Below are positions 1-64,000 of a stretch of 64,000 bases of DNA, one piece after another. The notes below the pieces were generated by a model. The model was not told the origin of the DNA and searched no databases. It saw nothing but the letters and a program-made list of their open reading frames with translations. The stretch lies in NCBI RefSeq assembly GCF_020524545.1, contig NZ_JAIVLG010000002.1, forward strand, positions 310,001 through 374,000, given 5' to 3'. Origin of the DNA: Microbacterium paraoxydans. GTDB taxonomy: Bacteria; Actinomycetota; Actinomycetes; Actinomycetales; Microbacteriaceae. The position numbers were made by a program, and so were the translations under genes. Each line of letters begins with the position of its first letter. Positions within the stretch are counted from its first letter, which is position 1.

Positions 1-1155
1 GTAGACCTTGGCGGTGTCCTGCACGCGCGATGCGACGTCGGAGAAGAGCCCGGCCACGGCATCCGGATCCTTCGCGAGCGCCTCGGCGAACTTCTCCTCA
101 TCGAAGCTCAGGACGCCGTACATGTCGGTCGAGATGCCGATGGACGAGGGGGAGACGCCGTCGACGGGGTGCTGCACGGCATCGGCGAGTGCATTGCGCA
201 ACCCGCGGACGGTGCTGTCGCCCGTGAAGACGCCGAGGGTGGTCTTGTCTCCCGGCTTCGCGGCGACGGTCGTCTTCGAGCCGTTGTCGATGCGGGTCAG
301 GATGTCCTTGACCACGGCGATGAAGTCTGCGGACGCCTTCGTCCGCGCTTCGGTGTCGACGGCGACGCCGATCGTGACGGGATCGGCCGAACTGGCTGTG
401 ACGGTCACGTCCACACCGTCGAACAGGTCGGTGAACGTGTTGCTCGACGAGGTCAGCACCTGTTCGGCGCTGGTCCCAGCCCACAGGCGCAGACGGGCGT
501 CGGCGCCGGTGGCGATGACGGCGGCTCCCGCCTCGGTGGAGAGGTCGGAGGCGGTGCCGCCCTCGACCGCGGCGATGTCACCGCGGTACGCGCGGAACTG
601 TCCTGCTTCTCCCGAGTCGGCGGCGCGCAGCTGCAGGCGGTGCATCACGTTCCCGTCAGCATCGCGCCCGGCAGGAACGGCGGCGGCGACGATGCCGGCC
701 CCGGCGTCGTTGATCGCCTGGGCGACGTCCTGCATCGACGCGGAGTCTGCGGTGACCTGCACGCGCTCGCCCTTCGCGTTCTCGAGCGTCATGACGGGGG
801 GATCGGTGGGCCAGCCGGGCGAGGCGGCGGAGACGATCGTGTGATTCGTGGCGACCCGGTCCACGACGATGTCGGCGGAGAGGGGAGCAGCACCCGCGCG
901 GGTGGCGACGGTGACCGAGGATGAGGAGGAGGCGGTGGTGAAGCGGGCGAGTCCGTCGGGAACCGCGGCCTTCTCTGCGGCGGTCGCGAGGCTCTGGAGG
1001 GCCGTGTTCAGGGTCTGCAGCTGGGAGACGATGCCGTTCTTGTCATCCATCTTCGCCTTGAGCAGCGAGCGCGGGATGGCGTGCACGTCCATCAGCGCCT
1101 TGATGACCTCCGTGGTCTTCAGGCCGGAGACGAGACCGTCGAGCGAGAGGGACAT
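1..1155 (-). CDS. fliD: Flagellar filament cap protein FliD (hook-associated protein 2), partial
   Basis: FliD caps the growing filament outside the cell and helps flagellin subunits fold into place. The 385 codons visible run open to the left window edge, so the C-terminus is missing. The N-terminus (MSLSLDGLVSGLKTTEVIKA) is the usual FliD_N start, followed by a helical segment (NGIVSQLQTLNTALQSLA) and, near residues 310-375, the FliD_C-type stretch with TRIDNGSK and FDEEKFAEALAKDPDAV. It lies 75 bases downstream of the flagellin gene on the same strand, separated by a GC-rich hairpin, so it is probably read through from the flagellin promoter or has its own start site not recognised here. 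Identification rests on motifs and on flagellar context. Confidence 0.9.
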   Translation of the reverse strand, partial: MSLSLDGLVSGLKTTEVIKALMDVHAIPRSLLKAKMDDKNGIVSQLQTLNTALQSLATAAEKAAVPDGLARFTTASSSSSVTVATRAGAAPLSADIVVDRVATNHTIVSAASPGWPTDPPVMTLENAKGERVQVTADSASMQDVAQAINDAGAGIVAAAVPAGRDADGNVMHRLQLRAADSGEAGQFRAYRGDIAAVEGGTASDLSTEAGAAVIATGADARLRLWAGTSAEQVLTSSSNTFTDLFDGVDVTVTASSADPVTIGVAVDTEARTKASADFIAVVKDILTRIDNGSKTTVAAKPGDKTTLGVFTGDSTVRGLRNALADAVQHPVDGVSPSSIGISTDMYGVLSFDEEKFAEALAKDPDAVAGLFSDVASRVQDTAKVY

Positions 1156-1182
1156 GATCGCCTTTGCAGGTCGGGAGCGGAC

Positions 1183-1220
1183 AGTGTCCGGGCGACGGGC
1201 GGATCCGCCGCCCGGACACT
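1183..1220 (-). terminator. Hairpin between flagellin and fliD
   Basis: A perfect 12-base inverted repeat (AGTGTCCGGGCG at 1183-1194, its complement at 1209-1220) encloses a smaller palindrome (1199-1208). There is no T run, so it may be a weak terminator or a 3' stabilising hairpin that lets flagellin mRNA exceed fliD mRNA. Confidence 0.5.
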
Positions 1221-1230
1221 ACGGCGTGGT

Positions 1231-2061
1231 TCAGCGCAGGAGCTGGAGAACGCCCTGGTTGGACTGGTTCGCCTGGGCCAGCATGGCCGTGCCCGCCTGC
1301 GACAGGATGTTCGCCGACGTGAACTTGACCATCTCGGACGCCATGTCGGTGTCGCGGATCCGGCTCTCGGCGGCGGCGAGGTTCTCCGCCGACACGTTGA
1401 GGCTGTTGATGGTCGACTCGAAGCGGTTCTGCAGCGCACCGTAGCCGGCACGCGCGGTCGAGACCGCCTGGATCTCGGTGTCGATGTCAGCGAGCGCGGC
1501 ACCGTAGGTGGCTGCGTCGGTCATCGTCGCCGCGTATCCCTTGATGTCGGCGCCGAGGCTGGCGAAGTCGGTCAGAGCGACCGAGATCTGGTCCTCGGCG
1601 GCGACCGCGCCCGCACCGACCTGGAACGTCAGCGTCGCGCCGCCCGAGAGCAGCTTGATGCCGTTGAAGTTCGTGCTCTCGGCGATCCGGGTGAGCTCGT
1701 CGCCGAGGGCGCCGATCTCGGTCTGGATCGCTTCGCGCGACTTCGCGTTGTTCGAGTCGTTCGCGCCCTGAGCCGTCAGGTCGCGCACGCGCTGAAGGAT
1801 CGAGTGGACTTCGGTCAGGGCGCCTTCTGCGGTCTGGATGACCGAGATGCCGTCCTGGGCGTTGCGCGCCGCGACGTTCAGGCCGTTGACCTGCGAACGC
1901 AGACCCTCGGAGATCGCCAGGCCCGCAGCGTCGTCCGCCGCGCGGTTGATCCGCAGACCGCTCGACAGCTTCTCGAGCGACTTCGACAGGTCGTTCTGCG
2001 TGTTGGACAGGTTGCGGTAGGCGTTGAGCGCCGACACGTTGGTGTTGATCTGCATACCCAT
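1231..2061 (-). CDS. fliC: Flagellin
   Basis: Flagellin is the filament subunit exported by the flagellar type III system. The 276-residue product has both conserved ends: N-terminal MQINTNVSALNAYRNLSNTQ with the SSGLRINRAADDAAGLAISEG block, and the C-terminal helix ending ANQSNQGVLQLLR. Only a short central region separates them, so the exposed D2/D3 domains are small or absent. The start at 2061 (MGMQINT) is preceded by GGAGGAG at good spacing; MQINT at 2055 is the alternative. A sigma-28 type promoter lies 61 bases upstream (2122-2148). The gene sits between the flagellar sigma factor and fliD, all on the minus strand. Confidence 0.95.
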   Translation of the reverse strand: MGMQINTNVSALNAYRNLSNTQNDLSKSLEKLSSGLRINRAADDAAGLAISEGLRSQVNGLNVAARNAQDGISVIQTAEGALTEVHSILQRVRDLTAQGANDSNNAKSREAIQTEIGALGDELTRIAESTNFNGIKLLSGGATLTFQVGAGAVAAEDQISVALTDFASLGADIKGYAATMTDAATYGAALADIDTEIQAVSTARAGYGALQNRFESTINSLNVSAENLAAAESRIRDTDMASEMVKFTSANILSQAGTAMLAQANQSNQGVLQLLR

Positions 2062-2121
2062 AAGGGTTCTCCTCCGTGAATGTTGTTGTACGGGTGACCG
2101 TCCGTGGTCTCCCGCCCACAC

Positions 2122-2148
2122 CTATCGGCGGAGGTGGCGCGCCCGTTA
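2122..2148 (-). promoter_or_regulatory. Sigma-28 (FliA-type) promoter of flagellin
   Basis: Read on the minus strand the sequence is TAAC (2148-2145), 15 bases, then GCCGATAG (2129-2122). The sigma-28 consensus is TAAA-N15-GCCGATAA. The same two boxes with the same spacing occur before flgN (3090-3116), which supports both sites. Confidence 0.85.
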
Positions 2149-2170
2149 GCCGGGTGGCGACGAGCGCGGG

Positions 2171-2971
2171 TCAGGCCGGGGCGGCTTCTCGGAAGATGTC
2201 CGCGATCCGCGGGCTGCTCGCATCGGCGATCCGTGCGAAGTAGGCGTCGCGGGCGCCGGCGGACACGCGCGTGGTCGCCGTCGGCACCGCGCCCTCGGCG
2301 AAGTACCGATCCAGAGCGTCGCGGAGGAGCCGGATGGCCTCCGAGCGCTGCTGCGACACCGCGGAGTGGGTCACCCCCAGTTCCTCGGCGATCTCCTTCA
2401 CCGGACGCTCGTCGAAGTAGACGGCCCGCACGATCCGGCGCATCCGCTCGGGGAGCGCCGCGACCGCCTGTTCGAGGATGTCGCGGCGTTCGCCGACGAG
2501 GGCGGACTCTTCGGGCAGCGGGATCTCCGCGGCGACGTCACGGGCCGCGGGATCCTCCAGGGTGGTCACGGTCCGTGCGGCATCGCCGAGTGCTTCCACG
2601 ACGACGTCCTTCGCGACGCCCATGGCTGTGGCGACCTCGGCTGCGGTCGCGGTCCTTCCGAGACCCGCGGTGAGCGTCTCCCGGACGGCGATCGTCTCCT
2701 TGATGCGCTTGCGGATGCCGCGCGACGCCCAGTCCATGGAACGCATCTCGTCGGCGAAGGCGCCGAGGATGCGGCGACGAGCGTAAGCGCCGAAGGGGAC
2801 GCCCAGAGCAGGATCGAACGCCTCGGCGGCGGTCACGAGCGCGAGAGCGCCGACGGCCGCAAGCTCGTCACGGGGGATGTGGGTGGCACGGGAGTGGGTC
2901 TCGGCGGCGAGGTATCCGACCAGGGGGAGATTGCTCTCGATGAGGAGATTGCGCTCAGCGCGCGACGACAT
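2171..2971 (-). CDS. fliA: Flagellar RNA polymerase sigma factor (sigma-28 / FliA-WhiG type)
   Basis: This 266-residue protein directs RNA polymerase to late flagellar promoters. Region 2 is visible as RNLLIESNLPLVGYLAAE through FGAYARRRILGAFADEMRSMDW, region 3 follows, and region 4 carries the helix-turn-helix VKEIAEELGVTHSAVSQQRS. The length and absence of a long N-terminal region match FliA/WhiG/SigD rather than the housekeeping sigma. The start at 2971 (MSSRAERN) was preferred over an upstream in-frame ATG because AGAGGTGG lies about ten bases before it. It is divergent from flgN and next to flagellin, and both of those have sigma-28 promoters, so its likely targets are its neighbours. 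Confidence 0.9.
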   Translation of the reverse strand: MSSRAERNLLIESNLPLVGYLAAETHSRATHIPRDELAAVGALALVTAAEAFDPALGVPFGAYARRRILGAFADEMRSMDWASRGIRKRIKETIAVRETLTAGLGRTATAAEVATAMGVAKDVVVEALGDAARTVTTLEDPAARDVAAEIPLPEESALVGERRDILEQAVAALPERMRRIVRAVYFDERPVKEIAEELGVTHSAVSQQRSEAIRLLRDALDRYFAEGAVPTATTRVSAGARDAYFARIADASSPRIADIFREAAPA

Positions 2972-3089
2972 GGGGGATGATCCACCTCTCTGGATGCACT
3001 CCGGAAGCTCCGAGGAGATGGATAGATGCACATATCACATAATTCGAGATTTGTACATGGGGAGAACTACCCACCGCCGTTCCACATAG

Positions 3090-3116
3090 TAACCTTAGGG
3101 GCGCGGCAGCCGATAG
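3090..3116 (+). promoter_or_regulatory. Sigma-28 (FliA-type) promoter of flgN-flgK-flgL-fliW
   Basis: TAAC at 3090-3093, a 15-base spacer and GCCGATAG at 3109-3116, about 50 bases before the flgN start. Boxes and spacing are identical to those of the flagellin promoter on the other strand. Confidence 0.85.
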
Positions 3117-3167
3117 TGACCTTTGGCCGCGTTATGAGGCGTGGCGATCACTGGGGAAAAGGGGATC

Positions 3168-3650
3168 ATGGGAGCCAACGAACTATCGATACAGCTGTGG
3201 CGCGAGCGTGAACTGCTCGAGATGCTGCTCTTCAAGCTCGACGAGCAGCAGTTACTGCTCGCTGCCGGACGATCTCAATGGATACAGTTTGCCGCGCGTG
3301 AGATCGATCAGGTACTCGACAGGCTTCGCGGGGCAGGGCTCGCGCGCGCCGTCGAGGTCGCGTCCGTCGCAGAGGAGTGGGGGGCTCCTGAAGGTGCGAC
3401 GATCCGCGAGCTGATCGCCCACGCGCCGGAGGGCGCATGGCAGGAGGTCTTCGCGGATCACATGCGGGCGCTGACCAAGCTCGCCGCCGAGGTCGAGCAG
3501 ATGCGCGACGCCAACGCGGAGCAGCTCAGCGGAGTGCTCCGCGCGACGCAGGAGACGATCGCGGCATTGGGGCACGACACCGGGGAGTACACGACGACAG
3601 GTGACCGCGCCCGCGACGACGCCGCGCGCATCATCGACACCGAGATGTGA
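3168..3650 (+). CDS. flgN: Flagellar export chaperone FlgN family protein
   Basis: A 160-residue, mostly alpha-helical protein directly before flgK and flgL. FlgN is the cytoplasmic chaperone that keeps the hook-filament junction proteins FlgK and FlgL unfolded before export. The N-terminus (LWRERELLEMLLFKLDEQQLL) matches the typical FlgN opening, with heptad-like leucines; the middle and C-terminal parts are weakly conserved and rich in E, A and T. The start at 3168 is preceded by AAAAGGGGATC; the same AGGGGATC spacing occurs before flgK. First gene of the operon under the sigma-28 promoter at 3090-3116. Assignment depends partly on position. Confidence 0.85.
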   Translation: MGANELSIQLWRERELLEMLLFKLDEQQLLLAAGRSQWIQFAAREIDQVLDRLRGAGLARAVEVASVAEEWGAPEGATIRELIAHAPEGAWQEVFADHMRALTKLAAEVEQMRDANAEQLSGVLRATQETIAALGHDTGEYTTTGDRARDDAARIIDTEM

Positions 3651-3663
3651 CCGGAAGGGGATC

Positions 3664-5073
3664 ATGTCGACCTTCAGTGGATTGAACACCGCGGCCAGCG
3701 GCCTGGCGGCGGCCCGTCGCGGCATGGACGTGGTCGGGCAGAACATCGCCAACCAGAAGACCGAGGGGTACACGCGCCAGCGTGTCCAGACCTCGGCCAT
3801 CGCCGCCGTCGCTCAGTCCGGTCGGTTCAGCGTCGGCGCCCAGCCCGGGCATGGCGTCTCGATCGACGGCGTGGCCCGGCTCGGCGATGCCTTGCTCGAC
3901 GCGCGCGTCCGCGATTCCCTCGCCGCGTCCGGCTTCTGGTCCACCCGCGCCGTCGCCGCCACGACGATCGAGGCGTCCCTCGCCGAACCGACCGAGAACG
4001 GGCTCGCGGCCCGACTGTCGAAGTTCTGGTCGGGCTGGCAGGACCTCGCGAACACCCCCGAGTCGGGGGCCGCGGCCTCCAGCGTGCTGGAATCCGCGAA
4101 GGAGCTCGCCGCGCAGATCGCGGGCGGGTATCGGACGGTCGCCGCACAGTGGAACGATGCCCGCGCCGCGGCCGACCGGACGATCACCCAGGTGAACGCG
4201 GCGGCGGACCAGATCGCCGTGCTCAACGGCGAGATCCGTGATGCCCTGGCCTCCGGGCGCTCGGCGAACGAGCTGATGGACCAGCGCAGCGTGCTCGCGC
4301 AGAACGTCGCCCGTATGTCGGGTGCCGCCGCCACCCTCGAGCCCGACGGTACGATGACCGTGCGCATCGGCGGCAACGCCCTCGTCGCAGGGTCTGACGC
4401 GCGCCATCTCGTCCTGGACGGACCGGCCACCATCGACGCCGGCCAGCGCTTCACGGTCTCCTGGGCGTCCGCTCCCGGTCTGCCGGCCTCGATCGACGGC
4501 GGTGAGCTCGGCGGTTCGCTCGCCGTCCTCGCGCCGGCCGCGGATGGCGGAATGCTCGCGCAGCTCGCTTCGACCTACGACGCGGTCGCGACGCGGCTGG
4601 CGGAAGCACTGAACACCCAGCATCGCGCCGGGGTCACGTCGTCCGGACAGCCCGGAGGCGACTTCTTCACGATTCCCCCGACCGGTTCCGCAGCACTCGG
4701 GCTGAGCGTCGCCGTCGCGGCGCCGTCGGACCTGGCACTCGCCGCCCCGGGCGCCGGTGCCTGGGACGCGAGCAACGCCGACCTGATCTCCCAGATCGGG
4801 CGGAGCGCGACCTCGCCCGATGCCCTCTGGTCCGATCACGTCACGCGCTTCGGCGTGGCGACGGCGGCCGACGTGCAGCGCGCGAAGGTCTCCGATGCGG
4901 CGGCGGTCGCGGCGGTCGGCGCTCAGCAGTCGGTCGCCGCCGTCGACGGGGACGAGGAGACCATCAGCCTGCTCACCTACCAGACCGCCTATCAGGCGGC
5001 GGCCCGTGTGATGACGGCGGTGGATGAGGCGCTCGACGTGCTCATCAACCGCACGGGTCTCGTCGGACGCTGA
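3664..5073 (+). CDS. flgK: Flagellar hook-associated protein 1 FlgK
   Basis: FlgK forms the first ring of the junction between hook and filament. The 469-residue product begins FSGLNTAASGLAAARRGMDV and carries the rod/hook family signature around residues 25-40 (GQNIANQKTEGYTRQRV). The C-terminal helix contains LLTYQTAYQAAARVMTAVDE, the usual FlgK ending. Between them lies a poorly conserved surface domain. The start at 3664 follows GGAAGGGGATC. It is 13 bases after flgN and 13 bases before flgL, so the genes are almost certainly co-transcribed. Confidence 0.95.
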   Translation: MSTFSGLNTAASGLAAARRGMDVVGQNIANQKTEGYTRQRVQTSAIAAVAQSGRFSVGAQPGHGVSIDGVARLGDALLDARVRDSLAASGFWSTRAVAATTIEASLAEPTENGLAARLSKFWSGWQDLANTPESGAAASSVLESAKELAAQIAGGYRTVAAQWNDARAAADRTITQVNAAADQIAVLNGEIRDALASGRSANELMDQRSVLAQNVARMSGAAATLEPDGTMTVRIGGNALVAGSDARHLVLDGPATIDAGQRFTVSWASAPGLPASIDGGELGGSLAVLAPAADGGMLAQLASTYDAVATRLAEALNTQHRAGVTSSGQPGGDFFTIPPTGSAALGLSVAVAAPSDLALAAPGAGAWDASNADLISQIGRSATSPDALWSDHVTRFGVATAADVQRAKVSDAAAVAAVGAQQSVAAVDGDEETISLLTYQTAYQAAARVMTAVDEALDVLINRTGLVGR

Positions 5074-5086
5074 TCGAAGGAGCATC

Positions 5087-5968
5087 ATGATCTCTCGAGT
5101 GACATCCTCGGCCATGACGCAGACGGCCATGCGGCAGTTGCAATCCAACCTCTCCGAGCTCGCACGTCTGCAGGAACAGGCCACCTCGCAGCGTGCCTTC
5201 GCCGCGCCGTCCGACGATCCGGCTGCAGCTGCCACCGCCCTCGCGCTGCACGCGGAGCAGCGGCGAAACGAGCAGTACGCGCGCAACATCGACGACGGAC
5301 TCGCCTGGGTCACGGCGGCGGACGGCGCGATCACCGCGAGCACTTCGTTGCTGGGGAGGGTCCGCGACCTGACCGCGCAGGGAGCGAACGACGGCGCGCT
5401 CGACGCGACGGCCAAGGAAGCGCTGGCCGTGGAACTCGAAGGCATCCGCGAGGAGCTGTTCGCACAGGCCAACACCCGCCTGCTCGGACGCTCGGTGTTC
5501 GCCGGGACGTCGGACACGGCGGCGTTCGCCGCCGATTACACCCACAGCGGAGTGGCTGGCGCGGAGGTGACCCGGCGGGTCTCCGACGGTGCCTCGGTCC
5601 GCGTCGACACCGATGGCGCTGCCGTCTTCGGCACCGGCGGCGACTCGGTGTTCGCGCTGGTGGACGAGATCGTCGCCGATCTCCGCTCCGGCGTCAACGT
5701 CGGCCCTCGGCTTGCGGAGATCGATGCTCGGCGCACGGCCATGCTCGGCGTCCAGGGGTCGGTGGGAACCCGTCAATCTCAGATCGAACGCGCCAAGGAG
5801 GCGGCAGTGCAGAATTCCGTGTCCCTCGAGTCCCGCCGCACGGCGGTCGAGGACGTCGATTCGATCGAAGTGCTCGTGCGCCTCCAGGCGCAGGAGCTCG
5901 TATATCGCTCCGCACTCGCGGTGAACGCGCGGGTGCTCCAGCCGTCGCTCATGGACTTCCTCCGATGA
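5087..5968 (+). CDS. flgL: Flagellar hook-associated protein 3 FlgL
   Basis: FlgL is the second junction protein and is related to flagellin. The 293-residue product starts MISRVTSSAMTQTAMRQLQS and shows the flagellin-like N-terminal block (residues 35-50, APSDDPAAAATALAL) and VRDLTAQGANDG, and a C-terminal helix containing VRLQAQELVYRSALAVNAR. GAAGGAG precedes the ATG. It overlaps fliW by four bases (ATGA). Confidence 0.93.
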   Translation: MISRVTSSAMTQTAMRQLQSNLSELARLQEQATSQRAFAAPSDDPAAAATALALHAEQRRNEQYARNIDDGLAWVTAADGAITASTSLLGRVRDLTAQGANDGALDATAKEALAVELEGIREELFAQANTRLLGRSVFAGTSDTAAFAADYTHSGVAGAEVTRRVSDGASVRVDTDGAAVFGTGGDSVFALVDEIVADLRSGVNVGPRLAEIDARRTAMLGVQGSVGTRQSQIERAKEAAVQNSVSLESRRTAVEDVDSIEVLVRLQAQELVYRSALAVNARVLQPSLMDFLR

Positions 5969-6336
5969 CCGCGGCGCTCACCTTCCTCGCCCCGCCTCCC
6001 GGACTCGCCCCTCACGTCGAGTTCGCCCTGGCCCCGGTCGACGGTGCCGACGGGCTGTTCGCGATGCGTGCCGTGGAGGACGCGGAGCTGCGGCTCTACC
6101 TCGTCGATCCGCGGACGGTGCTGAGCGAGTACGCGCCGATCCTGACGGACGAGCAGGCCGATGCACTCGCTCTCCGCGAAGCCGAAGACGCCTTGATCCT
6201 CGTGGTCGCCCACCCGTCGGCGGAGGGCGTGAGCGTGAACCTGCTCGCGCCGGTGATCGTCAACCGCACGACGGGGGCCGCGTCGCAGGTGATCCTCGAG
6301 GACCAGGACTACCCGTTGCGCGCGCCCCTGGGCTGA
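5965..6336 (+). CDS. fliW: Flagellar assembly factor FliW
   Basis: FliW is a small cytoplasmic protein that binds flagellin and, in species with CsrA, blocks that RNA-binding repressor so that flagellin synthesis matches export. The 123-residue protein has the FliW-type features: a core with DGLFAMRAVEDAELRLYLVDP and the terminal segment NLLAPVIVNRTTGAASQVIL, which resembles the conserved NLxAPIxxN motif. It is coupled to flgL by an ATGA overlap and ends the operon. No csrA follows it: the next gene is tsaB, 59 bases later. Confidence 0.92.
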   Translation: MTAALTFLAPPPGLAPHVEFALAPVDGADGLFAMRAVEDAELRLYLVDPRTVLSEYAPILTDEQADALALREAEDALILVVAHPSAEGVSVNLLAPVIVNRTTGAASQVILEDQDYPLRAPLG

Positions 6337-6383
6337 GCCGTGTTCCCTGCCGGTCCAGGCCGTTTTCCCAGCGGAACCACGGC

Positions 6384-6389
6384 TAATCT
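6384..6389 (+). promoter_or_regulatory. -10 box for a leaderless tsaB transcript
   Basis: TAATCT ends exactly six bases before the GTG start of tsaB, which places transcription start at or next to the start codon. The same spacing recurs at several other genes in the window. Confidence 0.6.
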
Positions 6390-6395
6390 GGAAGG

Positions 6396-7013
6396 GTGAT
6401 CCTCGCCGTCGACACCTCCCTGGGCACCGCCGTGTCCCTCATCGATGCCGACGGGGCCCGGCTCGCCGAGGCGAGTGCAGCGGACCCGCTCGGCCATGCC
6501 GAGATCATCGGCGACCTGCTGGTCGAGGTGCTCGGACAGGGCGGAGCCGGAGCGGTGACTCACGTCGTCGCAGGCATGGGACCCGGACCGTTCACCGGAC
6601 TGCGGATCGGCATCGCCGCGGCACGAGCCTTCGCGCTCGGGCGCGGCATCCCCGTGATCCCGGTGCCCAGCCATTTCGCGGCCGCGCTCACCGCGACCGA
6701 GACCGAGACGGGGCCGTTCGCCGTCGTCACCGATGCGCGCCGACGCGAGGTCGCGATCACGGTCTTCGATGGGATCGACGCCGACGGGATCCCGCACGTC
6801 GTCGCCGAGACGGTCCTGGTGCGCGCGGCGGACGCCGACGCACACCTCGACGGCATCCGACGCATCGACGTCGCGACGCTCTCCGCGCGGGACCTCGCCC
6901 GTGTGGGGGCTCGCGCACTGGCCGCCGGCCGCACGCTGACGGACGATGAGCCGCTCTACCTGCGGAACCCGGACGTGACGCTGCCAGGCGCTCCGAAGAA
7001 GGTGGGGACGTGA
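6396..7013 (+). CDS. tsaB: tRNA threonylcarbamoyladenosine biosynthesis protein TsaB
   Basis: TsaB is the partner and scaffold of TsaD in making N6-threonylcarbamoyladenosine at position 37 of ANN-reading tRNAs. The 205-residue protein has an ASKHA-fold start (ILAVDTSLGTAVSLID) and the family motif GMGPGPFTGLRIGIAAARAF around residues 60-80. It lacks the metal-binding histidines seen in TsaD, as expected for TsaB. GTG start. It overlaps rimI by four bases and heads a coupled run tsaB-rimI-tsaD, the usual arrangement in actinobacteria. Confidence 0.95.
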   Translation: MILAVDTSLGTAVSLIDADGARLAEASAADPLGHAEIIGDLLVEVLGQGGAGAVTHVVAGMGPGPFTGLRIGIAAARAFALGRGIPVIPVPSHFAAALTATETETGPFAVVTDARRREVAITVFDGIDADGIPHVVAETVLVRAADADAHLDGIRRIDVATLSARDLARVGARALAAGRTLTDDEPLYLRNPDVTLPGAPKKVGT

Positions 7014-7498
7014 CCCTCCGCGATGCCGTGTCCGAAGACCTCGACGCGATCATGATGATCGAGAACCGCTCCTTCCCGACCGATGCCTGGAGCCGGGAGA
7101 CCATGGCGTCCGAGCTCGCCGGCCCGCACGGCCGGTACCTGGTCGACGAGCACGAGGGCCGTGTGATCGGATACGGCGGAGTGCGTGCCCTGCGCGGGAG
7201 CGCCGATGCCGACATCCAGACGATCGCTTTGCTCAGCGAGTACCGAGGCCAGGGCCGCGGCCGGGCCCTCCTTCGTGCGCTGCTCGCCACCGCTGCGCAA
7301 CGCGGTGCCCGCGAGGTGTTCCTCGAGGTCAGGGCCGACAATCCGGCGGCGGAGGGCCTGTATCTCGCCGAAGGGTTCGCGGAGATCGGCCGCCGTCCCC
7401 GCTACTATCAGCCGGATGATGTGGACGCGATCGTGATGCGCCTGGAGCTGCGCCGCCACCCGGTGACACGGGACGGGTCCGAGGAGGCCACGGCATGA
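7010..7498 (+). CDS. rimI: Ribosomal protein S18-alanine N-acetyltransferase RimI (GNAT family)
   Basis: A 162-residue GNAT acetyltransferase expected to acetylate the N-terminus of ribosomal protein S18 or similar targets. Visible features: RimI-like [20 protein letters not shown] near residue 17, the acetyl-CoA loop [14 protein letters not shown] near residues 80-90, and the C-terminal [23 protein letters not shown] start within the tsaB stop (GTGA), and its own stop overlaps the tsaD start (ATGA). The position between tsaB and tsaD is the main argument for RimI rather than another GNAT enzyme. Confidence 0.9.
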
Positions 7499-8562
7499 GC
7501 GAGCCTCTGGTCCTCGGCATCGAGACGAGCTGCGACGAGACGGGTATCGGGATCGTCCGCGGGCGCACCCTGCTGTCGAACACGATCGCGTCGAGCATGG
7601 ACGAGCACGCCCGTTACGGCGGCGTCGTGCCCGAGGTCGCGGCCAGGGCGCATCTGGAGGCACTGCAACCGGCCATCGATGCGGCGCTCGCCGAAGCGGG
7701 GGTGGGTCTCGACGAGCTCGACGCGGTCGCCGTCACGAGCGGACCCGGACTCGCGGGCGCCCTGATGGTGGGAGTGGGGGCGGCGAAGGGTCTCGCCGTC
7801 TCGCTCGACAAGCCGTTGTACGCCGTCAATCATCTCGTCGGCCACATCGCCGCCGACATCCTCACCGGCGGTTCCGCGCCGCTCGAGTATCCGACGGTCG
7901 CCCTGCTGGTGTCCGGTGGCCACACGTCGCTCCTGCACGTGCGCGACCTCACGACGGATGTCGAGCTGCTCGGCGAGACCATGGACGACGCCGCAGGCGA
8001 AGCGTTCGACAAAGTCGCCCGGCTCCTCTCTCTGCCCTACCCGGGCGGACCCGAGATCGACCGCGCGGCGGTCGACGGCGATCCGGACGCCATCCGCTTC
8101 CCCCGTGGCCTCTCGCGCGCCTCCGACCTGGCGAAGCATCGCTATGACTTCTCGTTCTCCGGTCTGAAGACGGCCGTGGCCCGCTGGGTGGAGCGCTGCG
8201 AGGCGGACGGCGTCGAGGTACCGGTGGCAGACGTGGCCGCGAGCTTCCGCGAAGCCGTCGTCGATGTGCTCGTGACCAAGGCGCTCGCCGCCTGCGCAGA
8301 CCTCGGGGTGCCGCGACTGCTCCTCGGGGGCGGGGTGATCGCGAACCGGCGCCTGCGCGAGGTCGCGCTCCGGCGCGCTGCCGACGCAGGCGTCACCGTG
8401 CGGATCCCACCCCTCTCGCTGTGCACCGACAACGGCGCCATGATCGCGGCACTCGCCGCAGAGCTGATCTCCTCCGGGCGTCGGCCGTCGCGCCTGACGT
8501 TCGGCGCGGACTCGACGCTTCCCGTGACCGAGATCCAGATCGCGGAGGGGGCGTCGGCATGA
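7495..8562 (+). CDS. tsaD: tRNA N6-adenosine threonylcarbamoyltransferase TsaD
   Basis: TsaD transfers the threonylcarbamoyl group from its adenylate to A37 of tRNA; it is essential in most bacteria and works with TsaB and TsaE. The 355-residue product is normal length. It shows [15 protein letters not shown] at the N-terminus, the metal-binding segment [20 protein letters not shown] with the HxxxH-type histidines (residues about 37-57), [11 protein letters not shown], and the C-terminal glycine-rich [12 protein letters not shown] and [10 protein letters not shown] motifs. It overlaps rimI and the next membrane-protein gene by four bases each. Confidence 0.96.
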
Positions 8563-9047
8563 GCGACACGTCGGGCCCTGCCGAGGCGAAGGCCGCACCC
8601 ACCCCGCCGACGCGCATCGAGAGCCCGAGCGAGGAAGTCGAGCAGCATCCGGCTGCGGCCGCGCGGCTTCCCGGCGCTCGCCGGGAGGGGTACGCCAAGT
8701 TCCCGACCGGTCCCGTCGGTATCGAACCCGTGGTCGTGAGCGGTCCCGACATCGACGCACGAGACGACGTGGAGTGGGAGCCGTCGACCGACGCCGCGCC
8801 TATCGACGACACGCGACTCGCCCCGTGGGCGCTGCTGGCGGCGATCGTCGCGCTCGGAGCCTCCTTCTTCGTCGGCTGGGGGATCCCGGTCGCGATCGTC
8901 GCGGTCATCGCCGCGGCCATGTCGCTGCGTCGCCCCGTGGAAAGCCGCGCGATCGCGCGGTGGGCGCTCGTGCTGGGGCTCTGCGCGACCGTCTACAGCC
9001 TGGGCTGGCTGGTCTGGGCGGGCATGCAGTTCGAGCGGCTCGGGTGA
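8559..9047 (+). CDS. Hypothetical membrane protein, DUF4190-like
   Basis: A 162-residue protein of unknown function. Residues 1-85 are charged, proline- and alanine-rich and probably disordered; the C-terminal half holds two hydrophobic stretches (about 88-123, possibly a hairpin, and about 134-156), so it is an inner-membrane protein with a cytoplasmic N-terminal tail. The hydrophobic layout resembles the DUF4190 type, which is only a similarity of shape. The ATG overlaps the tsaD stop (ATGA), so it is translated with the t6A genes, but nothing links it functionally to them. Confidence 0.75.
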
Positions 9048-9051
9048 TCGG

Positions 9052-10155
9052 GTGCTCGACGCCGAGGAGTCGGAGGAGCTGCGCTCCCTGCACGCACGGG
9101 CCTACGGGCGCGATGCCGCACTGACGGACGCTGAGGCGACACGACTGCGCGAACTCGAGGACCGCCGACGGGTCCCGGCCGTCGAGCCCGAGCACGTCGA
9201 GGAACCCGTGCAGGTCGAGGAGGGGGAGGTCCTCGAGCCGTCGACGAGTGACCGCGTGGACGATTCCCCGTCGGAGATGCGCGTCCTGGCGGCCGGGACC
9301 GAGCCGACCGCGGAGGCATCGGCATCGGCGGGATCATCGCTGCGGTCGTTGCTCGCTGTGGCGCGGTCGCACTGGCGACCGGTCGCACTCGCCACCGTGG
9401 CGGTGCTCCTGATCGGATTGGGGGCGGGGTGGCTCGCCTTCGGCCGCGCCGACAGCGCACCGGTCGCGCTGACCCCCGAGCAGCAGCAATGGGAAGATGA
9501 CCTCGTCGCCGGCGGCGACTACGACCCCGGCTCGATCCGCGCGCTCGGGGTGGAGCAGGGAGCGGTCATCTGGACCGCGACCAAGGACGGCCGGGAGCGC
9601 ACCTGCCTGATCCTGAGCACGGGCGATGTGACCCTGCCGAACTGCAACGAGACGGAATCCGTCACGGCGGAAGGGATCTACGGCTCGATCACGGTGCGGA
9701 CCGACGAAGATCTGCAGAGGCAGGTCAGCGCCCAGATGCTCTTCACCGCGTCGGGTGAGCCTGCGGTCGCGGTGAGCTCCTACGACTACGACTCGCTGCA
9801 GACCGGGATCACGTATGCGAATGAGAAGGAGTCGCAGACCGCCGACCGGCTGGTGCGCGAGGGGTACGACATGCATTCCCTCTGGGTCGTCGGCTACGAC
9901 GGAGACGTTCCGCTCTGGACGGCCGTGCAGCGCGACTCGCAGAGCTCCTGCCTGATCTACGACGGATCCACGGATGATTCCCCGGAGGCGTGCCTCGATC
10001 CCGAGACGATGCAGGAGCAGGGGTCGAGTCTCGTCCTCAACCGCGTCGACCCCGACTCCGGTGCCGTCACGCACTTCGAGCTGGCCTCGAGCACGGGGCC
10101 CGGCTACCTCGTCATCACCCGCGAAAGGGATGCCACCGGTGCAGCCGAGGACTGA
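9052..10155 (+). CDS. Membrane-anchored protein of unknown family, first of two tandem paralogues
   Basis: A 367-residue protein with no family I recognise. The cytoplasmic N-terminus has the motif EELRSLHARAYGRDAALT followed by an acidic, disordered stretch; one transmembrane helix lies near residues 105-128 (ALATVAVLLIGLGAGWLAFG); the rest should be extracellular. That part contains two similar repeats, each with the pattern W-T-A-x(6-8)-C-L-I then a second cysteine 12-15 residues later, suggesting disulfides. GTG start. The next gene repeats the whole layout at lower identity. It lies four bases after the preceding membrane-protein gene. Confidence 0.75.
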   Translation: MLDAEESEELRSLHARAYGRDAALTDAEATRLRELEDRRRVPAVEPEHVEEPVQVEEGEVLEPSTSDRVDDSPSEMRVLAAGTEPTAEASASAGSSLRSLLAVARSHWRPVALATVAVLLIGLGAGWLAFGRADSAPVALTPEQQQWEDDLVAGGDYDPGSIRALGVEQGAVIWTATKDGRERTCLILSTGDVTLPNCNETESVTAEGIYGSITVRTDEDLQRQVSAQMLFTASGEPAVAVSSYDYDSLQTGITYANEKESQTADRLVREGYDMHSLWVVGYDGDVPLWTAVQRDSQSSCLIYDGSTDDSPEACLDPETMQEQGSSLVLNRVDPDSGAVTHFELASSTGPGYLVITRERDATGAAED

Positions 10156-11314
10156 CGCCGAGGAGCTTCGGGCACTGCAGCAGCGGGCCTACGGCCGCGG
10201 GGCGCAGCTGACGGAGCGGGAGGCCGAGCGCCTGCGCGCGCTCGAGGAGGCGCGTCGCAGTCCGATCGGGTCTGCGCCGCCGGATGATGACGTGGCTGCC
10301 GAAGAAGATTCCCCGGCGGAGGGCGGGAGTCCCGCGGAAGAAGCGCCTGCGCCTGCCCTCATCGAGCCTTCCGTGCCGGTCGCACCTGCCGTCAGCGACG
10401 AACCCGGGCCGCGCCGGGGTGCGGTGCGCGTACACCTCGTGTCCATGATCGTGGCGGTCGCTGTCGTGCTCGCGATCGGCGTCGGAGCCGGCTGGGCTCT
10501 GTTCTCGCCGAGGATCGCGGGCATTCCGCTGACGGGCGAACAGCAGCAGCGCCGCGCGGAGCTCTCGGCCTCGACGTTCGATCCGGGCTCCGTCCGTGCC
10601 ATCGCCGGGTCGGACGACGCCCTGGTCTGGTATGCGACCAGGGACGACGGCGCCCTGAGCTGCATGATCCTCGATGTGAGCGGTCGCGCGCAGACGGACT
10701 GCCTTCCGGGCGAGGAGGTCGGCAACGGCTTGACCGCGGTTCTCCCCGTGGAGGCGGACGGGACGATCGGCGAGGACTCTTCCGGCGACGGGGCCTTCGG
10801 CGTGGAGACGGTCATCGCCACGTTGCGCCTGTCGGTCGACGGTGAGCCGATGGCGGGGATCCAGCGCTGGGGCGGACCGTCCTCGCTGGCAGCTCAATTC
10901 CCGCACGAGGTGCGCGATCGCGCCGAGGAGCTCGTGGCGGACGGGTTCGGCTTCGGGCTCTCGCTGATCAGCATGTTCCGGGGAGAGCCGGTCTGGCTCG
11001 CCGACCGGCTCTCGGCGCAGGGGACGACGGACAGGTGCCTGATCGTGGATGCGGGTGGGCCTGTGGCGTGCGCGCCCTTCGAGACCGCAGTGGCGAGCGG
11101 TCTCGCCACGCAGGTCGTGGACGGCGGCTCCGGCGATGGCAGGCAGACGATCACGGCGCTCGAACTGAGGTTCACGGGCCAGCAGTACGCGTATCTCGAT
11201 ATCACCGAGGGCGTCCCCGCGGCCACCGTCACGCCGGGGGAGTCGTTCTTCGTCGAAGCGCCGCCCGGAGACCCGATCGAGATCGCACCGCCGGGCGCGG
11301 GCACAGGCGGCTGA
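10139..11314 (+). CDS. Membrane-anchored protein of unknown family, second of two tandem paralogues
   Basis: A 391-residue paralogue of the preceding gene. It shares the N-terminal motif (EELRALQQRAYGRGAQLTE), an acidic linker, one transmembrane helix (about 98-122, VVLAIGVGAGWALF), the sequence GEQQQRRAELSASTFDPGSV directly after the membrane, and two extracellular repeats with paired cysteines (LSCMIL...C and DRCLIV...C). The C-terminus adds a proline/glycine-rich tail. The GTG at 10139 was chosen because AAAGGG lies eight bases before it; an in-frame ATG at 10130 has no room for a ribosome site. It overlaps the first paralogue by 17 bases. Function unknown. Confidence 0.75.
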   Translation: MQPRTDAEELRALQQRAYGRGAQLTEREAERLRALEEARRSPIGSAPPDDDVAAEEDSPAEGGSPAEEAPAPALIEPSVPVAPAVSDEPGPRRGAVRVHLVSMIVAVAVVLAIGVGAGWALFSPRIAGIPLTGEQQQRRAELSASTFDPGSVRAIAGSDDALVWYATRDDGALSCMILDVSGRAQTDCLPGEEVGNGLTAVLPVEADGTIGEDSSGDGAFGVETVIATLRLSVDGEPMAGIQRWGGPSSLAAQFPHEVRDRAEELVADGFGFGLSLISMFRGEPVWLADRLSAQGTTDRCLIVDAGGPVACAPFETAVASGLATQVVDGGSGDGRQTITALELRFTGQQYAYLDITEGVPAATVTPGESFFVEAPPGDPIEIAPPGAGTGG

Positions 11315-11321
11315 AAGCGCG

Positions 11322-12533
11322 TCAGCCCGCGGCGGAGACCCGGTCGGCGAGGATCGCCACGCGTCGATCACCGATGCGAGCGAGGATCAGCGTCGCCTCC
11401 TGGTCGCCGCGCAGCGTGAGCTTCTTCCGGAAGGCAGCCGGGTCGATGTCGACCCCGCGCTTCTTGATCTCGAGTCGGCCGATGCCGTGTGCCTTGAGCG
11501 CGGTGCTGATCGCTTTGGGGTTCGCCGGCAGCGTCTCGCGCACGCGGAAGGACTGCACGAAGGGGCTCGTCAGCGCGGCATCGGATGTCAGGTAGGCGAT
11601 GTGCTCATCCAGCATCCCGGCGTCCAGGCTCCTGGCGACGTCGCCGATCAGACGCGCACGGATGACGGCGCCGTCGGGTTCGTGCAGGAAGGCGCCGAGC
11701 TCACGGACCGGTTCGTCGACGGCATCTGCGGCTGCGGTGAGCTCGTGCGAGCGGTCGTCGCGGATGACGAGGGCCGCGCGGCGAACGCCTTCACGGGCGA
11801 GGGCGCCGCTCCACACCACGAGTTCGACCACGCTGCCGTCGGCGCTCACCCACTGCGACTCGGCATCGGTCGGCAGCGCGTCGCGGTCGTGCGCCGGACC
11901 GAGCTTGATACCCGTGGGCAGACGGCGGGAGACGTCGAATGCCCAGTCGAGGGAGGGCGAGTAGTCATCGGCCGACACCCGCCTCGTCTCACTGTGCCCT
12001 GAGGTGCGCCGGGCGGGATCCATCCAGATCGCCCGGTCGTCCGTAGCCGTCATCGCCTCGAGGGCGTTCTCGGCGGTGTCGTGGCGCACCGCCGCGCCGT
12101 CACCGAACGGGGCGAGGTTGAAGGCCGCGATCGCGGCGGTGACCTCATCGGCGTCGACGGCCAGGACGTCGAGCCCGGCCCCGGTGAAGGCCAGGGCATC
12201 GCCGCCGATCCCGCAGCCGAGGTCGGCGACCGCCGTGAACCCGGCGCTGCGGATCCGCTGAGCGTGGCGGGCCGCGACCCCGAGCCTGGTCGCCTGCTCC
12301 AGGCCCGCCCGGGTGAAGAGCATGCGTCCGGCGAAAGGTCCGAACTTGGCGGCGGCCCGGGATCGTAGGTGAGCCTGTCCGACCACCGCGGAGACCAGGT
12401 CGGGGGAGTGCCCGGCGGCACGCAGTCGCGAGACCGCATGCGCGACGTCTGCGCTCGATGCGACCGTCCCGACCGCATCGAGGAGTTCGAGACCGGCGGG
12501 GGTCAGCAGGGCGCGCAGCTCGGACATCTCCAC
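11322..12533 (-). CDS. Class I SAM-dependent methyltransferase with THUMP-like C-terminal domain
   Basis: A 403-residue enzyme. The S-adenosylmethionine site is seen as FTAVADLGCGIGGDALAF (about residues 99-116), followed by VLAVDADEVTAAIAA and an acidic/DPARR motif (IWMDPARRTSG). The C-terminal part, with IGRLEIKKRGVDIDPAAFRK, resembles the THUMP-like domain of a conserved bacterial methyltransferase family probably acting on RNA; the substrate is unknown. The GTG start at 12533 is supported by a TAGGCT box ending six bases upstream; ATG at 12527 is an alternative. Divergent from groES. Confidence 0.85.
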   Translation of the reverse strand: MEMSELRALLTPAGLELLDAVGTVASSADVAHAVSRLRAAGHSPDLVSAVVGQAHLRSRAAAKFGPFAGRMLFTRAGLEQATRLGVAARHAQRIRSAGFTAVADLGCGIGGDALAFTGAGLDVLAVDADEVTAAIAAFNLAPFGDGAAVRHDTAENALEAMTATDDRAIWMDPARRTSGHSETRRVSADDYSPSLDWAFDVSRRLPTGIKLGPAHDRDALPTDAESQWVSADGSVVELVVWSGALAREGVRRAALVIRDDRSHELTAAADAVDEPVRELGAFLHEPDGAVIRARLIGDVARSLDAGMLDEHIAYLTSDAALTSPFVQSFRVRETLPANPKAISTALKAHGIGRLEIKKRGVDIDPAAFRKKLTLRGDQEATLILARIGDRRVAILADRVSAAG

Positions 12534-12539
12534 GCCCTC

Positions 12540-12545
12540 AGCCTA
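12540..12545 (-). promoter_or_regulatory. -10 box for a leaderless methyltransferase transcript
   Basis: On the minus strand TAGGCT ends six bases before the GTG at 12533, the leaderless spacing seen at other genes here. Confidence 0.55.
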
Positions 12546-12573
12546 ATTCCCCGCCACGCGGGGAGCGGGTGTG

Positions 12574-12600
12574 CTGGCACTCGCATTGCGTGAGTGCCAG
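12574..12600 (+). promoter_or_regulatory. CIRCE operator 1 (HrcA site) of groES
   Basis: CTGGCACTC, nine bases, GAGTGCCAG. The arms extend to a perfect 13-base inverted repeat (12570-12582 and 12592-12604). This matches the CIRCE pattern TTAGCACTC-N9-GAGTGCTAA bound by the heat-shock repressor HrcA. It overlaps the -35 region. Confidence 0.9.
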
Positions 12601-12615
12601 CACACCGCCTACACT
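12586..12615 (+). promoter_or_regulatory. Vegetative-type groES promoter
   Basis: TTGCGT at 12586-12591, an 18-base spacer and TACACT at 12610-12615. The -35 lies in the loop of CIRCE 1 and the -10 just before CIRCE 2, so HrcA bound at either site would block polymerase. Confidence 0.65.
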
Positions 12616-12619
12616 GGCA

Positions 12620-12646
12620 TTAGCACTCTCGGGTTGAGAGTGCGAA
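12620..12646 (+). promoter_or_regulatory. CIRCE operator 2 (HrcA site) of groES
   Basis: TTAGCACTC, nine bases, GAGTGCGAA: the left arm is the exact CIRCE consensus and the right arm differs in two positions. It lies just after the predicted transcription start. Confidence 0.9.
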
Positions 12647-12686
12647 CAAGTCTTTCGTGTCAGCGTCAAGAAAGAAGAGGTAGACC

Positions 12687-12983
12687 GTGTCGGTTTCCAT
12701 CAAGCCGCTCGAGGACCGGATCGTCATCAAGCAGGTCGAGGCCGAGCAGACCACCGCGAGTGGCCTGGTCATCCCCGACACCGCCAAGGAGAAGCCCCAG
12801 GAGGGCGAGGTCGTGGCGGTCGGCCCCGGCCGTGTCGATGACAACGGCAACCGTGTTCCGATCGACGTCGCCGTCGGCGACCGCGTGCTCTACAGCAAGT
12901 ACGGCGGCACCGAGGTGAAGTTCGGCGCAGACGAGTTCCTCGTCCTGTCCGCTCGCGACGTCCTGGCGGTCGTCGTCCGCTGA
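12687..12983 (+). CDS. groES: Co-chaperonin GroES
   Basis: The 98-residue GroES forms the heptameric lid of the GroEL folding chamber. The sequence is canonical: [21 protein letters not shown] with the mobile loop, then [23 protein letters not shown], and [17 protein letters not shown] near the end. GTG start with AAGAGG upstream. Two CIRCE operators and a promoter precede it. It stands alone: a hairpin terminator follows and groEL is not adjacent, as is common in actinobacteria that keep a second groEL elsewhere. Confidence 0.97.
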
Positions 12984-13032
12984 TCTGCGGAACCCGATCC
13001 GGTCCCTCCGCGGGGCAGGGTCGAGGTCCTCG

Positions 13033-13066
13033 AAGGGGCCCGGATGCATCGGCATCCGGGCCCCTT
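13033..13066 (+). terminator. Hairpin terminator after groES
   Basis: A perfect 15-base stem (13033-13047 with 13052-13066) and a four-base loop, GC-rich and ending CCCCTT. It separates groES from rarD. Confidence 0.8.
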
Positions 13067-13081
13067 CCGCATTCCCGGCGC

Positions 13082-13087
13082 TAGTGT
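13082..13087 (+). promoter_or_regulatory. -10 box for a leaderless rarD transcript
   Basis: TAGTGT ends six bases before the GTG at 13094. No ribosome-binding site precedes the start. Confidence 0.6.
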
Positions 13088-13093
13088 TGTGCG

Positions 13094-14026
13094 GTGACCC
13101 CTGAGACGACCCGCGCCACCCGGACCGCGGGGGTCGCCTACGCCGGAGCCGCCTACCTGCTCTGGGGCGTGCTTCCTCTCTACTTCCTCCTGCTCGCACC
13201 GACCGGGCCGTGGGAGGTCGTCGCGTGGCGGGTGCTCCTGTCGTTCGTGTTCTGCCTCCTGCTGCTCACCGTCACCCGAGGGTGGAGCGCGTTCGGGGGG
13301 ATCCTCCGGCAACCTCGGCTGCTCGGCTGGACGGCGCTCGCCGGACTGCTGATCTACGTCAACTGGCAGGTGTTCCTCATCGGAACCCTCAGCGACAACG
13401 TGATCGAGACGAGCCTGGGCTACTTCATCAACCCGATCACCACGGTGCTGCTCGGCGTCTTCGTGCTGAAGGAGCGCATCCGCAGGCTGCAGTGGGCAGC
13501 GATCGCCATCGCGGCGGCCGCCGTCGTCGTGATCATCGTGGCCTACCGTGCCTTCCCGTGGATCGCGCTCTCACTGACGGCGTCCTTCGGCATCTACGGG
13601 CTCATCAAGAAGAAGATCGGCCCGGCGGTCGATGCCGTCAGCGGACTCACCCTCGAGTCGTTCTGGCTGATCCCGATCGCCGTCGCGCAGCTGATCGTGG
13701 TGTCGCTGACGCCGGCGGGAATCACGATGGGGACGAACGGAGGAGTGCACGCCGTGCTGCTGGCCTTCGCGGGCGTCGCGACGGCGGTACCGCTGCTGCT
13801 GTTCGCAGCGGGAACCCGGCGCATCAACCTCACGGTGATCGGCATGATCCAGTTCATCACCCCGGTGCTGCAGTTCCTCATCGGCGCCGTCGTCCTCAAC
13901 GAGCCGATGCCGCCGGAGCGCTGGGCGGGATTCATCCTCGTCTGGATCGCCATCGCCGTGTTCCTGGTCGATCTGATGCTCGCTGGACGCCGTGGACGCC
14001 GGATCGCCGCGACCGAGCTCGTCTGA
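13094..14026 (+). CDS. rarD: EamA-family transporter RarD
   Basis: A 310-residue inner-membrane protein of the drug/metabolite transporter superfamily with about ten predicted helices in two EamA halves. RarD hallmarks are AGAAYLLWGVLPLYFLLL at the start, LIYVNWQVFLIGTLSDNVIETSLGYFINPI and the C-terminal FITPVLQFLIGAVVLNEPMP. RarD proteins are named for a chloramphenicol-sensitivity phenotype, but their substrate is not established. GTG start and probable leaderless message. Not in an operon: a terminator lies before it and livJ has its own leader after it. Confidence 0.9.
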   Translation: MTPETTRATRTAGVAYAGAAYLLWGVLPLYFLLLAPTGPWEVVAWRVLLSFVFCLLLLTVTRGWSAFGGILRQPRLLGWTALAGLLIYVNWQVFLIGTLSDNVIETSLGYFINPITTVLLGVFVLKERIRRLQWAAIAIAAAAVVVIIVAYRAFPWIALSLTASFGIYGLIKKKIGPAVDAVSGLTLESFWLIPIAVAQLIVVSLTPAGITMGTNGGVHAVLLAFAGVATAVPLLLFAAGTRRINLTVIGMIQFITPVLQFLIGAVVLNEPMPPERWAGFILVWIAIAVFLVDLMLAGRRGRRIAATELV

Positions 14027-14170
14027 ACCCGAGTCTCTTCTCGCCCCGAACCCGGTGTCGGATCGTTAACGCACCGAGATACTTGCGATCCCTGCACGCG
14101 GGTATCACGGCCTAGTGTTAGAGCACCCGCTTGTGGTCACAATCCACGTTCAGTTACGCAAGGGAGCATC

Positions 14171-15430
14171 ATGAACGCACTGAAGGGCTCGCGCACCGCG
14201 AAGGTCTTCGCCGGGATCGCCTTGATCAGCGCATCCGCCATCGTCGTCGCCGGCTGCAGCAGCACGCCGAACGCCGAGCCGAGCGAGGGCGGTGAGAAGG
14301 CGGCCGTCGATCTGACGCTCAAGCTCGGCTCGCTGCTTCCGCAGACCGGATCGCTGGCGTTCCTCGGCCCGCCCATGGAGTCCGGTGTCGGACTCGCCGT
14401 CCAGGAGGTCAACGAAGCCGCCGCCGGCATCACGATCGACCTGACGGCCGAGGACGAGGGTGACACGGACACCAAGGCGTACGAGACCTCGATCACCAAG
14501 CTGCAGGGCGCCGGCGTCTCCGCCATCGTCGGAGCAGCGGCATCCGGTGTCTCCAAGCTCATCCTCGACGGCAACGTCAGCGCGGGCATCCTCCAGATCT
14601 CGGCGTCGAACACCTCGCCGGACTTCACCGACTGGGACGACAACGGCCTGTACTTCCGTACCGCGCCCAGCGACCTGCTCCAGGGTGAGGTCCTCGGCAA
14701 CCTGATCGCCGAGGACGGTGCGAAGACGCTCGGCATCATCTACCAGAACGACGCCTACGGCACGGGCCTGAACGACGCGATCACCACGACGTTCGAGGGC
14801 ACCGGCGGCGAGGTCGTCGAGTCGGTGTCGTTCAACGTCGGTGACGCCCAGTTCGACGCGCAGGTCGAGTCGATCAAGGCGCAGAACCCCGACGCGGTCG
14901 CGATCGTGTCGTTCGACCAGTTCAAGACCATCGCGCCGCTGCTGGTGAACGCCGGCATCACGGCCGACAAGTTCTACATGGTGGACGGCAACCTGTCCGA
15001 CTACGGCAGCGAGATCCCGGTCTCGCTCGAGGGGGCGCAGGGCACGAAGGCCGGCCCCGCACTCGAGGACGACTTCACCGATCGCCTCCAGGCGTACTGG
15101 ACCGGTGAGGGCAACGCCGAGGTCAAGGACTTCACCTACGCCGCCGAGGCGTACGATGCGGTGATCCTCGTCGCGCTGGCCTCGCTGGCCGCGGGATCGA
15201 CGGAAGGCGCGGACATCGCGGCGAAGATGCAGGAGGTGTCCGGCGGGTCGGGCGACGGCGAGAAGTGCACGAGCTTCGCCGATTGCGCCAAGATCATCAA
15301 CGACGGCGGCACGGCCGACTACGACGGCTACTCCGGCGAGGTCACGTTCGATGAGGCCGGCGACCCGCAGGGCGCCACGATCGGCATCTACAAGTACAAC
15401 GCCGAGAACACCATCGAGCGCACCAACTGA
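14171..15430 (+). CDS. livJ: Branched-chain amino acid ABC transporter substrate-binding lipoprotein
   Basis: A 419-residue type I periplasmic-binding protein. Residues 1-29 form a lipoprotein signal with lipobox VVAGC and lipidation expected at Cys29. The mature part has family features: LKLGSLLPQTGSLAFLGPPM, GVGLAVQEVNEA, VSAIVGAAASGVSKLILD and the hinge IYQNDAYGTGLNDAI. It should bind a branched-chain or related amino acid outside the membrane and pass it to LivHM. AAGGGAG precedes the ATG. It is convergent with livHMGF on the minus strand, so it is transcribed separately from the rest of its transporter. Confidence 0.9.
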   Translation: MNALKGSRTAKVFAGIALISASAIVVAGCSSTPNAEPSEGGEKAAVDLTLKLGSLLPQTGSLAFLGPPMESGVGLAVQEVNEAAAGITIDLTAEDEGDTDTKAYETSITKLQGAGVSAIVGAAASGVSKLILDGNVSAGILQISASNTSPDFTDWDDNGLYFRTAPSDLLQGEVLGNLIAEDGAKTLGIIYQNDAYGTGLNDAITTTFEGTGGEVVESVSFNVGDAQFDAQVESIKAQNPDAVAIVSFDQFKTIAPLLVNAGITADKFYMVDGNLSDYGSEIPVSLEGAQGTKAGPALEDDFTDRLQAYWTGEGNAEVKDFTYAAEAYDAVILVALASLAAGSTEGADIAAKMQEVSGGSGDGEKCTSFADCAKIINDGGTADYDGYSGEVTFDEAGDPQGATIGIYKYNAENTIERTN

Positions 15431-15447
15431 TCGCACGATCACAGACG

Positions 15448-15474
15448 AAGGCCCCGGATCCGATCCGGGGCCTT
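15448..15474. terminator. Bidirectional terminator between livJ and livF
   Basis: Perfect 12-base stem (AAGGCCCCGGAT at 15448-15459, complement at 15463-15474), three-base loop, flanked by A and T residues on the two sides, between convergent genes. Confidence 0.85.
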
Positions 15475-15494
15475 TGTCGTTGCGACTCTGCGGC

Positions 15495-16268
15495 TCAGGC
15501 CGCATCGGTGCCGAGCGTACCGAGGTAGAGACCGATCACCTTCGGATCGTTCAGGAGATTCCTTCCCGTGCCCTCGTAGGCGTCCTTGCCCTGATCGAGC
15601 ACGTAGCCCCGGTCGCAGATCTGCAGGCAGCGCCGAGCGTTCTGCTCCACCATGATGGTCGTGACGCCCGCCTTGTTGATGTCGGAGACGCGGATGAACG
15701 CATCGTCCTGTCGCACGGGGGAGAGTCCGGCGGACGGCTCGTCGAGCAGCAGCACCGACGGGTCCATCATCAACGCGCGCGACATGGCGACCATCTGCCG
15801 CTCACCGCCGGAGAGCGAGCCGGCCCGCTGCTTGAGGCGCTTGCCCAGCTCGGCGAAGATGCCGGTGACGAACTCGAGCCGCTCGGCGTAGATCTTGGGG
15901 TTCTGATAGAGCCCCATCTGCAGGTTCTCCTCGATGGACAGCGAGGGGAAGACGTTGTTCGTCTGGGGCACGAACGCCACGCCTCGGCGCACGAGCTTGT
16001 CGGCCTTCAGCCCGACGATGCTCTCGCCCTTGACCGTGATGTTGCCGCTGCGCACGTTGACGAGTCCGAAGATCGCCTTCAACAGCGTCGACTTGCCCGC
16101 TCCGTTCGGGCCGATGATGCCGATCAGCTCTCCCTGGCGGGCGACGAGGTTCGCCCCGTTGAGGATGTTCACGCCGGGGAGATAGCCGGCATGGACATCG
16201 GTCAGCTCGACGACGACGTCGTTCTGAGACGCGCCCTGTGGTGCTTCGATCGGCGTTCCTGCACTCAT
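15495..16268 (-). CDS. livF: Branched-chain amino acid ABC transporter ATP-binding protein LivF
   Basis: A 257-residue ABC ATPase of the LivF class. Walker A is IGPNGAGKSTLLKAIFGL (about residue 50), the signature is SLSGGERQMVAMSRALM and Walker B is VLLLDEPSAGLSP. The first 15 residues are a short non-conserved extension. ATG overlaps the livG stop by four bases. With LivG it powers the LivHM permease pair in the cytoplasmic membrane. Last gene of the livHMGF operon. Confidence 0.93.
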   Translation of the reverse strand: MSAGTPIEAPQGASQNDVVVELTDVHAGYLPGVNILNGANLVARQGELIGIIGPNGAGKSTLLKAIFGLVNVRSGNITVKGESIVGLKADKLVRRGVAFVPQTNNVFPSLSIEENLQMGLYQNPKIYAERLEFVTGIFAELGKRLKQRAGSLSGGERQMVAMSRALMMDPSVLLLDEPSAGLSPVRQDDAFIRVSDINKAGVTTIMVEQNARRCLQICDRGYVLDQGKDAYEGTGRNLLNDPKVIGLYLGTLGTDAA

Positions 16269-17320
16269 GAGGTGCCCTTCCCCTCGTTGTCGTCGTCGTC
16301 GGTTGCGGGGTCCGTCACCTCGGCCTCGGCCTCCGCCTCCGCCTCGATCTCCTCGCGCAGCCTCCCGGCCGCGGCGTCGGGCAGCACCGGGATGCGTCCC
16401 GTGACGGCGCCCAGGTCGACGTCCTGATGTGCGCCGAGGTACGCATCGACCACGGCAGGGTTCTCCATGACCTCGTCGGGCGGCCCCTCCGCGACGACGC
16501 GGCCCTCGGCCATCACGATCACCCAGTCCGCGATGTGGCGCACCATGTGCATGTCGTGCTCGACGAACAGCACGGTCATGCCCTCCTCCTTCAAATCGAG
16601 GATGTGATCGAGGAGCGACTGAGTCAGAGCCGGGTTGACGCCCGCCATGGGCTCGTCGAGCATCACCAGCGTCGGGTCGCTCATCAGGGCCCTGGCCATC
16701 TCGAGGAGCTTGCGCTGACCGCCCGAGAGCGCTGCGGCGAAGTCCTTCTCTTTGGCATCGAGCTTGAAGCGCGTCAGAAGATCGCGCGCCTTGGCCTCGA
16801 TCTCGGTGTCCTGAGCGCGCCAGAGGAACGGGAACAAGCTGGACCAGAAGCCCTCGCCACGCTGATGCGGAGCGCCGAGCTTCATGTTCTCGAGCACGGT
16901 GAGCAGCGACAGCGACTTGGTGAGCTGGAACGTACGGACCTGCCCCATCCGGGCCACCTTGAAGGAGGGGACCCCTGAGAGGCTCGTGCCGTCGAACGAC
17001 CAGGTGCCGCTGTTGGGTTTGTCGAAGCCGCAGAGCAGGTTGAAGAGAGTCGTCTTTCCTGCGCCGTTCGGACCGATCAGAGCGGTGATGGCGCCTCGGG
17101 GCACTTCGAGGTGGTCGACGTCGACGGCGGTCAGGCCACCGAAGCGGCGCTGCACGGCATCGACGACGAGGATCGGATCGACCTTCGCGACGCCGGGCTT
17201 GACCTCGCCCTTGGTCAGACCGGTCGTCTTCGGACGTCGGATGCTCCCCGTGGACGGGGCTGCGGTCGCCGCGCCCTCCGTCGAGTCGGGAACCTGTTCC
17301 GGGGTCAGTTCATTTGACAA
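16265..17320 (-). CDS. livG: Branched-chain amino acid ABC transporter ATP-binding protein LivG
   Basis: A 351-residue LivG-class ATPase, longer than the usual 250-260 residues because of two extensions: about 45 residues at the N-terminus and an acidic, low-complexity C-terminal tail with an EAEAEAEAE run and DDDD. The core has Walker A (IGPNGAGKTTLFNLLCGF), signature ALSGGQRKLLEMARALM, Walker B (LVMLDEPMAGVNP) and the LivG-type C-terminal AEGRVVAEGPPDEVMENPAVVDAYLG split across that region. It overlaps livM by 11 bases and livF by four. Confidence 0.92.
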   Translation of the reverse strand: MSNELTPEQVPDSTEGAATAAPSTGSIRRPKTTGLTKGEVKPGVAKVDPILVVDAVQRRFGGLTAVDVDHLEVPRGAITALIGPNGAGKTTLFNLLCGFDKPNSGTWSFDGTSLSGVPSFKVARMGQVRTFQLTKSLSLLTVLENMKLGAPHQRGEGFWSSLFPFLWRAQDTEIEAKARDLLTRFKLDAKEKDFAAALSGGQRKLLEMARALMSDPTLVMLDEPMAGVNPALTQSLLDHILDLKEEGMTVLFVEHDMHMVRHIADWVIVMAEGRVVAEGPPDEVMENPAVVDAYLGAHQDVDLGAVTGRIPVLPDAAAGRLREEIEAEAEAEAEVTDPATDDDDNEGKGTS

Positions 17321-18287
17321 AGGTCATCTCCCTCTTGTCTCCGAGGATGCCCTGCGGGCGGAAGATCACGAGCAGCATCAGGGCGATGCCGACGAAGACG
17401 AAGACGAGGGTCGACGCCTGGCTGTCGGTCATCGGCAGCAGCCCGGATTTAGCCATCGACGGGAGCAGGTTGGCCATGAAGGCGAACACCACCCAGAAGA
17501 GCACCGCACCGAGCGTGGGCCCGAACACCGTGGCCGCGCCTCCTAGAAGGAGGATCGTCCACAGGAAGAAGGTCAGCGACGTCGAGTAGCTGCCGGGGAC
17601 GACCGCGGAGGGGAGGACGAAGACGATCCCACCTGCGGCGCCGATCACCCCACCCACGACGAGCGCCTGCATCTTGTACGCGAAGACGTTCTTGCCGAGC
17701 GAGCGCACGGCGTCCTCGTCTTCGCGGATGCCCTTGAGCACGCGGCCCCACGGGCTTCGCATCAGCGCCCACACCAGCAGAATGGCCACGGCGAGGACGA
17801 TCACGCCGAAGACGCGGTTCCACAGGTCGTTCGCGCTGTACGTCCACGGACCGAACCCGTAGGTCCCGGGCGGGATGGGGTTCGCGTCACGGAACCCGCC
17901 GCTGTACTGTGCGAGACCGTCCGCGCTGTTGGTCCACTCGTCGAACAGCTGCGTCGTGAACAGGAGACGGACGATCTCGCCGGCGGCGATCGTCGCGATC
18001 GCGAGATAGTCGGCACGCAGCCGCAGCGTCGGGATGCCCAGGATGACGGCGAAGAACGCGCCGCCGAGCAGACCGATCAGCATGCCGATCCACCAGGGCA
18101 GCCCGAAGCTGAGGACTGAGATGGCGTATCCGTAGCCGCCGATCGCCATGAACGCGGCCATGCCGAAGTTGAGCAGCCCGGCGTATCCGAAGTGGACGGC
18201 GAGGCCCGTCGCCGCGAGCGCATAGGCGATGGTGACGGGGCTGAAGAGGTAGACGGCCGTGTTCGAGAAGATGCTTCCGAAGTCCAT
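17310..18287 (-). CDS. livM: Branched-chain amino acid ABC transporter permease LivM
   Basis: A 325-residue membrane permease with about eight to ten helices. Family features: GYAGLLNFGMAAFMAIGGYG near the N-terminus, LRADYLAIATIAAGEIVRL, and the EAA-like loop RVLKGIREDEDAVRSLGKNV that contacts the ATPase. The start at 18287 (MDFGSIFSN) gives a product of usual length; the longer open frame upstream overlaps livH and reads like a shadow. Five bases separate it from livH. Confidence 0.92.
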   Translation of the reverse strand: MDFGSIFSNTAVYLFSPVTIAYALAATGLAVHFGYAGLLNFGMAAFMAIGGYGYAISVLSFGLPWWIGMLIGLLGGAFFAVILGIPTLRLRADYLAIATIAAGEIVRLLFTTQLFDEWTNSADGLAQYSGGFRDANPIPPGTYGFGPWTYSANDLWNRVFGVIVLAVAILLVWALMRSPWGRVLKGIREDEDAVRSLGKNVFAYKMQALVVGGVIGAAGGIVFVLPSAVVPGSYSTSLTFFLWTILLLGGAATVFGPTLGAVLFWVVFAFMANLLPSMAKSGLLPMTDSQASTLVFVFVGIALMLLVIFRPQGILGDKREMTFVK

Positions 18288-18292
18288 GATGA

Positions 18293-19642
18293 TCAGCCCA
18301 GCCTTTCCTTGCGTCCCAGCAGCCCCTGCGGTCTCACGAGGAGGATGACGATGAGCACCACCAAGGCGCTCGCATACTTGAGATCGGACGGGATCCAGAG
18401 CGTCGAGACCTCGACGGCGATGCCGACGATGAGCGAGCCGACGAGCGCGCCGAACGCCGTGCCGAGACCCCCGAGCGTGATCGCGGCGAAGATCAGCAGC
18501 AGCATCTGCATGCCCATGTCCCACTTCACGCCGGGGCGGAAGTAGGCCCAGAGGATGCCGGAGATGGCGGCCAGGGTACCGGCGAGGATCCACACGTAGC
18601 GGATGACCTTGTCGACGTCGATGCCGGATGCGGCGGCCAGTTGCGGGTTGTCGGAGATCGCTCGGGTGGCCTTGCCGATGCGGGTGCGCGTCAGGAAGAA
18701 GGCGACGGCGAGGATCACGACGATGCTCACCCCCATCGCGATCATGTCGATGTACGACAACGAGATCGGACCGAGCTGGATCGGGGTGGGGCTGGCTCCG
18801 GGGAGCTGGTAGGTCCCTCCGCCGATGATGTACTGGAACGCGTAGCGCAGCGCCAGCGAGAGTCCGATGCTGACGATCATCAGCTGGACGACGCCGAGGC
18901 CGCGTCGTCGGAGCGGGCGCCAGATCCCGGCGTCCAAGGCCCAACCGAAGAGGCCACCGCCGATGACGGCCGCGGCGATGCCGAGCGCGAAAGGAAGATG
19001 CCAGAACGTCGTCGTGACGAGGGCGACGAGGCCACCCCACGTCACCATCTCCGCGTGCGCGAAGTTCGACAGGCGCGTGGTGCCGTAGATGAGAGCAGCA
19101 CCCATCGAGGCGAGCGCAAGCAGCAATCCGAAGTTGACGCCGCCGACGAGTCGGGAGAGCAGTTGATCGACGAAGGAGACGGTGACTCGCTGTCCCTCGC
19201 CGAGGAACAGGTTCATGATCTTGGTCCCGGTGAGTCCGAACTCGACCTCGAAGGAGGCCGTCGTACCGGCGATCGGCTGGGTGCCCTCCGGGAGCTGACT
19301 CGCATCGACGATCACGCCGTCGGGGAGCGTCGACTCGTCGACGGTGAGGGTGTAGGTCTCCTTCTCCGGCACGTACAGACGCCACTTGCCGTCTGCGTCC
19401 GTCTCGGTCTCGCCTTCGAAGCCGTTGCCCTCGATCGACATCACCACGCCCTCGACGGGCTCATCGTCGAAGGTGACGACGCCGGCGAAGTAGAAGTCGG
19501 TGACCTCCTGTCCGTCGTCGGTCGTCTCGGCCGAGGCTGTTGAGGGGGGCAGGAACAGGACGGCGCTGAGCGCCATGAGGATACCGAGGAAGGCGACCAG
19601 CCAGGGGCGCTTTCGATGCACGGCGAGTGTTGTGGGTCCCAC
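18293..19642 (-). CDS. livH: LivH-type permease with an N-terminal signal peptide and extracellular Ig-like (carboxypeptidase-regulatory-like) domain
   Basis: A 449-residue permease, about 150 residues longer than ordinary LivH. From about residue 150 on it is a normal LivH: GVNFGLLLALASMGAALIYG, TTRLSNFAHAEMVTWGG, the EAA loop RTRIGKATRAISDNPQLAAA and GLGTAFGALVGSLIVGIAVE. Before this lie a cleavable-looking signal or anchor (residues 8-37, ending STASAE) and a beta-rich domain (about 42-110) with FAGVVTFDDEPVEGVVMSIE and TDADGKWRLYVPEKETYTLT, the pattern of carboxypeptidase-regulatory or SdrD-B-like domains. The GTG at 19642 is preceded by GGAGG. First gene of the operon. Confidence 0.88.
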   Translation of the reverse strand: MGPTTLAVHRKRPWLVAFLGILMALSAVLFLPPSTASAETTDDGQEVTDFYFAGVVTFDDEPVEGVVMSIEGNGFEGETETDADGKWRLYVPEKETYTLTVDESTLPDGVIVDASQLPEGTQPIAGTTASFEVEFGLTGTKIMNLFLGEGQRVTVSFVDQLLSRLVGGVNFGLLLALASMGAALIYGTTRLSNFAHAEMVTWGGLVALVTTTFWHLPFALGIAAAVIGGGLFGWALDAGIWRPLRRRGLGVVQLMIVSIGLSLALRYAFQYIIGGGTYQLPGASPTPIQLGPISLSYIDMIAMGVSIVVILAVAFFLTRTRIGKATRAISDNPQLAAASGIDVDKVIRYVWILAGTLAAISGILWAYFRPGVKWDMGMQMLLLIFAAITLGGLGTAFGALVGSLIVGIAVEVSTLWIPSDLKYASALVVLIVILLVRPQGLLGRKERLG

Positions 19643-19802
19643 GCAACCTCCACTTTGAGTGCTGTGTCTCCGCGATCTCGGGTTGGTCCGCGGAGATGGA
19701 CGACGCACTTGAGCGTAATGCGCGATCGGCGATTCGCCTACGGTCGGGGCCAACGGTCCGGTAACGACGGGGATCTGGGAATGTTCTCGGGCGTGTCTCG
19801 CT

Positions 19803-21398
<1,596 letters not shown>

Positions 21399-21409
21399 TC
21401 GTCGTACGC

Positions 21410-21445
21410 GGAGAGGGCCGGATGCCGCGGCATCCGGTCCTCTCC
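21410..21445. terminator. Bidirectional hairpin after guaB
   Basis: Inverted repeat with arms from GGAGAGG (21410) to CCTCTCC (21445), with one mismatch and a short central loop, between the convergent guaB and the DUF4190-like gene. Confidence 0.75.
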
Positions 21446-21464
21446 GTCTTCGGTGCGCCCGCGA

Positions 21465-21860
21465 TCAGCCGCAGGTGTAGGTGACCCCGCCGACCTCCCA
21501 GACGCCGGGGCCGAGGTCGGCGCACATGCCGATGAGCCCCGCGAACACGGTGACGACGAGGATGATCGCGATGATCTCGAGGATCGTGATGATCGCGCCC
21601 ACGACGATGCCGGCGATGGCGAGGCCCTTGGGCTGCCCTGCCTTGCCGAGCTTCACCGCGGCCACGATGCTGATGACCAGACCGACCGGTGCCATCAGGA
21701 ACGCGAGGACCAGTCCGACGATCGACAGCACCCGCCCCGGTGGGGTCGGCGTGGGCTGGGGGTAGGCAGGAGCGGGAGCGGCCGGATAGCCCGCACCCGG
21801 GGCTGCCGGAGCGCCTGAGCCGGGGGTCGGCTGCTCGGGGTACGGAGGGGGATTCGTCAT
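21465..21860 (-). CDS. Small proline-rich membrane protein, DUF4190 type
   Basis: A 131-residue protein. Residues 1-50 are proline, alanine and tyrosine rich (PPPYPEQPTPGSGAPA) and probably cytoplasmic. Two hydrophobic helices follow (RVLSIVGLVLAFLMAPVGLV and GLAIAGIVVGAIITILEIIA), separated by the loop KLGKAGQPKG, the classic DUF4190 pattern. The last 20 residues hold two cysteines. No function is known for the family. AGGA lies seven bases before the ATG. It is convergent with guaB and has no partner gene. Confidence 0.8.
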   Translation of the reverse strand: MTNPPPYPEQPTPGSGAPAAPGAGYPAAPAPAYPQPTPTPPGRVLSIVGLVLAFLMAPVGLVISIVAAVKLGKAGQPKGLAIAGIVVGAIITILEIIAIILVVTVFAGLIGMCADLGPGVWEVGGVTYTCG

Positions 21861-22005
21861 GTGGTGTCCTGTCTCTGGGGGTACGAGGAACATGCCCGGT
21901 GGCTCCGGACGCCCCGAGCGTAGCGAGGCGTCGATGTTCGCGCCATCCCCTCGCCGGTGGCAGCGGAGGGCGTCATGCCTCTTCCGCCGTTCGATGGAGG
22001 GGGCG

Positions 22006-22011
22006 TAGCGT
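22006..22011 (+). promoter_or_regulatory. -10 box for a leaderless DUF2277 transcript
   Basis: TAGCGT ends six bases before the ATG at 22018. Confidence 0.55.
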
Positions 22012-22017
22012 GCGGGT

Positions 22018-22332
22018 ATGTGCCGAAACATCGTCCCGCTGAACAACCTCGAGCCTGCCGCGACCGACGACGAATGCCACGACGCAGCCCTGCAGTTCGT
22101 CCGCAAGATCGCCGGAACGACGGCGCCGTCCCGCGCCAATCGAGCCGTGTTCGATCGTGCCGTCGCTGAGATCGCGCAGGCGACCAGGGTGCTCCTGGAC
22201 GAGCTCGTCACCACGGCGCCGCCGAAGAATCGCGACGAGGAGGCGGCCAAGCGCCGTGCCCGGTCCGCAGAGCGCTACGAGGCGATCCGGGTCTATCAGC
22301 AGGAGAAGCGCGCAGCCCGTGCGGCCTCGTGA
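22018..22332 (+). CDS. DUF2277 domain-containing protein
   Basis: A 104-residue cytoplasmic protein. It opens with the diagnostic MCRNI of DUF2277 and continues NNLEPAATDDECHDAALQFV, RKIAGTTAPSRANRAVFDRAV and TRVLLDELVTTAPP; the last third is a basic helix rich in arginine and alanine. The family is widespread in actinobacteria and proteobacteria, has no assigned function, and keeps the cysteine and the aromatic-acidic pattern seen here. Probably leaderless. Not coupled to the seven-gene block that follows 143 bases later. Confidence 0.88.
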   Translation: MCRNIVPLNNLEPAATDDECHDAALQFVRKIAGTTAPSRANRAVFDRAVAEIAQATRVLLDELVTTAPPKNRDEEAAKRRARSAERYEAIRVYQQEKRAARAAS

Positions 22333-22428
22333 ACGCGAAGCCGCAGGGAACACCGTCGCGTATGCCAGAATCGACATGCCCCGCTCGACTTTCCCGGCGG
22401 TTCCGGTGATGAAGGCACCGAGATCGCA

Positions 22429-22446
22429 GACCGATCCCCATCGGTC
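22429..22446 (+). repeat. Small inverted repeat in the leader of the seven-gene block
   Basis: GACCGAT, four C residues, ATCGGTC: a perfect 7-base inverted repeat 30 bases before the first start codon. It could be an operator or a leader hairpin; no regulator is known. Confidence 0.4.
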
Positions 22447-22475
22447 AGGGAACTTCCCCAAGGAGAGCTGTATCC

Positions 22476-23519
22476 ATGCCTGAGGTTTCTCCTCGTGTTC
22501 TCGTCGTCGATGACGATCCGGACGTCGCCCTGCTCGTCAAGACCGTCCTCGAGCGACGGGCGGGCTGCACCGTCGACGTCGCGGAAGACGGCCAGGCGGC
22601 CGTCGAACGTGTCAGAGCGCAGCGCCCGGATGTCGTCGTCACCGACATCGAGATGCCGGGGCTGAGCGGGCTCGAGCTGCTGGCCGAGCTCCGCCGCACG
22701 GTCCCCACCGTGCCGGTGTTGGTGATGACGGCTCACGTCTCCGTCGAGTACGCGGTCTCCGCGCTGCGCGCGCAGGCGGACGAGTTCCTGACGAAACCGC
22801 TCGACAACGTCAAGCTGGTCGAGTCCGTCACCCGGCTGATCGAGGAGGGGCGTCGGCGCCGGGAGGATGCACGTCTACCGGAACGGGTGCTCGCGATCGG
22901 CGCGCACCCCGACGATGTCGAGATCGGCGTCGGTGGACTCCTGGCCGCGCACGCCAGGGCAGGGGATGAGATCACCATTCTCACCCTCTCCCGCGGCGCC
23001 AGAGGCGGTGACGCCGACAGCCGACAGAACGAGTCACTGGCGGCAGCCGAGATGCTCGGTGCCCGGCTCTTCCTCAAGGACCTCGTCGACACGGAGATCT
23101 CGGGCGGAGGTTCGACGGTGCGTCTCATCGAAGAGGTGGTCCGGGAGATCGAGCCCACGATCGTCTACACGCACTCCGGTCACGACCGGCACCAGGACCA
23201 CCGAGCCGTGAGCGAGGCCACGATCGTGGCCACTCGGCGTGTCGGCACGGTCGCCTGCTATCAGAGCCCGTCGTCGACGATCGACTTCCGCCCGACCCGG
23301 TTCGTGCGGATCGATCAGTACCTGGACGAGAAGCTCCGGCTGTTGGAGAGCTTCCACTCGCAGACCGCGAGTCGGGACTACCTCGAACCCGAGTTCGTCA
23401 CGGCCACCGCACGATACTGGTCGCGGTTCGGGGGCGGAACGGCCGTCGAACCGCTCGAGGTGGTGCGTGAGACGGCGGAGTTCATCGGAGCCCACGAACT
23501 CAGCCGACGGGAGAGCTGA
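22476..23519 (+). CDS. Response-regulator receiver fused to a PIG-L (LmbE-like) de-N-acetylase
   Basis: A 347-residue two-domain protein. Residues 1-125 are a complete receiver: acidic pair D12-D13, phospho-acceptor Asp57 (VVVTDIEMPG), Thr85 (VLVMTAH) and Lys107 (EFLTKPLD). Residues 137-345 are a PIG-L/LmbE zinc hydrolase with AHPDDVEIG (143-151) and the second metal/catalytic site HDRHQDH (237-243). PIG-L enzymes remove N-acetyl groups from GlcNAc-type sugars such as GlcNAc-inositol; here phosphorylation presumably controls the enzyme instead of DNA binding. First gene of a seven-gene coupled block; AAGGAG upstream; its stop overlaps the ATP-grasp start (TGATG). The exact substrate is unknown. 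Confidence 0.88.
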   Translation: MPEVSPRVLVVDDDPDVALLVKTVLERRAGCTVDVAEDGQAAVERVRAQRPDVVVTDIEMPGLSGLELLAELRRTVPTVPVLVMTAHVSVEYAVSALRAQADEFLTKPLDNVKLVESVTRLIEEGRRRREDARLPERVLAIGAHPDDVEIGVGGLLAAHARAGDEITILTLSRGARGGDADSRQNESLAAAEMLGARLFLKDLVDTEISGGGSTVRLIEEVVREIEPTIVYTHSGHDRHQDHRAVSEATIVATRRVGTVACYQSPSSTIDFRPTRFVRIDQYLDEKLRLLESFHSQTASRDYLEPEFVTATARYWSRFGGGTAVEPLEVVRETAEFIGAHELSRRES

Positions 23520-24508
23520 TGACCACGCGCGTACTGGTGACCGGCGCAGGAGGACCGGCCGGTGTGGCCGTGATCCGATCCCTGCTCCGCCGCCCGGACC
23601 TGACCGTTTTCGCCGCCGACATGGACGGCTGGGCGAGCGGCATCTATCTGGTACCGGCCGAGCAGCGTCGTCTCGTCCCGCCCGGCCGCGATGACGACTT
23701 CGTGCCGGCCATCGCCCGCATGGTTGCGGAAGATGATCTCGATCTCGTGATCTCGACCGTCGATGTCGAGCTCATCGCCCTCGCCCAGCGGCGGCACGAA
23801 TTGGCCCCGGCCGTGCTCGCCGCTCCCTCGGCGGACACGCTGAACACGGCGCTCGACAAGCTGCTCCTCGCGCAGCGCTGCGCGCCCACCGGACTCACTC
23901 CGCGCACGGTTCTCGCCGGTCCCGACGCGCTGGCGGTCGACTGGGAGTACCCGGTCTTCGCCAAGCCCCGGCAGGGAGCGGGGAGCCGTGGCGTGCGCCT
24001 GGTTCCCGACCGTGCCGCACTCGAGGCGCTCCCGATCGACGAGGCTCTCATCGTGCAGGACTTCCTCCCGGGGGAGGAGTACTCGGTCGATGTGATCGCG
24101 GATGCCGCGGGCACCGTCGTCGCCGCGGTGCCGCGTACACGCGCGCGGGTGGACTCCGGTGTCGCCATCGCGGGGCGGACGGTGCTCGACCCCGAACTCG
24201 AAGAGGCTGCGGCGGCGATCGCGCGGGCGATCGGTCTCGTCGGGGTCGCCAACGTGCAGCTGCGCCGCGACCGCGACGGCCGCGCCGTGCTGCTCGAGGT
24301 CAACCCGCGATTCCCCGGGGCGCTGCCGTTGACGATCGCCGCGGGCGTCGACATCCCGTCGCTCGTCGCCGACCTCTTCCTCGGCCGGGAGCTGCCCGTT
24401 CGGGTGCCGTTCCGCGAGGTCGCATCCGTGCGGTTCCTGGAAGACGTGATCGTCGAGGTCGATGATGTGCTGGTCTCCGACCATGCGGGGCACCAGGAGG
24501 AGCTGTGA
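23519..24508 (+). CDS. ATP-grasp enzyme, carbamoyl-phosphate-synthase-like
   Basis: A 329-residue enzyme. The N-terminal pre-ATP-grasp domain has a Rossmann start (VLVTGAGGPAGVAVIRSLL) and DDLDLVISTVDVELIAL. The ATP-grasp fold shows the nucleotide lysine segment VFAKPRQGAGSRGVRLV, the EEYSVDVIAD motif and the metal-binding LLEVNPRFPGALPLTIAAG. Such enzymes join a carboxylate to an amine or thiol through an acyl-phosphate; CarB-like single-domain forms often sit in surface-sugar and antibiotic clusters. Which acid and amine are used is not visible. Overlaps its neighbours by one and four bases. Confidence 0.85.
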   Translation: MTTRVLVTGAGGPAGVAVIRSLLRRPDLTVFAADMDGWASGIYLVPAEQRRLVPPGRDDDFVPAIARMVAEDDLDLVISTVDVELIALAQRRHELAPAVLAAPSADTLNTALDKLLLAQRCAPTGLTPRTVLAGPDALAVDWEYPVFAKPRQGAGSRGVRLVPDRAALEALPIDEALIVQDFLPGEEYSVDVIADAAGTVVAAVPRTRARVDSGVAIAGRTVLDPELEEAAAAIARAIGLVGVANVQLRRDRDGRAVLLEVNPRFPGALPLTIAAGVDIPSLVADLFLGRELPVRVPFREVASVRFLEDVIVEVDDVLVSDHAGHQEEL

Positions 24509-25221
24509 GCCTCATCGAGCTCCGGGGCGACCACCACGTCCACTCGACGTTCTCGGACGACGCCGTCTCCACGCTCGCGGAGAACGTGGCGGCGGCCGCG
24601 GCGGTGGGCTTGACCACCATCCGCCTGGTCGACCATGTGCGTCGCTCCACCAGCTGGGTGCCGGACTACCTCGCGGCCGTTCGCGCCTTGGAGGTACCGG
24701 ACGGGCTGACCGTGCTCACCGGCGTCGAGGCGAAGATCCTCGACGCCGCGGGCGAACTCGACATCCCCGCGCTTCCCGAGGGGATCGACCGGATCCTCAT
24801 CGCCGACCACCAGTTCCCCGGCACTGACGGCCCGCTCGGGCCGTCAGCGGTGACGGAGCGGATGGCTGCGGGCTGGGCGGCTGCGGATGTGCTCGATCAG
24901 CTCGTGGAATCCCTCGTGGCGACCATGCGCCGATACCCGGGCAACCAACTCGCGCACTGCTTCTCCATCCTCCCGAAGATCGGTCTCTCAGAAGACGATC
25001 TCGGAGCGGAGCGCGTCGACGCGTGGGCGCGCGCGGCGGCCGACACCGACACGCTCGTCGAGGTCAACGAGAAGTGGGGTTGCCCCGGCGTCCCCGCACT
25101 CCTGGCGCTGCGGCGCGCGGGAGGCACGATCGTGGCCTCCACAGACAGTCACGTGGCGTCGGACGTCGGTCGCTACGAGAGGGTGATCCCGCTGCTCGAC
25201 GCGGTGGAGGTCTCAGGATGA
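24505..25221 (+). CDS. PHP-domain phosphoesterase
   Basis: A 238-residue PHP (polymerase and histidinol phosphatase) protein. Metal ligands are visible in DHHVHSTFSDDA (about residues 9-20), the histidine of LVDHVRR, the glutamate in LTGVEAKILDA, AHCFSILP and the C-terminal ASTDSHVASDVGRYERV. Family members are metal-dependent phosphoesterases, including histidinol phosphatase and YcdX-type enzymes; the substrate here is unknown and probably a phosphorylated intermediate of the pathway encoded around it. GTG start overlapping the ATP-grasp stop; its stop overlaps the glycosyltransferase ATG. Confidence 0.85.
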   Translation: MSLIELRGDHHVHSTFSDDAVSTLAENVAAAAAVGLTTIRLVDHVRRSTSWVPDYLAAVRALEVPDGLTVLTGVEAKILDAAGELDIPALPEGIDRILIADHQFPGTDGPLGPSAVTERMAAGWAAADVLDQLVESLVATMRRYPGNQLAHCFSILPKIGLSEDDLGAERVDAWARAAADTDTLVEVNEKWGCPGVPALLALRRAGGTIVASTDSHVASDVGRYERVIPLLDAVEVSG

Positions 25222-26705
25222 CCGATCTGACCTGGCTGCAGACGATCGTCGTGATCGTCCTCCTGCTCTGCGTGCTGGTCGGAACGCTCCCGGTGGTCAA
25301 CACCGGGCTGCAGTTCCTGGTGCTGCCGCTGCACGCCTTCCGAAACCACTACGACAAGGCGGCTCCGTACCACCCGAACATCGCGGTGATCATCCCGGCA
25401 TGGAACGAGGGGCTCGTCATCGGAGCCGCGATCGAGCGGCTGCTCCAGCTGGAGTACCCCGGCGAGCGATTGAGGGTCTTCGTCGTCGATGACGCATCCA
25501 CGGACGACACTCCCGCGATCGTCGCCGCGAAGGCCGCGGCCCATCCCGGACGCGTCGTGCATCTGCGACGCGAGCAGGGCGGTCAGGGAAAGGCGCACAC
25601 CCTCAATCACGGTCTCGACGTCGCGCTCGCGGACGAGTGGACCGAGGCCGTGCTGATCATGGATGCGGACGTGATCTTCGCCCGCGACTCGCTGCGCAAG
25701 CTCAGCAGGCATCTCGCGGATGAGAAGGTCGGTGCGGTCACCGCCTACATCGCCGAAGGCAGCCGCGACCGCAATTACCTCACGCGTTTCATCGCGATCG
25801 AGTACGTGATCGGTCAGCTCTCGGCCCGTCGGGTACAGAACGTCGGAGGCGCGATCGCCTGCCTGGCCGGCGGCGCGCAGCTGCACTCGCGGGCCAACCT
25901 CGAGGCGATCGGCGGACGGATCCCGACCGGTACGCTGGCCGAAGACACCATGACCACCTTCGAGAGCCAGCTCAAGGGCCGGAGGATGGTCTTCGAGCCG
26001 CATGCCGTCGTGCTCGCCGAGGAGCCGCGGACGATCGACAGTCTGTGGAAGCAACGGCTGCGGTGGGCGCGTGGCAACGTGCAGCTCACCTCGATCTACA
26101 AGAAGCTCTGGTTCCGCCCGAGCCGCGAGCACAATCTCGGCAGTTTCGGGTTCGGGCTCGCGTGGTTCACGATCCTGCTGCTTCCGGCGTTCATGATCCT
26201 GGCAGCGGCAGGCATGCTCGCACTGCTCCTCCTGCACAGCGACATCGCCGAGTTCGTGTTCCGCTTCATGTGGATCTCGGCGGCCTGCATCTACCTGTTC
26301 TCGATCCTGTACTCCGTGCAGCTCGATCCACGCACCGGCAGACATTCCTGGCGCGAGGCGATCATGTTCCCCGGACTCGGTGCCCTGCTGCTGATGGCCA
26401 TCGCCCTGTTCCCGTGGCTGTTCCTGGAGCTGCTGCAGGTGCTCGGCCAGAGCGCCACCCCGCAGACGCTGTTCACCTGGGCGGTGATCTTCTATCTGTG
26501 GGGGCCGATCTCCATGCTGGGGATCTGGCTCGCCCGCGCCGTGGAGCCCCTTCCCGCGGGCCGGTTCTTCGCCGGTCTGCTGCTCTACGTCTGCGGCTAC
26601 GGATCCCTGCTCTGCGCCATCACCGTGGATTCGTACATCAAAGAATGGCGTCGCGCCGACGCCTCCTGGATCAAGACCGAGAAGATCGGACGTGTGGACT
26701 CATGA
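25218..26705 (+). CDS. Membrane family-2 glycosyltransferase, processive type
   Basis: A 495-residue membrane enzyme. One helix (about residues 7-30) precedes a cytoplasmic GT-A domain with IAVIIPAWNEGLVIGAAIER, the nucleotide aspartates VVDDASTDDTP and IMDADV, the base motif GTLAEDTMT and Q279-x-x-R-W (QRLRW). This D, D, ED, Q-x-x-RW set is typical of processive synthases such as cellulose, hyaluronan and poly-GlcNAc synthases. Five or so helices follow (about 310-480) that could form a channel. It may therefore build and extrude a polysaccharide, possibly the substrate of the deacetylase three genes upstream. ATGA overlap with the PHP gene. Confidence 0.88.
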   Translation: MTDLTWLQTIVVIVLLLCVLVGTLPVVNTGLQFLVLPLHAFRNHYDKAAPYHPNIAVIIPAWNEGLVIGAAIERLLQLEYPGERLRVFVVDDASTDDTPAIVAAKAAAHPGRVVHLRREQGGQGKAHTLNHGLDVALADEWTEAVLIMDADVIFARDSLRKLSRHLADEKVGAVTAYIAEGSRDRNYLTRFIAIEYVIGQLSARRVQNVGGAIACLAGGAQLHSRANLEAIGGRIPTGTLAEDTMTTFESQLKGRRMVFEPHAVVLAEEPRTIDSLWKQRLRWARGNVQLTSIYKKLWFRPSREHNLGSFGFGLAWFTILLLPAFMILAAAGMLALLLLHSDIAEFVFRFMWISAACIYLFSILYSVQLDPRTGRHSWREAIMFPGLGALLLMAIALFPWLFLELLQVLGQSATPQTLFTWAVIFYLWGPISMLGIWLARAVEPLPAGRFFAGLLLYVCGYGSLLCAITVDSYIKEWRRADASWIKTEKIGRVDS

Positions 26706-26845
26706 CCGCAGCACCGTCACGCGACACCGAAGCGGAGGAGATCGCCGCGGATGCCCGCCGCGAGCGGCGACTGGTCCCGCAGGCGATCCTCTCCCTCCTC
26801 GTCGTCGTCGCCGTCGTCATCGTGCGAGAGCTGTTCCTTCGATGA
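26702..26845 (+). CDS. 47-residue single-helix membrane peptide
   Basis: A small ORF between the glycosyltransferase and the receiver gene, coupled to both by ATGA overlaps. The first 25 residues are charged (DTEAEEIAADARRERRLV); the rest is one transmembrane helix (AILSLLVVVAVVIVRELFLR). Too small to classify. Its tight coupling on both sides and a single helix suggest an accessory subunit of the glycosyltransferase or the kinase; this is inference. Confidence 0.65.
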   Translation: MTAAPSRDTEAEEIAADARRERRLVPQAILSLLVVVAVVIVRELFLR

Positions 26846-27189
26846 CCGGGAGGCCGCTGGCCCTCGTCGTGGAGGACGCCCCCGATCAGGTCGCATTGCT
26901 GCGCCGCTACCTCGACCGCGAGGGCTTCGACGTGTTCGTCGCCCGCGACGCCGAGTCGGCGATCGCCGCGTTCGACGAGATCGATCCCGTCCTGGCGGTG
27001 CTCGATCTGCTCCTGCCCGGGATCTCGGGACAGGAGTGCGCGCGTCTCGTCCAGGACCGCTTCCCCCGCTGCTTCCTCGTGATCAGCTCCGTGCTCGACG
27101 CGGCGGACTACCCGCCGGCGGATGCCGCCCTGCCGAAGCCCATCACGGGTGCCGACCTGCACGCCATCGTCGAGCGGGTCGAGCGATGA
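26842..27189 (+). CDS. Stand-alone response-regulator receiver
   Basis: A 115-residue single-domain receiver without an output domain. It has the acidic pair E11-D12, the expected phospho-acceptor Asp55 (AVLDLLLPG), serines at the switch position (VISS, 82-83) and Lys99 (LPKP). The central GISGQECARLVQ and short C-terminus match CheY/Spo0F-like proteins. It is coupled to the histidine kinase gene, its probable phospho-donor, and may relay phosphate to the receiver-deacetylase or compete with it. Confidence 0.85.
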   Translation: MTGRPLALVVEDAPDQVALLRRYLDREGFDVFVARDAESAIAAFDEIDPVLAVLDLLLPGISGQECARLVQDRFPRCFLVISSVLDAADYPPADAALPKPITGADLHAIVERVER

Positions 27190-28991
27190 GGGCGACGCCG
27201 CTCGACCGCGCGGAGAACCGGTGGTACCGGATCTTCGACAACCCGAGCCCGTTGCTCAAGCAGGCGCCGACGGTGATCGCGACCGTCGTCGCTGGGCTGC
27301 TCACCTGGTGGGTACCGGACTTGCCGGTCACCCATGTCGCGTCGGCCGTGGGGGGTGTCGCCCTGGTTCTCGGGGCGACGGTCCTCGCCGGGGTGCTCAC
27401 GGCGCGGGGGATGTACGACGGATGGGCCGTGCTGCTCATCCCGATCCTCGACATCGTCGGTCTCGGCCTCTTCCGCACCGGCACCGGCGGCCCTGGCGCT
27501 CTCTTCTCCGCTCTCATCCTGCTCCCCGTCGTCTGGTTGGCGGCGGCTCCCGGCATCCGCTGGGTCTTCGTGGTCGCGGGACTCACCTGCGTCGCGCTGC
27601 TGATGCCGTACCTCACCGATCCGCCTCACACCTCGACGGAGTGGCTCCGCGGCGTGGTGGCGCCCCTGGTGTTCGCCGCCGTCGCAGCGGTCATCAACCA
27701 GCTCGCCCGACAGCAGCGTCTGCGCATCGAGCAGGCGGAGGAGCTGGTGGCGGAGCGCACCAAGGCGCTCTCGGAGAACGTCGCGATGATCGTGCAGCTG
27801 CGGGACAAGGAGCGCCAGTATCGCGAGCTCCTGGATTCGTTCGAGAGCGTCTGGTCGTCCATCACCGCGCAGGCCGTGATCGCGACGACACGCGCGGGCA
27901 TCGTGACGGCGTGGAACCCCGGGGCCGAGCGTCTGCTGGGGCTCTCGACCAGCGAAGCGCTCCGAGACGTGCGAGTCGACCGGTTCTTCCCCGCGACGGT
28001 CCTGTCGATGCTGGCGGCCGAGCACGCCGACCGGCTGCCGGCGGCAGGTGACGGTGCGTCGGCGTACGGAGAGATCTCCCCGGGGATCCAGGCGTTGTTC
28101 GCGCAGGCCGATGCCGGGCTCCCGGTCGACGGCGACGTCGAGGTGAGGACTGCCGGGGGAACGACGGTGCCCGCCCGCGTGACCGTGAGTCCCCACAAGG
28201 ACGGCGCAGGTGCGCAGCAGGGATACCTGTTCGTGCTCACCGACGAGACCAGGGCGGTCGAGGTCGCCCGCATGAAGGACGAGTTCGTCGGCATGATCTC
28301 GCACGAGCTGCGCACGCCGCTCAGCGCGATCATCGGCTTCCTCGATCTGCTCCAGAACGACCCCGGCCAGCCGCTCACCAGTGACCAGCAGGAGTTCGTC
28401 TCCATCATCGAGCGCAACGCGCAGCGCCTGCTCAACCTCGTCGGCGACCTCCTCTTCACCGCGCAGGTGGAATCCGGTCGGTTCCCGCTCGATCGCGCGG
28501 ACGCGGACGTCGCCGAGCTGGTCCGCTCGGCTGTGGCGTCGGCCGGCCCGCTCGCGCAGCGCGCAGGTATCGAGCTCTATGCCGAGGTCGGCCCCGACCC
28601 GGTCCGCCTCGTGGTCGACGCCGGAAGGATCGGGCAGGCGCTCGACAATCTCCTCTCCAACGCCATCAAGTTCACGCCCAGCGGTGGCAGGGTCACGGCG
28701 CGGGTGCGGGCGGTCGACGCAGGAGTGGAGCTCTCGGTCAGGGACACCGGGGTCGGGATCCCCGAGAACGAGCAGGGGATGCTGTTCACCCGTTTCTTCC
28801 GCGCATCGACCGCGACACGCAACGCGGTACCCGGGGTCGGGCTCGGGCTCACGATCACGCGGGCCATCGTCCTGGCGCACGGCGGCACGATGGACGTCAC
28901 GAGTCAGGAGGGTGTCGGTACCGAGTTCCGCTTCGTCCTCCCCACCGCCCCTCGCACCGAAGTGCTCAAGACCCTGAGCCAGGTCGACTGA
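27186..28991 (+). CDS. Membrane PAS-domain hybrid-type sensor histidine kinase (no receiver)
   Basis: A 601-residue kinase. Five or six helices fill residues 27-180; a coiled coil (QQRLRIEQAEELVAERTKAL) leads into a PAS domain (about 215-360, with TRAGIVTAWNPGAERLLGLS). The HisKA box MISHELRTPLSAIIGF has phospho-His373; the ATPase domain shows the N box DNLLSNAIKFTP, DTGVGIPENEQG, FTRFFRAS and GVGLGLTITRAIV. The short membrane part has no large extracellular loop, so it may sense the membrane itself or an intracellular signal through PAS. Last of the seven coupled genes. Confidence 0.9.
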   Translation: MRATPLDRAENRWYRIFDNPSPLLKQAPTVIATVVAGLLTWWVPDLPVTHVASAVGGVALVLGATVLAGVLTARGMYDGWAVLLIPILDIVGLGLFRTGTGGPGALFSALILLPVVWLAAAPGIRWVFVVAGLTCVALLMPYLTDPPHTSTEWLRGVVAPLVFAAVAAVINQLARQQRLRIEQAEELVAERTKALSENVAMIVQLRDKERQYRELLDSFESVWSSITAQAVIATTRAGIVTAWNPGAERLLGLSTSEALRDVRVDRFFPATVLSMLAAEHADRLPAAGDGASAYGEISPGIQALFAQADAGLPVDGDVEVRTAGGTTVPARVTVSPHKDGAGAQQGYLFVLTDETRAVEVARMKDEFVGMISHELRTPLSAIIGFLDLLQNDPGQPLTSDQQEFVSIIERNAQRLLNLVGDLLFTAQVESGRFPLDRADADVAELVRSAVASAGPLAQRAGIELYAEVGPDPVRLVVDAGRIGQALDNLLSNAIKFTPSGGRVTARVRAVDAGVELSVRDTGVGIPENEQGMLFTRFFRASTATRNAVPGVGLGLTITRAIVLAHGGTMDVTSQEGVGTEFRFVLPTAPRTEVLKTLSQVD

Positions 28992-29084
28992 CCGCAGCGG
29001 CTGCATCGTCGCCGGGTTCGAGTCCCGCTTCCCTGATAGCCTGGTCGGCTCGGCACACGCGGGGCGGAAGGACGGACACGCACC

Positions 29085-30773
29085 GTGGGCTACATCGATG
29101 TCTCCGGAGTCTCATTGACACTCCCCGACGGCAGGCCGCTTCTCGACGAGGTGACGTTCCGCGTCGGGTCGGGTTCGACCAGCGCGCTCATCGGCCCGAA
29201 CGGCGCGGGCAAGACGACGCTGCTGCGCATCATCCGCGGGGATCAGCCGGCCGACGACGGGGTCGTGACGATCGAGGGCGGGCTGGGCGTCATGGACCAG
29301 TTCGTCGGCCACGGCGAAGCCGGGGAGACGGTCCACCAGCTGCTCGTGCGCGTCGCCCCCGTGCGCATCCGCACCGCGGCCGAGACGCTCGAAGCGGCGG
29401 AGAACGCACTGATCGACCGCGATGAGCATGACACGCAGATGGCATACGCGTCGGCGATCGCCGAGTACGCCGACGCCGGAGGGTATGAGCAGGAGACGGT
29501 CTGGGATCAGTGCACGATCGCGGCGCTCGGCTTACCGTTCGAGAGGGCGCGATTCCGTGACCTCACCACATTGTCCGGGGGTGAGCAGAAGCGGCTCGCA
29601 CTCGAGGCGCTGCTGCGAGGCCCCGACGAGGTGCTGCTGCTCGACGAACCGGACAATTACCTCGACGTGCCCACGAAGCGCTGGCTGGAGGAGCAACTGC
29701 GGCTCACCCCGAAGACCGTGCTGCTCGTGTCGCACGACCGGGAGCTTCTGGCACGTGCCGTCGATCGGTTGATCACGCTCGAGCCCGGTGGTGCGGGAGC
29801 CGCGGCCTGGGTGCACGGCGGCGGATTCGGGACCTATCAGCAGGCTCGGGCCGACCGGATGGATCGGCTCGACGAACTGCGTCGGCGCTGGGACGAGCAG
29901 CACGAGAAGCTGCGCACCCTCGTCGCGAACCTCAAGGTGAAGGCATCGGCGAACGACGGGTTCGCGTCGCGCTACCAGGCGGCGCAGACCCGACTTCGCA
30001 GGTTCGAAGAGGCCGGCCCTCCCGAGGAGCGTCCGCCCGCGCAGGACTTCGACATGCGCCTGCGCGGTGCGCGCACCGGCAAGCGCGCCGTGGTGGCTCA
30101 GCGCCTCGAGCTGACGGGGCTCATGCGGCCGTTCGAGGCGGAGATCTGGTACGGCGACCGCGTCGCCGTGCTCGGCTCGAACGGATCGGGCAAGTCGCAC
30201 TTCCTGCGGCTGCTCGCGCGCGGCGGCAGCGACCCCGACGCCACGCTCGGTCACGTCACCTCGACGGGGGAGCAGTTGAGCGCTGTCGCGCACACCGGTT
30301 CGGCGACGCTCGGCGCGAGAGTCGTTCCCGGTCTGTTCGCGCAGACGCATGCGCATCCGGAGTTCGTCGGGCGGACGCTCCTGGAGATCCTGCACCGGGG
30401 TGACGATCGCCGGGCGGGGATGCCCCGGGATGCCGCGAGTTCGGCCCTCGACCGCTACGGACTCGTACGGCAGGCTCAGCAGACCTTCGACTCGCTGTCG
30501 GGCGGGCAGCAGGCGCGGTTCCAGGTGCTGCTGCTCGAACTCTCCGGAGCGACGCTGCTGCTCCTGGACGAGCCGACCGACAACCTGGACCTGGAGTCCG
30601 CCGAGGCCTTGGAGTCGGCGCTGACGCGATTCGAGGGCACCGTGCTGGCCGTCACGCACGATCGATGGTTCGCGCGGTCGTTCGACCGGTTCCTGGTGTT
30701 CGGGTCGGGCGGCGACGTGTACGAGTCCGATGAGCCGGTCTGGGATGAGCGCCGCGTCGCCCGCGCGCGCTGA
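29085..30773 (+). CDS. ABC-F family ATP-binding protein
   Basis: A 562-residue protein with two ABC cassettes and no membrane segment, the ABC-F layout. Walker A motifs are GPNGAGKTT and GSNGSGKSH, signatures are LSGGEQKR and LSGGQQAR, and Walker B motifs end LLLDEPDNYLD and LLLDEPTDNLDLES. A charged linker (about 255-330, with KVKASANDGFASRYQAAQTR) joins them. ABC-F proteins act on ribosomes as translation factors or antibiotic-protection proteins; the subgroup is not clear from motifs alone. Start GTG at 29085 with GGAAGGA upstream. Single gene after the kinase. Confidence 0.88.
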   Translation: MGYIDVSGVSLTLPDGRPLLDEVTFRVGSGSTSALIGPNGAGKTTLLRIIRGDQPADDGVVTIEGGLGVMDQFVGHGEAGETVHQLLVRVAPVRIRTAAETLEAAENALIDRDEHDTQMAYASAIAEYADAGGYEQETVWDQCTIAALGLPFERARFRDLTTLSGGEQKRLALEALLRGPDEVLLLDEPDNYLDVPTKRWLEEQLRLTPKTVLLVSHDRELLARAVDRLITLEPGGAGAAAWVHGGGFGTYQQARADRMDRLDELRRRWDEQHEKLRTLVANLKVKASANDGFASRYQAAQTRLRRFEEAGPPEERPPAQDFDMRLRGARTGKRAVVAQRLELTGLMRPFEAEIWYGDRVAVLGSNGSGKSHFLRLLARGGSDPDATLGHVTSTGEQLSAVAHTGSATLGARVVPGLFAQTHAHPEFVGRTLLEILHRGDDRRAGMPRDAASSALDRYGLVRQAQQTFDSLSGGQQARFQVLLLELSGATLLLLDEPTDNLDLESAEALESALTRFEGTVLAVTHDRWFARSFDRFLVFGSGGDVYESDEPVWDERRVARAR

Positions 30774-30838
30774 CGATCGGTGCGAGTGCGGGCGAGGCGG
30801 TGCCGGGGCTTCCGCCCGAGCAGACCTCTGCGCCCGGG

Positions 30839-30844
30839 TAGGCT
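30839..30844 (+). promoter_or_regulatory. -10 box for a leaderless guaB3 transcript
   Basis: TAGGCT ends six bases before the GTG at 30851; no ribosome-binding site is present. Confidence 0.6.
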
Positions 30845-30850
30845 GGACGG

Positions 30851-31972
30851 GTGACCATGGAGATCGAGCTCGGCCGAGGAAAGCGCGCACGTCGCGCGTA
30901 CACGTTCGACGACATCGCGGTGGTGCCATCACGGCGCACGCGCAATCCGGAGGACGTGTCGACCGCATGGACGATCGACGCCTTCGGCTTCGACATCCCG
31001 GTGCTCGGGGCGCCGATGGACTCGGTCGTGAGCCCGCGGACGGCGATCATGCTCGGACAGCTCGGCGGCCTCGGCGTCCTCGATCTCGAGGGTCTGTGGA
31101 CGCGCTATGAGGACCCGGAGCCGCTGCTGGCGGAGATCGCCGGACTCGACCAGGGCGAGGCCACCGTCCGGATGCAGCAGCTGTACGCGGAGCCGATCAA
31201 GCCCGAGCTCATCACCCGTCGACTCGCCGAGATCCGTGAGTCCGGAGTCACGGTCGCCGGCTCCCTGACGCCGCAGCGCACGCAGGAGTACTACGACACG
31301 GTCGCCGCAGCGGGGGTCGATCTGTTCGTGATCCGCGGCACCACCGTGTCCGCCGAGCACGTCTCGAGCGTGGCGGAGCCCCTCAACCTCAAGAAGTTCA
31401 TCTACGATCTCGACGTCCCGGTGATCGTCGGTGGAGCGGCGACCTACACCGCGGCCCTTCACCTCATGCGCACCGGCGCGGCCGGTGTGCTCGTCGGCTT
31501 CGGCGGAGGGGCGGCGTCCACGACGCGTGCCACCCTCGGGATCCACGCGCCGATGGCGACCGCGGTCTCGGATGTCGCCGCTGCCCGCCGTGACTACCTC
31601 GATGAGTCCGGGGGCCGCTACGTCCACGTGATCGCCGATGGCGGCGTCGGCACCTCCGGTGACATCGTCAAGGCGCTCGCCATGGGCGCGGACGCGGTCA
31701 TGCTCGGGGTCGCGCTCGCTCGGGCCACGGATGCGCCCGGTCGCGGCTTCCACTGGGGTCCCGAAGCCCACCACTCGAAGCTGCCGCGAGGCCGCCGCGT
31801 CGAGGTCGGTGGAATCGGCACGCTCGAGGAGATCCTCTACGGCCCGGCCCCCGTCGCCGACGGCACCGCGAACCTCATCGGCGCGCTGCGCAAGTCGATG
31901 GCGACCACGGGGTACTCCGACCTCAAGGAGTTCCAGCGGGTCGAGGTCGTGCTCGCGCCGTACGAGGCCTGA
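30851..31972 (+). CDS. guaB3: GuaB3 family IMP dehydrogenase-related protein
   Basis: A 373-residue member of the IMPDH/GMP reductase family. It has the TIM-barrel motifs (AYTFDDIAVVPSRRT, VLGAPMDSVVSPRTA, IADGGVGTSGDIVKALAMGA, ADAVMLG) but no CBS domains. The loop that reads G-P-G-S-x-C-T-T-R in IMPDH is here VGFGGGAASTTRATLG, with Ser223 where the catalytic cysteine should be. GuaB3 from cyanobacteria is reported to be an IMP dehydrogenase, whereas the actinobacterial group has no known function. The missing cysteine argues against normal IMPDH chemistry. Probably leaderless; 16 bases before the SURF1 gene. Confidence 0.92.
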   Translation: MTMEIELGRGKRARRAYTFDDIAVVPSRRTRNPEDVSTAWTIDAFGFDIPVLGAPMDSVVSPRTAIMLGQLGGLGVLDLEGLWTRYEDPEPLLAEIAGLDQGEATVRMQQLYAEPIKPELITRRLAEIRESGVTVAGSLTPQRTQEYYDTVAAAGVDLFVIRGTTVSAEHVSSVAEPLNLKKFIYDLDVPVIVGGAATYTAALHLMRTGAAGVLVGFGGGAASTTRATLGIHAPMATAVSDVAAARRDYLDESGGRYVHVIADGGVGTSGDIVKALAMGADAVMLGVALARATDAPGRGFHWGPEAHHSKLPRGRRVEVGGIGTLEEILYGPAPVADGTANLIGALRKSMATTGYSDLKEFQRVEVVLAPYEA

Positions 31973-31988
31973 GGCCCAGCGCTCGATC

Positions 31989-32789
31989 GTGACGACTCCT
32001 GCTCTCTTCCCCCCGACCCTCCGCGAGGTCATGCTCCGGGGGCGCTGGATCGGGGTGCTGCTGCTCTGCCTCGTCGTCGCGGGGGTGTTCGCCTGGCTCG
32101 GTCAATGGCAGCTGGAGCGCGCGATCGACACCGATCCGCCACCGGCCGGCGCGACCGAGCAGGTGCAGCAGCTCACCGATGTCGTCGAGCCGGGCGAGTA
32201 CCTCCCGGAGCCGCTCGTGGGCCAGCGTGTCGAGACCGCGGGGAGGTGGATCCCCGAGGACTTCATCGTCGTGTCGAGCCGTTTCAACGATGGCGTCCAG
32301 GGGTACTGGGTGACCGGACAGCTGCGGGTCGCCGAGCGCGCGTCGATCGCCGTCGCGATCGGGTGGGCTCCGGACGAGGAGACCGCGGAAGCGGCCGTGC
32401 GCGAACTCGAAGCCGGCGCCGACGGGTCGGAGGTCGAGGTGAGCGGTCGGGTCATCTCGGACGAAGGCCCCCGGGTCCCTCCGCACTCCGCTCCCGAGCA
32501 GCTGGATCGGATGTCGCCCGCCGCCCTCCTCAGCCGTTGGCACGAAATCGAGCAGCTCGACGTGTACCGCCCCTATCTCGCCTCGACCACGGCGTCTGCG
32601 GGGCTGGTCGACATCTCGTCGCCCGCGCCCGAGGAGATGTCGCCGGTCAACTGGCTGAACGTCTTCTACGCGGTCGAGTGGGCCATCTTCGCGGGTTTCG
32701 CCTTCTACCTCTGGTACCGCCTGGCGAAAGACGCCTGGGAGCGCGAGGTCGAGGAGTTCGAAGACGCGCTCGGTCGGGAAACCACCTGA
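31989..32789 (+). CDS. SURF1 family protein (cytochrome oxidase biogenesis)
   Basis: A 266-residue membrane protein with the SURF1 layout: a helix near the N-terminus (IGVLLLCLVVAGVFAWLGQW) with the conserved GQWQLERA, an extracellular domain with GRWIPEDFIVVSSRFNDGVQ and GYWVTGQL, and a C-terminal helix (NWLNVFYAVEWAIFAGFAFY) ending in a charged tail. SURF1 proteins help assemble heme a-copper cytochrome oxidases, probably by heme delivery. The GTG start at 31989 gives the usual length. It may be co-transcribed with guaB3. Confidence 0.88.
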   Translation: MTTPALFPPTLREVMLRGRWIGVLLLCLVVAGVFAWLGQWQLERAIDTDPPPAGATEQVQQLTDVVEPGEYLPEPLVGQRVETAGRWIPEDFIVVSSRFNDGVQGYWVTGQLRVAERASIAVAIGWAPDEETAEAAVRELEAGADGSEVEVSGRVISDEGPRVPPHSAPEQLDRMSPAALLSRWHEIEQLDVYRPYLASTTASAGLVDISSPAPEEMSPVNWLNVFYAVEWAIFAGFAFYLWYRLAKDAWEREVEEFEDALGRETT

Positions 32790-32901
32790 TCATCGCGCGC
32801 ATCCGCGCGCGCAGCCGTGCGCAATTGTGCGCTCCCGGGCGGCGATAGGGACCTTCGTCAGGGGTCCCTCGGGCCATCCGGTGAGCGCTCGGTGACGAAT
32901 C

Positions 32902-32971
32902 GGGAAACTCCGTTGAGGATGTCCTGACCGCTCCGTATGCTCGCACCATGTGAGCGCGCTGGGAGTTTCCC
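32902..32971. repeat. Distant inverted repeat flanking the nuclease promoter
   Basis: GGGAAACTCC at 32902-32911 and its perfect complement GGAGTTTCCC at 32962-32971, 50 bases apart, one immediately before the -35 box and one about 20 bases after the probable start site. This looks like a paired operator. Confidence 0.45.
32913..32941 (+). promoter_or_regulatory. Housekeeping-type promoter of the secreted nuclease gene
   Basis: TTGAGG at 32913-32918, a 17-base spacer and TATGCT at 32936-32941, about 85 bases before the ATG. Confidence 0.6.
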
Positions 32972-33026
32972 CTGTGTGCCGTGACAGTCCTGAGAAGTGT
33001 CGAACCCGACCGAGGAGACAGCACCG

Positions 33027-36000
33027 ATGATGTCCGCCCCAGACGAGAGGAACCGCATGGTTCCCGTCTCGCACCGTAGAAGTCGGGGGCGCATCGGCGC
33101 TCTCGCCGTGACCTGCGTCGCCGCGCTGAGCTTCGGCTCGCTGGCCGCCGTCCCCGCCGCAGCCGACACCACGGGCACGGGGGTGGTGATCAACGAGGCG
33201 TACCTCTCCGGGGGCAGCGCGGGGGCGGCCTTTAAGAACAAGTTCGTCGAGTTGTACAACCCGACGTCCGCCGCGATCGCCCTCGACGGGATGTCGTTGC
33301 AGTACCGTTCCGCCAGCGGAACAGGTGCGTTCAACGGTGTCGCCGCCCTCACCGGGGAGATCCCGGCGGGCGGCTACTACCTGGTGCAGGGCAACAGCAA
33401 CGGCGCGAACGGTGCCGAGCTCCCCGCGCCGGATGCCGTCACCACGCTCACGCCGAGCGGGACCAACGGCACCCTCGCCCTCGTCGAAGGCACGGCCGCC
33501 GTCACTCTCACGCCGGGTTCGACGGTGGGGGTGGACGGTGTGGTCGATCTGCTCGGCTACGGCACGTCGAACACGTTCGAGACGAAGGCGGCCACGTCGC
33601 CGGCAGGGAACACCGACGTCAAGTCGTTCAACCGCACGGACGGGATCGACACCGACGACAACAGCGCGGATTTCGCGCTCTCGGCCACGATCACCCCGCA
33701 GAACTCCGGTGGCACCGACCCCGGGACCGATCCGGGCGAGGATCCCATCGCCGCCACGATCGCCGAGGTCCAGGGCACGACCGACGTCTCGCCGTTGAAC
33801 GGTGAGACGGTGAAGGTCGAGGGCGTCGTCACGGCCGACTACCGCACGGGCGGCTACAAGGGCATCGTCATCCAGACCGAGGGCTCCGGCGGCGCGACGG
33901 ACGCCACGCCGGGCGCGTCCGACGGTGTGTTCGTCTTCCTCAACGCGCTGTCCCCGACACTCGGGATCGGAGACCTGGTCTCGGTCACGGGTGCGGTGAG
34001 CGAGTACTTCGGACAGACTCAGATCACCCCGGCCGCTGCGGGCGACATCGCGGTGCTGACCGCGGGAGTCGGCGTCCCCGCCGTCACACCGCTTCCGGAC
34101 TCCGTACGCGGTGCCGATCGGGAGCAGTACGAGAACATGTACGTGGCCCCGGAGGGAAGCTACCGCCTGGCCTCCAGCCACCAGCTGTACAACTACGGAA
34201 CCCTCTGGCTGAACGCCGGTGAAGATCTCGCCGTCAAGAGCACCGAGACCACGCGTCCCGGTGACGAGGCTGCCGCGATCGCGGCGGCGAACCGTGCGAA
34301 CCGCATCCTGCTCGACGACGGCTGGTCCATCCAGGTGTCCAACAGCGGGCACCCCGGCGAGCAGCCGTACTTCACGAAGGACACCGTCGTGCGCAACGGC
34401 GACGTCGTGGACTTCGGTGACAACGGCTACGTGCTCCAGTGGGGCTTCGACGACTGGCGTCTGCAGCCGGTCGTGCCGATCGACGACTCCTCCTCGGCCG
34501 ATCTCAAGGTCGGGTTCGAGGCGACGAACCCGCGCACCGCGTCGGCGCCCGAGGTGGGCGGCGACGTCCAGGTCGCGTCCTTCAACGTCTACAACTACTT
34601 CACGACGCTCAAGAGCGAGGACTCGAACGCCCGGGGAGCGGCGAGCGCTGCCCAGTTCGCGATCCAGAAGTCCAAGATCGTCGCGGCCATCAACGGCCTG
34701 GATGCCGAGATCGTCTCCCTCATGGAGATCGAGAACTCCGTGAAGCTGGGCAAGCCCATCGACTCGGCGCTCGAGGACCTGGTCGCCGGCCTCAACGAGG
34801 ACGCGGGCGCCGAGGTGTGGGACTACGTGCCCACGCCCGAGGCGCTCAACGATGCAGCCACCACCGACTACATCACGAACGCCATCATCTACAAGAAGGA
34901 TGCCGTCACGACGGTGGGTGACAGCGCCACCGTGACCGATGAGAGCGTGTGGGGCAACGCCCGCGAGCCCATCGCCCAGGCCTTCGACATCGACGGACGT
35001 GTGGTCACGGTCATGGCCAACCACCTGAAGTCGAAGTCGCCGCCCCAGGGCGCCGGCGCCGAGCCGGCCGATGGCCAGGGCTTCTTCAACGCCGACCGGG
35101 TGAAGCAGGCGCAGGCCATCCTCGCCTTCACGGAGGACCTCGAGGAGACGACCGGCAGCGGCGACATGCTGCTGATCGGTGACTTCAACGCCTACAGCGA
35201 GGAAGACCCGATCGACGTGTTCACCTCGCAGGGGTGGAGCGACCTCGTTGCCGACACGGCATCGGGACAGTACACCTACACGTTCGACGGTGAGCTCGGT
35301 TCCCTCGACCACGTGATCGCTTCGCCGTCGCTGGCCTCGTCGATCACGGGTGCCGGCGTGTGGGGCATCAACTCTCCGGAGTGGAGCGACCGCGGCTACG
35401 CGTTCGGAGCCACCGAGGAAGGCACGCCGTATCGCTCCAGCGACCACGACCCCATCATCGTCGGCGTCTCCGCGGAGATCCCGCCGGTGAGCATCGACGT
35501 CGTCACGGTCAACGACTTCCACGGACGGATCGAAGCCGACGGCGCCGCCGCAGGAGCCGCGGTGCTGGCGGGTGCCGTGAAGCAGTTCCGTGAGGAGAAC
35601 CCGAACACGATCTTCGCCGGTGCCGGCGACCTGATCGGCGCCTCGACGTTCACCTCGTTCATCAACGACGACAACCCGACGATCGACGCCCTCAACGCGG
35701 CCGGTCTCGACGTCAGCGCCGCGGGCAACCACGAGTTCGACCAGGGCTGGGAGGACCTGCGCGACCGCGTGCAGGACCGCGCGGACTGGGAGTACATCGC
35801 GTCGAACGTGTTCGTCACCGAGACCGGCGAGCCGGCCCTTGCCCCCGCATGGGTCAAGGAACTCGACGGTGTGAAGGTCGGCTTCATCGGAGCCGTCACT
35901 GAAGACCTCGACTCGCTCGTCTCGCCGGAGGGCATCGCGGACCTCGAAGTCCGGAGCATCGCCGATTCCGTGAACGCGGTGGCCGACGACCTGCGTGACG

Positions 36001-37646
36001 GCGACGAGTCCAACGGTGAGGCGGATGTCATCATCCTGCTCGTGCATGAGGGCGCTTCCAGCGTCGAGCTGTCGAGCATCACGCCGGATTCGCCGCTCGG
36101 CGAGATCGTGTACGGGGTCGATGAAGACGTGGACGCCATCGTGTCGGCCCACACCCACCTCGCCTACAACCACGTGATCGACGGACGCCCGGTCGTCTCC
36201 GCGGGGCAGTACGGCGAGAACCTCGGCCTGATGAACATCCAGGTCGACGCCACCACGAAGGACCTGATCTCGATCACCAACGAGATCAAGCCGTTGACCG
36301 CGGGAGGCGCGCCTCTCTACCCGGCGGTGCCCGAGGTCCAGACGATCGTCGACAAGGCGAAGGCCGAGGCCGACGTGCTGGGCGCCGTCAAGGTCGGCGA
36401 CATCACCGCGGACTTCAACCGCGCACGTCAGACCAACGGCTCGGAGAACCGCGGTGGAGAGTCCACCATCGGCAACTTCGTCGCCGACGTGCAGCAGTCG
36501 TCCACCGGGGCCGACCTGGCTCTCATGAACCCGGGCGGTATCCGCGCGAACCTCACGTACGCGTCCTCCGGAGCATCCGATCCCGACGGCAACGTCACCT
36601 ATCGAGAAGCGGCGACCGTCCAGCCGTTCGCCAACACCCTCGTGACGCTCACACTGACGGGTGCGCAGCTGAAGAGCGTGCTCGAGGAGCAGTGGCAGCC
36701 GGTGGGTTCGGCACGTCCGTTCCTGAAGCTCGGGGTGTCGAAGGGGCTGGTCTACACGTACGACCCCGCAGCGGCACAGGGTTCGCGGATCACCTCGATG
36801 ACGCTCAACGGCACGCCGGTGGATCCGGCAGCGGGCTACACGGTCGCCGCCAACTCGTTCCTCGCTGCGGGGGGAGACAACTTCTCCACCTTCAAGGAGG
36901 GCGCGGACAAGCGCGACACCGGCAAGATCGACCTGCAGTCGATGGTCGACTGGTTCGACGCGAACAAGACCGCCAGCCCTGACTACGCCCAGCGCGCGGT
37001 CGGCGTGTCGGTCAGCCCGGCGGATGCCGACGGGTACCGCGCCGGCGACCAGGTCACGGTATCGCTCTCCTCGCTGGCGTTCAGCGCGGGCGAGCCGGCT
37101 CCGGGAGAGGTGTCGCTGTCGTTGGGCGACACCGTCCTGGCGGCGGGTGCGGTGGACCCGACGATCGTCGACACCACGGATGAGGGCGGTCGTGCCGCTC
37201 TGACCTTCACGGTTCCGTCGGGTGTCTTCGGCGAGCAGGTCCTGACCGTCTCGGTCGCCGGGACGGGAACGACCGTGACGGTGCCGTTCACGATCGCCGG
37301 CGAGGAGGAGTTCGCAGGCACGATCGCCCTGGGGTCGTCCAAGGTGTCGGCGGGCAAGTCCCTCAAGGTCACCGGCCAGGGGTATGAGCCCGGTGAGACG
37401 GTGACGATCGAGTTGCGCCCGAAGAAGGGCAAGCCGGTCGAGGTCGGAACGGTCCAGGTGTCCGCGGACGGCACGTTCAGCACGCAGGTGACGGTGCCGA
37501 AGAGTGCTCCCTCGGGCAAGTACACCGTCGCGGCTTCTCAGGCCGATGGTGACGAGGCGACCGCCACGGTCAAGGTCAACCGTGCCGGCGGCATCATCGG
37601 TGCGATCCTCGACTGGCTCTGGGAACTCCTCACCCGATGGTTCTGA
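33027..37646 (+). CDS. Secreted ExeM/NucH-type nuclease fused to 5'-nucleotidase
   Basis: A 1539-residue secreted protein with two enzymes in one chain. Signal peptide: about residues 23-47 (ALAVTCVAALSFGSLAA). Lamin-tail domain: about 50-190 (VVINEAYLSGGSAG). OB-like ExeM region: about 240-350. Exonuclease/endonuclease/phosphatase domain: about 515-810 (ASFNVYNYFTT, IGDFNAYSEEDPID, SSDHDPI). 5'-nucleotidase: metallophosphatase with NDFHGR (829), GNHEFD (900-905) and HTHLAY (1042), then the C-terminal substrate domain (MNPGGIRANL). Two Ig-like segments and a hydrophobic end (GAILDWLWELLTRWF) follow. It should break extracellular nucleic acid down to nucleosides and phosphate. Start: GAGGAG lies nine bases before 33027; an ATG at 33057 is also plausible. 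Confidence 0.92.
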   Translation: MMSAPDERNRMVPVSHRRSRGRIGALAVTCVAALSFGSLAAVPAAADTTGTGVVINEAYLSGGSAGAAFKNKFVELYNPTSAAIALDGMSLQYRSASGTGAFNGVAALTGEIPAGGYYLVQGNSNGANGAELPAPDAVTTLTPSGTNGTLALVEGTAAVTLTPGSTVGVDGVVDLLGYGTSNTFETKAATSPAGNTDVKSFNRTDGIDTDDNSADFALSATITPQNSGGTDPGTDPGEDPIAATIAEVQGTTDVSPLNGETVKVEGVVTADYRTGGYKGIVIQTEGSGGATDATPGASDGVFVFLNALSPTLGIGDLVSVTGAVSEYFGQTQITPAAAGDIAVLTAGVGVPAVTPLPDSVRGADREQYENMYVAPEGSYRLASSHQLYNYGTLWLNAGEDLAVKSTETTRPGDEAAAIAAANRANRILLDDGWSIQVSNSGHPGEQPYFTKDTVVRNGDVVDFGDNGYVLQWGFDDWRLQPVVPIDDSSSADLKVGFEATNPRTASAPEVGGDVQVASFNVYNYFTTLKSEDSNARGAASAAQFAIQKSKIVAAINGLDAEIVSLMEIENSVKLGKPIDSALEDLVAGLNEDAGAEVWDYVPTPEALNDAATTDYITNAIIYKKDAVTTVGDSATVTDESVWGNAREPIAQAFDIDGRVVTVMANHLKSKSPPQGAGAEPADGQGFFNADRVKQAQAILAFTEDLEETTGSGDMLLIGDFNAYSEEDPIDVFTSQGWSDLVADTASGQYTYTFDGELGSLDHVIASPSLASSITGAGVWGINSPEWSDRGYAFGATEEGTPYRSSDHDPIIVGVSAEIPPVSIDVVTVNDFHGRIEADGAAAGAAVLAGAVKQFREENPNTIFAGAGDLIGASTFTSFINDDNPTIDALNAAGLDVSAAGNHEFDQGWEDLRDRVQDRADWEYIASNVFVTETGEPALAPAWVKELDGVKVGFIGAVTEDLDSLVSPEGIADLEVRSIADSVNAVADDLRDGDESNGEADVIILLVHEGASSVELSSITPDSPLGEIVYGVDEDVDAIVSAHTHLAYNHVIDGRPVVSAGQYGENLGLMNIQVDATTKDLISITNEIKPLTAGGAPLYPAVPEVQTIVDKAKAEADVLGAVKVGDITADFNRARQTNGSENRGGESTIGNFVADVQQSSTGADLALMNPGGIRANLTYASSGASDPDGNVTYREAATVQPFANTLVTLTLTGAQLKSVLEEQWQPVGSARPFLKLGVSKGLVYTYDPAAAQGSRITSMTLNGTPVDPAAGYTVAANSFLAAGGDNFSTFKEGADKRDTGKIDLQSMVDWFDANKTASPDYAQRAVGVSVSPADADGYRAGDQVTVSLSSLAFSAGEPAPGEVSLSLGDTVLAAGAVDPTIVDTTDEGGRAALTFTVPSGVFGEQVLTVSVAGTGTTVTVPFTIAGEEEFAGTIALGSSKVSAGKSLKVTGQGYEPGETVTIELRPKKGKPVEVGTVQVSADGTFSTQVTVPKSAPSGKYTVAASQADGDEATATVKVNRAGGIIGAILDWLWELLTRWF

Positions 37647-37667
37647 TCCACTAGCGGGTGACACGCA

Positions 37668-37701
37668 CGAAGGCCGTCGGGAGCGATCCCGACGGCCTTC
37701 G
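37668..37701 (+). terminator. Hairpin terminator after the secreted nuclease gene
   Basis: Perfect 15-base stem (37668-37682 and 37687-37701), four-base loop. Confidence 0.85.
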
Positions 37702-37745
37702 TCGGCTTTTCGCCCGGTTGCGTGTTCCAGACCACAGGCCGAGAA

Positions 37746-37761
37746 GTGCGTTTAAACACAC
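37746..37761. promoter_or_regulatory. hipBA operator-like palindrome 1
   Basis: GTGCGTTTAAACACAC: palindromic except for one base pair, centred on TTTAAA, 67 bases before hipB ends its leader. HipB-family repressors bind such palindromes in their own promoter. Confidence 0.6.
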
Positions 37762-37801
37762 GACGCCTCGTGTTACTTTTATGACACAGAGGCGATAGTT
37801 T

Positions 37802-37813
37802 GTTTAAACGCAC
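37802..37813. promoter_or_regulatory. hipBA operator-like site 2
   Basis: GTTTAAACGCAC: the same core and right half-site as operator 1, in inverse orientation, just before the hipB ribosome-binding site. A possible -10 (GATAGT, 37794-37799) lies directly upstream, so binding here would block transcription. Confidence 0.55.
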
Positions 37814-37827
37814 ACTATGGAGGCGTC

Positions 37828-38109
37828 ATGGAGAGTCAACCATTCCGCTCAGCGCGACAGCTCGGGGCCGTTCTGAGAACCGCGCGTCTGCGCCAAGGCT
37901 GGAGTCAGACGGAGCTCGCTGAGCGGGCGGACGTCGACAGGCCGTGGCTGGTGAAGCTGGAGACCGGGCGCCTCGAGAACCCGACGCTTCGCCGCGTTCT
38001 GCACGTGGTGGAGTCGCTCGGACTGCAGCTGAGCGTCCAGGAGCCCGCAGAGGAGGACTCTTCGTTCGATCTGAGTACGTTGTGGAGCGAGGAGGGGGAC
38101 GGGAGATGA
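37828..38109 (+). CDS. hipB: HipB-like antitoxin, XRE family
   Basis: A 93-residue DNA-binding protein. The helix-turn-helix spans about residues 12-65 (LRQGWSQTELAERADVDRPW, LVKLETGRLENPTLRRVLHV), and the C-terminal 30 residues are acidic (EPAEEDSSFDLSTLWSEEGD). In HipBA pairs it neutralises the HipA kinase and represses the operon. GGAGG precedes the ATG; two TTTAAA-centred sites lie in the leader. It overlaps hipA by four bases. The leader is clearly more AT-rich than its surroundings, which could reflect horizontal transfer. Confidence 0.88.
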   Translation: MESQPFRSARQLGAVLRTARLRQGWSQTELAERADVDRPWLVKLETGRLENPTLRRVLHVVESLGLQLSVQEPAEEDSSFDLSTLWSEEGDGR

Positions 38110-39380
38110 ACGCCGCATCCTCTGCGCAGGGCGATCTGGTCGCGTTCGTCGATGGTCAGCGCACCGGCTTGTTCACTCAAAACGCGCACGGCGCGATCAG
38201 CTTCACGTATGACGACGACTTGTCGCCCCTGGCGACGCCGCTCTCGATCTCGATGCCCCTCGTGGCCGGTGCGGAGTACGGCAACCGGATAGCACGACCA
38301 TTTCTGCAAGGGCTGTTGAGCGATAACCCCGCAACTCTGGAGGCCATCGCTGCCGCGCACCACACGAGTCCCCGGAACCCGATGGGTCTCCTCCGACATA
38401 TCGGACGTGACACGGCCGGTGCACTTCAGCTGTTGCCTCCGGGGGAAGCATCCGACGACGCTGCGGCGCGCACGGGTGACGTGCACTACGTCGACGACCT
38501 CGGCGAACTCGTCGCGTCCGTCGTCGACTCCGCAGGGGATTGGTCCGAGAGGTACGACGAGTTCCGTTGGAGTCTCGCCGGAGCTCAACCGAAACTCGCG
38601 CTGTACCGCTCAGATGACGGCCGATGGGGTGTGCCGCGGGATTCGACGCCGACCACCCACATACTCAAGCCTGCAGCGCGTGGTGGCCGCCACGACATCA
38701 ACGAGTTCCTGACGATGAGAGCCGGGCGTCGTCTGGGGCTGCGGGTCGCCGACCACGGGCTCATGGTCACGGATCGCGGCGACTTCGTCTTCGTCGCGAA
38801 GCGCTATGACCGTGTCCAAGCCGGCGGTCGGCTCCACCGGCTCCACCAGGAGGATTTTGCGCAGGCGCTCAGCGTCGACCCCGCGCTCAAGTACCAATCC
38901 GACGGCGGCCCCGGGCTGGAGAAGTTCGCTCGCGTTGTGCGGGCGTTCGCGCCGTCCGAGCAGCGGCGCGCGGCGAACGAGCTGTTCGAAGCACTCGTCT
39001 TCACCTGCGCCGCGGCGAACACCGATGCACATGCCAAGAACTACTCCGTCATCCACGCGGGGACGCAGATGAGGTTGGCGCCGCTCTACGATCTCGGAAG
39101 CAATGCGCTCTACAGAGGGGATCAGCCGATGCCCTCAGCGGTGTCGATCGGAGGCGAACGCGTGATGGCACGCATCGGGATGACGCACTGGTTGAAAGCG
39201 GCCAAGACACTCGGAGTCGAGGCGCAGACGGCGGGGGATGCTGTCGAACGCATCCGCGGCGGGGTCGCCGCCGCCTTCGCGTCCGCGCGCGCCGATCTCC
39301 TGGCGGACGACGACGGACTGGCCTACGCCGATCGGCTCGTCGAGGCCGTCGAGGAGCGCGCTCGCCATCACGGGTGGTGA
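38106..39380 (+). CDS. hipA: HipA-like serine/threonine kinase toxin
   Basis: A 424-residue kinase of the HipA family. The N-terminal couple_hipA subdomain (VAFVDGQRTGLFTQ, PLSISMPL) is followed by the kinase: WSLAGAQPKLAL (P-loop-like segment), THILKP (ATP-binding lysine), FVAKRYDR, HQEDFAQALSV, the catalytic NTDAHAKNYSV and the metal-binding LAPLYDLGS. All expected residues are present, so the toxin looks active. E. coli HipA phosphorylates glutamyl-tRNA synthetase and promotes growth arrest; the target here is not known. The ATG overlaps the hipB stop. Confidence 0.9.
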   Translation: MNAASSAQGDLVAFVDGQRTGLFTQNAHGAISFTYDDDLSPLATPLSISMPLVAGAEYGNRIARPFLQGLLSDNPATLEAIAAAHHTSPRNPMGLLRHIGRDTAGALQLLPPGEASDDAAARTGDVHYVDDLGELVASVVDSAGDWSERYDEFRWSLAGAQPKLALYRSDDGRWGVPRDSTPTTHILKPAARGGRHDINEFLTMRAGRRLGLRVADHGLMVTDRGDFVFVAKRYDRVQAGGRLHRLHQEDFAQALSVDPALKYQSDGGPGLEKFARVVRAFAPSEQRRAANELFEALVFTCAAANTDAHAKNYSVIHAGTQMRLAPLYDLGSNALYRGDQPMPSAVSIGGERVMARIGMTHWLKAAKTLGVEAQTAGDAVERIRGGVAAAFASARADLLADDDGLAYADRLVEAVEERARHHGW

Positions 39381-39390
39381 ACGCGTCGTC

Positions 39391-40014
39391 TCAGGCGGTC
39401 ACCGTGACCGGAGCCCACACGAACCCGTCGGGGTCCACGGCGGCGCCGAGCGCACCGTTGACCGTGAGCCGATGCGAGCCCGACCCTCCCGCCGGAACAC
39501 CCGCATCCTTGGCGAGCGAGGCATGCCGGTACAGGCCGAGGCCGATCGGACTCGCACCCGTATCGAACTGCACGTAGCTGCGGCCGAAGCTCTTCGCGAC
39601 CGGGACTCCTCGGTCTGTGTAGAAGTTCTTCGACACGACCACATCCGCCGCGCCGAGCAGGAGGATCATCTCGTCGACGGTGCGGCTCGGGGGAGCGGTG
39701 TCCTTCTTCGCGGACGTCGCGACCTTCCAGATCGCGCCGTCCGGCGCCTGGATGGTGCCGCCGACGCCCCAGAGGGACTTCGCGACGGGCTTGATCAGGG
39801 TGGCGCCGGCGGCGACTGCCGCGTCGACGAGGGCATGGACGTTCGCCGGCCGCGACACGACGAGCGACAGCGTGTACCCGCGGAAGCCGGAACTCTCGGC
39901 GTCCGCGGTGCGGAAGTGCAGGCGATCGCCGAGGCCGAATGCCTGTGCGTAGAAGGAACGGGCGGCGTCCACGTCCGGGACGTCCAGGGTGAGGGAATCG
40001 ATCGTGGTGTTCAT
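39391..40014 (-). CDS. VOC (glyoxalase/bleomycin-resistance) family protein
   Basis: A 207-residue protein with two VOC beta-alpha-beta modules. The first reads IDSLTLDVPDVDAARSFYAQ and ends in IQAPDGAIWKVATS; the second has NFYTDRGVPVAKSFG and VDPDGFVWAPV. The family includes glyoxalases, extradiol dioxygenases and resistance proteins; neither the reaction nor metal ligands can be decided here. Convergent with hipA (ten bases apart) and downstream of the DeoR gene on the same strand. A TAGCGT box seven bases before the ATG suggests a near-leaderless message. Confidence 0.8.
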   Translation of the reverse strand: MNTTIDSLTLDVPDVDAARSFYAQAFGLGDRLHFRTADAESSGFRGYTLSLVVSRPANVHALVDAAVAAGATLIKPVAKSLWGVGGTIQAPDGAIWKVATSAKKDTAPPSRTVDEMILLLGAADVVVSKNFYTDRGVPVAKSFGRSYVQFDTGASPIGLGLYRHASLAKDAGVPAGGSGSHRLTVNGALGAAVDPDGFVWAPVTVTA

Positions 40015-40082
40015 GCAGGAGACGCTACGGAGGCTCGGCGCGGGCCGCTTCTCGAATCCTGATCGATGTGCGGACGTGGACG

Positions 40083-40889
40083 TCAGGGAGTCAGCACCTG
40101 CACGTCGGCCTGCGCGAGTGCGGCAGCGATGCGCGGGGGCGGAGGAGCGTCGGTGATCAGGTAATCCGCCCGCTCGAGCAGTGCGATCTGGGCGAAGAAG
40201 CGCCGTCCGAGCTTGGTGGAGTCGGCGAGGATCGCAGTGCGCTCGGCGCGCTGGATCATCTCCGACATCATCGCGGCATCTCCGAGGTTCGAGGTCGAGT
40301 AGCCCGCCTCGTCGACGGCACCGACCGCGATGAGCGCGAGATCGCAGCGGATGTCGACCTCCGGGCCACCGGGCGTCATCGTGAAGGTCACCGGTCCGGT
40401 CGTGGCCTGGGTGATCGAGCGCACGGCTCCGCCGAAGACGTAGAGATCGCGGAACGCTGAGGGAGAGAGTTCGCCGGGGATGCGCAGATTGTTCGTCGCG
40501 ATCGTCAGGTCGTGGTGGTTGCGCAGAGCGCGGGCGACGGCGAGGGTCGTGGTGCCGGCATTCAGCATCACGACCGAGCCGTCCTCGACGAGACCGGCGG
40601 CGACACGGGCGATGCGCTCCTTCTCCTCGGTCTGCATGCGCAGTCGCACGTCCAGGGCCCGATCCTTGAGCTGTCCGTTCGCAGCACTGACCGCCCCGCC
40701 ATGGGTGCGGATCAGTACGCCTTCACGATCGAGTTGATCGAGGTCGCGCCGGATCGTGTCGATCGAGACCGCGAAGTGCTCGGCCAGATCGCTCACCGTC
40801 ACCTGGCCGGTCTGTTCGACGTACGTCGCGAGATCCGCCTTCCGTCCGGCGGGCAGTCGGCGTCGCTGTCCGGTTGCTGATGCGTCCAT
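40083..40889 (-). CDS. DeoR/GlpR family transcriptional regulator
   Basis: A 268-residue repressor of the DeoR type. The N-terminal winged helix has VTVSDLAEHFAVSIDTIRRD and LDREGVLIRTHGGAV; the C-terminal DeoRC sensor has NAGTTTLAVARAL, LTIATNN and ILADSTKLGRRFF. Such sensors bind phosphorylated sugars. Start at 40889 (MDASATG); longer forms lack support. It is divergent from the sugar operon (41119-47401), which it most likely controls; three CGGCAGAY repeats lie in the shared 229-base region. Confidence 0.88.
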   Translation of the reverse strand: MDASATGQRRRLPAGRKADLATYVEQTGQVTVSDLAEHFAVSIDTIRRDLDQLDREGVLIRTHGGAVSAANGQLKDRALDVRLRMQTEEKERIARVAAGLVEDGSVVMLNAGTTTLAVARALRNHHDLTIATNNLRIPGELSPSAFRDLYVFGGAVRSITQATTGPVTFTMTPGGPEVDIRCDLALIAVGAVDEAGYSTSNLGDAAMMSEMIQRAERTAILADSTKLGRRFFAQIALLERADYLITDAPPPPRIAAALAQADVQVLTP

Positions 40890-40922
40890 GCAGACATCTT
40901 TAGCACAGGAACGCGAAGAACG

Positions 40923-41040
40923 CGGCAGACTCATGCACAAAACGGCAGATAGATGGCCACGGGTCCTTCGGCCTGGAGCGACTCTCCGACACGGAATCCC
41001 GGCGATTACAGGAAATCTGATGCTTGACGTTTCGGCAGAT
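40923..41040. promoter_or_regulatory. Three CGGCAGAY repeats between deoR and the sugar operon
   Basis: CGGCAGAC at 40923-40930 and CGGCAGAT at 40943-40950 and 41033-41040, all in the same orientation. The last lies inside the promoter spacer at 41024-41051. They are candidate half-sites for the DeoR regulator. Confidence 0.4.
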
Positions 41041-41051
41041 CACGGCATAAC
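41024..41051 (+). promoter_or_regulatory. Promoter of the sugar operon
   Basis: TTGACG at 41024-41029, a 16-base spacer and CATAAC at 41046-41051, about 70 bases before the binding-protein ATG. The -35 is a near-consensus match. Confidence 0.55.
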
Positions 41052-41118
41052 ATGGCTCAAAACCGCATGAACAAGCATTGAAGCGCGTGATGCGGCATTA
41101 TCTCAACGAGGAGAAGCG

Positions 41119-42417
41119 ATGAGCACAGTGGGACGCGGGCAGCGACGGACCCGAAAGATCGTCGGCGCCGGAACAGCGGCGGTTACCCTTCTGGCCCTGG
41201 CGGGTTGCGCGCCCGGCACGGACGGCGACAGCGGCGGGGATGGCGGGGACGTCACGATCGAATTCGCGCAGTGGTGGGAGCCGGAGCTGCCCGACGGCGA
41301 GTTCCGAGCACTCATCGACCAGTTCGAGGAGGAGAACCCCGGCATCACGGTCGAGCTGGTCAGCGGCCCGTACGCGTCGACCAAGGAGCAGTTGTTCGCG
41401 GGAGCGGCCTCCGGCACCATGCCCGACGTCGTCGGCCTCGACGGCGCGTGGGTGAACGACTTCGCCTCCCAGGGCGTCATCGCCGACCTGAGCGCGCTCA
41501 TGCAGGAGTACGACTACGACGACAGCGAGCTGGCGAGCCAGATCCAGGTCGATGGCAGCACCTACATGATCCCGGTCGTCAACTTCGTCTACCCGATGTT
41601 CACCAACGACGACCTGCTCGCCCAGGCAGGCGTGAGCGCACCACCGTCCACGCGCACCGAGTTCGCAGACGCGGCGTCGAAGGTGGCGGCTCTCGGCGGC
41701 GACGTCTCGGGCTGGGTGCTGCCGCTGTCGCTGGAGTCGCCGAACGGCGTGCAGAACGACGTCATGTCGTGGGTGTGGGCCTCGGGGGGTTCGATGCTCA
41801 AGGACGGGCAGCCCGACCTCACGAACGACGACGTCACCTCCGCCGTCGAGTACATCGGCGGACTGTGGGACGACGGCGTCATCGCTTCGGGCTCCTTCAC
41901 GATGAAGGAGCAGGACAAGGTGGAGGAGTTCACCAACGGTCGCGCGGGCATGATGATCGACTCGCTCGCGCACATCAACCTGATCCGTGAGACGAACCCC
42001 GACCTGAAGTTCTCGATCTCGGCGATTCCCGCCGAAGACGGCTACGACGGCGAACGCGGGATTCCCTACGCCTCGTGGGGCATCGGGGTGGCGGAGAACT
42101 CCGAGCACAAGGAAGCGGCGTTCAAACTGGTGTCGTTCCTGATGAGCGAGCAGACCAACTCCGAGCTCTCCACGATGGCCAAGGCCTTCCCCGGGAACTC
42201 GACCTCGGTCCCGGACTTCGTCAACGACGATGAGCTCTTCAAGACGGCGTTCGACATCTACCAGGCGGGATACCCGGCGAACGAGTTCACGGGGCTCCCG
42301 GTCGCCGAGGATCTGATGCGCCAGTTCGGGGAGCAGCTCCAGGCCGCGCTCGATGGGCAGCAGTCGATCCCCGACGCGCTCAAGAACGCGCAGGCCTCCT
42401 GGGAAGCGGAGTTCTGA
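41119..42417 (+). CDS. Sugar ABC transporter substrate-binding lipoprotein
   Basis: A 432-residue family-1 extracellular solute-binding protein. Signal with lipobox LAGC, lipidation at Cys30. Mature features: IEFAQWWEPELPDGEFRALI, FEEENPGITVELVSGPYAST, EQLFAGAASGTMPDVVGLDG and GRAGMMIDSLAHINLI. It should deliver a sugar or polyol to the two permeases that follow. GAGGAG precedes the ATG. First gene of the catabolic operon; a hairpin follows it, which would give more binding protein than permease. Confidence 0.9.
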   Translation: MSTVGRGQRRTRKIVGAGTAAVTLLALAGCAPGTDGDSGGDGGDVTIEFAQWWEPELPDGEFRALIDQFEEENPGITVELVSGPYASTKEQLFAGAASGTMPDVVGLDGAWVNDFASQGVIADLSALMQEYDYDDSELASQIQVDGSTYMIPVVNFVYPMFTNDDLLAQAGVSAPPSTRTEFADAASKVAALGGDVSGWVLPLSLESPNGVQNDVMSWVWASGGSMLKDGQPDLTNDDVTSAVEYIGGLWDDGVIASGSFTMKEQDKVEEFTNGRAGMMIDSLAHINLIRETNPDLKFSISAIPAEDGYDGERGIPYASWGIGVAENSEHKEAAFKLVSFLMSEQTNSELSTMAKAFPGNSTSVPDFVNDDELFKTAFDIYQAGYPANEFTGLPVAEDLMRQFGEQLQAALDGQQSIPDALKNAQASWEAEF

Positions 42418-42440
42418 GCACCCGCCTCCCCGCCTGAACG

Positions 42441-42472
42441 GGGTGCCGCATCGCGGGCGCGATGCGGCACCC
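42441..42472 (+). terminator. Attenuating or stabilising hairpin after the binding-protein gene
   Basis: Perfect 14-base stem (42441-42454 and 42459-42472), four-base loop, in the 80-base gap before the first permease. Confidence 0.65.
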
Positions 42473-42497
42473 GACCAACCAAGGAGCTCGTGTTTCC

Positions 42498-43421
42498 ATG
42501 AGTCTGAGAACGTCCGACGACACCGAGGTGATCGTCACCGGAGTAGCCCTCTCGCGGCGGCGACGGCAACTGCGCAAGACCACAGAGTCCTACGCCTTCC
42601 TCTCGCCGACGGTCATCCTGCTGTTCGTACTGATGATCGTGCCGATCGTGATGGTGATCGGCTACTCGTTCCAGGACAACGTGATCCTGAACAAGTCACC
42701 CGAGTTCGTAGGCATCGCGAACTACGTCGAGGTCCTCTCCGACCCGCGCTTCTGGAAGGCGACGGGCAACACCATCCTCTTCACGGTCACGAGCGTCGCC
42801 GCCCACCTCGTGCTCGGGCTCGCCTTCGCGATGATGCTCAACAGTCCGCTGCTCGGGCGGGTCTCGCGGTCGCTCTTCCGGGCTCTGTATGTTCTTCCCT
42901 GGCTGTTCACCGTCGCCGTCATCGCCGTCCTGTGGCGCATGCTCCTCGCACCCAACGGCGTGGTCAACTTCTTGCTCAACACCGACATCGAGTGGCTGGC
43001 CTCGCCGCAGCTCGCGCTGGGCACGATCATCTTCATCAACATCTGGGCCGGCTACCCGTTCTTCATGGTCAGCCTCCTGGCAGGGTTGCAGGGAGTCCCC
43101 GCCGATCTGCACGAAGCCGCACGCGTGGACGGCGCCAGCGCGGTGCAGCGCTTCTGGAACGTCACGATCCCGCAGCTGCGGCCCATCATCGTCAGCCTGG
43201 TGCTGCTCGACCTGATCTGGACCTCGCAGCAGTTCGCCCTCATCTGGATGACCACGGGCGGTGGCCCGATCGACGTCACCGAGGTGCTCAGCACCTTCAC
43301 CTACAAGCTGGCCTTCGCCAAGTACGACTTCTCGCTCGCGTCGACCTCTGCCGTGCTGGTCCTGCTCATGTCGATGGTGCTCGCCGTGTTCTACGTCCGT
43401 CACCAGAAAGCGAGGGACTGA
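42498..43421 (+). CDS. Sugar ABC transporter permease 1 (MalF-like)
   Basis: A 307-residue permease with six predicted helices (YAFLSPTVILLFVLMIVPIV first). The EAA loop is EAARVDGASAVQRFWNVTIP, the site that docks the ATPase. Helix LRPIIVSLVLLDLIWTSQQF and TTGGGPIDVTEVLS are typical of the CUT1 MalF/UgpA group. Start at 42498 after AAGGAG. No ATPase gene is present in the operon, so a shared MsiK-type ATPase encoded elsewhere is likely, as in many actinobacteria. Confidence 0.9.
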   Translation: MSLRTSDDTEVIVTGVALSRRRRQLRKTTESYAFLSPTVILLFVLMIVPIVMVIGYSFQDNVILNKSPEFVGIANYVEVLSDPRFWKATGNTILFTVTSVAAHLVLGLAFAMMLNSPLLGRVSRSLFRALYVLPWLFTVAVIAVLWRMLLAPNGVVNFLLNTDIEWLASPQLALGTIIFINIWAGYPFFMVSLLAGLQGVPADLHEAARVDGASAVQRFWNVTIPQLRPIIVSLVLLDLIWTSQQFALIWMTTGGGPIDVTEVLSTFTYKLAFAKYDFSLASTSAVLVLLMSMVLAVFYVRHQKARD

Positions 43422-43423
43422 CC

Positions 43424-44269
43424 ATGGCTCTCACCGCTCGCACCCAGCGCCGGGTCGGCAAGACCGGCCTCATGATCGGCCTCCTCATCGGTGCGGTCTT
43501 CGCCGCGGGGCCGGTGCTGTGGATGCTGTCCAGCTCGTTCAAGTCGAACACGCAGATCTTCGAGCTGCCGCCGCGTCTGCTCACCGACACGTTCTCCTTC
43601 GACGCGTACGTCGCCATCTTCACGAACCCGGAGACGATGCGGTTCTTCCTGAACAGCTACATCGTCGCGGGTTCGGTCACCGTCCTCACGCTGATCGTCG
43701 CGATCCAGGCCGCCTACGCGTTCAGCCGCTTCGAGTTCCGGGGCAAGCGCATCCTGAACGTGGTGATCGTGAGCGTGCAGGCCGTGCCGCCGATCACCCT
43801 GCTGATCCCGTACTTCGGGCTGATGGTCGCCCTCGGCCTCTACAACTCCTACGCCGGCCTGATCCTCACCTACATGGTCTTCACGCTGCCCTACGCGATC
43901 ATCATGATGACGGGGTACTTCAACACGCTGCCGAAGGAGCTCGACGAGGCCGTGCGGGTCGACGGCGCCGGATCCATGACCGCCCTCTGGCGCATCCTCG
44001 TGCCGATCTCGGTCCCGGGAATCGTCTCCGTCGGCATCTACACGTTCATGATCGCGTGGAACGAGTACCTGTTCGCGCTGACGCTCACGCGCACCATCGA
44101 CATGCGCACGGTACCCATCGGCATCCAGCTCCTCATGGGGCAGCACTCCTACGAGTGGAACCAGATCATGGCCATGAGCGTGCTCGGCTCGATCCCCGTG
44201 CTCATCCTCTTCCTCTTCTTCCAGCGGTACTTCATCAGCGGCCTCACGGCCGGCTCCGTGAAGAGCTGA
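43424..44269 (+). CDS. Sugar ABC transporter permease 2 (MalG-like)
   Basis: A 281-residue permease, six helices. The MalG-type EAA loop is DEAVRVDGAGSMTALWRILV; other features are MLSSSFKSNTQIFELPPRL and the C-terminal FLFFQRYFISGLTAGSVK, a typical CUT1 ending. GAGGGA precedes the ATG, which overlaps nothing but lies two bases after the permease 1 stop. Confidence 0.9.
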   Translation: MALTARTQRRVGKTGLMIGLLIGAVFAAGPVLWMLSSSFKSNTQIFELPPRLLTDTFSFDAYVAIFTNPETMRFFLNSYIVAGSVTVLTLIVAIQAAYAFSRFEFRGKRILNVVIVSVQAVPPITLLIPYFGLMVALGLYNSYAGLILTYMVFTLPYAIIMMTGYFNTLPKELDEAVRVDGAGSMTALWRILVPISVPGIVSVGIYTFMIAWNEYLFALTLTRTIDMRTVPIGIQLLMGQHSYEWNQIMAMSVLGSIPVLILFLFFQRYFISGLTAGSVKS

Positions 44270-44318
44270 CACCCGTCCCGTACCCGGGGCTCCGACCACC
44301 ACGAAACAGGAGATTCAC

Positions 44319-45182
44319 GTGCTCTACACCGGCAAATCCATCCTCGATGTCGCGAACGCGAACAACTTCGCCATCCCGGCGTTCAACATCAGCGACTGGG
44401 CGATGTTCAACGGCATCATGGACATCAGCGAGGACAAGGCCGCTCCGGTCATCATCGCCATCCACCCGGACGAGGTCGCGCACATCACGACCGACCTCAT
44501 CGCCGCGATGCACTCCCGCGCGCATCGGTCGAGCGTGCCCGTCGCGATCCACTGGGACCACGGCGGCAGCTACGAGCAGATGATCACCGCGATCAAGGCC
44601 GGCTTCACGTCGGTCATGATCGACGCGTCGCTGCTCCCCTTCGAGGAGAACGTCGCGCTGACGCGCAAGGTCGTCGAGGCGGCACACGCCGTCGGCATCC
44701 AGGTCGAGGGTGAACTGGGCACGATCGGCGCGAACGACAGCTACGGAGAGTCCGGTGCTGCGGAGATCATCTACACCAACCCGGCCGACGCCGTGCGCTT
44801 CGTGGAGGAGACCGGCGTCGACAGCCTCGCCATCGCGATCGGCACCTCGCACGGCCTGTACCCCGCAGAGAAGAACCCCGAGCTGCGTCATGACCTCCTG
44901 CAGGAGATCAAGGCCGCCGTCGGGATCCCGCTGGTGCTGCACGGCGGTTCGGCCAACCCTGATGCCGAGCTGCGACGCGCGGTCGAGCTGGGCATCAACA
45001 AGATCAACATCTCCAGCGACATCAAGGTCTCGTACCACAACCGCATGCGCGAGATCCTCGGCACCGATGAGCGTCTGCGCGAGCCCAACGCGATCCAGCC
45101 CGAGCCGATCGCGGCGCTCAAGGCCACGGCGGCTGAGAAGATCGAGCTGTTCGGGGCAGACGGCAAGGCCGACCTGTACTGA
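44319..45182 (+). CDS. Class II ketose-bisphosphate aldolase
   Basis: A 287-residue zinc aldolase that splits or forms fructose- or tagatose-type bisphosphates. Zinc histidines and active-site motifs: AIHWDHGGSYEQM, VEGELGTIGANDSYG, AIGTSHGLYPAEKNPE and LVLHGGSANPDAELRRAVEL with GINKINISSD. The size and gene context fit a catabolic aldolase (GatY/KbaY/FbaA-like) and not the main glycolytic enzyme; the exact substrate is open. GTG start after ACAGGAG. Its role would be to cleave the sugar bisphosphate made by the next gene's kinase. Confidence 0.9.
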   Translation: MLYTGKSILDVANANNFAIPAFNISDWAMFNGIMDISEDKAAPVIIAIHPDEVAHITTDLIAAMHSRAHRSSVPVAIHWDHGGSYEQMITAIKAGFTSVMIDASLLPFEENVALTRKVVEAAHAVGIQVEGELGTIGANDSYGESGAAEIIYTNPADAVRFVEETGVDSLAIAIGTSHGLYPAEKNPELRHDLLQEIKAAVGIPLVLHGGSANPDAELRRAVELGINKINISSDIKVSYHNRMREILGTDERLREPNAIQPEPIAALKATAAEKIELFGADGKADLY

Positions 45183-45218
45183 CCGGGCGACGGACCTCGA
45201 AGGGCGGACGAGCGACGG

Positions 45219-46427
45219 ATGAGCGCAGTCGTTGACAGCAAGCTCGTGCTCGGGCTCGGCGGCACGGTCGACTACGAGCTGCGGTGGGACTCCGCCGTGT
45301 TCGACCGGCTCGCCCGCGTGCACGGCGTGCGTCGGCACGAACTGACCGCAGCGAACGCGATCGTCGACGAAAGGTCGCTGCTCGTCGCGATCCTGGCGCT
45401 CGTCGCGGCGGGCACGGGCGCTGAGCGCTTCGTCGCGTCGTCCGACGTCATCGAGGCGTTCAGCGCGCACTTCGACTACGACGTGACGCTGGGCGGCACC
45501 GGCGTGCGCGCGGGCCTGGTGCTCGACAGCCTGGGGATCCCGAGCCTGCAGCACCTGGTCAGCATCGACGACAACGTGCGCAGGCTGCTGCCCCCGGGGG
45601 TGTCGTACGTGTGCTCTGCGCCGGGCGACACCCTCGATCCGCATCTCATCGTGCAGTACCCGGTGGGGGCGCGGGTGCGTCTGATCGACGCCGAGATCCT
45701 CGCACCGTCCGCGAACCGGCTCATCTTCGCCAACGACCCTCCCAATCGCGACATGCATCTCGCGGCCGAACTCGGAGAGGAGCTGGCGACGGCCTCCGTC
45801 TTCCTCGTCTCGGGGTTCAACACGATGCAGGACCGTGTTCTGCTGGAGCGCCGCCTCGACGAGCTCGTCCACGCCATGGAGAGCCTGCCCGACGACGCGC
45901 TCGTGTTCTACGAGGACGCCGGTTTCTACACGCGCGCGTTCTCCGAGACCGTCCGCGCGCGGCTGCTGCCGCGGATCGACGTGTACAGCATGAACGAGGA
46001 CGAGTTGCAGGAGTACCTCGGGCGCACGGTCGACCTGCTCGATCCGGCAGCCGTGATCCGGGCGCTCGACGAGATCAGGGCCGTCATCCCGGTGCCCGCG
46101 CTCGTTCTGCATTCCCGCTACTGGGCGATGGCGGTCGGGCCCGCGGCCGAACGCCATCGCGCGGCTCTGGAGAGCGCCGTCAGGGCCGCGGCGACACGTT
46201 ACCGGCTCGGCGACGGTTTCACGGCGGCTCAGGCCGAAGAGACCTCCGCGCTCGCACGGCACGAGCGCGGTGCGGCGCTGGTCGCAGCAGTCGAGCACGC
46301 GAGAGCCGAGGTCGTCGGGGTGCCCGCCTTTGCGCTCGACGTCGAACATCCGACGACGATCGGTCTCGGAGACACGTTCGTCGGCGGCTTCCTCGCGGTG
46401 CATGCCCGAGGGGAGCGGTTCGAATGA
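45219..46427 (+). CDS. ADP-dependent glucokinase/phosphofructokinase family protein
   Basis: A 402-residue ribokinase-fold sugar kinase. The sequence fits the ADP_PFK_GK family known mainly from archaea: LGLGGTVDYELRWD, LGGTGVRAGLVLDSLGI, VFLVSGFNTMQDR, DVYSMNEDELQEYLG and the catalytic GLGDTFVGGF with Asp385. It may phosphorylate the imported sugar or its monophosphate with ADP as donor. It precedes and overlaps the isomerase gene by four bases and follows the aldolase by 36 bases. Family assignment is good, substrate uncertain. Confidence 0.82.
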   Translation: MSAVVDSKLVLGLGGTVDYELRWDSAVFDRLARVHGVRRHELTAANAIVDERSLLVAILALVAAGTGAERFVASSDVIEAFSAHFDYDVTLGGTGVRAGLVLDSLGIPSLQHLVSIDDNVRRLLPPGVSYVCSAPGDTLDPHLIVQYPVGARVRLIDAEILAPSANRLIFANDPPNRDMHLAAELGEELATASVFLVSGFNTMQDRVLLERRLDELVHAMESLPDDALVFYEDAGFYTRAFSETVRARLLPRIDVYSMNEDELQEYLGRTVDLLDPAAVIRALDEIRAVIPVPALVLHSRYWAMAVGPAAERHRAALESAVRAAATRYRLGDGFTAAQAEETSALARHERGAALVAAVEHARAEVVGVPAFALDVEHPTTIGLGDTFVGGFLAVHARGERFE

Positions 46428-47401
46428 GGCCCATCGAACTTCCGGCGAACCGGCCGGCCGAGCGCTTCTACCGCGGTGGTGCGCGGATCTCCGCCTTCCG
46501 AGGCGACGCGGCCTCCGCGTCGCGTGAGCCCGAAGACTGGGTCGGTTCGACGACGACCGTGCGCGGCGAGAGCGCGCTCGGGCTCACGCGACTCCCCGAC
46601 GGGACGCTGCTGCGCGATGCGATCGCGGCGGATCCGGTCGCGTGGCTCGGCGCAGCGCACGCGCAACGCTGGGGCGCCGACGCGCGCCTCCTGGTCAAAC
46701 TCCTCGACGCGGGTCAGAGACTGCCCGTGCACGCTCACCCGCACGACGACTTCGCCGCCGCGCACCTTGGTCGCGCGCACGGCAAGGCGGAGGCGTGGTA
46801 CATCCTCGAGGGCGGGACGGTGCACGTCGGACTCCGTGAGGACGTGAAGGTGGCGGTGCTCGCCGACCTCGTGTCCCGGCAAGACGTCGCGGCGCTCCTG
46901 GGGTTGCTGCATGAGGTCGTGGTCGCACCGGGCGATGTCGTCTGGGTGCCGCCGGGGGAGTTGCACGCGATCGGCGAGGGTGTGCTGCTGCTCGAACTCC
47001 AGCAGCCCGAGGACCTCTCGATCCTTCTCGAATGGGAAGGCTTCGCCCTCGACGGCGCGGCAGACGGACACCTCGGGATCGGCTTCGATCTCGCACTGAG
47101 CGCGGTGACGACGACGGCGCGCAGCACGACGCAGCTGGCCACCCTCGTGCATGCCGCCCCGGGGTCGGGGTCGGTGTTCCCGCGTGCCGCCGACGAGTAC
47201 TTCCGCCTGCAGCGGCTGCCGCTGCACGGAGCGGCCGTGCTCGAACCCGGCTTCGCGATCGTGGTCGTCGTCGATGGCGTCGTCGACATCGCCGGCAGCA
47301 CCCATCCCGCGGGGGCGACGATCCTGGTCCCCGCCGCGGCGGGACGGGTCGAGGTGAGCGGCGCCGGGGAACTGCTGATCGCGCGCCCGCCCGCGGCGTG
47401 A
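46424..47401 (+). CDS. Mannose-6-phosphate isomerase-like protein, class I
   Basis: A 325-residue cupin-fold protein of the type I phosphomannose isomerase family. The metal-binding region reads LPVHAHPHDDFAAAHLG, followed by KAEAWYILEGGTVHVGL and the second histidine region VWVPPGELHAIGEGVLLLEL. Type I enzymes interconvert mannose-6-P and fructose-6-P. ATGA overlap with the kinase gene. With the aldolase and kinase it suggests a route from a mannose-like hexose to triose phosphates; the exact sugar is not determined. Confidence 0.85.
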   Translation: MRPIELPANRPAERFYRGGARISAFRGDAASASREPEDWVGSTTTVRGESALGLTRLPDGTLLRDAIAADPVAWLGAAHAQRWGADARLLVKLLDAGQRLPVHAHPHDDFAAAHLGRAHGKAEAWYILEGGTVHVGLREDVKVAVLADLVSRQDVAALLGLLHEVVVAPGDVVWVPPGELHAIGEGVLLLELQQPEDLSILLEWEGFALDGAADGHLGIGFDLALSAVTTTARSTTQLATLVHAAPGSGSVFPRAADEYFRLQRLPLHGAAVLEPGFAIVVVVDGVVDIAGSTHPAGATILVPAAAGRVEVSGAGELLIARPPAA

Positions 47402-47441
47402 AGGCGATCCGGTGACGACTCGGGTCCTCATCGACGCCGAC

Positions 47442-47447
47442 TAGACT
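47442..47447 (+). promoter_or_regulatory. -10 box for a leaderless DUF3817 transcript
   Basis: TAGACT ends six bases before the ATG at 47454. The six bases, GGAGGC, also resemble a ribosome site but would be too close to serve as one. Confidence 0.55.
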
Positions 47448-47453
47448 GGAGGC

Positions 47454-47966
47454 ATGCCCGAACCGAAAGTCGCCAGCTTTCCGGCGATCCGCGGTGCGCT
47501 GAAGTTCTACCAGATCGCGTCGATCATCACAGGAGTCATGCTGCTCCTGCTGCTGACCGAGATGGTGCTGAAGTACACGCCGATCCACCTCGAGCTGTTC
47601 CTGGGCGGCTCCGGAGGCCCGCTCTGGTTCGCCGGCGTGCTCGCCGGGCCCGACTGCCAGTGGTGGTCGCTCTTCGCCCCGATGACCAACTCCTGCGAGA
47701 TGACCTCACTGGGCGACGGGTTCAACCTGTCGCTGTTCATCCTCGTGGCGCACGGCTGGTTCTATGTCGTCTACCTGTTCGCATGCTTCCGCATGTGGAG
47801 CCTGATGCGCTGGCGCTTCCCGCGCTTCATCATGCTCGCTCTCGGCGGCGTCGTGCCGCTGCTGTCGTTCTTCATGGAGGCGGTCGTCGCCCGTGAGGTC
47901 AAGACCTATCTCGCCACCAGAGAGGCCGCCGAGGCCTCCGCCCCCGCCCCGGAAGGTGTCCGTTGA
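47454..47966 (+). CDS. DUF3817 membrane protein
   Basis: A 170-residue actinobacterial membrane protein with three or four helices. The family start is [20 protein letters not shown]; later [20 protein letters not shown] and the conserved [22 protein letters not shown] are typical. The C-terminus is alanine/proline-rich. No function is known. It regularly precedes guaA in actinobacteria, and here the guaA TTG overlaps its stop by four bases, which ensures translational coupling. Confidence 0.9.
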
Positions 47967-49549
47967 CCGAACAGTCCGAGACCCAGCAGCGTCCTGCGCT
48001 CGTCGTCGACTTCGGCGCGCAGTACGCGCAGCTGATCGCCCGCCGCGTCCGTGAGGCGGGTGTCTACAGCGAGATCGTGCCGCACACCGCCACGGCCGCG
48101 GAGATCGCCGCCAAGAACCCGGTCGCCATCATCCTCTCCGGTGGGCCCTCGTCCGTGTACGAGGAGGGTGCTCCGCGCCTCGACCCCGCGGTCTTCGAGC
48201 TCGGTGTCCCGACTCTCGGCATCTGCTACGGCTTCCAGTACATGGCGCAGACCCTGGGCGGCGAGGTCGCCAACACCGGTCTGCGCGAATACGGCGCCAC
48301 CGATGCCGTCGTCACGGGCGACGGCGGAACCCTGCTGGGCGGTCAGCCTGCGGAGCAGAACGTCTGGATGAGTCACGGCGACCAGGTCGCCAAGGCTCCC
48401 GAGGGCTTCGACGTGCTCGCGACCACCGAGGCGACCAAGGTCGCCGCGTTCGCGCACGAGGAGCGCGGCTTCTACGGTGTGCAGTGGCACCCCGAGGTCA
48501 AGCACTCCGACCACGGCCAGCGTGTGCTCGAGAACTTCCTCCACAAGGGGGCGGGCCTCGCCTCCGACTGGAACAGCGGCAACGTGATCGCCGAGCAGGT
48601 CGAGCGCATCCGCGAGCAGGTCGGCGATGCCCGCGTGATCTCCGCGCTCTCGGGCGGCGTCGACTCGGCGGTCTCCACCGCCCTCGTGCACAAGGCGATC
48701 GGGGACCAGCTCACCGCGGTCTTCGTCGACCACGGCCTCCTCCGCAAGGGGGAGCGCGAACAGGTCGAGAAGGACTACGTCGAGTCGACGGGTGTGCGGC
48801 TGATCACGGTCGACGCGGCGGAGACGTTCCTCGGACACCTGAAGGGCGTGACCGACCCCGAGGAGAAGCGCAAGATCATCGGACGCGAGTTCATCCGTGC
48901 GTTCGAGAAGGTGCAGCTCGACCTCGTCGCCGAGGCCAAGGCATCGGGCGGTGCTCCGGTGAAGTTCCTCGTGCAGGGCACCCTCTACCCCGACGTCGTC
49001 GAGTCCGGCGGCGGAGCGGGCACCGCGAACATCAAGTCGCACCACAACGTGGGCGGCCTCCCCGACGACCTCGACTTCGAGCTGATCGAGCCGTTGCGCG
49101 CGCTGTTCAAGGACGAGGTCCGGGCGATCGGCCGCGAACTCGGCATCCCCGAGGCGATCGTGGGGCGCCAGCCGTTTCCGGGGCCCGGTCTCGGTATCCG
49201 GATCATCGGTGAGGTCACCGCTGACCGTCTCGAGATTCTGCGTGAGGCCGACGCCATCGCCCGTGAGGAGCTGACGAAGGCAGGACTCGACCAGGAGATC
49301 TGGCAGTGCCCGGTCGTGCTTCTCGCCGACGTGCGGTCGGTGGGCGTGCAGGGCGACGGTCGCACGTACGGCCATCCGATCGTGCTGCGCCCGGTGTCGA
49401 GCGAAGACGCCATGACGGCCGACTGGACGCGCCTGCCCTATGACGTGCTGTCGAAGATCTCGAACCGCATCACGAACGGCGTCCGTGACGTCAACCGCGT
49501 CGTGCTCGACGTCACGTCGAAGCCGCCGGGGACGATCGAGTGGGAGTAG
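47963..49549 (+). CDS. guaA: GMP synthase (glutamine-hydrolysing)
   Basis: GuaA aminates XMP to GMP using glutamine and ATP, the step after GuaB. The 528-residue product is of normal length. The glutamine amidotransferase domain has Cys-containing [16 protein letters not shown] and the H-x-E motif QWHPEVKHS; the ATP pyrophosphatase domain has the P-loop LSGGVDSAV; the C-terminal domain carries [13 protein letters not shown] and [13 protein letters not shown], ending PPGTIEWE. Unusual TTG start with GGAAGG before it, coupled to the DUF3817 gene. Confidence 0.97.
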
Positions 49550-49557
49550 GGGGCTCC

Positions 49558-50946
49558 GTGCTCCCCGAGGCGGCGTCGGCACTCCCCGACGCCGAGTACC
49601 TGGTGCTGTCGAGCCGGTTGATCCCGGGGCTGGACGGCGGGTACACGATCGCCACGCTCGCGCGCGCTCGGCAGCTCGCCGGGGCCGGAGTGGCCGACGG
49701 GGCGGGACCCCAGCTGCTGACTTTCGATCCCGGGACCACCGCAGATCACGCCGCGCATCGGCGTACGTTCGTCGAGAACGGCGCGCTCGGGGATCCGGCG
49801 CGCCTGCGAAACCTGTTCGATGAAGCGGTGGACCTCCGCGGGGGAGCGGCAGGATGGTTGCGGGCAGCGGCCGACTCCGCGGTCGCTGCCGACCCGGGAG
49901 TCGAGTACCGGGTTCTCCGGGACGACGAAGACTGTCCCTTCGTCGCGCTCCCGGTGATCCCCGGCAACCCGGACTGGCACCTGACGGACGAGCCGGTGCT
50001 GGTGTTCGACACCACAGGCGAGGTGGCCGGAGCCCTGCACGGATTCCGCGGTCTGTACCGGGCCTGGCTCGACCACGTCACCGCTGCCTTCGGCGATCGG
50101 CCCGTCGTCGTGATCTGCGAGTCCCGCCAGCTCGGTGAGCTCATCGCGGACTGGTCCGATCCGCGGGTGCGCATCGTGCACACGATCCACACGATGCACG
50201 TCGAAGCGCCGTATACCCCGGACTCGTCCATGAACACGCTCTGGACGCGCTGGTTCCGGCTCGCCGACCGATTCGACGCCGTGATCTGGCCGACGACGAC
50301 CCAGCGCGACGATGTGGTCGCGCGGTTCGGGGACTCGGCTTTCCACACGGTCGTCCCGAACCCGATCGCGCCTGTCTCTCCGCGCTCGGATCTGCGGGAG
50401 GACGGCCTCGTCGTCGTGCTCGGGCGTCTCGCTCCCGGCAAGCGCGTCGACCACGCGATCCGCGCCTTCCTCGCCGCCGACGTTCCGGATGCGCGGATGG
50501 AGATCTGGGGCGGCGGACCGGAGCAGGAGCGTCTGCAGGCGCTGATCGATGAGCTCGGCGCGGGGGATCGCATCGTGCTCGCCGGGTACTCCGACGACCC
50601 GGGGACGGTGCTCGACCGGGCGTCCGTCCTGGTCACGTCCACGGCTTTCGAAGGCCAGCCGCTCGGCGTGGTCGAGGCGCTGCTGCACGCGACGCCCGTC
50701 ATCTCCTACGACGTGCGCTACGGCATCCGTGACGTGCTGCAACAGGGTGGCGGGATCCTGGTGCCGAGCGGCGACATCGATGCGCTCGGTGATGCGGTGC
50801 GCGCGCTCCTGACCGACTCCGAGCGTCTCGCGGCGTTGCGCGCGGAGGCGCCTTCGGTCGCCGCGGCCTGGAGCCCCGAATCGTCCCTCGACGCACTCAC
50901 CGCCGCGATCGGAGCCGCGGTCGCCGCTCCGCCCCGTCGCGCCTGA
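49558..50946 (+). CDS. Glycosyltransferase family 4-type (cell-wall polymer glucosyltransferase-like)
   Basis: A 462-residue GT-B enzyme. The N-terminal half is poorly conserved; the C-terminal half has the GT4 pattern: VVVLGRLAPGKRVDHAIRAF, MEIWGGGPEQERLQALIDEL, ASVLVTSTAFEGQPLGVVEA and YDVRYGIRDVLQQGGGILVP. The E-x7-E region EGQPLGVVEA and GIRDVL resemble poly(glycerol-phosphate) alpha-glucosyltransferases (TagE type), so decoration of a wall polymer is possible. GTG at 49558 follows TAGGGGG; a GTG at 49540 would overlap guaA by ten bases but lacks a ribosome site. Confidence 0.82.
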   Translation: MLPEAASALPDAEYLVLSSRLIPGLDGGYTIATLARARQLAGAGVADGAGPQLLTFDPGTTADHAAHRRTFVENGALGDPARLRNLFDEAVDLRGGAAGWLRAAADSAVAADPGVEYRVLRDDEDCPFVALPVIPGNPDWHLTDEPVLVFDTTGEVAGALHGFRGLYRAWLDHVTAAFGDRPVVVICESRQLGELIADWSDPRVRIVHTIHTMHVEAPYTPDSSMNTLWTRWFRLADRFDAVIWPTTTQRDDVVARFGDSAFHTVVPNPIAPVSPRSDLREDGLVVVLGRLAPGKRVDHAIRAFLAADVPDARMEIWGGGPEQERLQALIDELGAGDRIVLAGYSDDPGTVLDRASVLVTSTAFEGQPLGVVEALLHATPVISYDVRYGIRDVLQQGGGILVPSGDIDALGDAVRALLTDSERLAALRAEAPSVAAAWSPESSLDALTAAIGAAVAAPPRRA

Positions 50947-50963
50947 CGAAAAGTGGCGGGGGA

Positions 50964-50990
50964 TGTCGATCCGGGGTATTCCCGTTCGAC
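50964..50990 (+). promoter_or_regulatory. Candidate ECF42 promoter
   Basis: TGTCGA at 50964-50969, a 17-base spacer and CGAC at 50987-50990. ECF42 sigma factors are reported to recognise TGTCGA with CG(A/T)C. It lies 50 bases before the YciI gene and the sigma gene, so the module would control itself. Confidence 0.6.
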
Positions 50991-51039
50991 GTCAGAGGTG
51001 AGAGGGTCGAGAGGCGGCTCTGCGAACAAGGAGAACATC

Positions 51040-51465
51040 ATGAAGTTCATGCTCATCATGCGTGCGAACGACGAGGCCGTCGAGGCATACAAGGAGATGC
51101 CGTTCGAACAGGTCATCGAGGCCATGGGCACCTACAACGAGTCGATGATGAAGGCCGGTGTGCTCGTCGCGGGGGAGGGGCTGACCGACGCTGCCGAGGG
51201 TTTCGTGGTGGATTTCAGCGCGGAGAAGCCCCTGATCACCGACGGCCCCTACGGCGAGACGAAGGAGCTCTTCAACGGGTTCTGGATCATCGAGGTGTCG
51301 TCGCGCGAAGAGGCTGCGGAGTGGGCGAGCCGTGCGCCCCTGGGTGCGGGTTCGTTCCTCGAGGTGCGTCGCGTCACAGGCGTCGAGGACTTCCCGGCCG
51401 ACAACGAGTGGATCGAGAAGGAAGCCAGCTGGCGCGAAGAGCAGGCCAGACGCGCCCAGCGGTGA
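51040..51465 (+). CDS. YciI/DGPF family protein
   Basis: A 141-residue protein of the YCII-related (DGPF) family. It has MKFMLIMRANDEAVEAY, LVAGEGLTDAAEGFVVDFS and the namesake DGPYGETKELFNGFWIIEV; a final charged helix follows. Family members form small ferredoxin-like dimers; the enzymatic role is unknown in most cases. These genes are the constant partners of ECF42 sigma factors, as here. AAGGAG precedes the ATG, and the sigma gene follows after 18 bases. Confidence 0.9.
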   Translation: MKFMLIMRANDEAVEAYKEMPFEQVIEAMGTYNESMMKAGVLVAGEGLTDAAEGFVVDFSAEKPLITDGPYGETKELFNGFWIIEVSSREEAAEWASRAPLGAGSFLEVRRVTGVEDFPADNEWIEKEASWREEQARRAQR

Positions 51466-51483
51466 CGGCAGGGATACGCGGCG

Positions 51484-52779
51484 ATGGACGCCTCCGCAGG
51501 CGGGAAGCCTCCGCGTTCCGCCCCCGAAGACGGGGCGGTGGAACGCGCGGTCGCTGCTGTCTGGCGCATCGAATCCGCCCGCATCGTCGGCACGCTCACG
51601 CGCACGGTCGGCGACTTCGGGCTCGCAGAGGACCTCGCTCAAGAGGCACTGGTCGATGCGCTGAGACAGTGGCCGGTGGAGGGAGTCCCGCGTAATCCCG
51701 GGGCCTGGCTCACCGCGGTCGCGAAGCGCAAAGCGATCGACGGATGGCGCCGTGCGGAGCGCCTGGACGCCAGGGTCGCGGCACTCGCGCACGACCTGGA
51801 GCAGGATCGGGCCGCCGCGCCCGAGCTGCTGTGGGATCCGGATGCGGTCGACGACGACGTTCTGCGGCTGGTGTTCATCGCGTGCCACCCCGTGCTCTCG
51901 AAGGAGGCGCAGGTCGCGCTGACGCTGCGGGTCGTGGGCGGGCTGTCGAGCGAAGAGATCGCGCGGGCGTTCCTCGTGCCGACGGCGACCGTGCAGCAGC
52001 GGATCGTGCGGGCGAAGAAGACGTTGAGCGCCGCCAACGCTCCCTTCGAGATACCGCCGCGTGAAGAGCGGGCGGAGCGGCTCGGGGCGGTCCTCGGCGT
52101 GCTGTACCTGATCTTCAACGAGGCGCACGCCGCGAGCACCGGTCCGGACTGGATGCGACCGGAGCTGAGCGATGAGGCGATCCGCTTGGGCCGGGTGCTC
52201 GCGGCGCTGATGCCGCGAGAGCCCGAGGTACACGGTCTGCTCGCACTGATGGAGCTCACCGCGGCCCGGTTCGGAGCGCGCGTGGATCGAAACGGCGATC
52301 CGGTGCTGTTGGCCGACCAGGACCGGCGCCGGTGGGATCGCGGACGCATCACCCGCGGTCGTGCCTCGCTCGCGACGGCTGATGCTGTCGGGCGCGGACG
52401 CGGCGCGTACTGTCTCCAGGCGGCGATCGCCGAGTGTCACGCCGTGGCTGCGAGCGTGGAAGACACGGACTGGGACCGGATCGTGCTGCTCTACGAGGCG
52501 CTCGGCCGGATCGCCCCCTCGCCGGTCGTCGAACTCAACCGCGCGGCTGCGGTCGCGATGGCCACGGGCCCGGCCTCCGCGCTCAGGATCATCGATCAGC
52601 TGTCATCGTCCGGAGCGTTGCGCGGCTATCACCTGCTTCCCGCCACCCGAGGTGAGCTGCTGCGACGGCTCGGACGCGAAGAAGAAGCGCGGAGCGAGTT
52701 CGCGGTGGCCGCAGGTCTCGCCGGCAACGATCGCGAGAGGTCGCTGCTGGAGCGGAAGGCGAGCGGAGCGGCGACCTGA
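51484..52779 (+). CDS. ECF42-type RNA polymerase sigma factor with TPR-like C-terminal extension
   Basis: A 431-residue sigma factor, more than twice the length of a simple ECF. Region 2 (DFGLAEDLAQEALVDALRQW) and region 4 (LSSEEIARAFLVPTATVQQR) are within residues 25-185; the remaining 240 residues form a helical TPR-like domain (LFNEAHAASTGPDWMRPELS, EVHGLLALMELTAARFGARV, LYEALGRIAPSPVVELNRAA). This layout and the YciI partner are diagnostic of ECF42. In this group the C-terminal extension replaces an anti-sigma factor as the activity switch. The signal is unknown. Confidence 0.92.
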   Translation: MDASAGGKPPRSAPEDGAVERAVAAVWRIESARIVGTLTRTVGDFGLAEDLAQEALVDALRQWPVEGVPRNPGAWLTAVAKRKAIDGWRRAERLDARVAALAHDLEQDRAAAPELLWDPDAVDDDVLRLVFIACHPVLSKEAQVALTLRVVGGLSSEEIARAFLVPTATVQQRIVRAKKTLSAANAPFEIPPREERAERLGAVLGVLYLIFNEAHAASTGPDWMRPELSDEAIRLGRVLAALMPREPEVHGLLALMELTAARFGARVDRNGDPVLLADQDRRRWDRGRITRGRASLATADAVGRGRGAYCLQAAIAECHAVAASVEDTDWDRIVLLYEALGRIAPSPVVELNRAAAVAMATGPASALRIIDQLSSSGALRGYHLLPATRGELLRRLGREEEARSEFAVAAGLAGNDRERSLLERKASGAAT

Positions 52780-52794
52780 GCCGTCGTGGAGACG

Positions 52795-52832
52795 CGAAGT
52801 GGCCCGCCTCCCTGGGGAGACGGGCCACTTCG
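52795..52832. terminator. Bidirectional terminator after the sigma gene
   Basis: Perfect 12-base stem (CGAAGTGGCCCG at 52795-52806, complement at 52821-52832), between the convergent sigma gene and the Bax-inhibitor gene. Confidence 0.8.
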
Positions 52833-52843
52833 AGGAACAGCGG

Positions 52844-53770
52844 TCAGTTGTTGCCGCGGACGATGGCGATGATGCGCAGGATCTCGACGTAGAGCCAGAC
52901 CACGGTGACCATGATGCCGAAGGCTCCGAGCCAGCCGTACTTGCGCGGTGCGCCGTTGCGGACGCCCTGCTGGATCTGGTCGAAGTCGAGCACCAGCGAG
53001 TACGCCGCCATGATCACGACGAGGACGCCGATGATGACGCCGAGCGGGATGCCCATGATGGTGGCGCTCAGCATGCCGAACGCCTGGTCCTGCGGCAGCA
53101 CACCGGTCCACATCAGGACCACGTTGAGCAGCGAGAAGACCAGGTAGCCGATCATCGCGATCATGAAGATCTTGGTCGCCTTCTTCGAAGCGCGGATCTT
53201 GCCGCTCGCGAAGAGCGCCAGCGTCACGCCGACGACCGAGACGGTGGCGAGCGTCGCCTGGAAGACGATGCCGGGGTAGATGACCTCGAAGAACGCCGAG
53301 ATACCACCGATGAAGAGGCCTTCGAGGGCGGCATAGGCGAAGATCAGCGCGGGGCGCACCTTCTTGCGCGAGGTGAACGTGATCACCATGGCGAGCACGA
53401 AGCCGCCGAGCGCGCCGAGGATCCAGGGGAGCATGTTCGGCTGGAAGGTGCTCTGCGGGTTGTAGGCCGGGACATCGACCCCGCCGAGCGTCCAGACCCA
53501 GCCGATGGCCGCGGTGACGAGCAGGATGCCGAACAGACCCGCGGTCTTCCAGACCGTGTCCTCGACCGACATGCGATCGGTCTCGATGGCTCCGGCGGGC
53601 GGCGCGGCGTACATGCCCTCGAGCTGTGCGTTGGCAGCGGCGTCCATCGCCCCGTGCTGGAGCGAGGCACTCTGTGCGCCCTGAGCAGCCTGAGGTCCGC
53701 CCGGGTAGGTCGCGACGTTGCGCGGATCCTGCTGCTGGAAAGCAGGGTTGTTGAAAGCGAAGTTGCTCAT
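52844..53770 (-). CDS. Bax inhibitor-1/YccA family membrane protein
   Basis: A 308-residue membrane protein. About 90 N-terminal residues are glutamine, alanine and proline rich and cytoplasmic; seven predicted helices follow, including PWILGALGGFVLAMVITFTS, ALIFAYAALEGLFIGGISAF and the C-terminal LGVIIGVLVVIMAAYSLVLD with the conserved FDQI after it. Bacterial members are related to the E. coli YccA/YbhL proteins, which affect FtsH proteolysis or act as pH-sensitive calcium leak channels; the job here is not known. Single gene. Confidence 0.88.
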   Translation of the reverse strand: MSNFAFNNPAFQQQDPRNVATYPGGPQAAQGAQSASLQHGAMDAAANAQLEGMYAAPPAGAIETDRMSVEDTVWKTAGLFGILLVTAAIGWVWTLGGVDVPAYNPQSTFQPNMLPWILGALGGFVLAMVITFTSRKKVRPALIFAYAALEGLFIGGISAFFEVIYPGIVFQATLATVSVVGVTLALFASGKIRASKKATKIFMIAMIGYLVFSLLNVVLMWTGVLPQDQAFGMLSATIMGIPLGVIIGVLVVIMAAYSLVLDFDQIQQGVRNGAPRKYGWLGAFGIMVTVVWLYVEILRIIAIVRGNN

Positions 53771-53848
53771 TGGTGGGCCTCACTCCAAAGGTGGGTAGTA
53801 GGTCTCTTGCCTCTACGATACTCGGGAGGCACCCCTCCCGGGGTGTTC

Positions 53849-53854
53849 TACGCT
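53849..53854 (+). promoter_or_regulatory. -10 box for a leaderless glycerophosphodiesterase transcript
   Basis: TACGCT ends six bases before the GTG at 53861. Confidence 0.55.
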
Positions 53855-53860
53855 GAGAGC

Positions 53861-54847
53861 GTGCCCAGGAAATCACCCGTCGTCATCGGGCATCGCGGTG
53901 CGCCCGGCTACCGCCCGGAGCACAGCCGCTCCTCCTACGAACTCGCGCTCGCGATGGGGGTGGATGCCGTCGAGCCCGATGTCGTCGCCACGAAGGACGG
54001 TGTTCTGGTCGTCCGGCACGAGAACGAGATCTCCGGGACGACCGATGTCGGAGCGCATCCGGAGTTCGCGGACCGCAAGAAGACCAAGCGCGTCGACGGG
54101 CAGGCGCTGACCGGGTGGTTCACGGAGGACTTCACGTGGGCCGAGCTGTCGACCCTGCGTGGCCGTGAGCGGCTGCCCGACGTGCGGGCGTCGAGCGCGA
54201 GCTTCGACGGCTCCCAGGCGATCCTCCGTCTCCGCGACGTGCTCGACCTCGTGCGGGAAGGGTCTGTCGAGCACGGCCGCGAGATCGGTGTCGTGCTGGA
54301 GGTCAAACACGCCACGTACTTCGCGAGCATCGGCCTTGCGCTCGCGCCCCTCATCGAGCAGGAACTGCGCGCGGCGGGATGGGCCGACGGCGAGCTGCCT
54401 CTCGTGATCGAGTCCTTCGAGTCGACCGTGCTCGGGGAGATCCGCGAACGGGGTATCGCCGCGACCTACATCTATCTGATCGAGGCGGCGGGGCGGCCGT
54501 ACGACCGCCTGGCGGTCGAGGGCACGAAGGCGCTGACCTACCGGGCGACCGTCACCTCGAAGGGACTCGACGGCCTCGTCGGTCTCGTCGACGGCATCAG
54601 CGTGAGCAAGAAACTGCTGCTCGATCGTGGCAACACCATCGTCTCCGACGCCCATCAACGCGGTCTTCTCGTGTACACCTGGACCTGCCGTCCCGAGAAT
54701 GCCTTCCTGGCAGCGGAGTTCCGCGGTGCGGGCGGCCGTGGCGCGTACGGCGACTACGAGGCGGAGTGGGATGTCCTCGCGCGGCAGGGTATCGACGGGG
54801 TGTTCGTCGACCACCCCGACCTCGGCGTCGCCTTCTTCCGCGGCTGA
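53861..54847 (+). CDS. glpQ: Glycerophosphodiester phosphodiesterase
   Basis: A 328-residue GDPD-family hydrolase that splits glycerophosphodiesters into glycerol-3-phosphate and an alcohol. The TIM-barrel active site is seen as VVIGHRGAPGYRPEHSRSSY with His and Glu, then GVDAVEPDVVATKDGVLVVR and HENEISGTTD; further on VVLEVKHATYF and IDGVFVDHPDLG. There is no signal peptide, so it is cytoplasmic, unlike periplasmic GlpQ. GTG start, probably leaderless. Alone on its strand between two minus-strand genes. Confidence 0.9.
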   Translation: MPRKSPVVIGHRGAPGYRPEHSRSSYELALAMGVDAVEPDVVATKDGVLVVRHENEISGTTDVGAHPEFADRKKTKRVDGQALTGWFTEDFTWAELSTLRGRERLPDVRASSASFDGSQAILRLRDVLDLVREGSVEHGREIGVVLEVKHATYFASIGLALAPLIEQELRAAGWADGELPLVIESFESTVLGEIRERGIAATYIYLIEAAGRPYDRLAVEGTKALTYRATVTSKGLDGLVGLVDGISVSKKLLLDRGNTIVSDAHQRGLLVYTWTCRPENAFLAAEFRGAGGRGAYGDYEAEWDVLARQGIDGVFVDHPDLGVAFFRG

Positions 54848-54877
54848 TCCACGGGGCTCGACGCTCGGAGTCGTGGC

Positions 54878-55276
54878 TCAGAGCGTGCGGTCGAAGGCGC
54901 CGCGACGGGTCGAGACGATCTCCTTGCCCAGCGGCATGAGTGAGATCGGAACCATCTTGAAGTCGGCGATGCCCATCGGGATGCCGATGATCGTGACGCA
55001 CAGCAGGATGCCGGAGACGATGTGACCGATGGCGAGCCACCAGCCGGCCAGGATCACCCAGAGGACGTTGCCGAGGAACGACCCGACGCCCGCGGTCGGC
55101 TTGCTGACGACCTCACGTCCGAACGGCCAGATCGCGTAGGCCGCGATGCGGAACGAGGCGATCGCCCAGGGGATCGTGATGATCGGGATGCACAGCAGGA
55201 TGCCGGCCAGGACGTACCCGAGGAACAGTGCCCAGCCGGCCAGGATGATCCAGATGATGTTGAGGATCGTGCGCAT
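54878..55276 (-). CDS. YccF domain-containing membrane protein
   Basis: A 132-residue inner-membrane protein made of two YccF repeats, each with a helix hairpin: LNIIWIILAGWALFLGYVLA with ILLCIPIITIPWAIASFRIA, then LGNVLWVILAGWWLAIGHIV with ILLCVTIIGIPMGIADFKMV. Conserved PFGREV and PLGKEIV follow each repeat. YccF proteins have no known function. Divergent from the ABC exporter genes. Confidence 0.9.
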   Translation of the reverse strand: MRTILNIIWIILAGWALFLGYVLAGILLCIPIITIPWAIASFRIAAYAIWPFGREVVSKPTAGVGSFLGNVLWVILAGWWLAIGHIVSGILLCVTIIGIPMGIADFKMVPISLMPLGKEIVSTRRGAFDRTL

Positions 55277-55364
55277 GAGCTGATTGTGTCACTCGCGCGA
55301 CGTGCTGACTGAGCATCCGCCGCGAGCTCCGGGTGCTCGGTGTTCCAGATGCCAGACTGACCGC

Positions 55365-56354
55365 ATGACCGGAATCGTGGTGCAAGACGTCAGCAGAGCA
55401 TTCGGGACGGTGCAGGCGGTGCGAGCGGCCTCCCTCCGCGCGGACCCCGGCAGGGTGACCGGACTCGTGGGGCCGAACGGGGCGGGAAAGACGACTCTGC
55501 TGCTGATGCTCTCCTCGCTCCTCGCCCCCGACACCGGGACGATCAGCATCGGGGGCGTCGATCCCGCGATCGATCCGCTCGCCGCGCGACGCATGCTCGG
55601 CTGGATGCCCGATTCGCTGGGAGCCTGGCCGTCGCTCACCGCCCGCGAGACCCTCGTCACCACCGCCCGCCTGTACGGCATCGAGAAGCCGGACGCGCAG
55701 GCCCGCGCCGAACAGCTGCTCGCACTCGTCGGACTCGCCCAGCTGGCCGACTCACCCGCCAAGGTGCTGTCCCGCGGGCAGAAGCAGAAGCTGGGCCTCG
55801 CCCGCGCGCTCGTGCACGACCCGCAGGTGCTGCTCCTCGACGAGCCGGCATCCGGACTCGACCCGGAAGCGCGCGTGCAGCTTCGCGGTCTGCTGCGTCG
55901 TTTCGCCGCGGAGGGGCGCACCGTGCTGATCTCGAGCCACATCCTCTCCGAGCTGGAGGAGGTCGTCGATGACGCGGTGTTCCTCGTCGCGGGGTCCGTG
56001 GTGGAGGCTGCGCCCGCCCAGAGCACAGTGCGACCGTGGCGGGTCCGGCTGGCCGGAGCGACGCCCGAACGGATGAACGCCGACACCTGGCAGGTGGCCT
56101 CGAACCTGGGGCTCGCTCCGGAGTCGCTCGTCAGCGACCGCGGCGCGGTGCTGGTCGGGTTCGCCGGTGAGGACGCTGCGGCCCAGTCGCTGCGCCGGCT
56201 CGTGGATGCGGGCCTTGCGGTGTCGGAGTTCGCCCCCGCGCAGAGCGACCTGGAGCACACGTTCCTGAATCTGCCGCAGGCGCCGATGCCACCAGCCGCA
56301 CCGCCGGCACCACCCGCGCCCCCGGCGCCGACCGGAACGGAGGCGGGAGCATGA
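55365..56354 (+). CDS. ABC exporter ATP-binding protein
   Basis: A 329-residue ABC ATPase of the drug/lipid exporter type. Walker A GLVGPNGAGKTTLLLML, signature LSRGQKQKLGLARAL, Walker B VLLLDEPASGLDPEAR and the switch SSHILSEL are present. The C-terminal 100 residues are a variable domain ending in a proline/alanine-rich tail (PPAAPPAPPAPPAP). ATGA overlap with the permease gene. A box CAGACT six bases before the ATG could give a leaderless message. Substrate unknown. Confidence 0.88.
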   Translation: MTGIVVQDVSRAFGTVQAVRAASLRADPGRVTGLVGPNGAGKTTLLLMLSSLLAPDTGTISIGGVDPAIDPLAARRMLGWMPDSLGAWPSLTARETLVTTARLYGIEKPDAQARAEQLLALVGLAQLADSPAKVLSRGQKQKLGLARALVHDPQVLLLDEPASGLDPEARVQLRGLLRRFAAEGRTVLISSHILSELEEVVDDAVFLVAGSVVEAAPAQSTVRPWRVRLAGATPERMNADTWQVASNLGLAPESLVSDRGAVLVGFAGEDAAAQSLRRLVDAGLAVSEFAPAQSDLEHTFLNLPQAPMPPAAPPAPPAPPAPTGTEAGA

Positions 56355-57373
56355 GCCTCGCGAACATCGGGATCATCGCCCGCCTCGAACTGACCCAGCG
56401 CCTGCGGAGTGTGGGGTGGTACGTCCTGCTGGGGGTGTTCGCCCTCATCCTGCTCGGGGTCACCGGGCTCGCGTTCGCCGTGTACTCCTGGGGCGACTTC
56501 ATCGGCGCAGGCGTCTCCTCGATCGTCGTCAACATCGTCCTTCTGCTCGTGGTGCTGGTGTCGCCGACGCTCAGCGGCAACGCCATCAACGGCGACCGCG
56601 ATGCCGCCACTCTCGGCGCGATCCAGGTGACCGCGGCCTCGACCGGCGACATCATGCTCGGCAAGCTCCTCGCCGCGGTCGCGACCGGCGGCGCGTTCCT
56701 CCTCGTCGCCGTCCCGTTCCTCGCCCTGTCGCTGCTCGGTGGGGGAACGAACCCCCTCGTCCTGCTCGTCTCGCTGCTCGTGCTCGCCGCGGAGATCATC
56801 GTGGTCGCCGCGATCGGCGTCGGGCTGAGCGGACTCATCGCGCGCCCGCTCTTCTCGGTCGCGGCGACGTACCTCGTGGTCGCCGCCCTCGTGTTCGGCA
56901 CGCTCATCGCCTTCGGGCTGGGCGGGATGGCGGTGCGCAGCGAGGGGACCAGCTACTCGCGACCGTACGACGCGAACGGCAACGTCGACTGCGACGAATG
57001 GCAGGTCAGCACCATGTACGAGGTTCCCCGGTTCGACCTGGTGTGGTGGGCGCTCGCGGCGAACCCGTTCGTGGTGCTCGCGGATGCGACGCCGACCGAG
57101 TTCTCCCCGTCGGGATATCCGGTCGACCTGTTCGGCCAGATCAAGTACGGCGTGCGCGGGGCGCAGCAGTCGCCGCTCGAGCAGCGCTGGGACGACTGTG
57201 ACCGGGACGGCGGCGGCTATCCCACACCGCAGGAGGTGATCGAGTCGTCGGTGCCGAGCTGGTTCGTGGGTCTCGGGGTGCAGGTCGTGATCGCCGGCTC
57301 GCTGTTCGCCGGCGCATGGGCGCGCACACGGACGCCTGCCCGGCGCCTCCCGCCGGGTACCCGCATCGCCTGA
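56351..57373 (+). CDS. ABC exporter permease
   Basis: A 340-residue ABC-2 type permease with six predicted helices (VLLGVFALILLGVTGLAFAV first, then VVNIVLLLVVLVSPTLSGNA). Residues about 200-295 form an extracellular loop with a pair of cysteines (NVDCDEW and WDDCDRD) that could pair. With the preceding ATPase it makes a two-gene exporter; the substrate is not indicated by neighbours. Confidence 0.85.
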   Translation: MSLANIGIIARLELTQRLRSVGWYVLLGVFALILLGVTGLAFAVYSWGDFIGAGVSSIVVNIVLLLVVLVSPTLSGNAINGDRDAATLGAIQVTAASTGDIMLGKLLAAVATGGAFLLVAVPFLALSLLGGGTNPLVLLVSLLVLAAEIIVVAAIGVGLSGLIARPLFSVAATYLVVAALVFGTLIAFGLGGMAVRSEGTSYSRPYDANGNVDCDEWQVSTMYEVPRFDLVWWALAANPFVVLADATPTEFSPSGYPVDLFGQIKYGVRGAQQSPLEQRWDDCDRDGGGYPTPQEVIESSVPSWFVGLGVQVVIAGSLFAGAWARTRTPARRLPPGTRIA

Positions 57374-57514
57374 CACCGGCACGGCGTGACGCCGGGGATG
57401 GCGGTCGTGGCAGATCGCCATCCCCCGTTCACCTGCTGTGCACCCGGGGGATTCTCCGCGGCCACGCGGGGTCGGTGGTCTGTTCGGGTACCCGACTGAG
57501 CCCCAGGAGTCTCC

Positions 57515-60500
57515 ATGCCCCGCCTGCACCGTGCAGCGGCGGTCACGGCGGTGTGCGCCCTCAGCGCAGCCGCCCTGCTCGCCACCCCCGCCACCGCGAT
57601 CGGTTCGACCGCTCCCCGTCTCGTCCTGAACGAGATCGTCTACGACGACGCGGCGACCGGCCTCGCCGACCAGGTCGAGATCTACAACGCCGGCACCGAC
57701 ACCGTCGACCTCGACGGGTGGACGATCGCCGATGAGAAGCGCGACAGTTTCGGGGCCGCGCCGGAGGGCGCTTCGCTCGCGCCGGGTGAGTTCCTGGTAC
57801 TGGTGAAGGACGTCGACTTCGACTTCGGACTCGGCAAGGGCGACGAGGTCGTGCTCTTCGACCCGAGCAGCACCGAGGTCGATTCCTACGCCTACGAGAA
57901 CACCGCGCCGCTGTCCGTGTGGGCGCGCTGTCCTGACGGCACGGGCGCATGGGCGCCGGCGACGACGGTGACTCCCGGCGCTCCGAATGACTGCGCGGTC
58001 GCTCCCATCGCGGGCTCGATCGTCATCAACGAAGTCGACTCGCAGCCCGCCGACTGGGTGGAGTTCCACAACCCCGGAACCGAGGCGCTCGACATCTCGG
58101 GCTACGAGATCCGGGACAACTCCGACGACCACCGGTGGCAGTTCCTGCCGGGAACGCAGATCGCGGCGGGTCAGTTCCTCGTCGTCGAAGAGGGCACGAT
58201 CGGGCTCTCCGGAGGCGTCGAGGTCGCCTTCCGGGAGCCGATCGGCATCGGCAGCGCCGACCGCATCCGCCTCTACGACGCCTCGGGTGCGTTGATCGAC
58301 GACACGCTCCCATGGCAGGGGCATGCGGCGATCGACGGCGACCTCGCCGCCGCCACCCTCGCTCGCTGCCCCGACGGCGTCGGCTCCTTCGTGCTCGCGT
58401 ACTCGACCCCCGGTGCCGCGAACTCGTGTGTCATGCCCGAGATCGTGATCAACGAGATCGAGTCGAACGGCGACGCCACCGACTGGGTCGAGGTCGTGAA
58501 CACGGGCAGCACCGCGGTCGACCTCTCCGGGTGGACCGTCATGGACAGCGATCCGACCGGACACGCGGACGAGACAACGCCACTCCCCGCCGGCACGATG
58601 CTGCAGCCCGGGGGCTACTTCGTCTTCGACCAGCCGGCGAACTTCGTGTTCGGGCTCGGCAACGGCGACACCGTGACGATCCGTGATGCGAACGGCAACA
58701 CGGTCGACGAGCACGTCTACGTCGCGCATGCCGCAGGCGTCCTCGCCCGCTGTGCGGACGGCACCGGCGACTTCGTCGACATCGCGGTCTCGACCAAGGG
58801 GCTCCGCAACGCCTGCGGCAACCCGGTGCGCATCAACGAGGTCGAATCAGACGGCGGCTCGCCGGACGATTGGGTGGAGCTCGTGAATCCGACGAGCACC
58901 GAGCTCGACGTGTCGGGTGTCGTGGTGAAGGACGACGATGACTCCCATGCGTATGCGATCCCGGCGGGGACCCGCATCGGTGCAGGGGAGTACCTCGTGA
59001 TCGAGCGGGCGCAGCTCGGGTTCGGTCTCGGTGCCGGCGACGCGGTGCGTCTGTTCGACGGCGGCCTGCTCATCGACGAGACCACGTGGGGTGAGGATCA
59101 CGCCGCCACCACCTGGGGGCGCTGCCCCGACACGACCGGGACGTTCGCCGTCACTGCGGAGTCCACCAAGGGCGCACCGAATGTGTGCGCCGGCGAGGTC
59201 GCCGTGTCACCGTGGCCGGGTTCCGCCGAGGTGCGCGTGGTGGACAGCATCCCGACGTTCCTCGAGGACAGCTCCGGGCTCGACGTGCAGGAGACCGCCG
59301 ACGGTGCGTTCCTGTGGGCGGTCGACAACGGCGAGGGGCGTATCTGGAAGCTCGAGGCGCATGCCGACGGTTCGGTCGAGATGGTCGACGGCTGGGAAGC
59401 GGGCAAGCGCGTGCGCTTCCAGAGGGACGCTGCGAATCCGGGTGCCGCGGGTCCCGACACCGAGGGCATCACGGTCGACGGAGACGGCTTCGTGTATGTG
59501 GCATCCGAACGCGACAACAGTGCGAAGGGCGTCAATCAGAACGTCGTGCTCAAGGTCGATCCCGAGGCCTCGAACGGCGACCTCCTCGCGCAGCAGGAGT
59601 GGGATCTCACCATGCTGCTCCCTGCCGTGGGGGCGAACCTCGGTATGGAGGCCGTGCAGTGGGTTCCCGATACCGCCCTCGCCGGGAAGCTCTTCGACGA
59701 CGTGTCGGGCGCGGCGTATGACCCGGACGACTACGCAGGTCACGGCGACGGGCTGTTCTTCGTCGCGGTCGAGGACAACGGCCACGTCTACGCCTTCGCG
59801 CTCGCATCCGACGGTTCGGCGACGCTGGTGTCGGAGATGGCTCCCGGCCTTCCCGGGGTCATGGCGCTCGACTACGACACCGTGCGCAACACCCTGTGGG
59901 CCATGTGCGACGACGGCTGCCAGGGACGTTCGGCCGAGATCACGCTGAACGGCACCGCACAGCCGGACATCGCGCACTATGCCCGTGCCGTCGGTCTGCC
60001 CGACATCAACAACGAGGGCTTCGCGACCGCACCGGCCTCGTTGTCGGTCGACGGGCAGCGCCCGGTGTGGTGGTTCGCCGACGGCTTCGCCTCCGAGGCG
60101 CTGCGCACCGGCACGCTCCCGGGTGCCGGCGGTGGTACGCCCGGCGGCGAGACCCCGCCGCTCCCGGGGACGGATCTCACGGACGACAACCGCAACGGGC
60201 TGACGGTGAACCCGTCGGTCGCGACTCGTGGGCAGGAGGTCACGATCTCGGTCGGTTCCGCGGGCGCGGGCACGGACGTGGCGGTGTGGATGTACTCCGA
60301 GCCGATGCGTATCGCCTCGGGAACGCTCACGACCGCGGGGGCCATCACGGCGACCATCCCGGCCGACGCTCCCCTCGGCGCCCACCGGATCGCCGTGTTC
60401 GATGCGAGCGGTGGACTCCTCGGCTGGGCGGACCTCCGTGTCGCGGCGGGCGCAGGGGCAGGGGCAGCGGCAGCGGCGGGTGGACTGGCGACGACCGGCT

Positions 60501-60589
60501 CCGAGCTCCCTCTCGCCGCCGTCGCGTTGGCGCTGATGCTCCTCACGGCCGGCGCGGTGGCAGTCCGCCGCCGGAGACGCGACGCCTGA
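57515..60589 (+). CDS. Sortase-anchored surface protein with four lamin-tail domains
   Basis: A 1024-residue surface protein. A signal peptide (about 1-30) precedes four lamin-tail domains beginning PRLVLNEIVYDD (about 32), SIVINEVDSQ (168), EIVINEIESN (308) and VRINEVESDG (438). Residues about 565-880 form a beta-propeller-like region (SGLDVQETADGAFLWAVDNG, DTEGITVDGDGFVYVASERD). After a proline-rich linker comes an Ig-like domain (about 900-980) and a sorting signal: LATTG at 991-995, a hydrophobic helix and the basic tail RRRRRDA. Sortase would link it to the peptidoglycan. Its binding target or activity is not known. AGGAG precedes the ATG. Confidence 0.88.
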   Translation: MPRLHRAAAVTAVCALSAAALLATPATAIGSTAPRLVLNEIVYDDAATGLADQVEIYNAGTDTVDLDGWTIADEKRDSFGAAPEGASLAPGEFLVLVKDVDFDFGLGKGDEVVLFDPSSTEVDSYAYENTAPLSVWARCPDGTGAWAPATTVTPGAPNDCAVAPIAGSIVINEVDSQPADWVEFHNPGTEALDISGYEIRDNSDDHRWQFLPGTQIAAGQFLVVEEGTIGLSGGVEVAFREPIGIGSADRIRLYDASGALIDDTLPWQGHAAIDGDLAAATLARCPDGVGSFVLAYSTPGAANSCVMPEIVINEIESNGDATDWVEVVNTGSTAVDLSGWTVMDSDPTGHADETTPLPAGTMLQPGGYFVFDQPANFVFGLGNGDTVTIRDANGNTVDEHVYVAHAAGVLARCADGTGDFVDIAVSTKGLRNACGNPVRINEVESDGGSPDDWVELVNPTSTELDVSGVVVKDDDDSHAYAIPAGTRIGAGEYLVIERAQLGFGLGAGDAVRLFDGGLLIDETTWGEDHAATTWGRCPDTTGTFAVTAESTKGAPNVCAGEVAVSPWPGSAEVRVVDSIPTFLEDSSGLDVQETADGAFLWAVDNGEGRIWKLEAHADGSVEMVDGWEAGKRVRFQRDAANPGAAGPDTEGITVDGDGFVYVASERDNSAKGVNQNVVLKVDPEASNGDLLAQQEWDLTMLLPAVGANLGMEAVQWVPDTALAGKLFDDVSGAAYDPDDYAGHGDGLFFVAVEDNGHVYAFALASDGSATLVSEMAPGLPGVMALDYDTVRNTLWAMCDDGCQGRSAEITLNGTAQPDIAHYARAVGLPDINNEGFATAPASLSVDGQRPVWWFADGFASEALRTGTLPGAGGGTPGGETPPLPGTDLTDDNRNGLTVNPSVATRGQEVTISVGSAGAGTDVAVWMYSEPMRIASGTLTTAGAITATIPADAPLGAHRIAVFDASGGLLGWADLRVAAGAGAGAAAAAGGLATTGSELPLAAVALALMLLTAGAVAVRRRRRDA

Positions 60590-60595
60590 GCACGC

Positions 60596-60627
60596 CGGCA
60601 CGGGGTGCGTCCCGGCACCCCGTGCCG
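60596..60627 (+). terminator. Hairpin terminator after the surface-protein gene
   Basis: Perfect 13-base stem (CGGCACGGGGTGC at 60596-60608, complement at 60615-60627) and six-base loop. Confidence 0.75.
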
Positions 60628-60661
60628 TGGTGTCGGTGCCGACGCCTAGACTCATAAGGCC

Positions 60662-63142
<2,481 letters not shown>

Positions 63143-63180
63143 CCTCCGGTCCCCGGCGAAACACTGACCGGATTGCCGGT

Positions 63181-63186
63181 TAGGCT
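63181..63186 (+). promoter_or_regulatory. -10 box before the SseB-domain gene
   Basis: TAGGCT ends seven bases before the ATG at 63194, close to the leaderless spacing. Confidence 0.45.
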
Positions 63187-63193
63187 GGCTGAT

Positions 63194-64000
63194 ATGGCCC
63201 TCTTCTCCCGCCGCAAGAAGTCCGGTGACGATGCCGTCGCCCCCACCGCCGACGCCGTCGAGACGGAAGCAGGGGCGCTCGACTCCGACGCCGTGGTCGC
63301 CGACGAAGCCTCGGCTGACGCCGGTGCCGTCGACGCCGGTGCCGTCGACGCCGGTGCCGTCGACGCCGGTGCCGTCGACGCCCCCTCGATCGGCATCTCC
63401 GTGCAGGCCTTCCGCGGCGTCGGCGCCGAGGCCGGTCCGGAGGTGGCGCTGCCCAGCGCCGAGACGGCGCCCGCGGCGGCCCCTGCTGCGCCTCGCGCAC
63501 CGCAGGCCCCGACGGCGCCACAGGAAGAGCCCCAGGAACGACGTCTGCCCCTTGCGTCGCCGCTGCCGCCGGAGCAGACCGAGACCGTCGCCGGGATGAA
63601 GGACAACGTCCTGCTCCGGGAGGCGCTCACCGAGATCGAAGCGGGGGCGACCAACGAGCAGCTGTTGGGCGTGATGCGCCAGGCGCTCCAGGGACACCTC
63701 TACATCCGCGTGAACGGTGACGCCCGCGCGCAGATCAGCGAGGGCAAGCCCCTCTCCGTCGCCGTCGTCCGCGACAACGACGACCGCCAGTTCATGCTCG
63801 CTTTCAGCTCGGCGTCCGCCGTCCGCGACTCCGTGCAGCTCGAGCCGGACCCGGCTGCGACCTCCGCCGTCGCGCAGCCCGTGACGTCGGTGCTGCAGCA
63901 GGTCGTGGCGGGGGACTTCGCAGGGCTCATCGTCGACAACGCGTCCGCCCCTCACCGCGTGGTCTTCCCGACCGAGTTGCTGCAGAAGACGCTCGACCAG
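63194..64000 (+). CDS. SseB-domain protein with alanine/proline-rich N-terminal region, partial
   Basis: At least 269 residues; the frame runs off the window. Residues 1-135 are low-complexity and acidic, with four copies of AGAVD encoded by a perfect 15-base tandem repeat. From about residue 137 it has the SseB-like domain (NVLLREALTEIEAGATNEQL, HLYIRVNGDARAQISEGKPL, RVVFPTELLQKTL). In actinobacteria this domain is common without any type III secretion, and its function there is unknown. The N-terminus (MALFSRRKKSG) is basic and not a signal peptide. Confidence 0.85.
   Translation, partial: MALFSRRKKSGDDAVAPTADAVETEAGALDSDAVVADEASADAGAVDAGAVDAGAVDAGAVDAPSIGISVQAFRGVGAEAGPEVALPSAETAPAAAPAAPRAPQAPTAPQEEPQERRLPLASPLPPEQTETVAGMKDNVLLREALTEIEAGATNEQLLGVMRQALQGHLYIRVNGDARAQISEGKPLSVAVVRDNDDRQFMLAFSSASAVRDSVQLEPDPAATSAVAQPVTSVLQQVVAGDFAGLIVDNASAPHRVVFPTELLQKTLDQ
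63320..63379 (+). repeat. Four perfect 15-base tandem repeats inside the SseB gene
   Basis: Unit GCCGGTGCCGTCGAC at 63320-63334, 63335-63349, 63350-63364 and 63365-63379, encoding AGAVD four times. The unit length keeps the reading frame, so copy number can change without a frameshift. Confidence 0.9.

Follow-up and report, generated by a model that had tools for sequence, protein, structure and literature searches.

What a two-component signal acts upon when its genes are coupled to those of sugar-related enzymes is the question raised by seven open reading frames of Microbacterium paraoxydans. All on the + strand, they fill positions 22476-28991 of the window (the whole stretch of DNA analysed, 64,000 nt) in the order receiver-PIG-L fusion, ATP-grasp enzyme, PHP protein, PgaC-like GT2 glycosyltransferase, 47-aa protein with one transmembrane (TM) segment, free receiver and membrane histidine kinase. 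Successive genes overlap by 1, 4, 4, 4, 4 and 4 bases, as read from the sequence and then recomputed, with TGATG at the first junction (1 base), GTGA at the second (4) and ATGA at the remaining four (4 each). The initial annotation had described overlaps of one to four bases between seven genes, and these were confirmed, each reading frame being recovered where it had been placed. Presumably, the seven genes are translated as a single unit. Pfam assigned Response_reg and PIG-L to the first frame, ATPgrasp_Ter/ATP-grasp_3 to the second, PHP to the third, Glyco_tranf_2_3 to the fourth, nothing to the 47-aa protein, Response_reg to the sixth and HisKA plus HATPase_c with PAS to the last, in agreement with the earlier description of a kinase, a free receiver and a receiver-linked hydrolase. 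A DNA-binding domain was found by Pfam in none of the seven proteins. The claim that the signal has no DNA-binding output thus holds for the M. paraoxydans block; as a general rule it fails, since at one related locus (L166) the kinase gene overlaps a gene read by eye as an OmpR-type DNA-binding regulator.

To the left lie guaB (IMP dehydrogenase; 19896..21398, +; PF00478, 527.1 bits) and a DUF2277 gene (22018..22332, +; PF10041, 120.3 bits), and to the right an ATPase gene (29085..30773, +) with two stretches matching PF00005, which we read as ABC-F-type. The block sits between guaB and the ABC-F gene in 12 of 16 loci. A promoter and terminator scan of 21900-29200 returned no promoter-like site and three terminator-like hits, all within the GT2 gene (shuffled mean 1.3, sd 1.2). 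No plasmid-borne relative was matched at E<=1e-30 among 72,556 plasmid records.

We give roughly even odds (probability about 0.5) to the reading that this operon makes an amino-sugar glycan under signal control, with phosphorylation gating a GlcNAc de-N-acetylase during synthesis. A glycan pathway had already been suggested in the initial annotation, and this is supported in that the family of the GT2 and the surroundings of related loci are both consistent with such a role. We infer each reaction, the reaction order and the direction of control as follows. The membrane kinase would place phosphate onto Asp57 of the PIG-L-fused receiver, and this phosphorylation would alter the rate or the place of N-acetyl removal from a GlcNAc-type sugar, an activity predicted from the family of an enzyme whose site residues are present. 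The ATP-grasp enzyme may form an amide-type bond on the freed amine or on a neighbouring carboxylate, the PHP enzyme may take phosphate off a donor or intermediate, and the membrane GT2, judging from its family, would transfer or polymerise the sugar. The free receiver probably competes for kinase phosphate, or returns it, and the 47-aa membrane protein probably aids the kinase or the GT2.

The receiver-PIG-L fusion (347 aa; 22476..23519, +) was recognised from PF00072 (113.7 bits), PF02585 (87.8 bits, cut-off 28.2, which places it in PIG-L/LmbE) and residue conservation. Its receiver spans approximately residues 8-118 and has, in M. paraoxydans, an acidic pocket, a phosphoacceptor Asp and a Lys (Asp57, Thr85, Lys107). 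The deacetylase part starts at about 137 and displays AHPDD at 143-147 together with H239 and H242. Residues H144, D146, D147, H239 and H242, which we take to be the metal and catalytic residues of the PIG-L site, are kept in 40/40 chosen loci. Column D57 holds Asp in 35 of these, Glu in one (L152) and is unaligned in four, namely a partial hit (L052), two loci aligned only from residues 66-69 (L153, L154) and one without receiver (L177). Residue counts were based on 42 chosen loci, 40 with PIG-L and ATP-grasp together and two with a relocated Leifsonia GT2; loci that carry just the fusion and a kinase were set aside, as were L016, L026, L054, L178 and several close Microbacterium duplicates. 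The predicted catalytic and phosphorylation residues were intact in the core loci examined. The structure model of the fusion had a pLDDT of 84.9 and hydropathy revealed no hydrophobic segment. Solved structures nearest to the PIG-L part were 2ixd, 6p2t (BshB) and 8bgo. The fold and the AHPDD and HQDH motifs are common to PIG-L/LmbE deacetylases (BshB, diacetylchitobiose deacetylase, LmbE-like proteins); unlike them, the M. paraoxydans enzyme carries a fused receiver. None of the 50 PDB chains listed contained both a receiver and PIG-L, as judged by title and length, and a search of a superfamily review (PMC4101496) for the terms response regulator, receiver and fused returned none of them. 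A receiver on a metabolic or glycan enzyme has a counterpart among response regulators with enzymatic outputs, such as the receivers fused to PF13641 glycosyltransferases in Methanobacteriaceae (PMC5847659); there, the output is a GT2, whereas here it is a predicted de-N-acetylase in an operon with three more enzymes.

The ATP-grasp ligase (329 aa; 23519..24508, +; PRK12767/ATPgrasp_Ter type) matched PF15632 with 110 bits against a cut-off of 29.1, which assigns it to the Ter-associated ATP-grasp family; no Ter match was found in the remaining six proteins of the block or in the four scanned proteins that flank it. Residues K149, E260, N262 and R264 are conserved in 40/40 loci. Its nearest solved fold was 2pn1 (TMq 0.73), and folds near it comprise carboxylases as well as amino-acid ligases. 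The PHP-domain metal phosphoesterase (238 aa, GTG start; 24505..25221, +; PF02811, 38.4 bits, cut-off 26.4) keeps nine putative metal-site residues in 39/39 loci. YcdX was its closest solved relative (1m65, E 5.6e-10), and its match to the YcdX-type family PRK09248 stayed at 59.2 against a cut-off of 264. Amide chemistry is therefore a guess, because the ATP-grasp protein reached an NCBIfam cut-off in none of the best 25 of 28 families and the PHP protein in none of the 8/8 families listed, and because carboxylases figure among the ATP-grasp folds. A parallel is provided by Campylobacter capsule amidation, where an ATP-grasp domain (Cj1438) of C. jejuni joins a phosphorylated amine to glucuronate as an amide, after which Cj1435 strips the phosphate (PMC11800379). 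Ligation followed by dephosphorylation beside GT2s is alike, by analogy only; unlike in the block, the ATP-grasp domain described there is TupA-like and fused to a GT2, and the substrate is a uronate with a phosphorylated amine.

The free receiver (115 aa; 26842..27189, +; PF00072, 47 bits) displays E11, D12, D55 and K99, of which D55 and K99 occur in 25/25 loci. The membrane histidine kinase (601 aa; 27186..28991, +; PF00512, PF02518) consists of a TM sensor region, PAS, HisKA and HATPase and shows five or six hydrophobic segments by hydropathy; its H373 is conserved in 33/33 loci that cover the residue.

Gene order and co-occurrence could be read directly from the genomes. Within the genus (198 genomes), the fusion occurred in 34 and the GT2 (E<=1e-80) in 33, both being present in 33, and the GT2 in no fusion-less genome. 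Across the order (396 genomes), a fusion match was recorded in 25, the ATP-grasp gene (E<=1e-70) in 20 and both in 20; in all 20 ATP-grasp genomes this gene adjoins the fusion on the same strand. These are raw genome tallies, uncorrected for kinship. The fixed order fusion, ATP-grasp, PHP, GT2 was found in 51 of 64 loci, a partly redundant set in which the same genome may appear via two tools (e.g. L051 and L141). The four-enzyme order is found again in two more distant families; two of the 51 loci belong to other classes of the phylum, at 43-55% identity. Where the small ORF or the receiver has diverged, tblastn overlooks it, and some such copies were found by eye only (L047, L017). Conserved co-occurrence of the seven families and their order, as anticipated, was thus observed, yet not as one invariant unit: the four enzymes are the stable core, the signalling parts vary and four fusion genomes show no ATP-grasp match at E<=1e-10. 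No named pathway with this gene set had been known to the initial annotation, and literature searches, with subscription papers largely outside their scope, returned none. Apparently, this is a conserved actinobacterial gene set without a name.

The membrane GT2 (495 aa; 25218..26705, +; PF13641, 110.1 bits) has the motifs and membrane helices of the PgaC/IcaA-NodC-cellulose synthase type, with about six hydrophobic segments by hydropathy and residues, checked across loci, that we assign to the D (D92), DxD (DAD149-151), D (D243) and QxxRW (Q279xxRW283, QRLRW) motifs. It is followed by the 47-aa protein (26702..26845, +), which displays a charged N-terminus, a hydropathy segment at 28-46 and no match in Pfam or NCBIfam. 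Both genes overlap by 4 bases in 25/25 loci measured, these being the loci whose small-ORF alignment begins at residue 1. Short overlaps of such size are usual in operons. In Leifsonia, the GT2 (57-58% identical) lies at a separate locus in 3/3 genomes.

In pga/ica systems, the small membrane protein PgaD/IcaD likewise follows the PgaC/IcaA GT2, and PNAG deacetylases work outside the cytoplasm. The block might then direct a PNAG-like exopolysaccharide, the GT2 making poly-GlcNAc, PIG-L deacetylating this polymer or its precursor, while the part of ATP-grasp and PHP would be limited to the supply or recycling of building blocks, without amide decoration. Besides the shared GT2 type, deacetylase and small membrane protein, PgaC/IcaA (TIGR03937) is the best NCBIfam family of the M. 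paraoxydans GT2, and likewise of the GT2 (117.4 bits) at a distantly related locus (L178) where PIG-L, GT2 and ATP-grasp lie beside an exosortase (TIGR04178, 29.9 bits, cut-off 23) and a HAD hydrolase; among the Pfam and NCBIfam matches listed for the seven block proteins, no exosortase was found. However, the block GT2 scores 122.5 bits against a PgaC cut-off of 422.3, the fusion without hydrophobic segment contrasts with the extracytoplasmic deacetylase, and the block has additional ATP-grasp, PHP and two-component genes. The ATP-grasp gene adjoining the fusion in 20 of the 25 fusion genomes of the order is poorly explained by building-block supply. We regard PNAG-like synthesis as rather unlikely, though ahead of the other alternatives.

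Slightly less probable still is that the fusion is chiefly a signalling or housekeeping deacetylase of a common metabolite, with ATP-grasp, PHP and GT2 as frequent yet separate neighbours. Fusion and kinase occur alone at L051/L141, L140 and L143, the fusion alone at L150, and the ATP-grasp gene is absent from the genomes concerned. At L054, a fusion without D146 and H239 (not among the 40 chosen loci) adjoins genes read as CheA, CheB and CheR. Four genomes, some of them of Cellulomonas type (G410, G482, G492 and G969, the last being Cellulomonas hominis), possess the fusion without ATP-grasp match at E<=1e-10, and G969 is also without GT2 match at E<=1e-20, so that the fusion can serve without the four-enzyme pathway, which speaks against the glycan-operon reading. 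Against a separate deacetylase stand the 20 of 25 genomes cited above and locus L177, where the four enzymes keep their order but PIG-L is receiver-less. The fusion was also seen to re-pair with a second operon: at L149 and L151, fusion and kinase lie opposite a divergently oriented operon that encodes an ATP-grasp protein, a GT2 and a putative hydrolase that is exported, and neither stretch has a PIG-L match besides the fusion, whereas a similar ATP-grasp/GT2 operon (L026) has its own PIG-L. The two cousin-paired fusions cluster with a support of 97 in a quick tree, and genome G577 contains both this pairing (L151) and an ordinary four-enzyme block (L144) at separate loci. The exported protein had no NCBIfam match, only a sub-threshold DUF4015 one (E 0.054). 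In the phylum, the cousin ATP-grasp was recorded in 0/396 genomes at E<=1e-40, a count that says little, as the sample contained no positive genome.

Mycothiol and bacillithiol synthesis combine a glycosyltransferase, of GT4 type in MshA/BshA, a PIG-L deacetylase and a ligase, and a low-molecular-weight thiol or glycoside pathway of similar logic (glycosyltransferase, phosphatase, PIG-L deacetylase, ligase) would fit the four enzyme kinds, the BshB-type structures near PIG-L, the fusion being the sole PIG-L found in the M. paraoxydans genome and the sub-cut-off MshC match, yet it is very improbable given a membrane GT2 with processive-type motifs, a BshB1 (TIGR04001) match of 90.9 against 182.5 and the absence of the fusion from 164 of 198 genus members. 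No MshC above cut-off occurs in this genome; the best match (271.7 versus 485.1 bits) was rejected as such and, judging from its sequence and the genes around it, read as cysS, and a mycothiol role for the block is not supported.

Returning to the signal-gated glycan operon, a more specific version remains tentative: the two-component output would be one chemical step, receiver phosphorylation gating a GlcNAc de-N-acetylase and the cell thereby being committed to a new amino-sugar glycan with amide modification, with the four-enzyme core in several actinobacterial families and the receiver-enzyme re-pairing with a second glycan operon. The chemistry itself, not the genes, would then be switched by the cell, and a two-component system that acted directly on a glycan-modifying enzyme, bypassing transcription, would switch cell-surface chemistry fast; the product may be an undescribed actinobacterial surface polymer. 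In one clade, the receivers are decayed, the enzymes kept and the kinase absent nearby. Receivers intact with a kinase, decayed without an adjoining one or absent, and fusions without the other enzymes, form a natural series for a comparative test of phosphorylation and of each enzyme. Genome G256 also speaks against the glycan-operon reading: fusion, ATP-grasp and kinase are present there, but PHP goes unmatched at the locus and the closest GT2 is only 34% identical. Two stretches of genome G120 (L167, L181) display partial receiver and kinase matches only.

The block at 22476-28991 lies on the + strand of a genome of 3.58 Mb in 17 contigs, in a group with Microbacterium as its closest named relatives, and is composed of seven ORFs with successive overlaps of 1, 4, 4, 4, 4 and 4 bases. 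In order, Pfam identified a receiver joined to PIG-L (the fusion, 22476-23519), ATP-grasp, PHP, GT2, no family in a 47-aa ORF with one hydrophobic segment, a receiver, and a PAS/HisKA/HATPase kinase; the scan found no DNA-binding domain in any of the seven proteins. The recomputed overlaps and these domains bear out the initial annotation's account of overlapping genes, their families and the lack of a DNA-binding domain. Past the ABC-F gene, about 9.5 kb downstream of guaB, a second IMPDH-domain protein is encoded (30851-31972), so that the site of the block is bracketed by two IMPDH-type genes.

The best reading of these sequences is a phosphorylation-gated de-N-acetylation within an amino-sugar glycan pathway. 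Phosphorylation would gate the de-N-acetylation step, which would be followed by ligation, then by phosphate removal and finally by GT2 transfer. By analogy, Campylobacter capsule amidation (PMC11800379) offers a biochemical parallel for the ligase-phosphatase pairing, and receiver-GT2 fusions are reported in Methanobacteriaceae (PMC5847659). Searching the literature by family name turned up no account of the gene set or of a receiver-PIG-L fusion, nor did term searches within PMC4101496, PMC4558063 and PMC5847659; prior mention is possible, and the earlier statement that no named pathway was known with this gene set stands to that extent. The block is read as a response regulator with enzymatic output, a known kind, inside an apparently undescribed glycan operon.

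The predicted structure of the fusion (pLDDT 84.9, pTM 0.68) was matched best by BC1534, BshB and diacetylchitobiose deacetylases in one part and by receivers in the other; going by their titles and lengths, the 50 PDB matches listed each cover one domain or the other, never both. For the ATP-grasp model (pLDDT 87.8) the top structural match was 2pn1, whose annotation is carbamoyl-phosphate synthase large subunit; behind it came PurK-type enzymes, biotin carboxylases, L-amino-acid ligases and PylC, a mixture compatible with more than one chemistry. The nearest solved structure to PHP was YcdX.

The strongest sign that the fusion deacetylase works with an ATP-grasp and a GT2 is its apparent re-pairing with a cousin operon. 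At locus L026 this operon is divergent and encodes a PIG-L with N-terminal hydrophobic segments, an ATP-grasp, a GT2 and an exported protein with a sub-threshold hydrolase match only. At L149 and L151 an operon of this kind is convergent to a fusion-kinase pair, and no PIG-L other than the fusion was matched in the fetched stretches. Genome G577 carries both this pairing and an ordinary four-enzyme block, at separate loci. A quick tree, weakly supported at depth, groups the two cousin-paired fusions with each other (starred, 97).

Among 64 compared loci, some of them redundant, the fusion, ATP-grasp, PHP and GT2 occurred in order on one strand in 51, and a same-strand kinase match in 55. Three Leifsonia loci lacked GT2 alone of the four enzymes, and a GT2 57-58% identical sits elsewhere in the same genomes. 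In G256, fusion, ATP-grasp and kinase were present, the best GT2 was only 34% identical and PHP had no match at the locus. The fusion and kinase occurred without other block genes at L051/L141, L140 and L143, and the fusion alone at L150. Co-conservation, a point raised by the initial annotation, held in part: the four-enzyme order is widely kept, but the genomes with these reduced loci, G410, G482, G492 and G969, gave no ATP-grasp match at E<=1e-10. They provide the chief argument that the pathway is not a strict unit. In Cellulomonas hominis (L051, 11744-14769), genes read as hexapeptide acyltransferase and UDP-GlcNAc 2-epimerase lie convergent to the fusion-kinase pair.

Occurrence counts in genus, order and phylum are raw and ignore kinship. 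Within the genus, the fusion was encoded over nearly full length in 34 of 198 genomes (64-100% identity), and GT2 at E<=1e-80 in 33, all of them among these 34. The exception, G169, is a deletion remnant in which the fusion reads into kinase fragments; none of the remaining block genes was found at its locus. Of the 16 loci fetched, 14 carry all four enzymes together with the free receiver and the kinase, this remnant and one distant cousin being the exceptions; the small ORF of L017 was recognised by eye. The block lay between guaB and the ABC-F gene in 12 of the 16. The ABC-F gene was found at E<=1e-150 in three of six searched block-less genomes, where guaB lies within about 3 kb of it and the block is absent (gap of 690 bp in G021). 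At L038, a DUF2277 gene usually placed upstream of the block is downstream of the kinase (15597-15887). In L042 (14188-15018, Leifsonia), the first base of a carbon-nitrogen hydrolase gene (Pfam) is also the final base of the kinase gene, and an ORF resembling this one occupies the corresponding position in L047.

Across the order, the fusion was matched at E<=1e-60 in 25 of 396 genomes (12 of 109 genera, four families), three of them with a decayed receiver. ATP-grasp at E<=1e-70 occurred in 20 genomes, always adjoining the fusion. Weaker ATP-grasp matches (31-38% identity) were found in four further genomes: G201 has a receiver-less PIG-L, ATP-grasp, PHP and GT2 ordered as in the block, G212 has PIG-L, GT2, exosortase, ATP-grasp and HAD hydrolase, and in G415 and G429 the match lies amid genes read as ordinary surface-polysaccharide genes. 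One cluster at L178 (2879-9348) contains PIG-L, GT2, exosortase, ATP-grasp, HAD hydrolase and a gene read as UDP-GlcNAc 2-epimerase, possibly an exosortase-linked form of the same pathway. In the phylum, 3 of 396 genomes matched at E<=1e-50, including the window's own; the other two kept the four-enzyme order (43-55% identity), and in neither was the small ORF or the free receiver matched. Microbacterium, Leucobacter, Salinibacterium, Diaminobutyricibacter and Glaciihabitans are among the named relatives that carry the block.

In loci chosen for carrying PIG-L and ATP-grasp together, five PIG-L site residues and four ATP-grasp residues were conserved in 40/40, nine PHP residues in 39/39, GT2 D243/Q279/R282/W283 in 38/38, the kinase His in the 33/33 covering that position, and free receiver Asp55 and Lys99 in 25/25. 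Fusion position 57 was Asp in 35 loci, Glu in L152 and unaligned in four; two of these four, L153 and L154, lack Lys107, and their alignments begin no earlier than residues 66-69. L152-L154 form one starred clade in the quick tree, and neither strand of their fetched stretches gave a kinase match; here the receiver has decayed, while the sites of PIG-L and the other three enzymes persist. This decay may be a single event, and its correlation with kinase absence is imperfect, since L137 and L138 have an intact receiver and no kinase match.

At L054 (4894-5973), a receiver-PIG-L fusion adjoins genes read as CheA, CheB and CheR; its PIG-L site is altered (AHPDD to THPGD, HQDH to RLDH), making it a possible pseudo-enzyme. 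In L056-L058 (near 9000-10090), the fusion partner of a closely related receiver (52-60% identical) is a SpoIIE/PP2C phosphatase, assigned by Pfam for L056 and by eye for L057 and L058, so that the same receiver type has a different enzymatic output. In L056 and L058, the neighbours of this receiver-phosphatase include genes interpreted as STAS, HATPase and cellulose-synthase-like GT2.
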